From NCBI GenBank assembly GCA_009838975.1, contig VXQO01000051.1, forward strand, positions 1-64,000: a stretch of DNA of 64,000 nucleotides, read 5' to 3'. Position numbers and translations under genes: made by a program. This DNA is from Gemmatimonadota bacterium. GTDB lineage: Bacteria > Gemmatimonadota > Gemmatimonadetes > Longimicrobiales > Gaopeijiaceae. The notes below the pieces were generated by a model. It saw only the letters and a program-made list of their open reading frames with translations. It was not told where the DNA came from and did no database searches. Position 1 is the first letter of the stretch. Each line of letters opens with the position of its first letter. Shown in pieces: positions 1 through 64,000 of the stretch.

Positions 1-2580
1 GCCCGCCCCGCCCCGGCGCTGGCCCGGATCCTCGCCGCGGCGGCCATCTTCGCCCTCCTCATCCCCCACCCCAACACCACCGCGGCCCAGCGCCTCCCCG
101 ACCCCTCGCCCGGTGAGCTCGCCGCGCTGTCGGTCCCGCGCTTCGCGATCGCGCCATCGCCCATCGAGCTGACCGGCCCCGTACGGCCCGGCGAATACCT
201 CGGCGTGACCGGCCCGCGCGCGGCATGGCTCGGGCTGGAGACGGGCGAGGCCGAGTTGTGGGTGCATCCGCTCAAGGTGGGCAGCGGCTTCCGCCTCGCC
301 TTTTCGACATCCGGTTACGGGGCCCCGATTCCCGGCGGGCAGGTGGCGCGCACGGTGCACGTCCGGCCCGAGATGACGACGATCACGTACAGCCACGCGG
401 CGTTTCAGGTGCGGCAGCACATCCTCGCGCCCCGCGACACCGCTGCGACCGGCCTCCTCGTGCTGCTCGAGGTCGACAGCCCGGAGCCGATGGAGATCGT
501 CGCCGAGTTCCACCCGGTGCTCAACTACATGTGGCCGGGGTCGCTCGGCGGACAGTACGCGTACTGGGACGGGGACCGGCGCGTCTTCGTGCTCTCCGAG
601 AGCCTGCAGACGCGGAACGCCGTGGTGGGCTCGCCGTGGGCGACCAACTCGGTCGAGCATCCGGCGCATCAGTTGGGCGAGGCGCCGCGCACGATGGTCA
701 TCCCGGTGGATCCGGAGCGCGCGCGGGCGGAGTTCATTCCGATCGCCGTGGCGGCCGGGACGGTGCCGCGCGATACGGTGTTTGCGCGGTACGGGCGGTT
801 GATTTCGGGCGCCGAGATGTTCTACCGGGACACGCGGGGGTGGGCCGACTCGGTGCTGGCGAATACCGCCTCGGTAGTGACGCCTGATCCGTCGCTCGAC
901 CTGGCGCTCGAATGGGCCAAGATCAACCTGGAGGAGCAGCGCGTCTGCAACCCGGACCTGGGGTGCGGCTTCGTCGCCGGCTGGGGACTGTCGGGTGACG
1001 GCAGCCGGCCGGGGTTCGGCTGGTTCTTCGGCGGCGACGCGATGATGAACACCTACGCGATGGACGCGCTGGGGCAGTGGGAGCTGGTGGCAGAGGAGCT
1101 CGCCTTCCTCGCGAAGTATCAGCGCGGCGACGGTAAGATCACCCACGAGATCTCGCAGGCCGCGGCCCACATCGACTGGTTCGACACCTACCCCTACGCC
1201 TACTACCACGCCGACACGACGCCTCACTGGATGTTTGCGGTCTACCAGTACTGGCTCGCCAGCGGCGACGACGAGCTGCTGCGCGAGCTGTGGCCGGCGT
1301 ACCAGCGCGCGTGGGCGTGGTGCCTGAGCGCGGAGACCGACGGCGACGGGATCATCGAGAACACGGTGGGCGGGCTGGGCGCGGTCGAGGTCGGCGGGCT
1401 GGGCGAGGCGCTCCACCAGGACATCTACCTGGCGGGCGTGTGGGTGGCCGCGCTGGAAGGCACGCTGGCGATGGCGGAGCATCTGGGCGACGCGGAGCTG
1501 GCGGCGCAGGCGGCGCTGATCGCGCCCACCGCGCGCGTGACTCTGAACGACGCGTACTGGCGCCCCGACGTGGGCCATCATGCGTTCGGGATCCTGGCGG
1601 GCGGCGGCACCAACGACAACCTGACAGTGTGGCCGGCTACGGCGGCCGCCTTCGGACTGCTGGAGGACGAGCGGGCCCGGTCGACGCTGGCGCTGATCGC
1701 CGGCGACCGCGTGTCATCGGACTGGGGCGCGCACATGCTCTCGACCGAGAGCGAGCTTTACGACCCTCTCCAGTACAACATGGGCACCGTGTGGCCGTTC
1801 GTGACCGGCTTCGCGTCTTGGGCGCAGTACCGCTACCGGCGGCCGTGGGCGGGATTCCACCTGATGGACGCGATCAGGCAGATGACCTTCGACTGGAGCC
1901 TCGGCCGCCACGGTGAGCTCTTCTCGGGGAGCTTCTACCAGCCCCTCGACCAGACGGTGCCGCACCAGTTCTTCGCGACCTCGATGCTGGTGACGCCGCT
2001 GCTGCGCGGTGTCTTCGGGTGGGAGCCGGACGCGCCGAACGGCCGGGCGCGGCTCGCTCCGCAGCTGCCGGCGGACTGGGACGGGGCGTCGGTGCGCGGG
2101 TTGCGAGTGGGTGAAACGACGGTCGATGTGGACATCACGCGGCGCTGGACCGGCACCGGTGGGGAGCAGCGCGTGGTGGTCGGCACCGACGGGCCGCCGG
2201 TGGGCATCGATTTCGTGCCGGATGTGCCTGTGGGGGCGACGAATGAGACGGTGACCGAGTCCGCGGACGGGGGGTTCACGGCCACCTGGCAGGGTGGCCT
2301 CGCAGTGGCGCCGCCCCGTATCGACCTGCAGCCGGGGCAGCGCAGCACGGGCCTCCGGATCATCGACCTGGTCGCCGATGGCGGCGGATGGCTGCTGACG
2401 GTCGAAGGTACAGCCGGTCGTGACTACGACGTCCATCTCTTCGGTACGCCGGTCGACGCCGCCACGGACGATGCCGCCGCCACCGTGTCGAGCCGCCCGG
2501 GCGGCACCATCGGCGTCAGCCTTGCCGGCGAGGCGGGGCGCGTGACTGCGGTGTTGAGGCTGACGCCGAGAGATCCATGA
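1..2580 (+). CDS. Secreted (alpha/alpha)6-barrel glycosidase, amylo-alpha-1,6-glucosidase (debranching-enzyme) like; 5' end missing
   Basis: The reading frame is open from base 1, so the start lies left of the window; 859 residues are visible. The first codons encode a hydrophobic stretch (about residues 8-22) ending in TTAAQ, which looks like a signal peptide, so the protein is probably exported. An all-beta N-terminal part precedes an (alpha/alpha)6 barrel with GWFFGGDAMMN and YNMGTVWPF, typical of the glycogen-debranching/amylo-alpha-1,6-glucosidase C-terminal fold. A beta-rich tail follows. The likely role is hydrolysis of an alpha-linked glycan outside the cytoplasm; the substrate cannot be told. 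A second barrel glycosidase lies about 7.5 kb downstream, on the far side of the sterol-type genes. An internal ATG/GTG start would cut off the signal peptide. Confidence 0.75.
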   Translation, partial: ARPAPALARILAAAAIFALLIPHPNTTAAQRLPDPSPGELAALSVPRFAIAPSPIELTGPVRPGEYLGVTGPRAAWLGLETGEAELWVHPLKVGSGFRLAFSTSGYGAPIPGGQVARTVHVRPEMTTITYSHAAFQVRQHILAPRDTAATGLLVLLEVDSPEPMEIVAEFHPVLNYMWPGSLGGQYAYWDGDRRVFVLSESLQTRNAVVGSPWATNSVEHPAHQLGEAPRTMVIPVDPERARAEFIPIAVAAGTVPRDTVFARYGRLISGAEMFYRDTRGWADSVLANTASVVTPDPSLDLALEWAKINLEEQRVCNPDLGCGFVAGWGLSGDGSRPGFGWFFGGDAMMNTYAMDALGQWELVAEELAFLAKYQRGDGKITHEISQAAAHIDWFDTYPYAYYHADTTPHWMFAVYQYWLASGDDELLRELWPAYQRAWAWCLSAETDGDGIIENTVGGLGAVEVGGLGEALHQDIYLAGVWVAALEGTLAMAEHLGDAELAAQAALIAPTARVTLNDAYWRPDVGHHAFGILAGGGTNDNLTVWPATAAAFGLLEDERARSTLALIAGDRVSSDWGAHMLSTESELYDPLQYNMGTVWPFVTGFASWAQYRYRRPWAGFHLMDAIRQMTFDWSLGRHGELFSGSFYQPLDQTVPHQFFATSMLVTPLLRGVFGWEPDAPNGRARLAPQLPADWDGASVRGLRVGETTVDVDITRRWTGTGGEQRVVVGTDGPPVGIDFVPDVPVGATNETVTESADGGFTATWQGGLAVAPPRIDLQPGQRSTGLRIIDLVADGGGWLLTVEGTAGRDYDVHLFGTPVDAATDDAAATVSSRPGGTIGVSLAGEAGRVTAVLRLTPRDP

Positions 2581-2641
2581 CCGGCCGAAAACCCTTCATG
2601 CGCCTGGTCGGACCACCGCCAGCGCCTTTCCAGGACCTGCC

Positions 2642-3685
2642 ATGCAATTGCGTCGACTATCCAGGGGACTGAAGTCCGCGTTCGCCAAAACGAACGTCAG
2701 CCGTCGCGTGCGGGATTTCGAAGGATGGACGGACAGAGCGTTCGCCGCGGATGGCGGCGCAGCCGGCTACGACCACACCCGCACCGCTACGGAATACTAC
2801 GACCTTTGCGGCGAATTGATGGTCTTCGGCTGGGGAGAATCCCTGCACTTCGCGCCGCTGTCGCCCGGCGAGAGCCTGAAGGACTCAAAGATCCGGCACC
2901 AGCGACAGATGATCGCCAAGCTGGAGCTGCGTGAAGGCATGACGGTGGCCGACATCGGGTGCGGGATCGGAGGCCCAATGCGCCGCGTCGCCCGTGAAGC
3001 CGGGGTCCGGGTACTGGGAATCAACAACAGTGAAACCCAGTTGAGCAGGGCCAGGTCGCTGAATGCCGAGGCGGGGCTCGATCACATGATCGACTGCCTT
3101 GCTTGCAGCTTCATGAATATGAGTTCCATCGCGGACGCGACCTTCGACCGGGGCTACGCGATCGAATCGACCTGCCATGCTCCCGACAAGGCACGGGCGT
3201 TTGCCGAAATCCACCGTGTCCTGAAGCCCGGAGCCCTTTTCTGGGGCCAGGAGATGTGCATGACGGATGTGTACAATCCCCACGACGATCGCCACCGGGC
3301 CATCAAGCGCGAACTTATGCGCGGCATCGCGCTCAAGGATATCGCAACGTTCGGGGAAGTGGACCGGGCTCTCGAAACCGCGGGGTTTGAGGTCCTGGAG
3401 GCAACGGACCTCGCTGTCGATGAGACCGGGCCAACCACGCCGTGGTATCAGCCCATGGAGGCCCGGCACGGGTGGCTCGGCAGCGCTCTCGTCCAGGCTC
3501 CCATGGGTCGCAGGATGTTCTTCTGGGCATCCAGGCTGGCCGAGCTTCTGCGGGTGTTCCCCAGGGGATCGGCGGAGGTTGTCGAACTCATGGATCGGAC
3601 TGCAGATGCCTATGTCGCTGGCGGGAGAACCGGGATCTTCTCGCCGCTGTACTGCTTCCTGGCGCGCAAGCCCCTTGCCGGCTAG
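2642..3685 (+). CDS. Sterol 24-C-methyltransferase (ERG6/SMT family)
   Basis: 347 residues. It should transfer methyl from S-adenosylmethionine to the C-24 double bond of a sterol side chain. Seen: the sterol-binding region I (about 52-70) with GWGESLHF, close to GWGSSFHF of fungal and plant enzymes; SAM motif VADIGCGIGGP (about 102-112); YAIESTCHAP (about 172-181), almost the eukaryotic YAIEATxHAP; and a complete sterol-methyltransferase C-terminal domain ending GGRTGIFSPLYCFLARKP. These separate it from cyclopropane synthases and tocopherol methyltransferases. The first tyrosine of the eukaryotic YEYGWG motif (Y81 in yeast ERG6) is methionine here. There is no strong ribosome-binding site. 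Its stop shares the bases CTAG with the stop of the convergent RND gene. Family is confident; substrate and number of methylations are unknown. Confidence 0.87.
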   Translation: MQLRRLSRGLKSAFAKTNVSRRVRDFEGWTDRAFAADGGAAGYDHTRTATEYYDLCGELMVFGWGESLHFAPLSPGESLKDSKIRHQRQMIAKLELREGMTVADIGCGIGGPMRRVAREAGVRVLGINNSETQLSRARSLNAEAGLDHMIDCLACSFMNMSSIADATFDRGYAIESTCHAPDKARAFAEIHRVLKPGALFWGQEMCMTDVYNPHDDRHRAIKRELMRGIALKDIATFGEVDRALETAGFEVLEATDLAVDETGPTTPWYQPMEARHGWLGSALVQAPMGRRMFFWASRLAELLRVFPRGSAEVVELMDRTADAYVAGGRTGIFSPLYCFLARKPLAG

Positions 3686-6600
3686 CCGCGCCGGGTGGTC
3701 ACGTGCAGGCGGAGCGAGGACAGCGCGGGCACCAGGAACATCAGCAGGGCCGTGGTGAAGAGGATGCCGCACCCGATCGAGGCTGAGAAGGGGACGAAGA
3801 ACTGGGCCTGAATGGCGTCTTCGAGAATCAGAGGTGTGAAGCCGAGGAAGGTGGTTAGCGAAGTAAGCATGATCGGACGAAAACGACCCTTGGCTCCCTC
3901 GATGATCGCCTCGCGCGCCGGAAGACCCTCCTCGAGTTCCTGATCGATGAAGTCCATCATGACCAGGGAATCGTTCACCACCACGCCCGCAAGGCCGAAT
4001 ATCCCGACAAAGGACTCGGCGCTCAACGCCACTCCCAGGACCCAGTGGCCCAGGATCACGCCGACGAACCCGAACGGGATGATGGCCATGATGATGAACG
4101 GCTTGGTATAGGAACGCAGCGGAATGGCTAGCAGCGCGAAGATAATCAGTAACGCTATTGCGAAACCGCGGTAGAGCGCGCCCAGGGAGTCAAGCTGCTG
4201 TTGCTGTTCGCCGCCAAAGGTATAGGTCAGACCGGGGTTCGTATCGACCAGTCCTGCGAGTATGGTGTTTTCCAGGATGCCATTGGCTTCCCCGGCGGAA
4301 ATCACATTGGGGTCCACATCGGCGGTGACCGTGACGACGCGCTGGCCGTCCTGGCGACGGACGGCCGGCGGCGACATGCCCGGACTAAGTGAAGCCACAC
4401 GGCTCACCGGTACCTCGGCACCGTTTTCCGTACGGAGCAGGTAGCTCTCGATGTCGGCGATCGAGTTACGCTGCTCTTCGGGCAGTCGGACGTAGACCCG
4501 GACTTCGTCGCGTCCTCGCTGCACCCGCAGGGCCTCCGCCCCAAAGAAGACGGCTCTCGTCTGCTGGGCCAGCGCGTCGAGCGTCAGACCGAGGGTTCGT
4601 GCTTCAGGCAACAGTCCCAGCTGAACCTCCGGGACGCCGGGCGTGTGGTCCGAGCGAATGTCAAAGACACCCCCCACTCCACGGAGGTCATCGACCACGG
4701 ACGATGCGATCGCGACCAGGCGCTCCGGATCCGGATGGGACAACACGGCTTCCAACGGGTTGCCCAGCGTGTAGATCTCGCTCATGAAGGTGATCCCGCG
4801 CACATGGGGCAGGATGCCCACCTCCTCACGCCAGGCCTGCATGACTTCTCCCGACGTGATGCTCCGCTGCTGCGCCGGCAGGAGCTTGAACTCGATGGTG
4901 GCGATATTGGCTTCGGGGTTCAGGGTAGGCGAGGGGTTGAGGCCTCCAGTCTCGATCCGCGACCGCTGGCCGACGACAACCGTAACGCCTGATAGAAGCG
5001 GAGACGCATCTTCGGGCCGGCCCTCGGAGAGACGCTGGATGACCCGGTGACCGGCCGCCTCCAGGTCCCGTGCCACCGCGTCCGTCTGCTGCGCGGTGGT
5101 TCCGTCCGGCATCTGAAGGGTGGCGGTTACGAAGTCCCCTTCGACCTCGGTCGCGAAGGTGGTGGGCACGATGCCGGCCGGCAGCAGGGAAACGGTGAGT
5201 ATGAAGAGAGCGACGGCTGCGGAAAGCGTTACGCCGGGTCGATCGGTCGCGAACCGCATCCCGTGATCCAGGGGACCCTGGATGAAACTGTTCAGCAGGG
5301 AGTCGACCCGACCCTGGATGCGGGCGATGAACCGCTCCGCGCCCGTGCGGGGCGCCCAATCGGGGCCGTGCAGATGGTGCGACAGGTGGTTGGGCAGCAC
5401 CAGCAGCGACTCGACCAGCGAGATCACCAGCATGGCGATGACGATGATGGGCAGCGCCTTCCAGACTTCTCCGAACCCCGCGGGAATGAAGAGCAGGGGG
5501 ACGAACGCAACGATGGTGGTGAGCACCGCAAAGATCAGCGGCACCTTGATCCGCCGCGCACCGCGGATAGCGGCGACGACGCCCGGAGTGCCTCGCATTC
5601 GTTCCAGATGGATATGTTCGGCGACGACGATCGCATCGTCCACGATGATTCCGATGGCAAGCACGAAAGAGAAGAGTGAGACGGCGTGGATGGCGATGTC
5701 GAACATCATCATGGCGGACAGGGCGCCGATCCCCGCAACGCCAAGGCCGACGGCTACCCAGAAGGCCAGGCGGACTTCCAGAAAGAGGCCCAGCGCAATC
5801 AACACCAGCAGCAGCCCCAGAGCCCCGTTCTTGAGGAGGAGGGCGGCGCGCTCCGTGAACGCCGTGGAGTCGTCGTTCCAGATGGTCACGCCCACGCCGT
5901 TGGGGAGTGAAGGGATCACTTCATTGGCTACGTGCTCCTTGACGGCACGCGCCACGCTCATGACCCTTTCGCCCTTCGCCCGGGATACCTCGACGAAGAC
6001 TGCGGGCTGGCCCTGATGCCGCACGATCAGATCCGTGTCCTGGAACCCGTCACGCACTTCGGCAATATCGCCCAGGCGCACGACCGTGCCGTCGTCCCGG
6101 CTGAGGAGAACGATTTCCTCGAAATCCTGTTGGTCGTAGCTCTGGCCAAGTGTGCGCACCCGCACCTGGGACTCCCGGGTATCGATACTCCCCGCCGACA
6201 GATCCAGTGAGTTACGGCGAATGGTGTTCGCGATATCGATCAGGGTCAGGCTGAGAGCCCTGAGACGTTGCTGCGGCACCTCGATCGAAATCTCGTAGTT
6301 GCGCACGCCGCTCGTCGCGACCTGGGAGACGGAGGGAAGCGCAGCGAGGTCGTCTTCGATCCGGTACGCGAGTTCCTTGAGCGAGCGCTCGGGAACGTCG
6401 CCGTAGACGATCAGGCGAATCACGCTCTGGGCGTTGGTCATCTCGCGTATCTGGGGCCGCTCGGCTCCGCCCGGAAACGTCTGAATACGCCCGATCGCCG
6501 ACTCGATCTCGTCTTTCTTGGCGCCCATGTCGGTGCCGGAGTTGACTTCAACCCTGACGGACGCCATCCCCGGCGCGGCTATGGACCTGACCGCCTTCAC

Positions 6601-6861
6601 ATCGGCGAGTCCCCTGACCTCGTCCTCGATCTTGACGACGATGGCCTCCTCCACCTCCTCGGGGGTTGCGCCGGGGAAGGGCACGGAGATCTCGAACTGG
6701 TTGAAGGGTACCTCGGGCCAGCCCTCCTGCTCGAGACCGGTCAGCGACACCAGACCCGCTGCGATGATCCCGAACATGAGCAGATTGGCGGCAACGCCGT
6801 TGCTCGCCATGTACGCAATGGGGCCGCCAGGCTCTCCGTGGTTGCTCGAGTTCCCGCTCAT
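3682..6861 (-). CDS. RND-superfamily transporter (HAE-1/AcrB-like permease), possible sterol or lipid exporter
   Basis: 1059 residues. An inner-membrane proton-driven pump: one N-terminal helix after a short leader (MSGNSSNHG, then ANLLMFGIIAAG), a large periplasmic loop, a helix bundle, and a second copy of that plan. The proton-relay pair is visible in GIIVDDAIVVAEH, as in AcrB TM4. The ATG at 6861 was chosen because the upstream gene stops 5 bases earlier and GGAG sits between, which points to translational coupling; the frame extends further upstream but there lies inside the P450 coding sequence. No membrane-fusion protein or outer-membrane channel is adjacent. Drug-efflux pumps look alike; a sterol cargo is inferred from the operon and from the known RND sterol transporter BstA of Methylococcus. 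Confidence 0.85.
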   Translation of the reverse strand: MSGNSSNHGEPGGPIAYMASNGVAANLLMFGIIAAGLVSLTGLEQEGWPEVPFNQFEISVPFPGATPEEVEEAIVVKIEDEVRGLADVKAVRSIAAPGMASVRVEVNSGTDMGAKKDEIESAIGRIQTFPGGAERPQIREMTNAQSVIRLIVYGDVPERSLKELAYRIEDDLAALPSVSQVATSGVRNYEISIEVPQQRLRALSLTLIDIANTIRRNSLDLSAGSIDTRESQVRVRTLGQSYDQQDFEEIVLLSRDDGTVVRLGDIAEVRDGFQDTDLIVRHQGQPAVFVEVSRAKGERVMSVARAVKEHVANEVIPSLPNGVGVTIWNDDSTAFTERAALLLKNGALGLLLVLIALGLFLEVRLAFWVAVGLGVAGIGALSAMMMFDIAIHAVSLFSFVLAIGIIVDDAIVVAEHIHLERMRGTPGVVAAIRGARRIKVPLIFAVLTTIVAFVPLLFIPAGFGEVWKALPIIVIAMLVISLVESLLVLPNHLSHHLHGPDWAPRTGAERFIARIQGRVDSLLNSFIQGPLDHGMRFATDRPGVTLSAAVALFILTVSLLPAGIVPTTFATEVEGDFVTATLQMPDGTTAQQTDAVARDLEAAGHRVIQRLSEGRPEDASPLLSGVTVVVGQRSRIETGGLNPSPTLNPEANIATIEFKLLPAQQRSITSGEVMQAWREEVGILPHVRGITFMSEIYTLGNPLEAVLSHPDPERLVAIASSVVDDLRGVGGVFDIRSDHTPGVPEVQLGLLPEARTLGLTLDALAQQTRAVFFGAEALRVQRGRDEVRVYVRLPEEQRNSIADIESYLLRTENGAEVPVSRVASLSPGMSPPAVRRQDGQRVVTVTADVDPNVISAGEANGILENTILAGLVDTNPGLTYTFGGEQQQQLDSLGALYRGFAIALLIIFALLAIPLRSYTKPFIIMAIIPFGFVGVILGHWVLGVALSAESFVGIFGLAGVVVNDSLVMMDFIDQELEEGLPAREAIIEGAKGRFRPIMLTSLTTFLGFTPLILEDAIQAQFFVPFSASIGCGILFTTALLMFLVPALSSLRLHVTTRRG

Positions 6862-6866
6862 CTCCG

Positions 6867-8897
6867 TCAGGCCGGCAGTTCCCGCACCTGCTCCGCGATG
6901 AGGAACTTCAGCTTCTTGCTCGGCTTCATCGAGGGGAACGGATTGAACCTGAACCTGAAGTCCGCCGGGGACACCTTGACCGTGAAGTAGTGCGCGACCA
7001 TCAGGAGATTGACGGCCAACTGCAGCTCCATCCAGCGGAAGCCTAGACACCTGTGCGTGCCCAGGCCGTACGGTGCATACCCGTGACCCCGATGCTCATG
7101 CCGCGGCGCCCGATAGCGGTCCACATCGAACTTGAACGGGTCCCGGAAGACGTCTTCCATGAAGTGCGGTGCCGTCTGCGCGATCAGGATTGTCGTACCC
7201 ACAGGCAGTTCGTAGCCTTCGACCACGCACGCATTCATGACGGTGCGCATGGACATCGGGACAATCGGGTACATCCGCAGGCATTCCATGAGGAAGCGGT
7301 GGGTGAAGTCCAGCGCAGCAGGCGTGAAGTCGTCGCCACCCGGATCGCCGTCGCTGAACAGCGCGTCGGCTTCGCTCCGGATCCTCGCGTAGTCGTCAGG
7401 CCTTGACGCCATCGCATAGACCGTAAAGCTGAACGCGTCGCCCAGGTACACGCTGGCAATCAGTGCCGCGGACAGCGCGAAACGCAGGTTCGACTCCGGA
7501 ACGAACTGCGGATCGCTCGCATTGAGGCTCAGCAGATCATCCGCGAGGTTGCGCGGGCACCCGGCGCGCTGCGCGGGCGTATGGACACTCTGGATGCGTC
7601 CCAGCAGCGTGTCCACGGCCCTGGCCCGCCGCTTCATTCCCGGAGTCTTCAGCATGAACCTGGGCAGGGCCTTCGTGATGTGAACGTTGAGCGCCCGTTC
7701 CTTGTATGTCGCCACGTCGTCGAAGATGTCCTGCGATTCCACGCTGACGAACATTGGCGAAATCTGCGAGTTGATCATTCGCCTACACATCTTCGTCGCG
7801 GAGAGGGTGTCACCGACCCGCCACTCCGCCAGGTGTTTCCGGGCATGGCGGAGAAGATCATCCATCTGATCCGCGAGTCTCCGGCGCGAGTACGCCGGCG
7901 CCAGGGCCTTGCGAAGCCGGAAATGATCCGCGCCATCCAGAGAGGGCAGGACGCCGGACGCACCGTAGACTTTCTCGAAATCGGCGAAGTAGTCCCTCGC
8001 TCTCAGGTGCATCCGCCCGTGCCGATTCGTCCAGCGGTTTATCTCGGTTCCCGCAAGGAAGACCATGGGCTTCCGGAGCGGCGGACGGATCTGGTACACC
8101 GGGCCATACTCCCTGGCGAGATCCGCAAAGAGGGCGGGGAGATTGCCGGCGCGCAAGTTTGGATTGAACAGCAGTTTGCGCATTGCGACGCGCGGGATGT
8201 GTTTGCTCAGGCGGGAACTCCGAAGGAGGGGTCCCGCGGCATTGTGGACAACCGCGGCGGCGATCGAGCGGCCGATCAGGTCCATCCTGCAAATGAACTC
8301 GATACGCTCCTCGGCCTCTTCATCGAGCTGGAACATGAACCGGAAGACATCGCAGGTATTCACAAGGCAAACAACGATGACGTCCCGCGGATAGGGAATC
8401 GCGTCGGTGAAGATCGCCTTGCCGATCCGCGTCTTGATGAACTGTCCGGCCGTGTCCTCCTCGGGATCGCCGTACATGTCCGAATGCCGCACGGTACGAG
8501 CCACCGTCCAGAAATCGCCGTCGTGGTGTTCCAGGATCTTGAGTTCGACCAGACGGTCGAGGGTCAGGTCGATGACGGATTCGGCACGGTGGGCCAGCCG
8601 TTCGATCCAGTACTGCGCGTTTCGTTGGACCGATTCGCTCGCGATTTCTTCCAGAATGGGATCCAGGGCAGGATCCCCGGTCTTCGACGCGTCGACCAGG
8701 AACAACGACTCCAGGTCCGTATCGATGCGCGAAAGCAGGGAGAGTTCCGCAAGCACCGCGCCAACGACGGCGCAGTTCAATCGCCAGCCGGGCACCTGGT
8801 GAAAGTAGCCGTTCTCCTCGTTGAGGAGCATCAGGATGAGTTCTTCGGGCAGGCTCAACTGCAGGGTGTGGAGCCCTTCCTCTGTCGCAACAGCCAT
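6867..8897 (-). CDS. GPP34 (GOLPH3-like) domain fused to a cytochrome P450
   Basis: 676 residues. Residues about 10-225 match the GPP34 fold of Golgi phosphoprotein 3/Vps74: LSLPEELILMLL, TGDPALDPILEEI, YWIERLA and a late hydrophobic helix VIVVCLVNTCDVF. Residues about 235-670 are a P450: ECLR (K-helix ExxR, E538/R541) and heme loop YGLGTHRCLG with cysteine ligand 617, phenylalanine of the usual motif being tyrosine. The I-helix (about 474-497, LIASVYLGDAF) lacks the acid-threonine pair used for oxygen activation. GPP34 in eukaryotes binds phosphoinositides and membranes, so here it may tether a P450 that has no membrane helix. The ATG at 8897 follows AGGAGGTGA at good spacing. It lies 32 bases after the Rieske gene and 5 before the RND gene. 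Substrate unknown; a steroid is inferred from neighbours. Confidence 0.88.
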   Translation of the reverse strand: MAVATEEGLHTLQLSLPEELILMLLNEENGYFHQVPGWRLNCAVVGAVLAELSLLSRIDTDLESLFLVDASKTGDPALDPILEEIASESVQRNAQYWIERLAHRAESVIDLTLDRLVELKILEHHDGDFWTVARTVRHSDMYGDPEEDTAGQFIKTRIGKAIFTDAIPYPRDVIVVCLVNTCDVFRFMFQLDEEAEERIEFICRMDLIGRSIAAAVVHNAAGPLLRSSRLSKHIPRVAMRKLLFNPNLRAGNLPALFADLAREYGPVYQIRPPLRKPMVFLAGTEINRWTNRHGRMHLRARDYFADFEKVYGASGVLPSLDGADHFRLRKALAPAYSRRRLADQMDDLLRHARKHLAEWRVGDTLSATKMCRRMINSQISPMFVSVESQDIFDDVATYKERALNVHITKALPRFMLKTPGMKRRARAVDTLLGRIQSVHTPAQRAGCPRNLADDLLSLNASDPQFVPESNLRFALSAALIASVYLGDAFSFTVYAMASRPDDYARIRSEADALFSDGDPGGDDFTPAALDFTHRFLMECLRMYPIVPMSMRTVMNACVVEGYELPVGTTILIAQTAPHFMEDVFRDPFKFDVDRYRAPRHEHRGHGYAPYGLGTHRCLGFRWMELQLAVNLLMVAHYFTVKVSPADFRFRFNPFPSMKPSKKLKFLIAEQVRELPA

Positions 8898-8929
8898 CTG
8901 TCCATCACCTCCTGCCTGGGCGTTGACGG

Positions 8930-10039
8930 TCACCCTCGACCCTCTCCCGCCGGACGGCCGGCCACGCCCACCAATCCGAGCCGGCGCGTCGGCTCGGCCC
9001 GTGATCGCAGTTCCGGGTAGAACTGTCGACAATACAGGCGGTACCTCCCGATCGGACCGTCGGCCCGGGACAGCCGGGGCGGGACACAATACCGCTTCCG
9101 ATTCCAGATAACCACGTCCTGCAGGACGAACCGCCTCTCCTCCGACAGGAAGAAGCGACTCATCAGCCTGTGGCGCAACGGCACGGGCAGGAACCCCAGG
9201 CCCACGAAGAATCGCCCCGGCCTGCGGATTTCCCGTACCTGGGTAACCAGCGTCATCTCGAGCCGCGTGTCTGCTACGGGCGTTGCGAGAACCCACATTC
9301 TCGCGCTCATGCCTACCGTCTTTTCGCGGATTTCGACAAATGAGAACCCCAGCCCATGGACGTGGGTGACGGCCGAGACTTCGGAGACGATATCGACCAG
9401 ACCCGCGAACCGGCGGACGTTCTTGAAGTCGAAGCAACTCTTCAGGTAGGCGCCATCGATGGCCAGGGGAGCGGTCGGTTCCACGTCGTAATAGCCGTGC
9501 GTGTAGTCCAGGTGCTCCAGGTCCACGGAGTTCTCCGTCGTTTCCTGGGGATGGCCCCGGAAGCGCAACCTGGTGAAGCCCAAATTGCTCCAGTCCGAGC
9601 CCGTGGGGGGTTCCTCGGGCAGATTCCATTGCGGTTCTCTCCCGCCGCTGCCCCACCAGGCGAAGATCATGCCGAGAATCTCGTGGGTCTCGTAAACCCT
9701 CAATCGCGCAGCCTTCGGGGCCGGGGCATGCGGAACGGCAACGCACCGGCCGGTCGTGTCGAAGGTGAATCCGTGGAACGGACAGACCAGGCACCCGTCG
9801 CGCACCACACCACCCACCGTCGGTCCCATGTGCGACCCCAGGTGCGGGCAGTAGGCGTCGGCGACACAGACTCGACCTTCCTCGTCGCTCCAGGCGACGA
9901 TCTCCTCGCCCATCCACTTTCTCTCGATCAGCTTCTTCTCCTCCAGGGTCTTGCGATCCGTGAGGAAGTACCATCCTTCGGGGAACGGAGGCAGCTTCTC
10001 GAGGACGCGGAGCGAACGGCCACTCGCATGCGTGTCCAT
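8930..10039 (-). CDS. Rieske non-heme iron oxygenase, KshA / cholesterol 7-desaturase (DAF-36/Neverland) type
   Basis: 369 residues. The Rieske [2Fe-2S] site is C64-x-H66 (CPHLGSHMG) and C86-x2-H89 (CPFHGF). The mononuclear iron site is ENSVDLEHLDYTH (N170, D173, H176, H181), and a further Asp sits before VIWNRK near the C-terminus. The order of motifs and the ending IWNRK...RLYCRQFYPE fit the oxygenases acting on steroid rings: 3-ketosteroid 9-alpha-hydroxylase KshA, cholesterol 7-desaturase and bacterial SdmA. It probably oxidises a sterol ring carbon; which one cannot be read from sequence. No ferredoxin or reductase gene is nearby. First gene of the operon running into the P450 fusion and RND pump. 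A GTG at 10054 is an alternative start; neither start has a clear ribosome-binding site. Confidence 0.85.
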   Translation of the reverse strand: MDTHASGRSLRVLEKLPPFPEGWYFLTDRKTLEEKKLIERKWMGEEIVAWSDEEGRVCVADAYCPHLGSHMGPTVGGVVRDGCLVCPFHGFTFDTTGRCVAVPHAPAPKAARLRVYETHEILGMIFAWWGSGGREPQWNLPEEPPTGSDWSNLGFTRLRFRGHPQETTENSVDLEHLDYTHGYYDVEPTAPLAIDGAYLKSCFDFKNVRRFAGLVDIVSEVSAVTHVHGLGFSFVEIREKTVGMSARMWVLATPVADTRLEMTLVTQVREIRRPGRFFVGLGFLPVPLRHRLMSRFFLSEERRFVLQDVVIWNRKRYCVPPRLSRADGPIGRYRLYCRQFYPELRSRAEPTRRLGLVGVAGRPAGEGRG

Positions 10040-10120
10040 GGCGCAATATAGCACGGGAAGTACCGCTTTTGTCCATTATTCCCGCAGCGAGTAGCTTCAG
10101 AAACAAATCAAGACAACCAA

Positions 10121-10148
10121 ACATTACATAATGTCAAGTGTACATTAC
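10121..10148. promoter_or_regulatory. Candidate operator: inverted and direct repeats of ACATTAC
   Basis: The divergent gap between the Rieske operon and the GH63 gene is strikingly AT-rich for this chromosome. It contains ACATTA-CA-TAATGT (10121-10134) and a second ACATTAC at 10142-10148, exactly 21 bases (two helical turns) from the first. A TTGACA hexamer reads toward the Rieske gene at 10137-10132, but no convincing -10 follows. This looks like a binding site for a dimeric repressor, perhaps of TetR type, controlling one or both genes. No regulator gene is in the window. Confidence 0.4.
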
Positions 10149-10160
10149 AAACGAGATGTC

Positions 10161-12101
10161 ATGGGACACCCACGCCTGCATATGGGTGCTCTTGAAGCGC
10201 GTCGGTGGGCCGGCCTGGTGTTCGCTTCGGAATCGGACCACGGAATCGGCCTGCGTGTCGGTTTCACCGACGCCGACGGACGGCACCGCGATTTCGACGA
10301 CTGGCACTGGATGGTCTCGCAGGTCGGCCCTCACGCGCCAGACGGCTCGTATGCGCGCATGGAGTTCGACCTCTCCATCGAACCGTCGCAGCGCTCGCGG
10401 CCAGCGGCGAGCACCCTGATCGTGGAGTGGTCGCGCCGAAATGACGCGGTGGCGCTGCGCGCGACAGCGAAGGCGCCCGGTCGCCTGATGGTGATCGGAG
10501 ACGCGCCGTGGGGGTGGCGGGATCGATGGCGGGAGGAAACCGCCGCCGATGGTTTGTGGCGTGCCTCGGTTGGTGGTTTGGAGATCGCCGCCGCGTTCTC
10601 GCCGGAGACACGGCCATGCCGACCGCTGCGGCCGGGACGCGGCGAGCTTGCGAGATGCCTCGCTGTCGAGCCCGGGAACCCCTCTCGCCTGGCCGCCGTC
10701 GCCGCCTGGGGCGCTGAGGACCCGGCGACCCGCGCCACCGGACTGCTGGTTGACGTCGACACCTGGATCGACAATGCCCGCGCCGACTGGGATCGGCGCC
10801 GCCCCCGCTCCCCGGACGGCTGCGAGGGCCTGGTCGAGAGCATCGCCGACAACCTCATGTGGACCGTGCTGCTCCAGCCCAAGTCCGGCCGGCTCTACAC
10901 GCCCGCCGGCCGCCGCTGGATCTTTCCGCGGCCTCGCGCGGCCTCCGGCGCCGGTTCGCCCGAGCCCGACGACTGGACCATCTTCGGCTGGGACACCTTC
11001 TTCAACGCGCTTCTCCTGACCACCGTCTCCGGCGAACTGGCCTGGTCCACCCTCCTCGCGGGCCTCGATACCCGCTACCCGAACGGCAACGTCCCCAACT
11101 GGCGCAGCCGCCGCGGAGGCACCCCCGACCGCTCCCAGCCCCCGGTCGGCTCCTTCGCCGCGCTGCGGCTCTACCGCATCCACCCGGACCGCCCGGCTTT
11201 GGCCGCCGCCTATCCCGGCCTCCTCGCCTGGTGCGACTGGTGGGTGGCCGACAAGGACGGACGACCGCGCCGCGAAGGCCTCACTCCGGGCCTGCTCTCG
11301 TGGGGTTCGGACACGGCGCGGGTCCCGCCTGCCGAGCAGGTCCCCGAGTGGGAGGTGGGAGCGAGCGGCCACCGGCGCGCGGCCTGGGAATCGGGCCAGG
11401 ACGACCTCCCGCTCTGGGACGATGTCGAGTGGAACCCCGAACACCAGGTCCTCGCCATGTCGGCCGTCGACCTGTGCAGCTACCGCGCCCTCGACCTGGC
11501 GTGCCTGTCACGCATCGCGCGCATCCTGGGCGACGGCCCCACCGCGCGGCGGCTCGACGCCATGTATCACCGCCTCGCCGAGACGATGAACCGGACCCTC
11601 TGGGACGAGGCCGCCGGCCTCTACCTCGACGAGCTGCCTTGCGGGCGGTCGCAGCGGGTGGCAGCGTCGCACTTCCTCCCCCTCACCGCCGGGATCCCTT
11701 CACGGCGGCGTGCCCGGCGCATGGCCGACGTCCTGCGCGACCCGGCCCGCTTCTGGGGTGACTGGGTGCTGCCCACGATCGCGCGCGACGACCCCGCGTT
11801 CGCCGACCAGCAGTACTGGCGCGGCTCGATCTGGCCTCCCATGAACTACCTCGTGCTGCAGGGGCTGCGCCGGTACGGGTTCGACGACCTCGCGTCGGAC
11901 CTCGCGTGGAAGGGCGCGCGCATGTTCCTCGCCGACCGCCGCCGCACCGGATTCTGCCGCGAGAACTTCGATGCGCGCACGGGGCGCGGGTGCGGTCAGC
12001 GGTTTCAGAGCTGGGGGCCGCTGTTCGCGCTGGGAGCGCTGGAACTCACCCCAGCACCGCTACCACGGCCTCCACAACCTCGTCGACCTGATCCCCGGTG
12101 A
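10161..12101 (+). CDS. GH63/YgjK-like (alpha/alpha)6-barrel glycosidase
   Basis: 646 residues from the ATG at 10161, chosen because GAG precedes it; the frame is open from an ATG at 10131 that would overlap the candidate operator. Seen: WTIFGWDTFFNALL, a WESGQDD motif, WNPEHQ and the late YWRGSIWPPMNYLV, which match the GH63/trehalase-like clan (YgjK, mannosylglycerate or glucosylglycerate hydrolases). The role is cleavage of an alpha-glucoside or compatible-solute glycoside; the substrate is not decidable. There is no signal peptide, so it is probably cytoplasmic, unlike the glycosidase at the left edge. Its 3' end overlaps the convergent lysJ gene by 56 bases, with a proline/arginine-rich tail that may be read-through into that gene. 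Confidence 0.72.
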   Translation: MGHPRLHMGALEARRWAGLVFASESDHGIGLRVGFTDADGRHRDFDDWHWMVSQVGPHAPDGSYARMEFDLSIEPSQRSRPAASTLIVEWSRRNDAVALRATAKAPGRLMVIGDAPWGWRDRWREETAADGLWRASVGGLEIAAAFSPETRPCRPLRPGRGELARCLAVEPGNPSRLAAVAAWGAEDPATRATGLLVDVDTWIDNARADWDRRRPRSPDGCEGLVESIADNLMWTVLLQPKSGRLYTPAGRRWIFPRPRAASGAGSPEPDDWTIFGWDTFFNALLLTTVSGELAWSTLLAGLDTRYPNGNVPNWRSRRGGTPDRSQPPVGSFAALRLYRIHPDRPALAAAYPGLLAWCDWWVADKDGRPRREGLTPGLLSWGSDTARVPPAEQVPEWEVGASGHRRAAWESGQDDLPLWDDVEWNPEHQVLAMSAVDLCSYRALDLACLSRIARILGDGPTARRLDAMYHRLAETMNRTLWDEAAGLYLDELPCGRSQRVAASHFLPLTAGIPSRRRARRMADVLRDPARFWGDWVLPTIARDDPAFADQQYWRGSIWPPMNYLVLQGLRRYGFDDLASDLAWKGARMFLADRRRTGFCRENFDARTGRGCGQRFQSWGPLFALGALELTPAPLPRPPQPRRPDPR

Positions 12102-13197
12102 TGACGAGCGGAGGCAGCAACCGGATCACCGTGGTGCCAGCGGGCAGCGTGAGAATCCCGGCTTCCGCGAGCGCGTCGATGTAGGGGCGGCAGCGTTCCC
12201 GTAGATCGATTCCGATCATGAGGCCGATCTGCCGCAGTTCGCGCACCCGTCCGGACAGCCTTGGGGCGCAGCGCTCGCGGAACCGCTCGCCCAGCCGCTC
12301 GGCGCGCTCGGCCAGCCGCTCCTCCTCCATGAACCGGATGGCGGCCAGGGCCGCCGCGCAGACGAGCGGATTGCCGCCAAAGGTCGTGCCGTGCTTGCCC
12401 GGCGGCGGCTGGACACGGTCGTTGGCCATGACCGCCCCCATCGGCACGCCGCCCGCGATGGCCTTGGCCAGGCAGAGGATGTCGGGCACCACGCCGTGAT
12501 GCTCGCAGGCGAACATGCGGCCCGTGCGGCAGAAGCCCGTCTGGATCTCGTCGAAGACCAGCAGCGCGCCGGTCTCGTCGCAGATCTCGCGCGCGGCCTG
12601 CAGGAATTCCGGCGTGGCCGGGCGGATGCCGCCCTCGCCCTGCACCGGTTCGATCACGATGGCGGCGGTGTCGTCCCCGACCGCCGCGCGCAGCCTGTCC
12701 GCGTTGTTGAACGGCACGAACGAGAAGCCCGGGACGAGGGGCTCGAAGGCCTCCCGGTACTGCTTCTTGTGGGTCGCGCTCAGCGCGCCCAGCGTGCGGC
12801 CGTGAAAGCCCCGCATGGCCGAGATCACGCCGGGGCGCCCGGTTGTGAGCCGCGCGAACTTGATCGCGGCCTCGATCGTCTCGGCGCCGGAGTTGCAGAA
12901 GAACCCCCGCGACAGGCCCGGCGGAGCGATCGACGCGAGCTTCTCCAGCAGACGGGCCCGCGCATCGTTGTAGAAGATCCCCGGGCAGGCTACCAGTGTC
13001 CGCGCCTGTGCCGCCAGCGCCTCGGCCACCGCCGGGTTGGCATGCCCGACACTCGCTACACCAATACCGGCCACGCAGTCGATGTAGCGGCGGCCGCCGT
13101 CGTCCCACACCTCCGCCCCGCGCCCCCCGACCAGCGTGACGTCGCGCTTCGGGAAGACCTCGAGTGCGTATTGGCGCTCCGTGTCGCGGAACGTCAT
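12046..13197 (-). CDS. lysJ: LysW-aminoadipate/glutamate semialdehyde aminotransferase (LysJ/ArgD family)
   Basis: 383 residues. A class-III PLP aminotransferase converting the carrier-bound semialdehyde to the amine, last step of this operon. Seen: [13 protein letters not shown] and the Schiff-base lysine in [14 protein letters not shown]. ArgD, LysJ and ornithine aminotransferases share these motifs; linkage to lysW, lysX, lysY and lysZ supports the carrier-bound substrate. The start overlaps the upstream lysZ stop as ATGA, so translation is coupled. The 3' end overlaps the convergent GH63 gene by 56 bases. Confidence 0.87.
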
Positions 13198-13985
13198 GCG
13201 ACCACCGTGCCGTGGCCGGCCATGGCGTTCGCGATCGGGCTTGCCGTGCGCCCGTCGGCGATGAGCACCCTGGTCACGCCGGGCCGCACCACGCGGCAGA
13301 TCGCCTTCATCTTGCGTGTCATGCGGCTGCTCTTCTGGTCTTCCCAGCGGGCGACTTCATCGGGTGCGATGGTGGGAACGACCGACGTCGGATCGTCGGG
13401 ATCACGCAGCAGGCCGGGCGCCTCGATCAGCTGGATGACCCAGTCCGGGCTCAGGGCGTGGGCCAGCAGCGTGACGACATCGTCGTTCTCGGAGTTGATG
13501 GCGGCGTTGCGTTCGTCGATGATGGGCGCGGTGATGACCGGGGTGAAGTCGTTTTCCAGGAGCAGCCCAAGGAGCTTGCGGTTCACCGCGACCGGCTTGC
13601 CCGAAAGATCGCGCTTGATAAGCGTCTTGCCGCCCTCGCGCACCCGGATGCCCTTGTTGCGCGTGCCGCGCACCATCGCCCCGTCGAGGCCGCTCAGGCC
13701 GATGGCGTTCACGCCGTGCTGATGCAGCAGTTCGACGAGCCGCTTGTTTCGGAGCCCGGAGTAGGCCATCAACATGACGTCGATCATTTCCTCGTCCGAA
13801 TAGACGCTGGAGATGCCCGAAACCGACGTGAGCATGCGCTTCTCCACCCCGAGGCGCCGGGCCAGCGAGTCGCGCAGGGCGTTGGCGCCGTGCACGATGA
13901 CGATCCTGTCCTCAAGTCCCTTGATGTCGCGTGCGATGCCGGGGAGGTTGATCGATGCGCCCCCTCCGATCTTGATCAGCAGCAT
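13194..13985 (-). CDS. lysZ: [LysW]-aminoadipate/glutamate kinase (LysZ, amino-acid kinase family)
   Basis: 263 residues. ATP-dependent phosphorylation of the gamma/delta carboxylate of the carrier-linked amino acid. The N-terminus MLLIKIGGGASI carries the nucleotide loop of the N-acetylglutamate-kinase fold; VIVHGANAL, GLSGLDGAMVRG and APIIDERNAAIN follow as in ArgB/LysZ. The ATG at 13985 was chosen over the longer frame because AGGAAA precedes it and the protein then begins with the conserved beta strand. Located between the amidotransferase and lysJ in the lysW operon. Confidence 0.88.
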   Translation of the reverse strand: MLLIKIGGGASINLPGIARDIKGLEDRIVIVHGANALRDSLARRLGVEKRMLTSVSGISSVYSDEEMIDVMLMAYSGLRNKRLVELLHQHGVNAIGLSGLDGAMVRGTRNKGIRVREGGKTLIKRDLSGKPVAVNRKLLGLLLENDFTPVITAPIIDERNAAINSENDDVVTLLAHALSPDWVIQLIEAPGLLRDPDDPTSVVPTIAPDEVARWEDQKSSRMTRKMKAICRVVRPGVTRVLIADGRTASPIANAMAGHGTVVA

Positions 13986-14010
13986 GTGCGCGTTTCCTGT
14001 CTGGGCGGCG

Positions 14011-14649
14011 TCAGAGAACGCCGGTGCAACCGTTGTCGACCGGCGTCCACGTGCCCGACCGGTATGGTTCGGAGCACAGGACGTACGCGGCACCCTTGCG
14101 GGCGGTGTGCATCTGAAAATAGGCGGGGTTCTCGCGAAAGCGCGATGCGTAGTGCACCCGGCGGGCCGTATCCGCCACGACCAGGTTGGCCGCCCGCAGG
14201 TAGCGGGTCCTCCGTTCGATCGCGTCGAGACCGCGTTCGAGGGCTTGGCGGAAGTCTCCGCGGTCGAAGCGCTTGACGAAGTTGAAGACCTTTTCGGCGC
14301 CGATCCGCCCCCGCTCCCTGATCCGCACGCCGTGCAGCTCGCCGTTGAAGGCGAAGACCCGCTCCCCGTCGAAGAACGGCATGTTGTTCTCGACGCGGAT
14401 CCCCTCGTCGCGAAAGGCGCTCCGGGCGTGCGCGACGAGCAGCGTGGTGTGGCCGGAAGGGCGCGCGGTGTCCTCCCAGATCGGGGCGATGTCGTGGTGG
14501 AGGCGCCAGCGGCCCTCGTCGTTCAGCCAGGCGCAGCCCCAGCCGTGGCCCTGGTATTCCTCGCTGTGGCGGGCGATGTGGGCGAGGGCGGCAAGGTGCT
14601 CCTCCATCTCGAAGCCCTCGTCGCTGCGGACGCAAAGAAGGCGGCACAC
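14011..14649 (-). CDS. Class II glutamine amidotransferase (GATase type 4, YafJ-like)
   Basis: 212 residues from a GTG start that places the catalytic cysteine second (M-CRLLCVRS). The Ntn-hydrolase glutaminase pattern is present: GHGWGCAW, VAHARSAF, ENNMPFF and FAFNGELHG. It should release ammonia from glutamine, but no synthase domain is attached, so an acceptor enzyme is needed. It sits 20 bases after lysY and just before lysZ on the same strand, so it is almost certainly co-transcribed. A role in the LysW pathway is not part of the known biochemistry in Thermus or Sulfolobus. It may instead repair or remodel an intermediate. Confidence 0.78.
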   Translation of the reverse strand: MCRLLCVRSDEGFEMEEHLAALAHIARHSEEYQGHGWGCAWLNDEGRWRLHHDIAPIWEDTARPSGHTTLLVAHARSAFRDEGIRVENNMPFFDGERVFAFNGELHGVRIRERGRIGAEKVFNFVKRFDRGDFRQALERGLDAIERRTRYLRAANLVVADTARRVHYASRFRENPAYFQMHTARKGAAYVLCSEPYRSGTWTPVDNGCTGVL

Positions 14650-14669
14650 GGGGTCGGGCCCTTCCGCGC

Positions 14670-15710
14670 TCAGGCCGGGTGCAGGCCCGGGAACTCCAGC
14701 CCGCGCCGCTCCGGGAGCCCGTGCATGATGTTGAAGGCCTGCACCGCCTGCCCCGCCGCCCCCTTCATCAGGTTGTCGATCGCGCCCAGCACGACGACGC
14801 GGTTCGCGTTGCGGTCGGCCTCGAAGCCGATGTCGCAGTAGTTCGACCCGGCCAGGATGTTGGGATCGGGGTAGCGGTGGATGCCCGCGCGATCCTTCAC
14901 GATCCGCACGAAGGGCTCGAGCGCGTAGGCGCGCCGGTAGATCTTCCAGAGCGCCTTGTCGTCGATGCCGGCGTGGCGGTCCACGAAGACGTGGCAGGTG
15001 GCGAGGATGCCCCGCACCATCTCGACCGAGGTGGCCGAGAAGTGGACCGGGCCGGGCAGCACGGCCTCGATCTCGGCCATGTGGCGGTGCCCGGTGGGCT
15101 TGTAGGACCGCATCGCCCCGCTCCGCTCGGGGTGATGGCTCGCGTCGCTCGCGCGGTTCCCGGCCTCGCTCGACCCGACCTTGACCTCGACCACCGCCGA
15201 CTGCGCCACCCCTGCCTGGTAGAGGGGGCGGAGCGCGAGGATCGTGGCCGTGGCGTTGCACCCCGCGCACGCCACCAGGCTGGCGGCGCGGAGCTCGTCC
15301 CGGTTCAACTCCGCGATGCCGTAGACGAAGCGGCCGAGGAGGTCGGGACGCGGGTGCGTGCGCCCGTAGAACCGCTCGTAGACGGAGGGGTCGGTGAGGC
15401 GGAAGTCGGCGCCGAGGTCCACGATGCGGTCGGCCACCGTGCGGAAGTCGTCGATTCGGCGCGCCGACTCCCCGTGCGGGAGGCACGAAAACAGGACGTC
15501 GCAGTGAGAGAGCTCACCCAGGCGCACGAACCTCAGCCGGGTGAGGCCCCGGAGGTTGGGGTGGGCCCGGTGCACGAACTTGCCCGCCAAGCGTTCGGAA
15601 GTGACCTGCACCACCTCCACGTCGGGGTGGGCGAGCAGGATGCGCAGGAGTTCGCCGCCGGCGTAGCCGGATCCGCCCGCGATCGCGACGTTGATCACGC
15701 GGTGCTCCAT
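14670..15710 (-). CDS. lysY: [LysW]-aminoadipate/glutamate 6-phosphate reductase (LysY/ArgC family)
   Basis: 346 residues. NADPH-dependent reduction of the carrier-bound acyl phosphate to semialdehyde. The Rossmann motif is IAGGSGYAGGELL near the N-terminus. The catalytic cysteine is in VACAGCNATA, and a conserved histidine follows in the HFSATSVEM segment. It is longer than many ArgC proteins and fits LysY. The ATG at 15710 has no ribosome-binding site; a GTG at 15698 (MINVAIAGG) is preceded by GGAG and may be the true start. It follows lysX by 19 bases. Confidence 0.87.
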   Translation of the reverse strand: MEHRVINVAIAGGSGYAGGELLRILLAHPDVEVVQVTSERLAGKFVHRAHPNLRGLTRLRFVRLGELSHCDVLFSCLPHGESARRIDDFRTVADRIVDLGADFRLTDPSVYERFYGRTHPRPDLLGRFVYGIAELNRDELRAASLVACAGCNATATILALRPLYQAGVAQSAVVEVKVGSSEAGNRASDASHHPERSGAMRSYKPTGHRHMAEIEAVLPGPVHFSATSVEMVRGILATCHVFVDRHAGIDDKALWKIYRRAYALEPFVRIVKDRAGIHRYPDPNILAGSNYCDIGFEADRNANRVVVLGAIDNLMKGAAGQAVQAFNIMHGLPERRGLEFPGLHPA

Positions 15711-15729
15711 GGCGTGCGCGCCGGCCGGA

Positions 15730-16566
15730 TCACCGGACCGCCCCCGCCAGGTACGACACGATCCGCTCCGGGATGTTCACGCCGGTGACCTCGATGCTGT
15801 TCCTGAACTCCATCGTGTAGTTGACCTCGTTGACGAGCAGTCCGCCCGCCGTCTCGAAGATGTCGACCGCCAGCACGCCGCCCCCCATCGCGTCGGCCGC
15901 CCGCAGGGAGACTTCCGCCAGCTCCGGGGTGACAGGGCAGTTCGAGGCGCGGCCACCCCGCGCGGTGTTGGTGATCCAATGCTCGGAGCTGCGGTAGATC
16001 GCGGCTACACATTCGTCGCCGACCACGAAGCTGCGGATGTCTCGACCCTTCTTCTCCACATACTCCTGCACGAAGAATATGGAGTGGTGATAGCTCCCCA
16101 GGATGGACTTGTGTTCCAGGATCGTCTCGGCCGCGTCACGGTCGTTGATCTTGGACAGCAGCCGCCCCCACGAGCCGACCGCCGGCTTCAGCACCACCGG
16201 ATAGCCCATCTCCTCGATGGCTGCGAGCGTGGAGTCGGGCGTGAACGCGATCCGCACCGCCGGCTGGGGCACCCCGTTCTCACGCAGCGACGCGGCGGTG
16301 AGGATCTTGTCGCCGCACCGGCGCGCCACCTCGTACGCGTTGACGCACGGGACGCCGACCCCCTCGTAGAGCCTGAGCGCGTGCATGGCGCGCGAATGGT
16401 TGATCGACCGCTCCAGGACGACGTCGACCTCCGGCCGCGCCTCCAGATCGAACACCAGCCGCCGATCGTCGAGAAACACCACCTCCATGTCGCGGCGCTT
16501 GCGCAACTCCGCAATCAGGAGCTTCTCGTCCTTGCGGATCAGGGAATGCAGGAATCCGACCCTCAT
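15730..16566 (-). CDS. lysX: LysW ligase, ATP-grasp (LysX/ArgX)
   Basis: 278 residues. Joins the C-terminal glutamate of LysW to the alpha-amino group of aminoadipate or glutamate using ATP. It has the RimK-like ATP-grasp plan: an N-terminal domain, then [17 protein letters not shown], and the metal/ATP site ending [13 protein letters not shown], which matches the LysX signature. GGAG precedes the ATG at suitable spacing. Whether the substrate is aminoadipate (lysine), glutamate (arginine) or both is not settled by what I can see. It lies 60 bases downstream of the lysW stop. Confidence 0.9.
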
Positions 16567-16626
16567 CCGGCCGCTCCGATCCGCCGCCCTGCCAGCAACT
16601 GCACGCCCGGACCTGTCGCGGATTCC

Positions 16627-16791
16627 TCACTCACCCCAGTCTTCCTCCATCTCCGGCGCTTCGCCGAGCGTGATGGGATCGAGGGCGAGGATCTCGAGTT
16701 CGGTGCCGCACTCCTCGCATTCGAGGAGCTCCCCTTCGACCGGGTCGTCGGAGATGGTGACGCTCGCGTCACAGACAGGACAGTTGCACAT
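16627..16791 (-). CDS. lysW: LysW amino-group carrier protein
   Basis: Only 54 residues, easy to miss. It starts MCNCPVC, has a second CEECG pair forming a zinc ribbon, is very acidic, and ends EMEEDWGE, the signature tail whose last glutamate receives the amino acid. It works as a protein protecting group: intermediates of lysine/arginine synthesis stay attached to its C-terminus while LysX, LysZ, LysY and LysJ act. It is the first gene of the operon. The ATG is supported by the zinc motif starting at residue 2. Confidence 0.93.
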   Translation of the reverse strand: MCNCPVCDASVTISDDPVEGELLECEECGTELEILALDPITLGEAPEMEEDWGE

Positions 16792-16899
16792 GGCTGCCGC
16801 CTTGGAACGGTGTGCACGCGGTGAGTTGAGGGGCGGTTAATCTAGCAGTCCGCGGATAATCCCGCGTGAGCGCCGAGAGCGGCGAGGCGAGGCGTCCGG

Positions 16900-18813
16900 T
16901 CAGTCTCCCGATTCCCCCAGCGCCGAAGTCGGAATCTCCCGGGCCTCGACCGGCCGACCGGCACGCGTGACCACGTACGCCTCCATCGCGCGGTAGGCCG
17001 GAAGTCCCAGCGATTGGAGCAGGTCGGCCGTCTCGCGGTTGCGGGCCACCACGCGCTGCCAGAATTCGCGCGGATCGGCGCCCGGGAAGGGAGCGGAGTC
17101 CTTCTGCGACTCGTGGCGGAAGATGGCCTGCACCTTGCGGCGCAGCTCGTGCTCCGACAGAGGCACCAGCACGGTGGCCTCGCTGATCCCCCACTCCTGC
17201 CAGGCGCCCCGGTAAAGCCAGTACCACGGCGGCTCCCCGGTGTAGCGGGCGAGCGAGCGCTGGACGGCCTCGAGGCACATGCGGTGCGTGCCGTGCGGGT
17301 CGGAGAGGTCACCCGCGGCGAAGACCATGGTCGGGCGCACCTCTTCGAGCAGCGCGTGGACGATGTCGACGTCCCGCCGCGAGATCGGGTTCTTCCTGAC
17401 CTCCCCGGTCTGGTAGAAGGGCAGGTCGAGGAATCGGGCCCGGTCCCCCGTGAGGCCCAGCGCCTCGATCCCCGCCGACGCCTCGCTCTCGCGGATGACC
17501 CGCTTGAGGTCCTGGACCGCCGCGGGGTCGATGTCGCCCGGCTCCTTTCGCGCCAGCGCGTCTTCGATCGCGTCCATGACCCGCTCGGCCTGCTCCGGGC
17601 CGCCCAGGTCGATGACGTGAGCCGCGCGCTTCATGAAGTCGAGGTAGCGCCGCACTTCGTGGTCGAAGACGGCGATGTTGCCCGAGGTCTGGTAGGCGAC
17701 CGTTACCCGGTTCCCGTTCTCGACCAGCTTGGCCAGCATGCCCCCCATCGAGATCACGTCGTCGTCCGGGTGCGGCGAGAAGACCAGGACTTCGTGGCCG
17801 CGCGGGAGACGGCTCTTGCCCCGGATCTTGGCGATGAGGGTGTTGAAGACGTCGCCGTTGAGCGGCTCGGCAGACCGGTGGCGCGCCACAAGCGAGGCGA
17901 GGTGGTGGGCGCGGTAGTCCTCGTTGGCGAGGTGGAGAATGGGCTTGCCGGTCTGCCGGCTGAGCCAGATCACGGCGTCGGTCTCGAGCCGCGCCGTCCA
18001 CTCGACCTCCTGTACCAGCCATGGCGTCCGGATGCGGGTCAGGTCTTCCGCGGCCGCTGGGTCCAGGTAGACGGTCGCGGCGGGGTGCTGCTGCAGGAAG
18101 GTCGCGGCCACGTCGGCGTGCACTTCGCCTTCGACGCTGCGGTGCACGATCTCGGCCTTGTGCTCTCCCGTCGCCAGCAGGATGACTTCGCGCGCCTCCA
18201 GGATGGTCGCCACCCCCATCGTGATCGCCTGGGGCGGCACGTTCTCCTCGCCGAAGAAGTCGGCCGCGGCATCGGCGCGAGTCACGGTGTCGAGGTAGAG
18301 GAGGCGGGTGCGCGAGTCGCGAACCGAGCCCGGTTCGTTGAAGCCGATGTGCCCGCTGCGCCCGATGCCCAGGATCTGGAGGTCGATCCCGCCGGCCGCG
18401 CGGATGCGGCGCTCGAAGTCGGCGCAATGCGCCTCGACCACGTCTTCCGCGAGGTCGCCGCGCGGGATGTGGCAGTTCTCCCGGGGGATGTTGATGTGGT
18501 CGAAGAGGTTCTCCCACATGTAGCGGTGGTAGCTGTGGATGCTCCCGGGCCGCATGGGGAAGTACTCGTCGAGGTTGAAGGTGACGACGTTCGCGAAGTC
18601 GAGGCCGTCTTCCCGGTGGAGACGGATCAGTTCGCGGTAGACGCCGAGGGGGGTGGATCCGGTGGCGAGGCCGAGTACGGCGGCGCGCCCGTCGCGGGCG
18701 CGGCGCCGTATGAGTGCCGCGATCCGCCCCGCCACCTCCGCCGCGATGCTGTCGTGGTCCGGCAAGACGCGAACGGGGATCCGTTCGCGTCTTGCCGGGG
18801 TGGATTCGGTCAT
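16900..18813 (-). CDS. Glucosamine-6-phosphate deaminase-like (NagB) domain fused to a PIG-L/LmbE deacetylase domain
   Basis: 637 residues. The N-terminal half (about 10-270) is NagB-like: GLATGSTPLGVY, FNLDEYF and GIGRSGHIGFNEPG. The second half is a zinc PIG-L/LmbE de-N-acetylase: VFSPHPDDDVISMGG and DPHGTHRMC. Such fusions occur in Bacteroidetes-like genomes and suggest amino-sugar breakdown in two steps. The catalytic aspartate of E. coli NagB (D141, in the DGHIAFNEP motif) is serine here while the histidine and glutamate are kept, so deaminase activity may be altered. The ATG at 18813 gives the usual N-terminus; the frame extends 9 codons upstream. Flanked by lysW and an M16 peptidase gene, neither obviously related. 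Confidence 0.85.
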   Translation of the reverse strand: MTESTPARRERIPVRVLPDHDSIAAEVAGRIAALIRRRARDGRAAVLGLATGSTPLGVYRELIRLHREDGLDFANVVTFNLDEYFPMRPGSIHSYHRYMWENLFDHINIPRENCHIPRGDLAEDVVEAHCADFERRIRAAGGIDLQILGIGRSGHIGFNEPGSVRDSRTRLLYLDTVTRADAAADFFGEENVPPQAITMGVATILEAREVILLATGEHKAEIVHRSVEGEVHADVAATFLQQHPAATVYLDPAAAEDLTRIRTPWLVQEVEWTARLETDAVIWLSRQTGKPILHLANEDYRAHHLASLVARHRSAEPLNGDVFNTLIAKIRGKSRLPRGHEVLVFSPHPDDDVISMGGMLAKLVENGNRVTVAYQTSGNIAVFDHEVRRYLDFMKRAAHVIDLGGPEQAERVMDAIEDALARKEPGDIDPAAVQDLKRVIRESEASAGIEALGLTGDRARFLDLPFYQTGEVRKNPISRRDVDIVHALLEEVRPTMVFAAGDLSDPHGTHRMCLEAVQRSLARYTGEPPWYWLYRGAWQEWGISEATVLVPLSEHELRRKVQAIFRHESQKDSAPFPGADPREFWQRVVARNRETADLLQSLGLPAYRAMEAYVVTRAGRPVEAREIPTSALGESGD

Positions 18814-18881
18814 GGCTCCGCTAACGCGCTGTGGGTGCACCCCGCGAACGAGGCACCCGGAGGGTCAGGGAGCCTCTTCCG

Positions 18882-21731
18882 CTACGGGACCTTCTGCTCC
18901 GGCAACAGAACGAACTTCGCGTATCGGTCGGTGCGAAGATAGCGAATCGCGGCCTGCCGCACCTGCTCGGCCGTCCAGCCCTCGATGAGTTCGTAGCTGG
19001 GCACCACGCCCAGATCGATGCCGAGGCGTTCGTAGCTCGACAACTGGCTCAGCCAGTAGCGGTTCTCCCGCAGGTTGGTTTCCTTGGTCCGCCTCTGCGT
19101 TTCACGCACCTTCGCAACGGTCTCCTCGTCCGGCCCCTCCGCCTTGATCCGCTCGATCTCCTCGAACGCCACCGAACTCAACTCTTCCGCGCGCTCCGGC
19201 GCCGAGCCGAAGCTGATGCTCACACGGTACTCCTGGTCCGGCCTTTCGCTGATCCTGGCGGAGACGCCAACCCCGTAGGTACCTCCGAGGTCCTCACGAA
19301 GCAATTCGCGGAGACGGATGTCCAGAACGTCGGCCAGCGCCGAAATGGCCATCGATCCCTCGCGCGAGTACTCGGCGTCACCCGCGAAAATGATCTGGGT
19401 GCGGCTCTTGGGCTCGAGCCCCTTGTGCACGACCTTTTCGATCACGCCCGGGGGCGGGTCTATCCCCAGGTCTCGCCAGTCCTCGACCCGATCCAGGTCG
19501 GGGAGAGCGCCGAGGTACTGCTCCACCATCGGCCTCATGGCCGCCGGTTCGAAGGCCCCCACGAAGTAGAACGTGAAGTCGGATGCGTCCGCGAAACGGT
19601 CCCTGTACACGTCGAAGGCTGCGTCCAGGTCCGCCATTTCCAGGTCCTCGATGACCTGGGAGAGGCTTCGCGACCTGGGATGCCCCTGACTCATGGTTCT
19701 CGAAACCGTGTCGCTCAAGGCGAATTCGGGGGTCGCCCCCATGTTGCCGAAAATCCCGGTCTGCATGGTCCTGAAGGCCGAGAAGGCGTTCTCGTCCAGT
19801 CGCGGCGAGTCGAAGTACAGGTAGATGAGCTGGAACGCGGTCTCGAGATCCTTGGGCGAGGCCCTGCCGCTGAGGCCCTCGCTCAGCGACCCGATCGAAG
19901 GCGAAACGGAAACCGCCTTGCCTGTGAGCTTCTTCCGCAATTCCGTCTGGTCGAAGTCGCCCACGCCCGACTGACCCACCACCGGCCCGGCCCATGACGT
20001 CACGCGGTAGACTTCGTCCGTCAGGAGGGAACTGCCTCCGGGACTCGTCGCCGAGAACAGGATTTCGTCGTCTCTGAAGTCGGTGGGTTTGAGCACGACG
20101 CGGACGCCGTTCTCGAGGGTCCATATCGTGACGCCCACCTCATCGACCACCTCCTCGGAAGCCACCGCAGACCCCTCGGGCATGACCGGGAGCAGTGGAG
20201 AGTCGGTCGACGCGTCCTCGTAGGGCGCGATGTCCTTGCCGCCTATCGCGGCGAACACTCCCGAGAGGTCACCCGCGGTGGGTACGTCGAGGCCTTCCTT
20301 CTCCGGCGAATCGACGAGAATCACGCGGCCCTGCTCGTTCAGCCATCCCTGCGCCACACTGTTGGCCTCCTCAAGCGTGATCCCGGGGAGTAGCCCCTCC
20401 GAGAGGGCCACCCGGGTCTCGACGCTCGGGTAGGGATTGCCCTCGAGGAAAACCTGCACGTATCGACTGGCGAGCAACGCCGATTCCTGGTTGTCCTTCT
20501 CGGCCAGACTGCGCTCGTTCGACCGGCTGATCGCAATCTTGCGCCGCTCCAGCTCGCTCTCCGCGAAACCATGGCGCACGACCCGCTCCGCTTCCGTCAG
20601 CAGCGCGTCGAGCCCACGCACGATCCCGCCTTCCGGAACGAAGGCCGTCAGCTGATAGGCGTCCACACCTCTCACGAAACCACCCCCGCCCGAGCCCGCG
20701 ATCACGAACGGCGGATCGGCCTGCAGCCGGAGTTCGTCGAGCCTGGCGTTCAGCATGCCGGAGTACACGCTCCGCACCAGGTTGCGCCGGAAGTCGGCCA
20801 CGGTCCCCTGCGGGCTCGGCAACTGCTTGTACATGACCCCCACCCGGCTCTGCGGCGCCTCCACGTCGCTGGCGATCGCCACACGGGCGGGGTGATCGAC
20901 CGGAACGTCGGCCTCGAATCGCGGTCGCGGGTCCGCGGGGCCCTCGATTCGGCCGAAGTGCTCCTCGATGATGGTCCTGATCTCGTTGCCGTCGAAATCG
21001 CCGACCGCCACCACCGCCATGAGGTCGGGCCTGTACCAGTCCTCGTAGAAGCGCTGCAGCCGCTCGGCCGGGGCCGACTCGATAATCTCCGGCTTGCCGA
21101 TCGGAAGACGCTCGGCGTAGAGCGACCCCTCGAACATGATCGGGAACTGCTTGTCCTGCATGCGGGCGCCGGCCCCGCGCCGCCCCCGCCATTCCTCAAT
21201 CACGACGCCGCGCTCCTTGTCGACCTCCTCGGGGTCGAACAGAACACCGTGGGCCCAGTCCTCGAGGATCTGGAAGGCGGTGGCGAGGATTCCCGGATCG
21301 TCCATCGGAACCTGCAGCATGTACACGGTCTCGTCGAAGCTCGTATACGCGTTGACATCCGGTCCGAACTGCATCCCGATCAGCTCAAGGTAGTCGACCA
21401 GTTCCTGTTTCTCGAAGTTGACCGTGCCGTTGAATGCCATGTGTTCCACCAGGTGGGCCAGTCCGAGCTGGTCGTCGTCTTCGAGGATCGATCCCGCGTT
21501 GACCACAAGCCGCAGCTCCGCGCGGTTTTCGGGCTGGTCGTTCTCCCGGATGAAATAGGTGAAGCCGTTGGCCAGTTCGCCGGTCATCACCGCGGGGTCG
21601 GGCGGGATGGGATCGCCCGGGTCCGGCACCTGGGCGGACAGGGCCGGAGCCCAGACACCCGGCGCGCACATGGCCGCCAGGGCGATCAGACTCGGGAAAC
21701 GGACAGGCAACGGCGAGCAGTGGTGCTTCAT
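18882..21731 (-). CDS. Secreted M16-family zinc metallopeptidase (pitrilysin type)
   Basis: 949 residues starting at the ATG at 21731 preceded by GGAGGACC. A signal peptide (about 1-34, ending ALSAQ) indicates export to periplasm or surface. The inverted zinc motif HxxEH is in HLVEHMAFNGT, followed by the distal glutamate region ERGVVIEEW. A second M16 half lacking HxxEH follows after about residue 520, so the chain forms the clamshell with one active half. The role is degradation of peptides or small proteins in the envelope. Gene-poor spacers on both sides suggest it is transcribed alone. Confidence 0.88.
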   Translation of the reverse strand: MKHHCSPLPVRFPSLIALAAMCAPGVWAPALSAQVPDPGDPIPPDPAVMTGELANGFTYFIRENDQPENRAELRLVVNAGSILEDDDQLGLAHLVEHMAFNGTVNFEKQELVDYLELIGMQFGPDVNAYTSFDETVYMLQVPMDDPGILATAFQILEDWAHGVLFDPEEVDKERGVVIEEWRGRRGAGARMQDKQFPIMFEGSLYAERLPIGKPEIIESAPAERLQRFYEDWYRPDLMAVVAVGDFDGNEIRTIIEEHFGRIEGPADPRPRFEADVPVDHPARVAIASDVEAPQSRVGVMYKQLPSPQGTVADFRRNLVRSVYSGMLNARLDELRLQADPPFVIAGSGGGGFVRGVDAYQLTAFVPEGGIVRGLDALLTEAERVVRHGFAESELERRKIAISRSNERSLAEKDNQESALLASRYVQVFLEGNPYPSVETRVALSEGLLPGITLEEANSVAQGWLNEQGRVILVDSPEKEGLDVPTAGDLSGVFAAIGGKDIAPYEDASTDSPLLPVMPEGSAVASEEVVDEVGVTIWTLENGVRVVLKPTDFRDDEILFSATSPGGSSLLTDEVYRVTSWAGPVVGQSGVGDFDQTELRKKLTGKAVSVSPSIGSLSEGLSGRASPKDLETAFQLIYLYFDSPRLDENAFSAFRTMQTGIFGNMGATPEFALSDTVSRTMSQGHPRSRSLSQVIEDLEMADLDAAFDVYRDRFADASDFTFYFVGAFEPAAMRPMVEQYLGALPDLDRVEDWRDLGIDPPPGVIEKVVHKGLEPKSRTQIIFAGDAEYSREGSMAISALADVLDIRLRELLREDLGGTYGVGVSARISERPDQEYRVSISFGSAPERAEELSSVAFEEIERIKAEGPDEETVAKVRETQRRTKETNLRENRYWLSQLSSYERLGIDLGVVPSYELIEGWTAEQVRQAAIRYLRTDRYAKFVLLPEQKVP

Positions 21732-21843
21732 CGGTGGTCCTCCGACATGAGGTTCCTGAGGGGTATAATGACTCGTTCCGGCCCAGTGCAGGTGGCCGGA
21801 TTTCAGGCCAGGGCCCAACTCAAGATACTACGTCAATGAACCA

Positions 21844-22560
21844 CTAGACATTTCCGCCGGCGCCGCCAAGGCACCCCCTGCCGGCCAGCGAGGAGAACGT
21901 CTCACCGGCCACGATGACATGATCCAGCACGGGGATGCCGAGTTGATCCCCCGCCCCGCTGAGCTGTCTGGTCACCTGCAGATCCTCTCCGGACGGTTCG
22001 GGATTGCCGGACGGGTGGTTGTGTACCAGGATCAGCGCCGCAGCCCTCAGGACTATGGCGTCGCGAAAGACCTCACGGGGGTGGATGAGTGACGCGTCCA
22101 GAATGCCCCTCGTCACCTGGCGCTGACAAATCGGTTCGTTCTGGGAGTTGAGGAGGAGGACGTGGAACTCTTCGTGCGGGAGGTGGGCGAGCGCCGGAGC
22201 GAAGAGGTCGTGCACGTCGGCCGGTCCCGTGATCGGGTCTTCCCTTGTCGGTCGGGCCGACCCTATCCGGCGCCCCAGTTCGATGCCGGCCACGATCCTG
22301 GACGCCACGGCCGGACCGATGCCCGGTACTCCCATCAGACGCCCGAAATCCATCCGCGCCAGCTCATGCAACCGTCCTCCGGAAAGGTCGAGCACCCGAC
22401 CCGCCAGGACCCGGGCCGGCTGTGCCCGGCTGCCGGCCCCTATCAACAGCGCCAGCAGTTCCTCCTCGGAGAGGGGACTGGGACCGTACCGCTGCAACCG
22501 CTCCCGGGGCCGCGCCTCCGGGGGCTGGGCCGCGACCCCGGCCAGAGCCTCGATCTCCAC
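21844..22560 (-). CDS. radC: RadC-family JAMM/MPN-domain protein
   Basis: 238 residues from a GTG start 32 bases after the secA stop. N-terminal helix-hairpin-helix part (ELLALLIGAGS, MGVPGIGPAVASRI) and a C-terminal JAMM metal site ILVHNHPSGNPEPSGEDLQ. RadC is widespread; the old link to DNA repair is weak and its biochemical role is unsettled. The frame continues upstream inside secA in another phase, which is not real coding. An alternative GTG lies about 5 codons upstream. Confidence 0.85.
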   Translation of the reverse strand: MEIEALAGVAAQPPEARPRERLQRYGPSPLSEEELLALLIGAGSRAQPARVLAGRVLDLSGGRLHELARMDFGRLMGVPGIGPAVASRIVAGIELGRRIGSARPTREDPITGPADVHDLFAPALAHLPHEEFHVLLLNSQNEPICQRQVTRGILDASLIHPREVFRDAIVLRAAALILVHNHPSGNPEPSGEDLQVTRQLSGAGDQLGIPVLDHVIVAGETFSSLAGRGCLGGAGGNV

Positions 22561-22592
22561 CCGTGGCGGTGTCACTCCCGGCGACCCGGCGG

Positions 22593-25500
22593 CTAGCCGT
22601 GTCGTCCGCAGCACTTCTTGTACTTTCGTCCGCTTCCACAGGGGCAAGGCGCGTTGCGCCCCGGTGCCTTGGCCACGCTGACCGGGGCCCGTGATCGGGC
22701 TTCTTCGCCCCGGTTGGTCGCCAGCCGGCGGACATCCGGACCCGCGGGACCCGTCGGTGCGGCCACAGGGCCGGGGACCCCGCGTCGGGCCGCGGGCGCC
22801 ATCCCCAACGAATCCGTAGCCGCCCCTGTCCCCGATGGTCCTGGCGCCGCGGGCGGCAACCCCGCGCGGCCAGCCGCAACGCGCCCGCGAGCCGGCGACC
22901 CCAACCGGTCTGCGGATGGTCCCGAATAGGTCATTCGTCTCATCGGCGGCGGCCGCACGGCGGGACGTTGCTCCAGGCGTACCCGGAAGCACTGCTGGGT
23001 CACCGTGCGACGGATGTCGTCCATCAGGTTGACGAACATCTCGTAGGCGTCCTTCTTGTATTCGACCAGGGGATCCTTCTGCCCCCAGCCACGGAAGCCG
23101 ATGGACGCCTTGAGGTGGTCGAGATCGTACAGGTGATCCTTCCACTTGCCGTCGATGGTCGAGAGCATGACGAAGCTCATCACCCGCTCACCGTGTTCCC
23201 CGAAAGACTCGATCTTCCGTTCGAACGCATCGCGGACCGCCGACTCCGCCACCGTGAGCACCTCTCCGCGATCCACGTCCTCCGGATCCTGCTCGTTCTC
23301 CAGGGGTGGAAGCACGGTATGCAGATCCAGCAGCATGCGCTGTCTCAGGCCGCCCACCTCGATGCCCTCCTCGAGCGCGGAGTTGGGCAGGTGCTCTTCG
23401 AATACGGTGTCCATTGTGTGGCGCACCATCTCCCAGATCTCGCCCTTCAGGTCTTCGCCGCCCTCGAGGGCAAACAGGCGGAGGTCGTAGATGACTTCGC
23501 GCTGCTGGTTCATCACATCGTCGTAGTCCAGCAGTCGCTTGCGCGCCTCGAAGTTGTTGCCCTCGACGCGCTTCTGCGCCCTGCCGATGGAACGGGTGAC
23601 GAGTGGGTGCGTGATGACCTCGCCCTCCTCGGCCCCCATTCGCTCCATGGCGTTCGCGATGCGTTCCATGCCGCCGAAGAGACGCATCAGATCGTCCTCG
23701 AGCGACAGGAAGAACTGTGACGCGCCCGGGTCGCCCTGGCGGCCCGCACGGCCTCTGAGCTGCCGGTCGATGCGGCGGGCTTCGTGCCGCTCCGATCCCA
23801 GGATGTGCAGTCCGCCGACTTCGATGAGGTGGTCGTCGGGCTTGCCGTCGAGGTCCTCGTAGCGGTTGGGATCGGTCGGGGCCACCGTCTCCAGCTCGAG
23901 TCCGCGCTCGCCGGCCCACCATATGGTGCGCTCGTCGGTCACGCCGGGCCCGAGTTTGATGTCGGTCCCGCGCCCCGCCATGTTCGTGGCGATGGTCACG
24001 GCGCCGGGCCGGCCGGCCTCGGCCACGATCTCGGATTCGCGCTTGTGCTGCTTCGCGTTGAGAACGTTGTGGGGTACGCCGCGCCGCTTGAGCATGCGTG
24101 AAAGCGTTTCCGACACCTCCACATTGGTGGTGCCGACGAGGACCGGCAGTTCGAGCCGGTTCAGGCGTTCGATTTCGTCCATGAGCGCGAGGTACTTCTC
24201 GCGCCGCGTGCGGAAGATGAGGTCGTCCCGGTCGTCACGGGCGATGGGTCGGTTGGTGGGAATCACCGAGACATCGAGGTTGTAGATCTGGTGGAACTCG
24301 GTCTCCTCCGTTTCTGCCGTCCCGGTCATCCCCGCAAGCTTGTCGTACATGCGGAAGTAGTTCTGGATGGTGATGGTGGCCAGCGTCTGGGTTTCCCCCC
24401 TTATCTCCACCCCTTCCTTGGCCTCCACCGCCTGATGCAGCCCGTCGCTCCAGCGGCGTCCCGGCATCTGCCTTCCGGTGAACTCGTCGACGATTACGAT
24501 GGCCCCGTTCTCGCCGATGATGTAGCGCTCGTCCTTGTGGAACAGCGTGTACGCCTTGAGCAGCTGGTGAATGACGTGGATGCGCTGGGACTTTTCGGCG
24601 TACTCGGCCTCCAGCTCCTCCATGCGGGCCCGCTTCTCATCGACCGAGAGCTCCTCCTCTTCCTGGATGTCCCCCATGACTTCCGACAGGTCCGGCACCA
24701 CGAACGCCGCGGGATCGCCCGGAGAGAGTTCGTCGAGCCCCGCGTCTGACAGATGGACGTTGCTCCCCTTCTCGTCCATCGCGAAGAACAGCATTTCGTC
24801 GACTTGGTGAAGGCGCTTCTCGCGCATGTAGTCGCCCTCGACCTTCTGGACCAGCTTGACCACGCCCGGCTGGTCGGCGAAGAGCTTCATCAGGCGCTTG
24901 TTCTTGGGCCCGCCCCGCTTCGCGGCCAGGAGCTTCTCGCCGGCCCCGTATTCGTCCCCTTCGGACCCGAGTGCGCGCTCCGCCTCGGCGACAAGACGGT
25001 TGACCATCCGGGACTGCTTCCGGTGCAGCCCGCCCACCACCGGTGCCATCTGCTTGAAGGGCGTAGACGTATCGCGCGTCACCGGCCCCGAGATGATGAG
25101 CGGCGTCCTGGCCTCGTCGATCAGGATCGAGTCGACTTCGTCGATGATCGCGTAGTGGTGCGCCCGCTGGACCCTCTGCTCCAGGGTGTGCACCATGTTG
25201 TCACGGAGGTAGTCGAAGCCGAACTCGTTGTTCGTGCCGTAGGTGATGTCCGCGTTGTACGCGCCCCTTCGCTCCGGCGTGCCCGGTTCGTGGAGGTCGA
25301 TGCAGTCGACCGTGAGGTCGAGCAGGCTGTATATGGCCCCCATCCACTCCGCGTCCCGCTGCGCGAGGTAGGAGTTGACGGTAACGAGGTGCGCGCCCCG
25401 CCCCGCCAGTGCATTCAGGTACAGGGGCATGGTAGCGACCAGCGTCTTCCCTTCGCCGGTGGCCATCTCCGCGACCCGTCCGCGATGCAGCTGGATGGCG

Positions 25501-25937
25501 CCGATGAGCTGCACGTCGTAGGGGATCATGTCCCATTCGAGCGTCTGCCCCGTGACCTTGACCTGGCGGCCCATCAGACGGCGGCAGGCTGCCTTCACGA
25601 CCGCGAAGGCCTCGGGCAGGATCTCTTCCAGCGCATCGGCGAGCCTGGCACGGTAGTGCTCCTCGAGCCGGCCGATCTCGACGCTCAGCTCTTCCCTTTC
25701 GTCAGAGTCGGCGGCGGTTCGCTTCCGCCCGCGGAGCACTTCGATCTCGTCGAGGATCTCCTGGGTTTTCGCCGCGATCCTGTCCTTGAACTCCTGGGTC
25801 TTGGCACGCAGTTCCTCCTCGGACAGGGCTTCCAGCGCCGCGTAGTGCCCGTTGATCTCGTCGACGAGGGGTCCCAGGCGCTTCACCTCACGCGCGTACC
25901 GGGATCCGACGATTCTCTTCATGATGCCTTTTATCAT
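22593..25937 (-). CDS. secA: Protein translocase ATPase SecA
   Basis: 1114 residues, about 200 more than E. coli SecA. Motor of Sec-dependent export at the inner membrane. Seen: Walker A MATGEGKT, DEAD-type IDEVDSILIDEAR, FTGRQMPGRRWSDGLHQAVEAKEG and the second motor domain ending SLEDDLMRLFGG. The C-terminus is the zinc SEC-C motif CPCGSGRKYKKCCG after a linker of roughly 100 residues rich in Pro, Ala and Gly. Extra length also lies in an early helical insert. GGGGGAA precedes the ATG at 25937. It follows nadD by 30 bases in the TPR-bamD-nadD-secA-radC series. Confidence 0.95.
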   Translation of the reverse strand: MIKGIMKRIVGSRYAREVKRLGPLVDEINGHYAALEALSEEELRAKTQEFKDRIAAKTQEILDEIEVLRGRKRTAADSDEREELSVEIGRLEEHYRARLADALEEILPEAFAVVKAACRRLMGRQVKVTGQTLEWDMIPYDVQLIGAIQLHRGRVAEMATGEGKTLVATMPLYLNALAGRGAHLVTVNSYLAQRDAEWMGAIYSLLDLTVDCIDLHEPGTPERRGAYNADITYGTNNEFGFDYLRDNMVHTLEQRVQRAHHYAIIDEVDSILIDEARTPLIISGPVTRDTSTPFKQMAPVVGGLHRKQSRMVNRLVAEAERALGSEGDEYGAGEKLLAAKRGGPKNKRLMKLFADQPGVVKLVQKVEGDYMREKRLHQVDEMLFFAMDEKGSNVHLSDAGLDELSPGDPAAFVVPDLSEVMGDIQEEEELSVDEKRARMEELEAEYAEKSQRIHVIHQLLKAYTLFHKDERYIIGENGAIVIVDEFTGRQMPGRRWSDGLHQAVEAKEGVEIRGETQTLATITIQNYFRMYDKLAGMTGTAETEETEFHQIYNLDVSVIPTNRPIARDDRDDLIFRTRREKYLALMDEIERLNRLELPVLVGTTNVEVSETLSRMLKRRGVPHNVLNAKQHKRESEIVAEAGRPGAVTIATNMAGRGTDIKLGPGVTDERTIWWAGERGLELETVAPTDPNRYEDLDGKPDDHLIEVGGLHILGSERHEARRIDRQLRGRAGRQGDPGASQFFLSLEDDLMRLFGGMERIANAMERMGAEEGEVITHPLVTRSIGRAQKRVEGNNFEARKRLLDYDDVMNQQREVIYDLRLFALEGGEDLKGEIWEMVRHTMDTVFEEHLPNSALEEGIEVGGLRQRMLLDLHTVLPPLENEQDPEDVDRGEVLTVAESAVRDAFERKIESFGEHGERVMSFVMLSTIDGKWKDHLYDLDHLKASIGFRGWGQKDPLVEYKKDAYEMFVNLMDDIRRTVTQQCFRVRLEQRPAVRPPPMRRMTYSGPSADRLGSPARGRVAAGRAGLPPAAPGPSGTGAATDSLGMAPAARRGVPGPVAAPTGPAGPDVRRLATNRGEEARSRAPVSVAKAPGRNAPCPCGSGRKYKKCCGRHG

Positions 25938-25967
25938 TGCTTCCCCCTGATTCGCTCTTTTGCCGGC

Positions 25968-26594
25968 TCAGCCGGAGGAGTCCTCCACCGCCGGTCCGGC
26001 CTCTCCCGCGGCGGCAGGTGCTCCATAAAGCCCTTCACTTTCAATTATGGTCAGAACCGCGGGCGCTACCATGTCTCGAACGGACAGGTTCCTCCCGACC
26101 CGCCCACGCACGCGCGACGACGAGGTTGCGACCGCTGTTACCGGTATCTTCCGAAAGCTCACTCCTCCATGGCCGGGGTGCGGACCATCGTTGCCCGGCC
26201 TGGTAGCGACGATGACTTCGGCCAGATCGGCGATCTCCTCCGGCTCCTTCCAGCGATCGAACCGGCTGAAGAGGTCTGCTCCCACGATCAACGAGAGAGA
26301 CCAGTCGGGATGGTCCTCCTTCAGCTTTCTCAGTGTGTCGACAGTGTAGGACACGCCTCCGCGCTCCAGTTCCAGGTCACAGAGTTCGAACCTCGGCTCC
26401 TTGCGGATGGCGGCCGCGACCAGGCGGCGCCGTATGGCACCTGCAGTGATCGTTCGGGCCGCCTTGTGCGGCGCAATCGAAACCGGAACCCAGAGAACGC
26501 GGCTGAGCCGTGCTTTCTCCAGGACTTCCCTGGCCACTATCGCGTGACCGATGTGAGGCGGATCGAAGGTCCCGCCAAACACCCCAACGCGCAT
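25968..26594 (-). CDS. nadD: Nicotinate-nucleotide adenylyltransferase
   Basis: 208 residues. Adenylates nicotinate mononucleotide in NAD synthesis. The nucleotidyltransferase signature GGTFDPPHIGH is at the N-terminus, followed by PHK and LIVGADLFSRFDRW. The C-terminal ISSSxxR motif appears as ATSSSRVRGRV. The end is a short Ala/Gly-rich tail. It sits between bamD and secA. Confidence 0.92.
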   Translation of the reverse strand: MRVGVFGGTFDPPHIGHAIVAREVLEKARLSRVLWVPVSIAPHKAARTITAGAIRRRLVAAAIRKEPRFELCDLELERGGVSYTVDTLRKLKEDHPDWSLSLIVGADLFSRFDRWKEPEEIADLAEVIVATRPGNDGPHPGHGGVSFRKIPVTAVATSSSRVRGRVGRNLSVRDMVAPAVLTIIESEGLYGAPAAAGEAGPAVEDSSG

Positions 26595-26655
26595 GCTGCC
26601 ATCCTTTCGGGCGTCCCGTGGTCAGGTCACCCCCAAAGGGGGCCATTGGCACGGG

Positions 26656-27438
26656 TTAGCCGGAAGCGGGCGGGGCTCTGCTCCTGACGGTCGGGACCGT
26701 GTCGCTCGCTACCGGTAACAGCAGTTCCTGCGCCTCGGGCGAGTCGGGATATGTATTCAGCAGGCGCCGTCTGAACTCCTCGACCTGGTCCTCCCATCCC
26801 CATTCCTGGTAGATCTCGACCAGACGGGCCATGGCCTGGGGCGTCGCGTCGGTGTCCGGGTACGATTCCAGCACGTAGAGAAAGACGTGCTCGGCGGATT
26901 CCAGTACTCCTCGCTGGAGGTAGAAGTAACCCTCCTCGTATGCCCTCCGGCCAAGCTTGTTGTGCATCTCCAGCGCGACTGCCGAGGCCGAGTCGCCGTG
27001 AGGCGTGCCCGGGAAGTCGCCGGCGACGTTCCGGCAGGTGGTCCGTGCCTGAATGGTGTATTGAGGGTCCCTTTGTGGATGGGGCGACATGCCCGCATAC
27101 GACCTGCACAGTCCCATGTAGGCTTCCGGCGCCCGTTCGTGGTCCGGATACACCTGCACGATGCGCGTGAATTCGGAAACGGCGCTCAGGTACTCCTCTG
27201 CGTTGAAGAAGGACCGGGCCAGGTAGTGACGTGCCTCGACGGCTTGATCGAAGCCGGGAAACGTAAGGACCAACCGCTCGAAGGCGCGTCGCGCTTCACC
27301 CCAGTCCCCGTCCTCGAACGCCCGCTGCGCGTGCTCGTACAGCTGTTCGGCCGTCCACCCGGAGTAGGGCGGTGCCGACGCGCAGGCTGCGCCCAGCAGC
27401 CCCACGAGGGCGCCCGCTGCAACCGACCGCGTCAGCAC
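26656..27438 (-). CDS. bamD: Outer-membrane assembly lipoprotein BamD
   Basis: 260 residues from a GTG start with AGGAGGTGA 9 bases upstream. A lipoprotein signal ends at the lipobox LLGAAC. Tetratricopeptide-like repeats follow (AFEDGDWGEARRAFERLV, YLSAVSEFTRIVQVYP) in the BamD/YfiO arrangement. It should act with BamA at the inner face of the outer membrane to insert beta-barrel proteins. Its first codons overlap the stop of the upstream TPR lipoprotein by 7 bases, so the two are coupled. Confidence 0.85.
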   Translation of the reverse strand: MLTRSVAAGALVGLLGAACASAPPYSGWTAEQLYEHAQRAFEDGDWGEARRAFERLVLTFPGFDQAVEARHYLARSFFNAEEYLSAVSEFTRIVQVYPDHERAPEAYMGLCRSYAGMSPHPQRDPQYTIQARTTCRNVAGDFPGTPHGDSASAVALEMHNKLGRRAYEEGYFYLQRGVLESAEHVFLYVLESYPDTDATPQAMARLVEIYQEWGWEDQVEEFRRRLLNTYPDSPEAQELLLPVASDTVPTVRSRAPPASG

Positions 27439-28493
27439 GGGCCGTCACCTCCTGCGAAGCGGATCTGGTCGACGCGCTGGCGGGCCTGACGGGCCAACGT
27501 GCCGGATCCGGACACATCGACCACCGCAACCATGCCGTAGGCGGCGACCGCGGCGTCACACTCGCCCAAACGGGCCAGGATGTCGGCCTTTTCGAAGTAT
27601 GCCTGCGGAAGCGTGGTGCGGGGCTCTTCGAGTTCCAGCACCAGGTCGAGGTAGCCGAGCACTTGCCCGAGGATGTCTTCCGCGTCGGCGTCGTCCGCCA
27701 CCTCCTGTACGCCTGTCTCCGGGATCGGGGGCTCGCTGGAGAGTTCGGATCCAACGGTATCCGCACGCTCGGCAGCCGCGCGCGCCAGCGCCTCCTGAAA
27801 CGCCGGCTGCGCAATGTGCTCCTGGGCCAGCTGGAACGCGCAGGAGCCCACATACCAGCGGGTTTCGCGTTCGCGGCGCCGCGCCAGTTCGATGAATTCG
27901 TCGAAGAACTCCAGCGCGCGCTCACAGTCGCCGATTTCCTGGTGGGCGAGTGCGGCCTCGAGGACGATGTCGGGGTCGCGTCGCTGGCTGCCGAGCACCC
28001 TCAGGTAGAGTGGCTGTGCCCGGGTGTGCTGACCGCTGTTGCTGTAGTGCCGGGCCATCGGAAGCACGAGATCCTCGACAACGATCCCGGGCCGGAAAAG
28101 GGCAGCCGTTTCCATCGCCGACGCGCCACCGTACTGATCGCCGGCGGCGAACGCCTCCCTGGCGCGTGAGACGAAATCGGATACTGCCTGTTCAGCGTGC
28201 GTGCTGTCCTCGCGCACCGCCTCGTCGTAGAGAACTCGTGCCTCGTCCACACGTCCGAGTATCGCGTAGGTGTGCGCCGTCCTGAGCGTCGCGTCGATCC
28301 CCGGATCCTCTCTCATGTACAGCCGGTACTCGGCGAGAGCATCCTCGTAGTCCGCGCGGGCAAAGGCCCGGTCACCCCGTGCCCGGGGTGTTTCCAGACC
28401 GTCTTCCGTGTCGCAACCGCCAACCAGGACGGCGAGGCCCGCGATCATGGCGGCACGCCACCCGGAGCGGACGCGCCGGTCGGTCTCCTTCAC
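27432..28493 (-). CDS. TPR-repeat lipoprotein of unknown function
   Basis: 353 residues. Lipoprotein signal: a charged N-terminus, hydrophobic MIAGLAVLV and lipobox GGC. The mature part is a chain of TPR-like helical pairs (DYEDALAEYRLYMREDP, GRVDEARVLYDEAV, DCERALEFFDEFI, ECDAAVAAYGMVA) with an acidic linker near residue 270. No catalytic motif. Overlap with bamD suggests a partner in outer-membrane assembly or a periplasmic scaffold, which is inference. The GTG start at 28493 gives a normal charged n-region; an ATG at 28448 would start directly at the hydrophobic core. Confidence 0.72.
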   Translation of the reverse strand: MKETDRRVRSGWRAAMIAGLAVLVGGCDTEDGLETPRARGDRAFARADYEDALAEYRLYMREDPGIDATLRTAHTYAILGRVDEARVLYDEAVREDSTHAEQAVSDFVSRAREAFAAGDQYGGASAMETAALFRPGIVVEDLVLPMARHYSNSGQHTRAQPLYLRVLGSQRRDPDIVLEAALAHQEIGDCERALEFFDEFIELARRRERETRWYVGSCAFQLAQEHIAQPAFQEALARAAAERADTVGSELSSEPPIPETGVQEVADDADAEDILGQVLGYLDLVLELEEPRTTLPQAYFEKADILARLGECDAAVAAYGMVAVVDVSGSGTLARQARQRVDQIRFAGGDGPC

Positions 28494-28627
28494 CCCTGGC
28501 AATCCCGATAGTTGTCGTTCGTCCACCTGTCCACTTTGCGCGAGGCCGCGACCCGGCGAGCGATTCCCGGATCCGGCTGTTCTTACAATCTGAAATATAG
28601 AGCGTTCCATTCCCGCGATGATCCCGG

Positions 28628-29596
28628 TCAGTCTCCGAAGAGCGTGCGCGACTTCGCATCCGGCCGGTCCACGAGTTCGCGGAACCAGTCGACGGTCTTC
28701 CGCAACCCATCGCGCAACGTGACCGTCGGCGCCCACCCGAGCTCGCGCCGGGCCACCGAAATGTCGGGGCGGCGCACCACCGGATCGTCCACCGGCAAGG
28801 GAAGAAAGATCGGAGGAACCGAGCTGCCCGTGGCCTCCATCACCAGCGAGACCAACTCGCGGATTCCGCACTCCTCGGGGTTTCCGATGTTCGTGGGGTC
28901 CGCGCGAGATGATCGGTAGAGCTTGAAGATACCCTCGATTTCGTCGTCGACGTAGCAGAACGACCGGGTCTGCGACCCGTCCCCGTACACCGTCATCGGT
29001 TCGCCGCGAAGTCCCTGCACGATGAAGTTGGAGACGACCCTTCCGTCGCCGGGGCGCATGCGGCTCCCATAGGTGTTGAAGATCCTCACGATCCGGGTGT
29101 CGAGGCCGTGAGCGCGGCGGTAGGCCATGGTCATCGCTTCGGCATACCGCTTCGCCTCGTCGTACACGCCCCTGGGCCCGACCGGGTTGACGTTGCCCCA
29201 ATAGCTTTCCGGCTGGGGATGGACCTGCGGATCCCCGTACACTTCGGACGTCGACGCCAGGAGATACCTGGCCCCGTGTCGCAAGGCCAGTCCGAGTGTG
29301 TTGTGTGTCCCGAGTCCGCCCGCCTTCAGCGTCTGGATCGGCAGCTCGAGGTAGTCGACCGGACTGGCGGGCGACGCAAAGTGCAACACCCCTTCCAGGT
29401 CGGAATCGAAATGGAGGGGTGTGCTGATATCGTGTTCGATGAGCCGAAAACGGGGGTTCCCGTCCAGGTGGGCCAGGTTGCCCGCGGACCCCGTCACGAG
29501 GTTGTCCACCCCGACAACCTGGTATCCTTCACTCAGGAATCGGTCGACGAGATGTGAACCCAGGAAGCCGGCGGCACCGGTAATGAGGACGCGCAC
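28628..29596 (-). CDS. UDP-glucuronate decarboxylase / UDP-xylose synthase (extended SDR)
   Basis: 322 residues, GTG start. The NAD motif is [10 protein letters not shown]; the catalytic pair is S/T...[22 protein letters not shown] matches the Uxs family motif more closely than GalE or RmlB. It converts UDP-glucuronate to UDP-xylose. It starts 4 bases after the UDP-glucose dehydrogenase stop, and that enzyme makes its substrate, so the two form a two-step path for a capsule, exopolysaccharide or lipopolysaccharide sugar. Confidence 0.85.
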
Positions 29597-29600
29597 CGGC

Positions 29601-30926
29601 CTAGCCGTCCTCTCGGCGACGCGCGGGAGGCCGTCCCACCGAGTAATACTCGAAACCGAGTTCGCTCATGGTGCCGGCGGAGTAGAGATTCCGTCCATCG
29701 AAGATGATCGGCCGTCCGAGCAGGGTTCGGATCCGCGCGAAGTCCGGCCTGCGGTACGGATTCCACTCCGTATGGATGATCAGGGCGTCGGCACCGTCGA
29801 GAGCATCGTAGTTGAGGCCGCGGTACTCGATCGCGTTGCCGAGTATGCGACGCGCCCGGGACATCGCCACCGGATCGTGCGCGACAACCCTGGCGCCGCG
29901 ATCCAGGAGTCCGCGGATCGTCACCAGGCTGGGCGCTTCCCGCATGTCGTCCGTGTTGGGTTTGAACGCCAGCCCCCACACCGCGAAGGTCCTGCCGGTC
30001 AGGTCGTCCCCGAAACGGTGGACGCACCGCTCCAGGAGGCAGCGCTTCTGCCTGGTGTTGATCGCTTCGACGGCATCGAGCATGGAGGCATCCACCTCCA
30101 GTTGCTTCATGGTTCGCGCCAGAGCCTTGACGTCCTTGGGGAAGCAGGAGCCCCCGTATCCCACCCCGGGAAAGAGGAAGGTGGGGCCGATCCGGCGATC
30201 CGAACCCACGCCGAGGCGGACCATGTCCACGTCGGCACCGGTCCGTTCGCAAAGGCGGGCGATCGAGTTCATGAAGCTGATACGCGCCGCGAGCATGGAA
30301 TTGGCGGCATACTTGGTAATTTCGGCAGAGGCGATGTCCATGACGAGGATCTCGTTGCCGGTCCGTACGAACGGTGCGTAGAGGTCTCGCAGCACTTGGG
30401 CGGCCCCTTCGTCGTCGACCCCCAGCACCACTCGGTCCGGCTTGCGGAAGTCACTCAGCGCCGCGCCTTCCTTGAGGAATTCCGGATTGGAACAGACGCG
30501 AACCGGGTGCTCCGTCTCGGCCTCGATCGCCTCACGCACCAGACGGGCCGTCCCAACCGGGACCGTGCTCTTCGTGATGACGATTCTCTCGCCGTCCATG
30601 GCGCGACCGACATCCCTGGCGGCCGCGATCACGTGACGCAGATCCGCGGAATCATTTTCGTCCGGGGGGGTGCCGACCGCGATGAATATGATGTAGGACT
30701 CGCGCACTGCCCAGGCCACGTCGGTGGTGAACTTGAGGCGTCCCTCGGCCACGTTCTGCACCACCAGCGATTGCAGACCCGGCTCGAAAAACGGGATCTC
30801 TCCATTCCTTAGAGCATCGATCCTCTCCCTGAGGATGTCTGCGCAGATCACGTCATTGCCGGTCTCGGCAAGGCACGCACCCGTTGTGAGCCCGACATAT
30901 CCGCTGCCGAGCACTGCAATCTTCAT
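29601..30926 (-). CDS. UDP-glucose 6-dehydrogenase
   Basis: 441 residues. Oxidises UDP-glucose to UDP-glucuronate with two NAD. Seen: N-terminal GSGYVGL, the [10 protein letters not shown] segment, the catalytic cysteine in [14 protein letters not shown], and the C-terminal [16 protein letters not shown]. All three domains of the family are intact. Directly coupled to the UDP-glucuronate decarboxylase downstream. Confidence 0.93.
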
Positions 30927-30993
30927 GAAACCCCCAGTTGAATCCGCGTTTCGGAACCGACGGCAGGGAAGTCGGATGCCGTTGGTGGCAGCC

Positions 30994-32307
30994 TCACCCC
31001 TTCACGATCCACCGCTGTGGCCGGGCGGTATCGACGGCTTCGGGAACCGACGCCGTCAGGTTCCGTGCGTCTACCAGGAGCTTTGATCGCCGGAAGATCC
31101 TCCGTGCGTCGAAGCTCGAGTGATCCGTGACGACCACGACGATGTCGGTCTCGTTGAGCAGGCTGTCGTCGAGGGGCACGGACTCCCTGGACCGGCCGTT
31201 CGGCAGGTTCCACCGAGGGACGTGCGGATCGTGGTAGCAGACCTCTGCTCCGTCCCGCTCAAGCAGTTCGAGGACCGCCATCGCGGGCGACTCGCGAACA
31301 TCGTCCACGTCCTTCTTGTAGGCGACCCCGAGCAGGAGGACTCGTGAGCCATTTACGGGTTTGCGCGCACCGTTCAGTGCATCCCTCACCTTCCCCACGA
31401 CGAAGGTCGGCATTTCCGCGTTGATTTCCGACGCCGTGTCGATGAAGCGCGTGCGGTAGTCCAGTGTCCGCATCTTCCAGGACAGATAGTGCGGGTCCAC
31501 CGGAAGGCAATGCCCACCCAATCCCGGGCCGGGGGTGAATTTCATGAACCCGAACGGCTTGGTCGCCGCGGCGTCGATCACCTCCCAGATGTCCAGCCCG
31601 AGCCTGTCCGCGATGACCGCCATTTCGTTTACGAGCCCGATGTTCACGGCCCGGAAGGCGTTCTCCAGGATCTTGGTCAATTCGGCGGCCTCGGCCGAAG
31701 AGACCGTGACCATCTGGTCCACGAACCGTGAATAGAAAGCCGTACCTGCTTCGGTACACCGCGGCGTGATGCCGCCGATGACCTTGGGCGTGTTGCCCGT
31801 CTTCCAGATCGGGTTGCCCGGGTCCACCCGCTCGGGCGAGAAGCAGAGGAAGAAGTCCTTGCCCACCTCCAGGCCGCCTTGCCGCAGGATGGGCAGCACC
31901 ACTTCACGCGTCGTGCCGGGATAGGTCGTGGACTCCAGGACGATCAGTTGACCGGCCACCAACGCCTCCGCCACGGCATTGGCCGCGGCGAGGATTGCGG
32001 TGATGTCCGGATCGCGGGTCCTGGAGAGCGGCGTCGGAACGCAGATGGCAATCGCGCCACACTCCGAGAGGCGCGTCGCATCCGAGGTCGCTTCGAGCAG
32101 ACCGCCGCGGCGCGCCGCTCTCACGTCGTCGTCGGTGAGGTCCGATATATGGCTGTGCCCGGCGTTGACTCCGTCGACTACCCGGGTGTCAACATCGAAC
32201 CCCACGATCCGGACGCCCTCTCCCGCCGCCTGAATGGCGAGAGGAAGTCCGACATATCCCAACCCGACCACCCCGAAGGTGTCCGCCCGGGCAGATTCGG
32301 GGTTCAT
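30994..32307 (-). CDS. Nucleotide-sugar dehydrogenase, UDP-N-acetylhexosamine (WbpA/WecC) type
   Basis: 437 residues. Same three-domain family as the neighbouring UDP-glucose dehydrogenase, but the motifs differ: GLGYVGLPLA, ESTTYPGTT, FSPERVDPGN and catalytic cysteine in GPGLGGHCLPVDPHYL, the pattern of dehydrogenases acting on UDP-GlcNAc or UDP-ManNAc. The product would be a uronic acid amino sugar for a surface polysaccharide. No glycosyltransferase is in the window, so the polymer is unknown. Confidence 0.85.
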   Translation of the reverse strand: MNPESARADTFGVVGLGYVGLPLAIQAAGEGVRIVGFDVDTRVVDGVNAGHSHISDLTDDDVRAARRGGLLEATSDATRLSECGAIAICVPTPLSRTRDPDITAILAAANAVAEALVAGQLIVLESTTYPGTTREVVLPILRQGGLEVGKDFFLCFSPERVDPGNPIWKTGNTPKVIGGITPRCTEAGTAFYSRFVDQMVTVSSAEAAELTKILENAFRAVNIGLVNEMAVIADRLGLDIWEVIDAAATKPFGFMKFTPGPGLGGHCLPVDPHYLSWKMRTLDYRTRFIDTASEINAEMPTFVVGKVRDALNGARKPVNGSRVLLLGVAYKKDVDDVRESPAMAVLELLERDGAEVCYHDPHVPRWNLPNGRSRESVPLDDSLLNETDIVVVVTDHSSFDARRIFRRSKLLVDARNLTASVPEAVDTARPQRWIVKG

Positions 32308-32400
32308 CGAGTCCCGACCATCCGCAGGCAGATCCCGAATCGCCTTGCCGGTGACCCAGCGTGGATCAACCGCGCGCTTCCGATCCGGATTGACCGCCGT

Positions 32401-32934
32401 TCAGGAAGAGGAGTCGTCGGACCCGCCCTGGGCGTCGGAGACCGAAATCACTTCGATGAAGTCGAGGGCGAATTCGGCCTGCATGCGATCGCCTGCCTGC
32501 GGGAAACCGCCGACAGCTTCCCATGCGTCGAGAATCGAGTCGGACATGGCTACGACCGAGCCCGTCACGTTTATTGAGCCGCCGCTGACGATTTCGACCG
32601 AGTCGGCAAGGGCGGACTCCATGAAGCGCAACAGATAGGGAGTGCCGTTCTCCAGACTCGTCCACGCGCCTTGAGGCCCCAGAAGGCTACTGACGGAGAT
32701 CCCCTCCAAAGTGATCTCCTCGCCGATGTAGCTGCTCGTCCCGGCAGAAAAGTCCGCGAACGCGACGACATTGACCGCCACGTCCTCCTCGGGTTCTTCC
32801 TCGACCACCACCTCGGTAGGTTCGGCCGTGACGGAGAGCCAGTACAGAAAGCCGCCGATCGCCAAGAAGCACAGTATCATCAGCGGAGTACCCAACTTCG
32901 CCGCTCCCGCGCGGGATTTCAGGACCGTTGCCAT
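32401..32934 (-). CDS. Membrane-anchored protein of unknown function
   Basis: 177 residues. One membrane helix near the N-terminus (about 17-33, PLMILCFLAIGGFLYWL), then a glutamate-rich stretch (EVVVEEEPEED), then a beta-rich domain with YIGEEITLEGISV and GGSINVTGSVV, which looks like an OB-type barrel, and an acidic/serine tail. The soluble domain should face the periplasm. It lies between rplQ and the nucleotide-sugar genes on the same strand. I do not recognise the family. Confidence 0.65.
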   Translation of the reverse strand: MATVLKSRAGAAKLGTPLMILCFLAIGGFLYWLSVTAEPTEVVVEEEPEEDVAVNVVAFADFSAGTSSYIGEEITLEGISVSSLLGPQGAWTSLENGTPYLLRFMESALADSVEIVSGGSINVTGSVVAMSDSILDAWEAVGGFPQAGDRMQAEFALDFIEVISVSDAQGGSDDSSS

Positions 32935-32971
32935 CTGCCTTCCTCATCCGTGTTAGGGTCTGGAACCGAAG

Positions 32972-32986
32972 AGCCCGATCCGGGCT
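32972..32986 (-). terminator. Hairpin after rplQ, possible terminator
   Basis: A perfect 6-bp stem with a 3-base loop (AGCCCG-GAT-CGGGCT on the minus strand) lies 18 bases past the rplQ stop. Only a weak T-rich run follows (CTTCGGTTCC). It sits where the ribosomal-protein block should end. Confidence 0.35.
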
Positions 32987-33003
32987 TCGCACACCGCGAG
33001 ATT

Positions 33004-33357
33004 CTAATCTACCAACTCGATCAGCGCCATATCCGCACCGTCGCCCTTGCGTGTCCCGAGCTTCAGGATGCGGGTGTACCCCCCGGGCCGTTCGTTGTAG
33101 CGCGGACCCAGATCGTCGAAGAGCTTCCCCAGGACCTCGCGGTCCGCGATCCGCCGCGCCGCGAGCCGGCGCGCGTGAAGGTCGCCCCGCTTTGCGAGGC
33201 TGATCAACCGTTCTGCGTACGGGCGCAGTTCCTTGGCCCTGGCCGTCGTCGTGCTGATCCGCTCGTGTCGAAAGAGCGATGTCGCCATGTTCCTCAGCAA
33301 CGCTTTTCGATGGCTCGGGGACCGCGACAGGCCTCTGCCCTTTTTCCTGTGGCGCAT
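33004..33357 (-). CDS. rplQ: 50S ribosomal protein L17
   Basis: 117 residues, starting [23 protein letters not shown], the family hallmark. A structural protein near the exit tunnel of the large subunit. Last gene of the alpha operon, 29 bases after rpoA. Normal length, no anomalies. Confidence 0.96.
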
Positions 33358-33386
33358 GGTTTTTCGTTCCCGGGGCCGGAAGCCCT

Positions 33387-34478
33387 CTATTCGCCCGCCC
33401 CGGCAGGAGTCTTCTCCTCGATGAAGAAGAGACGCCCGTCGTCGCGACGTTCCACCTTGATTCCGAAGCGAAGACCGTGCTCATCCAGGAGATCATAGAT
33501 TTCCTTGACCGCCTTCTTGCCGAGCTTCTCTATCGACAGTATCTCGGCCTCCGTGCGGCTCACCAGATCGCCCAGCGTATTGATGGACTCCAGCTTCAGC
33601 TTGTTCCGAGAGCGCACGGCCAGTTCTGCAACATCATCGACCGAAGTCTCGAAGAGCCTGGCCATCTGTGGCGGCACGGGCACCGCCTCGACCGTCGTGG
33701 CTCTTGGAGGGCCGCCTTCCGTGAAGTAGAGCATGTACTCCAGGTGCCTTCGAACGAGCTCCGCCGAATAGCGGATCGCGCTCTCGGGATCGATGGACCC
33801 GTCCGTCTCCACGTGAACCGTAAGGCGGTCGAAGTCCGTGCGCTGCCCCACTCTGGTCTCCTCAACCGTGAAGTTGGCACGGAGGACCGGATTGTAGATG
33901 GCGTCGATGCGAACGAGATCCACGGGAGAACTCCTTGGCACCGGGTGCTGGTCCGCCAGGACGAAACCTCGTCCCTTGTTGACATGGAGTTCGATGTTCA
34001 CCTCGACGTCCTCGGCCAGCGTGAGGATGTGATGGTCGGGATCGTGGATCGTGACCGACGCGGGTCCCCGAATCATGGCGGCCGCGACCGGCCCGGCCTT
34101 GGCGGCACGGATCTCCAGGACCGCTTCATCCACATCGTCGTCCATGCTCAGCACCAGGTACTTCAGATTCTGGATGACCTGGTGGACATCCTCGACCACG
34201 GACGGAATCGTCTGATGTTCGTGGACGACGTTGCCGATCCGAAACGCCCACACCGCCGTCCCGCGGAGAGAGGACAGCAGCACGCGGCGGACGGAGTTGC
34301 CCAGCGTATGTCCATATCCACGCTCCAGAGGTTCCAGGACGAAGTCCGCCGACTGACCGTCCTCCGATACTTTTGCGATTTCTACGCGTTCCGGCAGCAC
34401 GAGGCCGGTAAGATCAATCTCCAGACTCAACTCTGTGTCCCCCTGGTGGCGTTCAAGTGTTCGCGGGTCGATGGGCAA
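33387..34478 (-). CDS. rpoA: RNA polymerase alpha subunit
   Basis: 363 residues. The N-terminal dimerisation domain has [24 protein letters not shown]. The C-terminal DNA- and activator-binding domain carries [19 protein letters not shown]. It is longer than E. coli alpha (329), with extra residues at both ends, including a short acidic/charged C-terminal tail. The start appears to be TTG; no ATG or GTG in frame lies between the rpsD stop and the conserved core. Confidence 0.95.
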
Positions 34479-34505
34479 GGTCGGATCGGACCCACCCGCC
34501 CATAC

Positions 34506-35141
34506 CTACTTGGAATAGAGTTCGACGATCAGCTGTTCCTGCGCGGCAAGCGGGACTTCGCCGCGGGTGGGTTTCCTGACCACTCGGCCGACCCGGTTCT
34601 TCTCGTCAAGGGCCAGCCAATCGAGCAGTTGGGGACGTGAGCGGGCACCGAGGCTGGCTTCCACCACGTCGAGCTCGCGGGATCCCTCTCGCAGTGCGAC
34701 CTCGTCTCCCGCGGCCAGCCGGTAGCTCGGGATGTTCACCGTGGCGCCGTTGACCTGAACGTGTCGATGGCGGACCAGTTGCCGAGCCTGTCGCCGGTTG
34801 GCGGCCAGACCGAGGCGGAAAACCACGTTGTCCAATCGGCTCTCAAGCGCAACGATGAGGTTTTCGCCGGTAACCCCAGGCCTTCCGGCCGCATACGCGA
34901 ACAGGTTGCGGAACTGCTTCTCGTGAAGGCCGTACATCCGCTTGACCTTCTGCTTTTCCCGCAGTTGGACGGCGTAGTCGGACTGCTTGCGTCGACGCGC
35001 CGCGGCAGGACCGAGGTGTCCCGGCGGATACTGGCGGCGTTCGACCGGACACTTCTCGGTGTAGCACTTCGTGCCCTTGAGGAAGAGCTTCTGTCCCTCC
35101 CGGCGGCACTGCTTGCAAACGGGACCTGTATATCGTGCCAT
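34506..35141 (-). CDS. rpsD: 30S ribosomal protein S4
   Basis: 211 residues from ATG at 35141. Primary 16S rRNA-binding protein. The N-terminus keeps four cysteines (CKQC and CYTEKC), so this is the zinc-binding form. The S4 RNA-binding domain follows (ESRLDNVVFRLGLAANRRQARQLV). The frame is open further upstream but reads through rpsK in another phase. Confidence 0.96.
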   Translation of the reverse strand: MARYTGPVCKQCRREGQKLFLKGTKCYTEKCPVERRQYPPGHLGPAAARRRKQSDYAVQLREKQKVKRMYGLHEKQFRNLFAYAAGRPGVTGENLIVALESRLDNVVFRLGLAANRRQARQLVRHRHVQVNGATVNIPSYRLAAGDEVALREGSRELDVVEASLGARSRPQLLDWLALDEKNRVGRVVRKPTRGEVPLAAQEQLIVELYSK

Positions 35142-35157
35142 GAACTGATTTCTTCCG

Positions 35158-35550
35158 TCAGACGCGGCGTTTCTTTGGTGGCCGGCACCCATTGTGAGGC
35201 AGCGGCGTAACGTCGTGGATGGACTGGATGTTGAGACCCGCGGCGGCAAGAGCCTGTATCGCGGATTCGCGGCCGGACCCGGGACCCTGCACCCGAACCA
35301 CCACATTGCGGACCCCCATGGCGACCGCCTCCCTGCCAGCCTGCTCTGCCGCCATCGTAGCGGCGAATGGGGTCGACTTCTTCGATCCCTTGAACCCGGC
35401 TGTTCCGGCAGAGGCCCAGACGAGTGCGTTCCCCGCCTTGTCGGCAATCGTGATGAGCGTGTTGTTGAAGGTCGCCTTGATGTGAGCTACACCGTCGGAC
35501 TCCACGACCTTCTTGGTTTTCCTGGCTCTGGTCGATCTGGGGGTGGCCAA
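35158..35550 (-). CDS. rpsK: 30S ribosomal protein S11
   Basis: 130 residues. Platform protein of the small subunit. Core motifs [26 protein letters not shown] and the C-terminal [11 protein letters not shown] are intact. The start codon is TTG (35550) with GGAGGAAGG upstream; no ATG is available before the conserved core. Confidence 0.96.
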
Positions 35551-35592
35551 ACGACTACCTTCCTCCCTGGAATGGCGTCACAGTGAATCCCG

Positions 35593-35973
35593 CTACTTCT
35601 TGGGCGCCTTCTTCTTGCCGGCGATGGCACGCCGCGGGCCCTTCTTGGTCCGGGCGTTCGTGTGGGTCCGCTGGCCCCTCACCGGCAGTCCCCGTCGGTG
35701 CCGGAGACCCCTGTAGCAGCCGATGTCCATGAGCCGCTTGATGTTCATGGAGACTTCGGTGCGCAGGGCGCCCTCGACCTTGTAGTTGGACTCGATCTCC
35801 ACCCGGAGTCGACTGGCGTCCTCGTCGCTCAATTCGTAGGTACGCCGATTCGGATCGATCCCCACCGCATCCAGGATTTCTCTCGATCGGGTCGCACCCA
35901 CACCGAAGATGTACGTCAGCGCTATCTCGATGCGCTTGCCTCTGGGCAGGTCGACGCCCGCGATTCGTGCCAT
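35593..35973 (-). CDS. rpsM: 30S ribosomal protein S13
   Basis: 126 residues, [22 protein letters not shown] at the start and the basic tail [16 protein letters not shown]...KKKAPKK. Head protein contacting the P-site tRNA. 8 bases after rpmJ. Typical length. Confidence 0.96.
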
Positions 35974-35981
35974 GTCCGGTT

Positions 35982-36098
35982 CTAGCCCTGTCGCTGCTTG
36001 TGGCGTGCATTGCGGCTGCAGATCACGCGTACCACCCCGCGGCGGCGAATGACACGGCAGTACTCACACATCGGCTTTACGCTGGTCCTTACTTTCAC
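35982..36098 (-). CDS. rpmJ: 50S ribosomal protein L36
   Basis: 38 residues from a GTG start with AGGAGGG upstream: [19 protein letters not shown], then a second cysteine and histidine (ICSRNARH) that complete the zinc site C-x2-C...C...H. It is the zinc-containing paralogue type. It lies between map and rpsM with no infA next to it. Confidence 0.93.
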
Positions 36099-36162
36099 TG
36101 GCTCCAAACCCTCCTGATCGGGTCGGGATATTCGTTCGGGGCATAGCTTATTAAGGTAATCA

Positions 36163-37029
36163 TCACCGATTCCTGGCGGTAGTGGTCAGACGGGTGCCGA
36201 CCCCGGATGCAGGCTGCTGGTCTCCACGGTTCGGTGGGCCGGGCCGATCCCAGATGCCGCCTCCGGTCAGGATGGCAGGGCCATCCGCCGTAACCGCCAC
36301 GGTATGTTCGAAGTGAGCCGAGAGACGACCATCGGCTGTGGTGACGGTCCACCGGTCGGCAAGCGTCACGATCTCTTCCGTCCCGGCCGACAACATCGGC
36401 TCAATCGCCAGAACCATCCCGGTATGAAGGCGCACGCCGCGTCCCGCACGCCCCCGGTTGGGTACCTGGGGTTCTTCGTGAATCTGGCGGCCGACCCCAT
36501 GGCCCACGAGGTCACGAATGATCGCGAGCCCGGTTCCACGCACCCTGTTCACGACCGCGGCTCCGATGTCGCCCACATGGTGGCCGGGCCTGGCCGCCGC
36601 AACCGCGAGCCTAAGGGCGTCGCGAGTAACCGCAAGAATGTGCGCAGCGTCATCGCCGATCTCACCAACCGGGAAGGTATAGGCGGAGTCGGCACACCAA
36701 CCCCCCTGCCTGACTCCGACGTCGATCGATACGATGTCTCCCTGACGCAGCCGCCGTGTCCTCGGGATCCCGTGCACGACCTCGGCATTGACGCTGATGC
36801 AAGCACTGCCCGGGAATCCATAGAGACCCTTGAATGCGGGCACTGCCCCGTCGTGCGAGCGGATGTAGGTGTCGGCGAAGCGATCCAGTGCCGCCGTCGT
36901 GACCCCTGGATGCACGCGCGGCTCCAGTTCGGCGAACAGCGCCGAGATGATCGCACCGCCCCTCGCGATCGCGTCGATCTCGGCCCTCGATTTCAGGTGT
37001 ATCGCGGCGGCGCGCTTTCTTGCTGCCAT
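36163..37029 (-). CDS. map: Methionine aminopeptidase type I
   Basis: 288 residues. Removes initiator methionine. Metal ligands are in [38 protein letters not shown] and FEHTVAV. It carries a C-terminal extension of about 30 residues rich in Pro, Gly and Arg beyond the usual end. Start ATG is 3 bases after the adk stop. Confidence 0.93.
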
Positions 37030-37032
37030 CCG

Positions 37033-37674
37033 CTAAACCCCCACCGCGGCTCGCAGAGCCGCCTGGACTTCGTCGATGCCGCCCGCGCCGTCCACCCGCA
37101 CCAGCCGGCCGTTGACATCGTAGTATCCGACAAGTGGGGCAGTGGTTTCGCGGTAGACCGCAAGACGGGTGCGCACGGTATCAGGCTGATCGTCGGCCCG
37201 ATGTATCAGCCGCTCGCCGGTGTCGTCGCAGAGGCCGTCCCTGCGGGGAGGATCGAAGTAGATGTTGTAGACGCGCCCCGAAGGCGACGACCGGCGCCCC
37301 GAGATCCGCCTGAAGAGAATCGCGTCGTTCGCTTCGAGGAGCGCGACGCGATCCACCGCGCGGCCCGCCGCGGCCAGCACCGCGTCCAGCGCTTCGGCCT
37401 GAGCGACTGTACGCGGAAAGCCGTCGAAGATGACGCCCCGCCCGGGGTCCAGGCCAGCCAGGTGCTCCCGTACCAGGTCGACGATCACTTCGTCGGGGAC
37501 GAGTTCGCCCGCGTCCATGTACTCCCGGGCTTCCAGACCAAGCGCGGTCCCCTGCCTCAGCGCCGCCCGCAACAGGTCGCCCGTTGAAACGTGGGCCCAG
37601 CCCAGAGTCCGGCTGAGGCGAACCCCCTGCGTACCCTTTCCAACCCCTGGAGACCCCAGGAGGACGACGATCAT
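37033..37674 (-). CDS. adk: Adenylate kinase
   Basis: 213 residues. AMP + ATP to 2 ADP. P-loop GSPGVGKGT at the N-terminus, AMP site DGFPRTVAQAEAL, and the lid GRRSSPSGRVYNIYFDPP, which lacks the four zinc cysteines and so is the non-zinc long form. ATG at 37674 puts the first strand at the normal place; TTG 37692 or GTG 37689 would add six or five residues. Confidence 0.93.
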   Translation of the reverse strand: MIVVLLGSPGVGKGTQGVRLSRTLGWAHVSTGDLLRAALRQGTALGLEAREYMDAGELVPDEVIVDLVREHLAGLDPGRGVIFDGFPRTVAQAEALDAVLAAAGRAVDRVALLEANDAILFRRISGRRSSPSGRVYNIYFDPPRRDGLCDDTGERLIHRADDQPDTVRTRLAVYRETTAPLVGYYDVNGRLVRVDGAGGIDEVQAALRAAVGV

Positions 37675-37700
37675 GCCGGCGGTTTCCACCAAACGGTTCC

Positions 37701-39014
37701 CTACATGTACCGCTGGCGACCGCGCATCTTGACCCGGCCCTTCTTCATGAAGCCGTCGTAGTGGCGCAGAAGCAGGTGCTGCTGTGCCTGCTGAACCGTG
37801 TCGAGACCGACTCCGACGACGATCAGGAGACTCGTGCCTCCAAACGCGAAGTTCTGAATGCCGAAGATATCGAAGATGAAGAAGGGCACGAGGGCGATGA
37901 AAGCGAGGTACATCGAGCCCGGCAGCGTGACCCGGGTGAGGATCCGGTCGATGTATTCGGCCGTGCGGGCCCCGGGTTTGACACCGGGGATGAACGCACC
38001 CTGCTTCTTGAGATTCTCCGCGAGATCCACCGGATTGAAGATGATCGCCGTGTAGAAATACGTGAAGAAGATGATCAGGATCGCATACGTGATGTAGTAG
38101 GCCCAGTTCCCCGGCTGGAAGATGGCCGCCAGGTCGGATATGAAGCCGATCGAACTGAACGCCGCGAGCGTCCCCGGGACTACGATGAAGGACTGGGCGA
38201 AGATGATCGGCATCACGCCCGCAGAATTGATGCGCAGCGGGATGTGGCTCTTCTGGCCTTCTCTGATGCGCCCCCGTCCGACCACCTTGCGGGGGATCTG
38301 CACCGGGATTCTGCGGGCCGCCATCGTCATGCCCACGACACCGGCCGTGATCCCCACAAGGATGGCCAGGAGAACGACGACCGCGAACAGGCCGATCTCG
38401 CCCACCATGAGCGATTCCCAGGTTCGCGCAATGGCCCCCGGAAAGCCCTGGATGATCGAGAAGAAGATCATCAGCGACATGCCGTTGCCCACGCCGTGCT
38501 CCGTGATCTGCTCACCCAGCCACATCACGAAAACGCCGCCGACCGTGAGCGTTACAACCGTGGTGAATACGAAGGACCCCCCCGGAGCGGGCACGGCGCT
38601 GCCCAGTCCCTGCAGGAAGTTCGCGTAGGCGAAGGCTTGGATCACGCACAGCAGAACGGTCGTGTATCGGGTCCATTGAGTCAGCTTTTTGCGACCCTGT
38701 TCACCCTCCTTCTGGAGCTTCTCCACCGTGGGGAAGACCGCCGCCAGCAACTGGAACATGATGCTCGCGGAGATGTAGGGCATGATTCCGAGTGCGAGGA
38801 TCGTCGCCCGGCTGAGCCCCCCGCCGACGAACATGTCGTAGACGCCGAGAAACGTCTGTGAGAACTGGCCGGCCAGCTGCTGGAGAGCCCCGACGTCCAC
38901 ACCCGGAACGGTGATGTGAGATCCGATCCGGTAAACCAGCATGATGAAGAGCGTGAAGAGAATCTTGCTCTTCAGCTCCGGAGCCCGAAACAGATTCGGG
39001 ATCGGATTGGCCAT
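37701..39014 (-). CDS. secY: Protein translocase channel subunit SecY
   Basis: 437 residues with ten predicted membrane segments. PYISASIMFQLL and the cytosolic loop PVQIPRKVVGRGRI are recognisable, as is the C-terminal region GTSLLIVVGVGLDTVQQ. It forms the Sec pore used with SecA, which is encoded about 13 kb downstream in transcription direction. Nine bases after rplO. Confidence 0.95.
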   Translation of the reverse strand: MANPIPNLFRAPELKSKILFTLFIMLVYRIGSHITVPGVDVGALQQLAGQFSQTFLGVYDMFVGGGLSRATILALGIMPYISASIMFQLLAAVFPTVEKLQKEGEQGRKKLTQWTRYTTVLLCVIQAFAYANFLQGLGSAVPAPGGSFVFTTVVTLTVGGVFVMWLGEQITEHGVGNGMSLMIFFSIIQGFPGAIARTWESLMVGEIGLFAVVVLLAILVGITAGVVGMTMAARRIPVQIPRKVVGRGRIREGQKSHIPLRINSAGVMPIIFAQSFIVVPGTLAAFSSIGFISDLAAIFQPGNWAYYITYAILIIFFTYFYTAIIFNPVDLAENLKKQGAFIPGVKPGARTAEYIDRILTRVTLPGSMYLAFIALVPFFIFDIFGIQNFAFGGTSLLIVVGVGLDTVQQAQQHLLLRHYDGFMKKGRVKMRGRQRYM

Positions 39015-39023
39015 CGCCGCCGC

Positions 39024-39485
39024 CTACCCCTCCTCCCCGCCGTGCGGGGAAAGTATCGTCACCGAGCCGCCGGCGCCTTCTATCTTCTCGCGGGCGGCAC
39101 CACTCACGGCGTGCACGGAACAACGGATCGGTTCGGCAACCTCGCCCGTGCCGAGTATCTTCACCGGAGCACGCAGGGTCCGGATCAGGCCCGACGCCTT
39201 CAGCGTTTCAGGGGTGGCATCGCCATCGAGAATACCCAGGTCACCGACGTTCACGACCTGATACTCGACCCGGTTGCGGTTCTTGAAGCCCCGCTTGGGG
39301 ATGCGACGCTGCAACGGCATCTGGCCGCCCTCGAACCACGCGGGGACGCCCCCACCCGAGCGGGAGTTCTGTCCATCCTGCCCACGGCCGGCCGTCTTGC
39401 CGCTGCCGGACCCCGGGCCCCGGCCCAGGCGCTTGCGCGCGCGGCGTGACCCCTTTGCGGACTTGAGGTTGTGCAGTTCTATCAT
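39024..39485 (-). CDS. rplO: 50S ribosomal protein L15
   Basis: 153 residues. Glycine/arginine-rich N-terminus (RKRLGRGPGSGSGKTAGRG, GGQMPLQRRIPKRGF) typical of L15, then a globular C-terminus. It precedes secY as usual in the spc operon. Confidence 0.96.
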   Translation of the reverse strand: MIELHNLKSAKGSRRARKRLGRGPGSGSGKTAGRGQDGQNSRSGGGVPAWFEGGQMPLQRRIPKRGFKNRNRVEYQVVNVGDLGILDGDATPETLKASGLIRTLRAPVKILGTGEVAEPIRCSVHAVSGAAREKIEGAGGSVTILSPHGGEEG

Positions 39486-39488
39486 CGC

Positions 39489-39674
39489 TCAGTCTACCTC
39501 CGTGACCTCGAGCAGATGGTCCAGTTTCGCGATGATCCCGCGAATCGCGGGCGTATCGTCGTGGACCACCGACTGCTGGTGCCGTTTGATGCCCAGCGCG
39601 TCCAGCATTCGCTGCTGGATCTTCTGGCGACCCAGAGCGCTGCGCACCTGCGTGATCCTTATCTGCCTAGCCAC
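39489..39674 (-). CDS. rpmD: 50S ribosomal protein L30
   Basis: 61 residues from a GTG start. [24 protein letters not shown] matches the L30 ferredoxin-like fold. The start overlaps the rpsE stop by 8 bases. Confidence 0.94.
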
Positions 39675-40188
39675 CTTGCCGTACCCCCAGCTGTTCGACC
39701 GTTACACCCCGGGCAGCGGCGACATCGTAGGCTGTCACCAACGACTCCAGACCGCTCATGGTGGCGCGCACCACGTTGATCGGGTTGTTCGTCCCCAGGC
39801 ACTTGGTCAGGACGTCGGTAATACCTGCTGCCTCGAGAACGGCGCGTACCGGACCTCCCGCGATCACGCCGGTACCCGGCGCAGCCGGCCGCAACAGAAC
39901 GCGTCCGGCTCCCCAACGCCCGATGATCTCGTGCGGGATGGTTCCGTTGACTACCGGCACCTTCACCATGTTGCGCCGAGCCTGCTCAAAGGACTTCCGA
40001 ATGGCCTCGGCCACTTCGCTTGCCTTGGCGTGGGCGGTTCCCACCCGTCCGGCCTGGTCGCCAACGGCCACGAGCGCCGTGAAGGAGAACCGCCGACCAC
40101 CCTTGACCACCTTTGCCACCCGGTTGATGTGAATCAGGTTTTCGACCTGCTCCCCGGCGTCGCGCGGCCCCATCTTGTCTCTGGCCAT
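39667..40188 (-). CDS. rpsE: 30S ribosomal protein S5
   Basis: 173 residues. The double-stranded RNA-binding-like N-terminus has [20 protein letters not shown] and the S5 C-terminal domain has [23 protein letters not shown]. Its ATG overlaps the rplR stop as ATGA. Accuracy-related protein of the small subunit. Confidence 0.96.
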
Positions 40189-40592
40189 CAGAACACCAAT
40201 CCTCCTTCCCGCGCGCCCTCGGCGAACGCCTTGACGCGGCCGTGATAGCGATACCCGCCACGATCGAACACTACCTTCGTGATGCCGTGCTCCCGTGCCC
40301 GCTCCGCCAGCAGCCGGCCCGCGGCCTTCGCGGTTCCGACCTTGCCGTTCCCGGGGCTCTCGGGCGGGTTGCGCAACTCTGGGGCGAGCGTCGAAAGCCC
40401 CACCAGTGTGTGGTGGGCATCATCGTTGATCACCTGGCCCTCGATATTGCGCAGTGAGCGGAAGACCGCGAGGCGTGGCCTCTCGAGCGTGCCGTACACC
40501 TGCTTTCGAATCCGGCTGTGGCGTCGATAGCGTTGCAGCCGCCGGCTCTTCCTCAGTTTGCTTGCCTTGATCATGGTCGTTCGGTCCGTCAC
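40188..40592 (-). CDS. rplR: 50S ribosomal protein L18
   Basis: 134 residues from a GTG (40592) whose codon overlaps the rplF stop; an ATG at 40574 ([12 protein letters not shown]) is an equally good start and gives 128. Core [18 protein letters not shown] and [26 protein letters not shown] bind 5S rRNA. Confidence 0.94.
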
Positions 40593-41137
40593 TTTCCGGC
40601 CGTCTTGCCGGCCTTGCGCCGGACGTATTCACCCTGGTATCTGACACCCTTGCCCTTGTACGGCTCCGGCGGACGAAAGGACCGGATCACTGCGGCGGTG
40701 TGTCCCACCTGTTGTTTGTCCGCGCCGCTGACAATGATCGTCGTCGGATTCGGGGTCTCGAGCCGGATCCCGTCCGGCGCGGGAAAGTCGATGTTGTGCG
40801 AGAAACCCAGCCTGAGTTCCAGGCCGTTCCCCCTGGCCTGGGCGCGGTAGCCAACGCCCACGATCTCAAGTGTCTTGCTGAAGCCCTGGCTGACACCCTT
40901 CACGATATTCGCAATCAGCGCTCTCGTCAGTCCGTGCAGCGCCCGATGCGCCTTCTCGTCGGTGGGACGCGTGACTACGATCGTCTTTCCGGGTTCGTCC
41001 TGCCACCCCACGACAATGGGGGAGCGGACATCCAGTTCCAATTCCCCCTTCGGTCCCCTGGCTGCGACACGCTGTCCATCAAGCGTTACGGTCACCCCTG
41101 CGGGAACCTCCACGGGCATCTTGCCGATACGTGACAT
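40589..41137 (-). CDS. rplF: 50S ribosomal protein L6
   Basis: 182 residues, [15 protein letters not shown] at the start and the signature [22 protein letters not shown] at the end. Two similar domains. Eight bases after rpsH. Confidence 0.96.
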
Positions 41138-41145
41138 GAGACCTC

Positions 41146-41538
41146 CTACCAGACCTCGGCCAGAACTTCGCCGCCCACCCTGGCGGCGCGCGCCCCGCGG
41201 TCGGACAGGAGCCCCCGCGAGGTAGACAGCACCGCCATACCCAGGCCACCTCGAATTCTGGGTATTTCGCCGACGTTCACATACCGGCGGCGCCCCGGGC
41301 GCGACACGCGAACGATGTGGCGGATTACGGGCTTCCCCTCGTAATACTTCAGGTACACGCGGACGAGGCCGTGCCGTCCGTCGTTCAGGACCTTGTAGTC
41401 GTAGACGAAGGCGTTCTCCTTCAGAAGCCTTGCGATCTCGACCTTCAGCTTGGACAGGGGTATATCGGCCCACCGATGGCCCGCCTGGCCGGCGTTGCGG
41501 ATTCGCGTGAGCATGTCCGCGATGGGATCGGTCATCAT
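41146..41538 (-). CDS. rpsH: 30S ribosomal protein S8
   Basis: 130 residues: [13 protein letters not shown] at the start and [26 protein letters not shown] at the end. It follows rplE by only 20 bases; rpsN, which usually stands between them, is absent. Confidence 0.96.
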
Positions 41539-41558
41539 GGTCGTTTGCTCTCTCTTCG

Positions 41559-42134
41559 TCAGTTCCGTGCCCCGATGATCACCGGGATCTCCCCACGGAA
41601 CGGGAATCCCAGCTGTCGCAGAAGGGCGTAAGCCTGGTCGTCCTTGTTGGTCGAGGTCACCACCGTAACGTCCATTCCATGGATCCGGTTGACCTTGTCG
41701 TAGTCGACTTCCGGGAAGATGATCTGCTCCCTGATACCCACCGTGTAGTTGCCCCGACCGTCGAAGGAGCGAGTGTTGAGTCCCCGAAAATCACGAATCC
41801 GCGGAACTGCAACGGACACGAACCTGTCCAGAAACTCCCACATGTTCCGCCGACGCAGGGTAACCGAAGCGCCAACCGGCATGCCTTCACGCAATCTGAA
41901 GTTCGAGATGGACTTGCGGGCCCTCGTGATCACGGGCTTCTGTCCCGAGATCACCGCCAGCTCGCCAGCCACCGAATCTATGAGCTTGCGATCGCGGCTA
42001 CCCTCTCCGACACCGACGTTGAGGGTCACCTTCACGACCTGCGGGATCTGATGCGGGTTCGCAAAGCCGAACTGTTCCTGGAGGGCCGGTTGCGCCACAC
42101 CCCTGTAGTGCGCCAGCAGTCTCGGTTCTTTCAT
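41559..42134 (-). CDS. rplE: 50S ribosomal protein L5
   Basis: 191 residues from [10 protein letters not shown], which follows GGAG; an ATG at 42155 would add seven residues but has no ribosome-binding site. [35 protein letters not shown] and [20 protein letters not shown] bind 5S rRNA and the P-site tRNA. Typical length. Confidence 0.95.
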
Positions 42135-42168
42135 GCTCTCATGGTCTCCGTCCATTGAACGCGACGGA

Positions 42169-42504
42169 TCAACCCGGCTTCGGGACCGGGTTGCCGCTTC
42201 TCACCGCGATTCGTTCCTTGTAGCCATCGGGTTCCACCCGCATGCGTACGCGGCTGGCGTCTCCGCTGGCGGGATCCAGCAGCATCACGTTCGACAGGTG
42301 GATGGATCCCTCGAAGCTGATGATACCGCCCTCCGGATTGGCCTGGGACGGCTTCGTGTGGCGTTTCCTCATGTTCACGCCCTGCACGACCACACGGTTC
42401 GTGTCCTGCAATACCCGGAGCACCGTCCCCTCGGCGTCGCGATAGTTGCCGCGAATCACCCTGACACGGTCGCCCTTCACGATCCTGGTTCTGGCTCTGG
42501 CCAT
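42169..42504 (-). CDS. rplX: 50S ribosomal protein L24
   Basis: 111 residues with the KOW motif [20 protein letters not shown] near the N-terminus and GINMRKRH-like [12 protein letters not shown]. Assembly initiator of the large subunit. Confidence 0.95.
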
Positions 42505-42507
42505 GTT

Positions 42508-42876
42508 CTAGAGCACCTCCGGGGCCAGTGAGACGATTCTCATGTACCGCTTTTCCCGGAGTTCCCGGCCCACTGGCCCGAAGATGCGGGTTCCCCGGGG
42601 CTCCTTCTGGGCGTTGATCAGCACGGCGGCGTTGTCGTCAAAGCGGATGTAGGTGCCGTCGCGCCGACGCATCTCCTTGGCGGTGCGCACCACCACAGCT
42701 TCCATGACTTCGCCCTTCTTGACCGCGGCGTTTGGCACCGCGTCCTTGATCGTCACGATCACCCGATCGCCGATGCGGGCGTAGCGCCGCCCGGATCCCC
42801 CGAGCACCCGAATGCACAGGGCACGCCTGGCACCCGAGTTATCGGCGATCTTCAGCATTGATTCCTGTTGGATCAT
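42508..42876 (-). CDS. rplN: 50S ribosomal protein L14
   Basis: 122 residues, [22 protein letters not shown] and [29 protein letters not shown], the full family frame. Three bases before rplX. Confidence 0.97.
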
Positions 42877-42911
42877 CGGACTCTAACCGGCTCCTGGCTC
42901 CGTCCGGGCCT

Positions 42912-43178
42912 TCAATCGGGCCTCTCTATGAGTTCAACCACACGCCACCTCTTGGTCTTCGAGAGCGGGCGCGTCTCCATGATCGAAACCTTGTCCCCCA
43001 CCGTGAATTCGTTCGCCTCATCGTGGGCGTGGTACTTCTGCGTGCGGGTGACCTGCTTCCCGTAGAGCGGATGGGCGAAGCGCCGCTCGACCAGAACCGT
43101 CACCGTCTTTTCCGCCCTGTCGCTCACCACGACGCCGGTCCGCACCTTGCGGGACCTGCGAAGGCTGTTGTCACTCAT
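42912..43178 (-). CDS. rpsQ: 30S ribosomal protein S17
   Basis: 88 residues with the OB-fold: [27 protein letters not shown] and [26 protein letters not shown] at 43178 overlaps the rpmC stop by 8 bases. Confidence 0.95.
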
Positions 43179-43371
43179 CACCCGTGCTCCGGCGTTCGTG
43201 GAGAATGGTCTTGATGCGTGCGATATCCCGTCGGATCTCGCGTCGCAGCTTCGGGTTCTCGAGCTGCATCGTCGCACTCCGAAAGCGCAGACGGAATTGT
43301 TCCATCTTCAACTCTCCGAGCCGATGCTCGAGCTCCGCATTCTCCAGCTCTCTGACTTCTTCGGGCTTCAC
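43171..43371 (-). CDS. rpmC: 50S ribosomal protein L29
   Basis: 66 residues from a GTG start: [29 protein letters not shown], two helices as expected, ending in a charged tail. 28 bases after rplP. Confidence 0.94.
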
Positions 43372-43399
43372 CGCGTCACTCCAGATCCCGTGGATCGGT

Positions 43400-43816
43400 T
43401 CACAGTTGCGACTCCCGCGAGACGAAGCGCGTCTTCACGGGAAGTTTGAACGAGGCCAACTCCATGGCCCTCCGGGCCGTCTCCTCGGGAACGCCCTCGA
43501 GCTCGAACATGATCCGCCCGGGCTTGACCACGGCCACCCACTCCTCCGGATTGCCCTTTCCCTTGCCCATGCGCGTTTCGGCAGGCTTCTTGGTGACGGG
43601 CTTGTCGGGAAAGATGCGGATCCAGACCTTGCCACCCCTCCTCACATGCCGGGTGATTGCAACACGGGCCGATTCGATCTGCCGATTGGTGATCCAGCTC
43701 GCCTGCGTCGCCTGGAGACCGTACTGGCCGAAGGACACCCTGCTCCCCCGGTATGCCTTGCCGCGCATCTTCCCCTTGTGGGTCTTTCGGCGCTTGATGC
43801 GTTTGGGTGCCAGCAT
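43400..43816 (-). CDS. rplP: 50S ribosomal protein L16
   Basis: 138 residues: [49 protein letters not shown] and [22 protein letters not shown]. Near the A-site tRNA elbow. Standard length. Confidence 0.97.
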
Positions 43817-43825
43817 AGTCGCTCC

Positions 43826-44497
43826 TTAGCCTCTGCTGCCCGGCCCGGCCGAATAGGTCCGACCGAAGCGGTCCTCGATCACTTCGCCCTTGAAGATCCA
43901 GCACTTGACCCCTACGACTCCGTAGGTGGTAGCAGCCTGGACGTGGGAATAGTCGATGTCGGCACGCAGGGTGTGGAGAGGCACCCGCCCCTCGTTGTAC
44001 CCCTCGGTCCGAGCGATCTCGGCGCCACCAAGCCGTCCCGCACACTGAATCCGGATACCCTCGGCTCCCGCGCGCATCGCTGATTGCACCGCCCGCTTCA
44101 TGGCACGCCTGAACGAGATCCGCTGCCGGATCTGGTGCGCCACGTTGTCGGCGACCAGTCGGGCGTTGATTTCGGGACGCTTGATCTCTTCGACGTTCAC
44201 CGAGACTTCGCTGTTGGTCAGCACCGCGAGTTCATCGCGCAGCTTGTCGACCTCCGCTCCCCGCTTCCCGATCACCACGCCGGGCCGGGCCGTATGCAGC
44301 GTCACGACAAGCTTGGACGGCTTGCGCGCGATCTCCACCTTGGCGAGCGCTGCGTGGTTGAGGCGCCGGTGAAGGTAGGTACGAATCGTATGGTCTTCCT
44401 TGAGCAGCTTGGGGAAGTCCCGTTCCGCATACCATCGGGAGCGCCAATCCGCCACGATCCCGAGCCGGAACCCGCGTGGGTGGGTTTTCTGGCCCAT
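43826..44497 (-). CDS. rpsC: 30S ribosomal protein S3
   Basis: 223 residues. [14 protein letters not shown], the KH domain segment [22 protein letters not shown] and the C-terminal domain with [11 protein letters not shown] and [15 protein letters not shown]. mRNA-entry protein. Three bases after rplV. Confidence 0.97.
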
Positions 44498-44500
44498 CCG

Positions 44501-44854
44501 CTAACTCTCCTTCACTTTCACTTCCACGGTGATGTGGCTCGTCCTTCTCTTCCGAGGTGTAGCACGGCCCATCGCACCGGCTCTCCAGCGCTTGAGCGTC
44601 GGACCCTCGTCGACGAAAACGCGGCTGACGACCAGCTCGTCGACATCGACCGAATCCCCGTCCCTGTCGGCCCGGTCGCGGGCATTCGCCACCGCGGAGC
44701 GCAGGGTCTTGCCCACCGGCACGGCCGCGGCTTTCGGGGAGAACCGGAGGACCGTAATGGCGTCGTTGACGGACCGTCCCCTGATCAGGTCGACGACCAG
44801 CCGCACCTTCCTGGGACTCATTCTGATGTGCCTGGCGATCGCTCGCGCTTCCAT
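44501..44854 (-). CDS. rplV: 50S ribosomal protein L22
   Basis: 117 residues: [26 protein letters not shown] and the hairpin-end [19 protein letters not shown] that lines the exit tunnel. Confidence 0.96.
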
Positions 44855-44865
44855 GGCGACGTCTC

Positions 44866-45150
44866 CTACCTCCTCGACCGCTTGTCGGCAAGCTTGCCGC
44901 CGTGGCCCCGGAACAGCCGCGTCGGTGCGAACTCGCCCAGCTTGTGGCCGACCATGTTCTCGCTGATGTAGATCGGGATGAACTTGTTCCCGTTGTGCAC
45001 GGCGATCGTGTGGCCAACGAAATCGGGAGAGATCGTGGACGCCCTCGACCAGGTACGAACCACGGTTCTCTCGTTGCGCGCGTTCATCGCCTCGATCCTG
45101 CGCAGGAGCTTCTCACTGATGAACGGTCCCTTCTTGACGCTTCGCGGCAT
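44866..45150 (-). CDS. rpsS: 30S ribosomal protein S19
   Basis: 94 residues: [38 protein letters not shown] and [16 protein letters not shown]. Typical S19. Confidence 0.97.
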
Positions 45151-45178
45151 CGCTATTCCTCGTTCTTCCCGGGCCCGC

Positions 45179-46018
45179 TCAGCGCGTGGCCTTCCCGCGC
45201 TTGCGCCCGCGGACGATGAACTTGTTGGACTCCTTCTTCCTCTTCCGGGTCTTGGTGCCTTCGGGCTTGCCCCACGGAGTCACCGGGGGACGCCCTCCGG
45301 AGGCCTTGCCCTCGCCGCCGCCCAGCGGATGATCCACCGGATTCATGGCTACGCCACGGACCTTGGGCCGACGGCCTCGCCACCGATTGGCACCGGCCTT
45401 GCCGAGTGACTGGAGGTTGTGATCCGCGTTGCCGACCTGCCCCACCGTCGCCAGACACCGCATGTGGATGCGCCGGACCTCGGTGGAAGGCAGCCGCAGG
45501 GTCACGTAGTCGCCCTCCTTTGCGACCACCTGCACGCCGGCTCCGGCCGAGCGCGCCAACTGCCCCCCCTTGCCCGGCTTCATCTCTACGTTGTGGACCA
45601 TGGTGCCCAGTGGAACCCGCTCCAGGGGCAGCGCGTTTCCCGGACGCACGTCGGCGTCGGGTCCGGACGACACCACGTCGCCCACTCCGGTGCCACGGAC
45701 GTGGAGCATGTATCGCTTGTCGCCATCCTCATAGTGGACCAGGGCTATCAAGGCCGATCGGTTGGGATCGTACTCGATCTCGGCGATCCTTCCGCGGACG
45801 CCGAACTTGTCGCGCCTGAAGTCGACCTTGCGATACTTGCGCTTGTTGCCTCCGCCCCGCCGCCGCACGGTGATACGACCATGGTGGTTTCGGCCGCCCG
45901 ACCGGGTCAGCGGCTCGGTCAGCGACTTCTCGGGACCCTTGCGGGTCACGGCGTCCTTGGCCGTCGTGGACCGGAACCGGCTCCCGGGGGTTACCGGTTT
46001 GAATTTCTTGAGCGCCAT
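45179..46018 (-). CDS. rplB: 50S ribosomal protein L2
   Basis: 279 residues. [36 protein letters not shown] and [23 protein letters not shown], including the conserved histidine near the peptidyl-transferase centre. Two bases after rplW. Confidence 0.97.
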
Positions 46019-46020
46019 GG

Positions 46021-46329
46021 TCAACCCATCTCGTAGAATTCGATCTCGTCGCCCTGGACCAACTGCACGACCGCCTTCTTGTAGGAGGCGCGACGTCCCA
46101 GATTCCAGTTCTTGGCCATCCGGCCGAGCAATGCCCGCTTGGCCTTGCCGGGGTATCGCATGGTGCGCACGTCCTCGACCTTGACGTCCCAAAGGGCTTC
46201 CACGGCCCTTGCAATCTCATGCTTGTTGGCGCGCTCGTTCACGACGAAGGTGTAGAGGCTCGCTTCCATCTGCTCCGTCGTCTTCTCCGTGATGACCGGA
46301 GAGACGATCACGTCATAGGCCTCGCGCAT
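46021..46329 (-). CDS. rplW: 50S ribosomal protein L23
   Basis: 102 residues: [27 protein letters not shown], the docking site for trigger factor and SRP at the tunnel exit. ATG overlaps the rplD stop (ATGA). Confidence 0.95.
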
Positions 46330-47000
46330 CAGGCGACCTCCGTAACCTGGATCGGCCTGCGTCGTGGGCGATCTTCGGCGGCGGGAGCCGGTGGCAGGCC
46401 CGCCAGCGCCGCTTCCTCGATGATCACGGTTCCGGACCACACGACATCGAACGACGATTCCTGACCGAAGGGCAGGACCCGCACTCCGGCCAGGTTCCGG
46501 CCCGACAGGAAGAGGTTCCGATTTGCGCCGTGAGTCAGGAACAGGACCTTCCCCGGCGCATCGATCCGGTCCAGCAACCGGGTCAGCCTTCGGGTCTTCG
46601 GAGCGTCGAAGTCGAACCCCTCTATCACCGCGATCCGGCCTTCGGCGGCCCGGCTGTTGAAGGCGGACTTGCGGGCGAGAGCCCGGATTCGCCGGGGGAC
46701 CCGCTGTGTCCAGGAACGAGGCAGTGGAGGAAAGGCCAGCCCTCCACCCCGCCACTGGGCAGCCCGAATAGTACCCTGCCTGGCTCGCCCGGTCCCCTTC
46801 TGGCGCCACGGCTTGCGGCTCCCTCCGGCAACGGCAGTCCGGTTTTTTCTGCGGACCGTACCCTGGCGCTGATTCGCGAGATAGGCCGTGACCGCCTGGT
46901 GGAGCGCATTCTCGTGAATCACTCCATCAAAGAGGATGTCGGGGAGTGGCACCGGCGTCCCGGCCGAACCGTCCCTGTTGATATAGCGGGCCTCGTACAT
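46329..47000 (-). CDS. rplD: 50S ribosomal protein L4
   Basis: 223 residues. [34 protein letters not shown] forms the tunnel loop; a globular domain follows with [17 protein letters not shown]. In E. coli this protein represses its own operon; whether that holds here is unknown. Confidence 0.95.
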
Positions 47001-47004
47001 GTTC

Positions 47005-47622
47005 CTATTTCCGGATCAGGACGTAGCTGTTTCTGCTGCCGGGAACACCACCCTGGATAAAGATCAGGTTGCGTTCCGAATCGACGCGGACGACCTGAAG
47101 ATTCCGAATCGTCTCTCTGTTCCCGCCCATGCGGCCCGGCAGTTTCTTTCCCTTGATCACCCTCGAAGGATCGGTACCCGGCCCCATCGAACCCGGGGTA
47201 CGGGCCATCGGATGCCCATGGGAAGCAGGCCGGCCGACGAACCCGTGGCGCTTTACCACGCCCTGGAACCCGCGCCCCTTGGTGACACCTGTCACGCGCA
47301 CCCTCTGTCCCGCCTCGAATACTCCGACTGTCAGTTGCTGGCCCGGCTGGTAGACCTCGCCTTCCGCAGCCCGGAATTCGCGGATCAGGCGTGGTGCGGC
47401 GTCGAGACCGGCCCTGGACGCGTGTCCGAGTTCCGGCCTGCTCGTGCGCTTGTGTTTCTTGGCACCGAAACCGATCTGGACCGCCGCGTACCCGTCTCTG
47501 TCCTCGTTCTTCACCTGGACCACCGGGCAGGGGCCTGCTTCAAGCACGGTAACGGGGATCGCACGCCCCTCGTCGGTGAAGATCCGGGTCATCCCCAGCT
47601 TCCTGCCGATCAATCCAGGCAT
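47005..47622 (-). CDS. rplC: 50S ribosomal protein L3
   Basis: 205 residues: [17 protein letters not shown], the long loop [15 protein letters not shown], then [23 protein letters not shown]. Normal length. Confidence 0.96.
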
Positions 47623-47624
47623 GG

Positions 47625-47981
47625 TCAGTCCACCTTGATCTCGACGTCTACGCCCGCCGGGAGATCCAGCTTGGTGAGCGCGTCGATGGTCTGTGGGCGG
47701 CTCTCGACGATGTCGATCAGACGCTTGTGCGTCCGGAGCTCGAACTGCTCACGGCTCTTCTTGTCGATATGGGGCGATCTCAGCACCGTCCAGCGCTGGC
47801 GCCTGGTCGGAAGCGGTATGGGGCCACGGATCGTGGCGCCCGTCTTCTGGGCGGTCCGCACAATGTCTGCGGCCGTCTGGTCCACCACCCAGTGATCGAA
47901 CGCCTTCAGGCGGATCCTGATCCTGTTGGTCATCCCCCGCTGTCTTCTCGCCGGCATCGGGGCCTCGGTTGGATTTGCCAT
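47625..47981 (-). CDS. rpsJ: 30S ribosomal protein S10
   Basis: 118 residues from the ATG at 47981, which has AGG at good spacing and lies 12 bases after the tuf stop. Family homology begins at [14 protein letters not shown] (ATG 47933), which would give the usual 102 residues. [27 protein letters not shown] is the S10/NusE signature; the protein also works in antitermination with NusB. Confidence 0.94.
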
Positions 47982-47993
47982 TGGCCTGCTCTT

Positions 47994-49184
47994 CTATTCG
48001 ATGATTTCAGTAACGACGCCGGCGCCCACCGTGCGTCCGCCCTCACGGATCGCGAAGCGAAGCTCCTCGTCCATCGCGATCGGCGTGATCAGTTCCACTT
48101 CCATCTGCACGTTGTCCCCCGGCATCACCATCTCCACCCCGTCGGGCAGCATCGCCGACCCCGTCACGTCCGTCGTCCGGAAGTAGAACTGCGGCCGGTA
48201 TCCGTTGAAGAACGGCGTGTGACGGCCACCCTCCTCCTTCGTCAGCACGTACACCTCCGCCTTGAACTTCGTGTGCGGCGTGATCGACCCCGGAATCGCC
48301 AGAACCTGGCCCCGCGAGATCTCCGTCTTCCCCACACCCCGCAGCAGAAGCCCCGCGTTGTCTCCCGCCTGGCCCTGCTCCAGAAGCTTGCGGAACATCT
48401 CCACACCCGTCACCACCGTCCTGCGGTCCTCGCCCATCCCCACAATCTCCACCGTGTCTCCCTTGTGGATCACGCCCCGCTCGATCCGGCCCGTCGCCAC
48501 CGTGCCGCGGCCCGTGATCGAGAACACGTCCTCCACCGGCATCAGAAACGGCTTGTCGATGTCCCGCTCCGGCTCCGGAATGTACGTGTCGATCGCCTCC
48601 ATCAACTCATCGATGCACGCCCCCGCTTCCCCCTCGCCCCCGTTCTCCAGCGCATGCAGCGCGCTCCCCATCACCACCGGCAGATCGTCGCCCGGAAACC
48701 CCTGCTCGCTCAGCAGCTCCCGTACCTCCAGCTCCACCAGCTCCAGAAGCTCCTCGTCGTCCACCATGTCCACCTTGTTCATGAACACCACGATGTGCGG
48801 CACGTTCACCTGCCGCGCCAGAAGCACGTGCTCCCGCGTCTGGGGCATCGGCCCGTCCGCCGCGCTCACCACCAGAATCGCCCCGTCCATCTGCGCCGCA
48901 CCCGTGATCATGTTCTTCACGTAGTCCGCGTGCCCCGGACAGTCCACGTGCGCATAGTGCCGGTTCGCCGTCTCGTACTCCACGTGCGCCGTCGCGATCG
49001 TGATCCCCCGCTCCCGCTCCTCCGGCGCCTTGTCGATCTCGTCGAACGCAATCGCGTCCCCGCCGAACTTCTTCGCCTGCGCCAGCGTGATCGCCGCCGT
49101 CAACGTCGTCTTCCCGTGGTCCACATGCCCGATCGTCCCCACGTTCACATGCGGCTTCGTGCGCTCGAAGGTCTCCTTCGCCAT
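47994..49184 (-). CDS. tuf: Elongation factor Tu
   Basis: 396 residues. GTPase carrying aminoacyl-tRNA to the ribosome. G1 [11 protein letters not shown]2 region RGITI, G3 DCPGH, G4 NKVD. Third codon positions are almost all G or C, stronger than in neighbouring genes, as expected for a very highly expressed gene. It stands between fusA and rpsJ. Confidence 0.98.
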
Positions 49185-49224
49185 TCTTTCCTCGTCCGGG
49201 TTTGCGGTGGTTGAGGCAAGGGCG

Positions 49225-51315
49225 TCAGACGCCCGCCAGGACTTTCTTTCCGGCCTTGCTCGCGGCCGTCTCTTCGTAGTGTGAGAACTGCATGGTGTAA
49301 ACGGCGCGCCCCTGGCTCAGGGACCGCAGCCTGGTCGAGTAGCCGAACATCTCGCCGAGAGGTACACTCGCTCCGATCACCTGGGCATCTCCGCGGTCGG
49401 TCATCCCCCCTACCCGGCCGCGCCGAGCGGAGAGATCGCCGATGAGGTCACCCATGTACTCGGATGGGGTGACGATCTCGACATCCATCACCGGTTCCAG
49501 CAGCACGGGACCTGCCCTCTTCAGGGCTTCCTTCATGGCGATGGTGCCGGCGATCCTGAACGCCATTTCGCTCGAGTCGACATCGTGGTAGGAACCGTCC
49601 GTCAGTGCGGCCCTTACGTCGACCACCGGATAGCCTTCCACCACGCCCGAGCTGAGGGCGTCGCGGAGTCCCTGCTCCACGGCCGGGATGTACTCCCGTG
49701 GGACCACGCCCCCCTTTATCCGGTCCTCGAACACGAAGCCCGAGCCCTGTTCGCCGGGTTCGAGATCGATCACCACATGGCCGAATTGACCCCGCCCGCC
49801 GGTCTGCCTCACAAACCTGCCGACAACCTTGGACGCCGACTTGCGGATCGTCTCGCGGAAGGCCACCTGCGGCCTCCCGATGTTGGCCGAAACCGAGAAC
49901 TCGCGACGCAAGCGGTCGACGATGATCTCGAGGTGGAGTTCCCCCATGCCACTGATGATCGTCTGTCCGGTTTCGGGGTCCGTGTGCACCCGGAAGGTCG
50001 GATCTTCTTCAGCGAGCTTCGCGAGCCCCGTTCCGAGCTTGTCCTGATCGGCCTTGGTCTTCGGCTCGATGGCAACCGCAATGACGGGTTCCGGAAAGCT
50101 CATCGCCTCGAGAATGATCGGATCGTCGGGCACGCAGATCGTGTCGCCTGTGCGAACATTCTTCAAACCGATGACCGCGACGATGTCGCCCGCGAACACC
50201 TCCTCGCGCTCTTCACGCTTGTTGGCGTGCATCTGAAGAAGGCGGCCTGCGCGCTCCTTTCTTCCCTGGGTCGCGTTGAGCACCCGGCTGCCCTTGGGCA
50301 AGGATCCGGAGTAGACCCTCAGGTACGTCAGCCTTCCGACATAGGAGTCCGTCATGATCTTGAAGGCCAAGGCCGAGAACGGTGCATCGTCGGAGGCCTC
50401 GCGGGTCTGCCGCTCGCCATCGCCATACGGCGGGCGCCCTTCGATCGCGGGCACGTCCAGCGGCGACGGGAGGTAGTCGATCACGCCGTCGAGAAGCCGT
50501 TGTACGCCCTTGTTCTTGAAGGCGGAACCGCAGAACACGGGAAACAGCGTGCCGGAAGTGGTCGCGGCGCGGATCGCCTGGCGGACATCGTCTTCACCGA
50601 GTTCCTCACCGAGGAGGTAGCGCTCCAGCAGCGCATCGTCATGCTCCACGGCGGCTTCAACGAGGTCGTGGCGCAGGCTCTCCACCCTTTCGCGCAACGA
50701 GTCCGGGATGTCGACCTCGACGATCGTGGCCCCCAGTTCGTCGTCCCACACGAACGCCTTCATCGCGACGATGTCGATCACCCCCGTGAACAGGTCCGCC
50801 TCCCCGAGAGGGTATTGCACTGCGAAGGCGTTCGCGCCAAGGCGTTCGCGCATCATCCGGATCACGTTCTCGAAATCGGCGCCGGTGCGATCCATCTTGT
50901 TGACGAAGGCGATCCGGGGGACCCCGTAGCGGTCAGCCTGCCGCCACACCGTCTCGGACTGCGGTTCGACGCCACCGACCGCACAAAAGACAGCGATCGC
51001 TCCGTCAAGTACGCGAAGCGATCGCTCTACCTCGGCTGTGAAGTCCACATGGCCGGGGGTGTCGATGATGTTGATTCGGTATTCCGACCCATTCCGCCGC
51101 CAATACGCGGTCGTCGCCGCGGAGGTGATGGTGATTCCGCGTTCCTGTTCCTGTTCCATCCAGTCCATGGTCGCCGCACCCTCATGGACTTCGCCCATTC
51201 GGTGGAGGCGGCCGGTATAGAACAGGATCCGCTCGGTCGTCGTCGTCTTGCCGGCATCGATGTGGGCCATGATGCCGATATTCCGAAGCTTCGGAAGTGG
51301 TGTTTTCCTTGGCAT
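49225..51315 (-). CDS. fusA: Elongation factor G
   Basis: 696 residues. Translocase GTPase: [38 protein letters not shown], and domains II-V to the end, e.g. [30 protein letters not shown]. Standard length. 110 bases separate it from rpsG. Confidence 0.98.
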
Positions 51316-51425
51316 TTTCTATTCTTCAACTCAGATCTCGGCCGTGCCTGTCAAACAGCGTTCCCGCCTGGGATCCCTCCCTGCCTGCCGGTGCCCGGGG
51401 GCCCGATGGCGGCGGGCTGGACGGC

Positions 51426-51896
51426 TTACCAGCGGTAGTGCGCGAACGCCTTGTTGGCTTCGGCCATCCGGTGCGTATCATCCTTCTTCTTCACGGTCGC
51501 GCCCTCCCCCCTGCTCGCAGCGAGGATTTCGCCGGCAAGGCGTTGGGACATGGTCCGCTCTCCCCGTTTCCGTGAGAAGCCGATCAGCCACTTGATGGCG
51601 AGCGCCTGGCGACGCTCCGGCCTCACTTCGATGGGGACCTGATAGGTGGCGCCTCCAACACGGCGGCTCTTCACTTCCAGAGCCGGTTTCGCGTTTGTCA
51701 GCGCCTGCTGGAAGACGTTCATGGAGGGCTGTCCAGCCTTGGTTTCCACGATGCCCATGGCGTCGTAGAAGATGGCCTCGGCCAGGGACTTCTTGCCGTC
51801 CAGCATCAACCCGTTGATGAACTTCTGGACGACTACGGATCCGTACCGCGGGTCTTCCGGAATCTTGCGGCGAACTGCCCTCGAACGACGGCTCAT
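51426..51896 (-). CDS. rpsG: 30S ribosomal protein S7
   Basis: 156 residues: [37 protein letters not shown] and [22 protein letters not shown]. Head-assembly initiator; in E. coli the repressor of this operon. 23 bases after rpsL. Confidence 0.97.
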
Positions 51897-51919
51897 GACG
51901 GCGACTCCACAGGTACGGC

Positions 51920-52291
51920 CTACTTCGGCCGTTTCGCTCCGTACTTGGACCGGGCCTGTTTGCGCCCCGCCACGCCCGAGGTGTCCAGCGTCCCCCGGAC
52001 GATATGGTAGCGGACGCCGGGGAGATCCCTCACCCTGCCCCCTCGAATCAGCACGATGGAGTGCTCCTGGAGGTTGTGGCCCTCGCCGCCGATGTATGCC
52101 GTTACTTCGTAGCCGTTGGTCAAGCGAACGCGAGCGACCTTCCGCAGCGCCGAATTGGGCTTCTTGGGGGTGGTGGTGTACACGCGGGTACACACCCCCC
52201 GCTTCTGCGGGTTCTTCTGGAGCGCGGGCGACTTGTTCTTCTTCGCGATCCGCGCCCGGCCATTCCGGACCAGCTGGTTCAGAGTAGGCAT
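51920..52291 (-). CDS. rpsL: 30S ribosomal protein S12
   Basis: 123 residues: [52 protein letters not shown] and [13 protein letters not shown]. The lysine residues whose change gives streptomycin resistance are the wild-type ones. First gene after the rpoC gap, downstream of a promoter and a hairpin. Confidence 0.98.
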
Positions 52292-52350
52292 GACGGCCGA
52301 ACTCGTTCCTCGTCTCTTCCTCTCGTGCGGGAAACCAGCAACAGGGGCGA

Positions 52351-52385
52351 ACAAAAGCGCGCTTGGGGCAATCAATCAAGCGCGC
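52351..52385 (-). terminator. Intrinsic-terminator-like hairpin in the rpsL leader
   Basis: On the minus strand GCGCGCTTG and CAAGCGCGC form a perfect 9-bp stem with an 11-base loop, followed at once by TTTTGTT. It lies about 50 bases downstream of the promoter at 52437-52465 and 60 bases before the rpsL ATG. It can end rpoBC transcripts, or act as an attenuator of the str operon. Confidence 0.7.
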
Positions 52386-52436
52386 CGATTCGCCCGGAGA
52401 GCTGAGCCTCCAGGCCATTTCCTGGACAGCCTGGAA

Positions 52437-52465
52437 AAGGTAGGGGAAGACCCCCACCGTGTCAA
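52437..52465 (-). promoter_or_regulatory. Promoter for rpsL-rpsG-fusA-tuf
   Basis: Minus strand: TTGACA (52465-52460), a 17-base spacer, then TACCTT (52442-52437). The -35 is perfect and the spacing ideal; the -10 matches the consensus at three positions. It lies about 100 bases after the rpoC stop, in the only sizeable gap in this part of the block. Confidence 0.55.
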
Positions 52466-52499
52466 CAGGAGCAGAGGTCGGCGGCGACCCGGATCACGG

Positions 52500-52532
52500 T
52501 CCCCGGGGCGAGGTCGCCCGAGCCCCCGGGGA
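52500..52532 (-). other. GC-rich inverted repeat just after rpoC
   Basis: Nine-base arms TCCCCGGGG and CCCCGGGGA separated by 15 bases, 31 bases past the rpoC stop. There is no T-run, so it is not a classical terminator, but it may stall polymerase or protect the rpoBC mRNA end. Confidence 0.35.
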
Positions 52533-52562
52533 GCACGTGGTCCACCGCCGCCACCACCCGGC

Positions 52563-55500
52563 CTACTCCGCCGGGACTTCCTCCACTTCCGCACCGAGGC
52601 CAGGCAGGAATTCGCCCGGGTCGGTCAGCGGCAGGATCTCTTCATCGTAGTAGTCCCGCTCCACCTGGAACTCGATGTCGTGCCACCTGTGCGCGCCGGT
52701 TCCGGCCGGGATCAGGTGCCCGATGATGATGTTCTCCTTCAGCCCCTTCAGGTCGTCTCTGGCGCCCCGCACCGCCGCGTCGGTCAGCACTCTGGTGGTC
52801 TCCTGGAAGGAAGCCGCCGAGATGAATGAATCGGTGGTGAGGCTCGCCTTGGTGATGCCGAGCAGGAGCGGCTCATAGATGGCCGGCTTCTTCCCTTCCG
52901 CCTGGGCCAACTCGTTGATCTGCCTGAATTCCACCCGGTCCACGTGGTCGCCCTCCAACAGGTGGGTCTCGCCCGGATCGACGACCCTCACCTTCTGCAG
53001 CATCTGCCTGACGATCACACCGATGTGCTTGTCGTTGATGGTCACGCCCTGAAGCCGGTAGACTTCCTGGATCTCGTTCAGCAGGTACTTCTGAACGGCT
53101 CGCGGCCCCTTGATCTTCAGGATGTCGTGAGGGTTGATCGGCCCCTCCGACAGCCGGTCGCCAGCGCGAACCTGGTCACCCTGATGGACGCGCATGTGCT
53201 TTCCTACCGGCACGTCATACTTCCTGCGCTGCCCGCTCTTCGGCGCGACGAACACTTCACGCTTGCCTCGCTTGATGTCGCCGAAGGAGACCGTCCCGTC
53301 GATCTCCGTGATGATCGCCGGATCCTTGGGACTGCGAGCTTCGAACAACTCCGCCACTCGGGGCAGGCCGCCCGTGATGTCGCGGGTCTTGTAGACTTCG
53401 CGGCTGATCCTGGCAATCCTGTCCCCCGGACGCACCTCGTCGCCGTGTGAACACAGCAACTGGGCGCCGACGGGTATGATGAACTCCTTCACCAGCTCGC
53501 TCGACGGTGCCTCGCCCGCCCGGATCTGGATCGTGGGATGCAACTTCTTGTCCCTGTCCTCGATCACCATCATCTGGCGGCGGCCCGTCGATTCGTCCAG
53601 TTCTTCGCGCACCGTCTGTTCTTCGACGATGTCCACGAAGCGCAGGTAGCCCTCCGAGTCCCCCACGATGGGCTCGGAGTACGGATCCCAGCTGAACAGC
53701 AGGTCGCCGGCCCGGATTCGCATGCCTTCGTCGACGTGGATCTCTGCGCCGTAGGGGACCGCAAGCTTGCTCCGCACTTGGCCCTCTCGCGTCTGCATGA
53801 CGATCTTGCCCTCCCGCGAGGTCACGATGCGCTTGTCGTTGCGGTTCGTCACCGTGGTCACGCGATCGAGCGCGACGATTCCCGAGATCTTCGACTTTCG
53901 CTGGTTCTGGGCTGCGATGCGGGCCGCAGTGCCGCCGATGTGGAAGGTTCTCAGCGTGAGCTGGGTCCCGGGTTCGCCGATCGATTGCGCCGCGATGATT
54001 CCGACGGCCTCTCCGATGTCCACGGGTTGCATGGTGGCCAGGTTGCGGCCATAGCACATCCGACAGATTCCCCGCTTGGTCTCGCAGGTGAGCACCGAGC
54101 GAATCTTCACCGACTGGATCCCGGCATCCTCGATCGCCTCGGCGGCCTCCTCGCTGATCAGCTCGTTTGCCGTGAGGATCAATTCGCCGTCGATCGGATC
54201 GTAGACGCTTTCCAGGGCGACGTTCCCCACGATCCTGTCCGCGAGCGGCTCGACGATGTCCTCCCCTTCCTTGAGCGCACTCATCGGGATTCCCTGGAAG
54301 GTTCCGCAGTCGTCCTCGGCGATCGTCACGTCCTGGGCGACATCGACCAGACGCCGCGTGAGGTAGCCGGCGTCGGCGGTCTTGAGGGCCGTGTCGGCGA
54401 GTCCCTTCCGCGCGCCGTGGGTCGAGATGAAGTACTCGACGACCGAAAGGCCTTCGCGGAAGTTCGACCTGATCGGACTCTCGATGATCTCCCCGATCCC
54501 ACCCGTCAGCTTCTTCTGCGGCTTGGCCATGAGGCCGCGCATCCCGGCCAGCTGACGCATCTGGTCGCGGTTCCCGCGCGCCCCGGAGGTCATCATCATG
54601 TACACGGGATTGAACCCGCCCTTGGACCTCTCGAGGTGCTGCACCATGGCATCGGCCACGTCGTTGTTGGCGTGGGTCCAGGTGTCGATGATCTTGTTGT
54701 AGCGCTCCCCGTTTGAAATGAAGCCGGAGGCGTACGCGTTCTGGAATCGCGTAACCTCCTGCGTGGCGTCCTCGAGCAGTTGCGCCTTCTCCGGGGGGAC
54801 CTCGAGATCGTCGACCCCCACCGATACGCCACCCAGCGTCGCGTAGCGGAAACCGAAGTCCTTGAGGTGGTCGAGGAACTGCGTTGTCGCCGCCAGCCCT
54901 GCATCGGTGAAGCACCGGAAGACCAGGTCCCCGAGCTGCTTCTTCCCGAACGTCCGATTCAGAAAACCGATCGACTCGGGGATTATGGAGTTGAAGAGGA
55001 CGCGCCCCACGGTGGTCCGCACCCACTCGGGCCGGGCCGAGGGCCCACCTTCAATCCCGCCGCCGGCCGGACTCACCCAGAAGTGGCAGGGGGTCGAAAA
55101 CTCCACGTGACCGTGGGCGAGAGCCATCTCCACCTCTCCGTACGACGAGAAGCGGCGGGCGTCGCCGTACAGGGTGTCGAGCCGGGATTCGGCCTCGGCC
55201 CGCTGCGCCTCCGGAACCTTGGTGGAGCTCGCCACCGGCTCGAGTTGGGCGATTTCGATCGGCGGCTTCGTAAGGTAGTAGCACCCGATCACCATGTCCT
55301 GGCTGGGAGCGGCCACGGGCCGTCCGTTCGACGGCAGAAGAACGTTGTTGCTCGACAGCATCAGAACCCGGGCTTCGAGCTGCGCCTCGTAGGAGAGCGG
55401 CAGATGCACGGCCATCTGGTCTCCGTCGAAGTCGGCGTTGAACGCCGTGCAGACCAGGGGATGAATGCGGATCGCCTTGCCCTCGACGAGAACCGGCTCG

Positions 55501-56879
55501 AAGGCCTGAATCCCGATGCGGTGGAGCGTGGGGGCACGGTTGAGCAGGACCGGGTGGTCGCGGATGATGTCCTCCAGCACCTCGTAGACCTTGGGATCGT
55601 CCTGTTCGACGATCTTCTTGGCCCGCTTCACCGTCTCCGCCTCGCCTCGCTTCTCCAGCTCGTGGATGATGAACGGCTTGAAGAGTTCGACCGCCATCGC
55701 CTTCGGCAACCCGCACTGGTGCAGCTTGAGTTCCGGGCCCACCACGATCACCGAGCGCCCGGAGTAGTCGACGCGCTTGCCCAGCAGATTCAGTCGGAAG
55801 CGCCCCTGCTTCCCCTTGAGCATGTCCGAAAGCGACTTCAGCGGCCGTTTGCCCCGGCCCCGGATCGCCTTGGACCGGCGCCCGTTGTCGAAGAGCGCGT
55901 CGACTGATTCCTGGAGCATCCGCTTTTCATTCCTGAGAATCACCTCGGGAGCCCGCATCTCGATCAGCTTCTTCAGCCGGTTGTTCCGGTTGATGACCCG
56001 GCGGTAGAGGTCGTTCAGGTCGGACGTTGCGAACCGTCCTCCGTCGAGAGGCACCAGGGGGCGCAAATCGGGTGGTATTACCGGGATCACGTCCAGCACC
56101 ATCCACTCGGGCTTGTTGCGCTTGTCCGGCGTGTCGCCCGAGTTCCGCAGCGCGTCGACCACCTTGAGCCGGCGCAGCTTCCGCTTTTTGCGATGCTGAG
56201 ATGTCTCGGTTGCTATCTCGTGACGCAGCCACGCTGCCAGACGGTCGAGACCCTTTCCGTCCCGGTTCTGCTCGGCGATGGGGATCTCGGGCGAGTCGAG
56301 CCGCTTCAGGAGCGTCCGGGCCGCCTCGGCTCCGATCTCCGCCTTGAAGTTCCCGTCCTCTTCCGCCCGTGCCTTGACGCGCAGGTCGTAGTACTCGTCC
56401 TCGTCGAGCAGGTCCAGGAATTCGACATCCTGGTTCCCGGGATTGGTGACGACATAGGCGGCGTAGTAGATGACCTGCTCGAGGTCCTTGAGCGTCATCC
56501 CCAGCAGGTAGCCCAGCTGGCTCGGCAGTGTCTTGAGAAACCAGATGTGGCTCACGGGTACTGCCATCTCGATGTGGCCGATCCTCTCGCGACGGACCTT
56601 GGAGAGCGTGACCTCCACGCCACAGCGGTCGCAGACGATGCCGCGGAAGCGAATCCGCTTGTATTTGCCGCAGGCACATTCCCAGTCCTTCACCGGCCCG
56701 AATATGCGCTGGCAGAAGAGCCCCGAGGGTTCCGGCTTGAACGAGCGGTAGTTAATGGTCTCCGGCTTGGTCACCTCGCCGTATGACCACTCGCGAACAT
56801 CCTCCGACGAAGCGATCCTGATCCGGATGAAGTCGAAATCCGAGGACCGTGCTTCCTTTGGGCGGGGAAAGTCGATCAT
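52563..56879 (-). CDS. rpoC: RNA polymerase beta-prime subunit
   Basis: 1438 residues from the ATG at 56879, which has GGAAGG 7 bases upstream; a TTG two codons earlier is possible. N-terminal zinc site [20 protein letters not shown], catalytic [12 protein letters not shown], and the second zinc site [13 protein letters not shown]. The trigger-loop region is in [21 protein letters not shown]. All conserved blocks are present and in order. Confidence 0.97.
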
Positions 56880-56898
56880 GTTCAATCCTTCCTTGGGA

Positions 56899-61113
<4,215 letters not shown>

Positions 61114-61202
61114 TGGACTACTCCCCTGTCATGGTTGCCTGCATCGATGCACGGAACGGGGGTACACGGAGACCACGCGCGCACGGACGCACGTGGCCCC
61201 TC

Positions 61203-61258
61203 GACTGCGATGCAGTCTGTCGATCTTTCCCTGCTCCGTCCGCTCTGGCGGGGCGGAG
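61203..61258 (-). other. Two RNA hairpins in the rplL-rpoB gap
   Basis: The 187-base gap 61114-61300 contains no gene. On the minus strand an interrupted stem CTCCG..CCGC-CAGA-GCGG.CGGAG (61258-61234) is followed by a perfect GACTGC-ATC-GCAGTC hairpin (61217-61203). In E. coli the same gap holds an attenuator and an RNase III site; these hairpins could play that part. Confidence 0.45.
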
Positions 61259-61300
61259 CTGCCCTCCGGTGACCCGGACAGCAAACTCGGACGGCCCCAA

Positions 61301-61681
61301 CTACTTGAGGTTGACCGTAGCGCCGACTGCTTCGAGCTTGCCTTTGATCTCTTCCGCTTCTTCCTTGGTCACCGCCTCCCGGATCGGGCTGGGGGCTCCA
61401 TCGACTACCGCCTTGGCCTCCTTGAGACCGAGGCTGGTGATCTCTCGCACCACCTTGATCACCTGGATCTTCTTCGCCCCGAAGGATTCGAGGATCACGT
61501 CGAACTCGTCCTTCTCCTCTTCGGCCTCGGCAGCCTCGGCAACCGCACCCGGCGCGGCCATCGCGGGCGCCGCTACCGCGGTCACGTTGAACTGCTGCTT
61601 GAAGGCTTCGACGAACTCGGAGAGCTCGATCACGGTCATGTTGCCGAAGGTCTCGAGCAGTTCCTGTTGATTCACGGCCAT
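61301..61681 (-). CDS. rplL: 50S ribosomal protein L7/L12
   Basis: 126 residues. N-terminal dimer domain [18 protein letters not shown], Ala/Glu hinge, and the C-terminal factor-binding domain [39 protein letters not shown]. Stalk protein recruiting EF-Tu and EF-G. ATG at 61681. Confidence 0.97.
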
Positions 61682-61727
61682 TATCTCATTTCCTCCTGGG
61701 GTTTGCCCGGCTCTGCGGGCTTCTGGT

Positions 61728-62264
61728 TCAACTGCCGCTGCCCTGCGACTCCAACGCTTCACGTAGCGCGTCGATGAGACCCGCCATTTCCTGGGTCTTG
61801 CCGCTCAATGCGGCCACGAGCGCGGACATCGGTCCGCCCAGCGCGCCCGCGATCTCGGACAAGAGTTCCTCTCTGGAAGGAAGACGTGAGACCCGCACAA
61901 TGTCCTCGGGCTCGAGGACGTTCGTTTCCAGTACACCGACCTTGAAGACCGGCCTGTCGTCATTCTCCTTCGCGAAGTCCACCACCACCCTGGCTGCGCC
62001 GACGACGCTCTCGTCACTGAAGACCACTCCCGTCGGCCCTGTCAGGTAGCTGGAGACGTCAGGCATGTCGGTCTCGGCCATCGCCCGGCGGAGCAACCGG
62101 TTCTTCACCACCAGAAACTCGCCGTCGACCTTCTTTACTTCCCGGCGCAGGCTGGTCATCGCCTGCACGTTCAGACCCGTGAAGTCGGTCAGGAAGATCG
62201 CTTCCGTCCTGCTCAGCCGATCTCGCATCTCGGCGACGAACGCCTGTTTCTCTTCCCTGGTCAT
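61728..62264 (-). CDS. rplJ: 50S ribosomal protein L10
   Basis: 178 residues: [47 protein letters not shown], then the C-terminal helix that binds L7/L12 dimers. It begins 4 bases after the rplA stop, so the long rplJ leader known from E. coli is absent. Confidence 0.95.
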
Positions 62265-62267
62265 GAC

Positions 62268-62966
62268 TCAGGCACTCCGGGTAAAGCTGTTGGGATCTAC
62301 CGGGACACCGGGGCCCATCGTGCTGGCCACGGTGACGCTCTTGACGTAGGTGCCCTTGGCGGCCGCGGGTTTCGCCCGCAGAACCGAAGCCATGAAGGCG
62401 TTCAGATTCTCCTCCAGGCGCTCGACCTCGAAGGACACCCTGCCGATGGGGGCGTGCAGGTTGCCGGTCTTGTCCACGCGGTACTCGATCTTTCCGGCCT
62501 TGATCTCCTGGATGGCGCGGCCGACGTCCGGGGTCACCGTGCCCGCCTTGGGGGTCGGCATGAGTCCACGGGGACCCAGGATTCTGCCCAGCGGGCCCAC
62601 CATGCGCATCATGTCGGGGGTCGCCACACACACGTCGAAATCCAGCCACCCCTCCTTGATCTTCGCCACATAGTCCACGCCGACGAACTCCGCGCCTGCT
62701 TCACGCGCCTCGGTCTCCTTGTCTCCCTGGCAGATGGCCAGCACGCGAACCGACTTTCCGGTGCCGTGGGGCAGGACGACGGTTCCACGAACGACCTGAT
62801 CGGCCCTGCGTGGATCCACACCCAGATGAGTGGCGACCTCGACGCTCTCGTCGAACCTCGCGTACGCCATCGTCTTGACCTGTCCGAGCGCATCCCGGGC
62901 GGGGTGCCGGGTCTGCCGGTCGTAGGACCCGCGCGCTTCCGAGTACTTCCTGCTGCGTCTAGGCAT
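62268..62966 (-). CDS. rplA: 50S ribosomal protein L1
   Basis: 232 residues from the ATG at 62966. [39 protein letters not shown] and [18 protein letters not shown] are diagnostic. L1-stalk protein moving the E-site tRNA. 19 bases after rplK. Confidence 0.96.
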
Positions 62967-62985
62967 TTTCGACTTTCCTGGCGGT

Positions 62986-63438
62986 TCAGGCCGTGATCTC
63001 CCCTTCCACGGTGATTCCCATGGAACGGGCGGTTCCGGCAACGATGCGCATGGCCGAGCCGATGTCGTCGGTATTGAGATCCGGGAGCTTCGTGTGTGCG
63101 ATCTCCCTGACCTGTTCCAACGACAGCGTCGCCACCGTTTCCTCGAGGGAGTTGGCTGCGGCCTTCTCGATTCCCGCGGCCCTCAGGATCAGGAAGGATG
63201 CCGGCGGCGTCTTCGTGATGAACGAAAAGGAACGGTCGGCATAGATGGTGATCTCCACCGGCGTAAGCGTGCCGGCCTGCTTCTGGGTCTGCGCGTTGAA
63301 CTGCTTGCAGAAGTCCATGATGTTCACGCCATGCTGCCCCAGGGCAGGGCCCACGGGCGGGGCAGGATTCGCCTGTCCCGCCTTGATCTGCAGCTTGATG
63401 AAGCCGAGGACCTTCTTCCTTGCCGTACGCTTTGCCAT
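62986..63438 (-). CDS. rplK: 50S ribosomal protein L11
   Basis: 150 residues. [38 protein letters not shown] and the C-terminal rRNA-binding domain ending [12 protein letters not shown]. Base of the stalk, thiostrepton site. 21 bases after nusG. Confidence 0.97.
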
Positions 63439-63459
63439 ATCTCCGAGACTCCTTGGCTG

Positions 63460-63996
63460 CTAGAAACCCCTCAGCTGGGTGAAGTCCAGTTCGACCGAGG
63501 TCGGACGCCCGAAAAGGGAAACCTCCACCTTGACCTTTCCCTTTTCCGGGTAGACGTCCTGCACGGTTCCCGAGAAGTCGGTGAAGGGACCCTGGATCAC
63601 CTCCACCACCTGCCCGGCGCGGAAGGGGATCTCCTCGCGGCCGGCCTTCTCCTCGCTCGTTTCGATTCCCAGAATCTTGTTGATGTCCTCTTCGCGAAGC
63701 GGCTGGGGATCTCCCGCCTGCGTCACGAACCTCACGCCCTTCATGGCGTTGATGGTGTGTTCGGTGCGCTCGTTCAGGACCATCCGTACGAGGACGTAGC
63801 CGGGGTACATCGGCTTGGTCACGGGGACCCGCTTGCCGCGCCGGATCTCGACGACTTCCTGCGTCGGGACCAGCACTTCACGGATCTCCGCCACGGAATC
63901 CGAGTGCTTGTCGATCTCCTGCTGGATGAGCTTCCTGACCCGGTTCTCGTGCCGCGCCTGGGTCTGGAGAGCGTACCAGCGGTCGCCTTCGCTCAA
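63460..63996 (-). CDS. nusG: Transcription termination/antitermination factor NusG
   Basis: 178 residues visible. NGN domain RWYALQTQARHENRV, PMYPGYVLVRMVLNE, and the KOW domain RAGQVVEVIQGPFTDFSGTVQDV. The first visible start is TTG at 63996, four bases from the window edge, so an upstream start outside the window cannot be excluded. It couples RNA polymerase to the ribosome through S10 and to Rho. Confidence 0.95.
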   Translation of the reverse strand: MSEGDRWYALQTQARHENRVRKLIQQEIDKHSDSVAEIREVLVPTQEVVEIRRGKRVPVTKPMYPGYVLVRMVLNERTEHTINAMKGVRFVTQAGDPQPLREEDINKILGIETSEEKAGREEIPFRAGQVVEVIQGPFTDFSGTVQDVYPEKGKVKVEVSLFGRPTSVELDFTQLRGF

Positions 63997-64000
63997 GACC

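Follow-up and report, generated by a model that had tools for sequence, protein, structure and literature searches.

A GPP34–cytochrome P450 fusion protein conserved across bacterial phyla in a gene neighbourhood that points to sterol tailoring

The GPP34 domain (PF05719) is familiar from GOLPH3, an adaptor of the Golgi that binds glycosyltransferases through their tails and so holds them. PI4P, the lipid that GOLPH3 contacts, is not a usual bacterial lipid. The N-terminal domain of the protein described here, which is encoded by bacteria that appear to be mostly sponge-dwelling, shares its fold and Pfam family with GOLPH3 and Vps74; it differs from them in being joined to a P450, in not conserving the PI4P-contact residues, and in lacking an insertion of about ten residues that is present in human GOLPH3. 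According to a 2025 paper, GOLPH3-like proteins had not previously been described in prokaryotes (PMC12402492). SCO4440 of Streptomyces coelicolor is, like the present protein, a bacterial GPP34 protein, and some functional data are available for it; however, it is a standalone protein, tied to the formation of wall-deficient cells and not to sterols (PMC12402492).

The nearest P450 by profile, which is also among the nearest by fold, is the sterol enzyme CYP51, including the CYP51-ferredoxin protein of Methylococcus capsulatus, itself a bacterial P450 fusion but with another fused domain. Sterol gene clusters have been described from sponge symbionts: they are widespread and transferred among the symbionts of Ircinia (PMC9531527), one (msb) is found in a Melophlus symbiont (PMC7074536), and the sterol methyltransferases (SMTs) of sponge-symbiont bacteria act on sterols in vitro (PMC10070321). 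These clusters resemble the present locus in their occurrence in symbionts of many phyla, in their SMT and Rieske genes and perhaps in horizontal transfer; they differ in being built around ERG24, CYP51 and a cyclase, whereas the genome studied here has no cyclase. The word GOLPH3 is absent from the main texts of all three papers, and GPP34 from that of PMC9531527. A literature search, with subscription journals and domain-architecture databases outside its scope, found no relevant papers on GPP34 or GOLPH3 with a P450.

The fusion gene and its neighbours in the window (the whole 64,000-nucleotide stretch of DNA analysed) are as follows; here and below, locus counts refer to the 80 loci listed of 279 candidates in a single scan across named genomes.

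2642..3685 (+): sterol C-24 methyltransferase homologue with Sterol_MT_C (Pfam); homologue in 49 of the 80 listed loci
3682..6831 (-): AcrB-type RND transporter, downstream on the same strand as the fusion; homologue in 18 of the 80
6867..8897 (-): GPP34–P450 fusion protein, 676 aa, stop-free frame
6906..8147 (-): cytochrome P450 domain, residues 251-664 (Pfam 103 bits; Foldseek matches)
7047..7049 (-): codon of the heme-ligand Cys617 (YGLGTHRCLG), invariant in the alignment of fused sequences
7437..7457 (-): I-helix stretch ASVYLGD (residues 481-487), replacing the usual (A/G)Gx(D/E)T
8148..8249 (-): linker, residues 217-250, modelled partly at low confidence (220-230)
8250..8852 (-): GPP34 (GOLPH3/Vps74-like) domain, residues 16-216 (Pfam 98 bits; HMM match in its own genome at identical coordinates; fold)
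8904..8912 (-): strong Shine-Dalgarno site GGAGGTGAT (given as AGGAGGTGATGGACAG before the ATG at 8897)
8930..10054 (-): Rieske oxygenase with a KshA_C domain, KshA/SdmA-like, upstream on the same strand; homologue in 65-67 of the 80

A first-pass annotation of this DNA had described a single continuous frame, preceded by a good ribosome-binding site, that joins a complete GPP34 domain to a complete P450, and this description is confirmed. The frame is translated without a stop, the Shine-Dalgarno site is strong, and both domains span nearly their full Pfam profiles: PF05719 with 98 bits against a cut-off of 29.1 (positions 1-198 of 201) and PF00067 with 103 bits, far above the Pfam cut-off (20-459 of 462). 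The reading frame stays open 5' of the ATG at 8897, as far as 10124; this ATG was assigned as the start because the Pfam domains, the Shine-Dalgarno site and the aligned starts of relatives agree. The listed loci are full or nearly full length, with 65-89% identity, and all 80 are free of internal stops. Among them are the 'chromosome: 1' records (closed chromosomes) OX638356, OX639991, OX638375, OX638353 and OX638324. Since all of these read through, a frameshift or assembly join is ruled out, and the break between the two parts that the annotation had named as its refutation is absent. The GPP34–P450 architecture is genuine and conserved.

The assignment of the N-terminal part to GOLPH3/Vps74 came only from profile and fold searches; phmmer with the GPP34 part alone found nothing below E 0.1 in the PDB. 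All PDB matches with E <0.001 to an AlphaFold2 model of residues 1-226 (pLDDT 84.9) are GOLPH3 or Vps74 structures, with TM 0.5-0.7, the next match being at E 0.46 (Foldseek). The GPP34 fold proposed in the annotation is thereby upheld. A model of the whole protein (mean pLDDT 84.5, pTM 0.74) matches P450s in the PDB, among them CYP184A1, CYP51fx (a CYP51-ferredoxin P450), BM3 and CYP46A1. No membrane helix is reported by Pfam or evident in the model.

All fused sequences share the heme cysteine C617 and the ExxR residues E538 and R541 without exception. Searched against PDB sequences, the P450 profile matches CYP51 structures best, and identity to solved structures is about 20%. Unlike CYP51, the fusion P450 has no GxHTS motif in the I-helix. 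In the subfamily of the window's protein (subfamily A) the corresponding stretch reads ASV-YLGD, one residue shorter than in the paralogous subfamily C (VGLDTTAS), and the acid-threonine pair of canonical P450 monooxygenases is absent, and with it the usual proton relay. Oxidation may still take place, since some P450s without that relay are active.

The genes around the fusion are conserved across phyla, a feature that the first-pass annotation had not recorded. That annotation had proposed looking for the fusion next to SMT genes, and the two do occur together: an SMT is present in 49 of the 80 loci, in 35 of them no more than 200 bp away from the fusion, and in 43 it is accompanied by the Rieske gene. 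The SMT in the window contains both a methyltransferase domain (PF08241, 64 bits) and Sterol_MT_C (PF08498, 53 bits). For the Rieske protein the nearest curated sterol model is SdmA, at 42 bits against an NCBIfam cut-off of 600, while its best PDB matches are 3-ketosteroid 9alpha-hydroxylases. Clustering of neighbouring frames revealed an FAD oxidoreductase of the amine-oxidase/protoporphyrinogen-oxidase type, and not of the KstD type, in 48 of the 80 loci; it is outside the window, on another contig of the same genome, at 79% identity. Transporters of the MMPL type with Patched/sterol-sensing domain matches occur in 32 of the loci and another MMPL protein in 11; the MMPL protein has a match to HpnN as well. 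No ferredoxin or reductase partner for the P450 was identified. Glycoside-hydrolase-like proteins lie on either side of the cassette, DUF608/GH116-like at 205-2580 (+) and MGH1/GH63-like at 10131-12101 (+), and both recur with it in several relatives.

In one locus, from Nitrospira bin75 (L073), the fusion adjoins a biosynthetic cluster: after the fusion and its SMT come another SMT, a 1220-aa squalene epoxidase/cyclase, a P450 distinct from the fusion, ERG24 and a Rieske gene. This further P450, of the ordinary kind, is located between the cyclase and ERG24, and for this locus we rejected the identification of the fusion P450 with the CYP51 of the known sponge sterol clusters. The genome of the window, by contrast, lacks both ERG24 and a cyclase. 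PF13243 is absent from it (G000), from the closed genomes G001 and G021, and from 19 of the 23 genomes of the genus in all, while the expected control genomes were positive; none of G000, G001 and G021 has the oxidosqualene cyclase that defines a de novo sterol producer. Squalene-hopene and oxidosqualene cyclases (SHC/OSC) were likewise not found in the genomes of OX638356, OX639991 and OX638375 by a search that finds cyclases elsewhere. Among 13 genomes behind named loci, six have a cyclase match and seven have none. In genomes without a triterpene cyclase, a sterol substrate must therefore come from outside.

The genomic setting points to sterol tailoring. The explanation we favour, with somewhat better than even confidence, is that the protein tailors sterols with its P450 and carries a domain that docks it to a membrane or a partner. 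The heme-thiolate P450 would oxidise a sterol while the GPP34 domain anchors the enzyme to the cytoplasmic membrane or to a partner; the P450 would share a short pathway with the C-24 methyltransferase, the KshA/SdmA-type Rieske oxygenase and the FAD oxidoreductase, and passage of the sterol through the envelope would be the task of a transporter of the RND superfamily. For the window's genome, the substrate would be an imported one, most likely from a sponge host. In favour of this explanation are the conserved neighbours, the position of the fusion in L073, the missing cyclase, the FAD protein elsewhere in the window's genome, the likeness of the P450 profile to CYP51, the invariant heme and ExxR residues of the fusion, the GOLPH3/Vps74 fold, and the published SMT activity and Ircinia clusters cited above. 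The sterol substrate, the order of the steps and the GPP34 role are inferred. Against this, the P450 is not close to any characterised sterol P450, its I-helix leaves ordinary oxygen activation unassured, the RND protein of the window is of the generic AcrB type, and the P450 has no identified redox partner. The association of the fusion with sterol-modifying and transport genes even in genomes unable to build sterols suggests that these bacteria share a set of tools with which imported sterols, probably those of the host, are remodelled. A wider formulation, a mobile pathway common to sponge symbionts of many phyla that remodels sterols they do not make, with a P450 of altered oxygen activation positioned by a bacterial relative of a Golgi adaptor, is plausible at somewhat less than even confidence.

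Docking of the enzyme to a membrane or a partner is the most likely general role of the GPP34 domain, judged from its family alone. The PI4P-contact residues of GOLPH3, which we take to be W81, R90, R171 and R174, align by profile with P36, V45, E106 and I109 of the window's protein. The residues found in these columns across 97 subfamily-A sequences are P, V/I/A, E/D and I/V, and never Trp or Arg. Because the four residues are not conserved, phosphoinositide reading is unlikely and PI4P binding is disfavoured; the domain may be another kind of membrane tether or a protein-docking module. In the latter form, one of the two that our preferred explanation allows, GPP34 would bind the Rieske oxygenase, the SMT or the RND transporter and so gather the enzymes. 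This fits the loss of the PI4P residues alongside three GPP34 residues (W97, R157 and R171, fusion numbering) that are invariant in all fused copies, the conservation of the partner genes and the established binding of partners by GOLPH3, but the partners vary among phyla, with three RND types, while GPP34 is kept. We regard protein docking as a real contender, though one that probably does not hold in place of a lipid tether.

The sterol-tailoring explanation has two rivals as to substrate and direction, both improbable. The P450, the KshA-like Rieske oxygenase and the FAD enzyme could represent the opening steps of sterol catabolism, as the 9alpha-hydroxylase matches of the Rieske protein would allow; a C-24 methyltransferase is, however, anabolic, the FAD protein is not a KstD, and in L073 the set adjoins a biosynthetic cluster. 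The substrate could instead be a triterpenoid other than a sterol (a hopanoid, for instance) or some other kind of lipid, a similarly doubtful proposal. Some Chloroflexota hosts have strong SQHop_cyclase_C matches in frames resembling hopene cyclases, and the HpnN match of the MMPL protein is in keeping with this, but neither kind of cyclase is present in the window's genome or its closed relatives, and an SMT with Sterol_MT_C is adjacent. Least probable is the remaining part of the first-pass interpretation, a headgroup sensor, read here as one through which a phosphoinositide or other specific phospholipid turns the P450 on at the membrane: its fold component stands, but the replacement of all four contact residues throughout the subfamily speaks against the sensing component, as does PI4P not being a usual lipid of bacteria.

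When 59 genomes were searched with the fusion protein and its parts, 39 had a match to the whole or to one part. Counted from the resulting table, subfamily A is present in 19 of the 23 genomes of the same genus and some fused copy in 22. The titles of the 80 listed loci name Gemmatimonadota/Longimicrobiales, Chloroflexota (SAR202, Dehalococcoidia), Alpha- and Gammaproteobacteria, Nitrospira, Binatia, Acidimicrobiia and Latescibacterota. From their isolate names, these records appear to be mostly sponge-symbiont MAGs; the codes RHO, COS, IRC and APA fit sponge species of PMC8163846. The window's own bacterium probably lives in a sponge as well. A tree built from 70 GPP34 domains places all 36 fused copies in a single clade (bootstrap 100, SH-aLRT 96), which contains subfamilies A, B, C and D and has standalone GPP34 proteins from the same family next to it. 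A single fusion event is likely, because all sampled fused domains fall in this clade. The deepest sampled variety lies in the window's own family, on which the sampling was centred, and suggests an origin there. In a tree compared by phylum, the labels change 12 times, where 8 is the minimum possible and record titles and binning are imperfect; this is compatible with horizontal transfer without proving it.

Sponge sterols serve as molecular fossils for early animals, and a symbiont contribution to them is already suspected (PMC10070321). If the favoured explanation is correct, bacteria without a cyclase possess a conserved sterol-modifying cassette, and host and microbes can make sponge-type sterols jointly. 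The fusion would also provide a setting for a direct test of what GPP34 does in bacteria, because here the domain sits on an enzyme with assayable activity.

Further copies of the fusion were observed. A 98-residue fragment of a second GPP34–P450, with 58% identity, lies near an intact copy (L135:14012-14305). The window's genome also has a second, divergent GPP34–P450 of about 32% identity (G000:C42:103641-105515; L005:9657-11825), with orthologues in L049, L051, L052, L053, L054 and L056. In seven of ten close orthologues of this paralogue the frame departs from the P450 at the same codon, just past the heme motif CLGSG, and enters sequence common to several genomes; in L047, L048 and L050 it runs on as normal. 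It looks as if the codons just past the motif are a recurrent insertion point. In the window's genome a repeat of about 115 bases, dispersed and with a conserved core (GAATCNCGGCAGG...CTGCACGATCTGCGTTTCCTGCCGTT), marks the insertion and has 18 matches there (G000:C42:105480-105601 and 17 more, L199-L208). Rfam scans of the paralogue loci found only tRNAs, with no match for the repeat where scanned. An integron attC site was considered for the repeat and dropped, the core site being unconserved among copies and no integron integrase scoring above the cut-off. Downstream of the broken paralogue, a frame at L005:11844-13500 resembles by eye a DUF262/HNH (GmrSD-like) protein, suggesting a defence gene beside the insertion.
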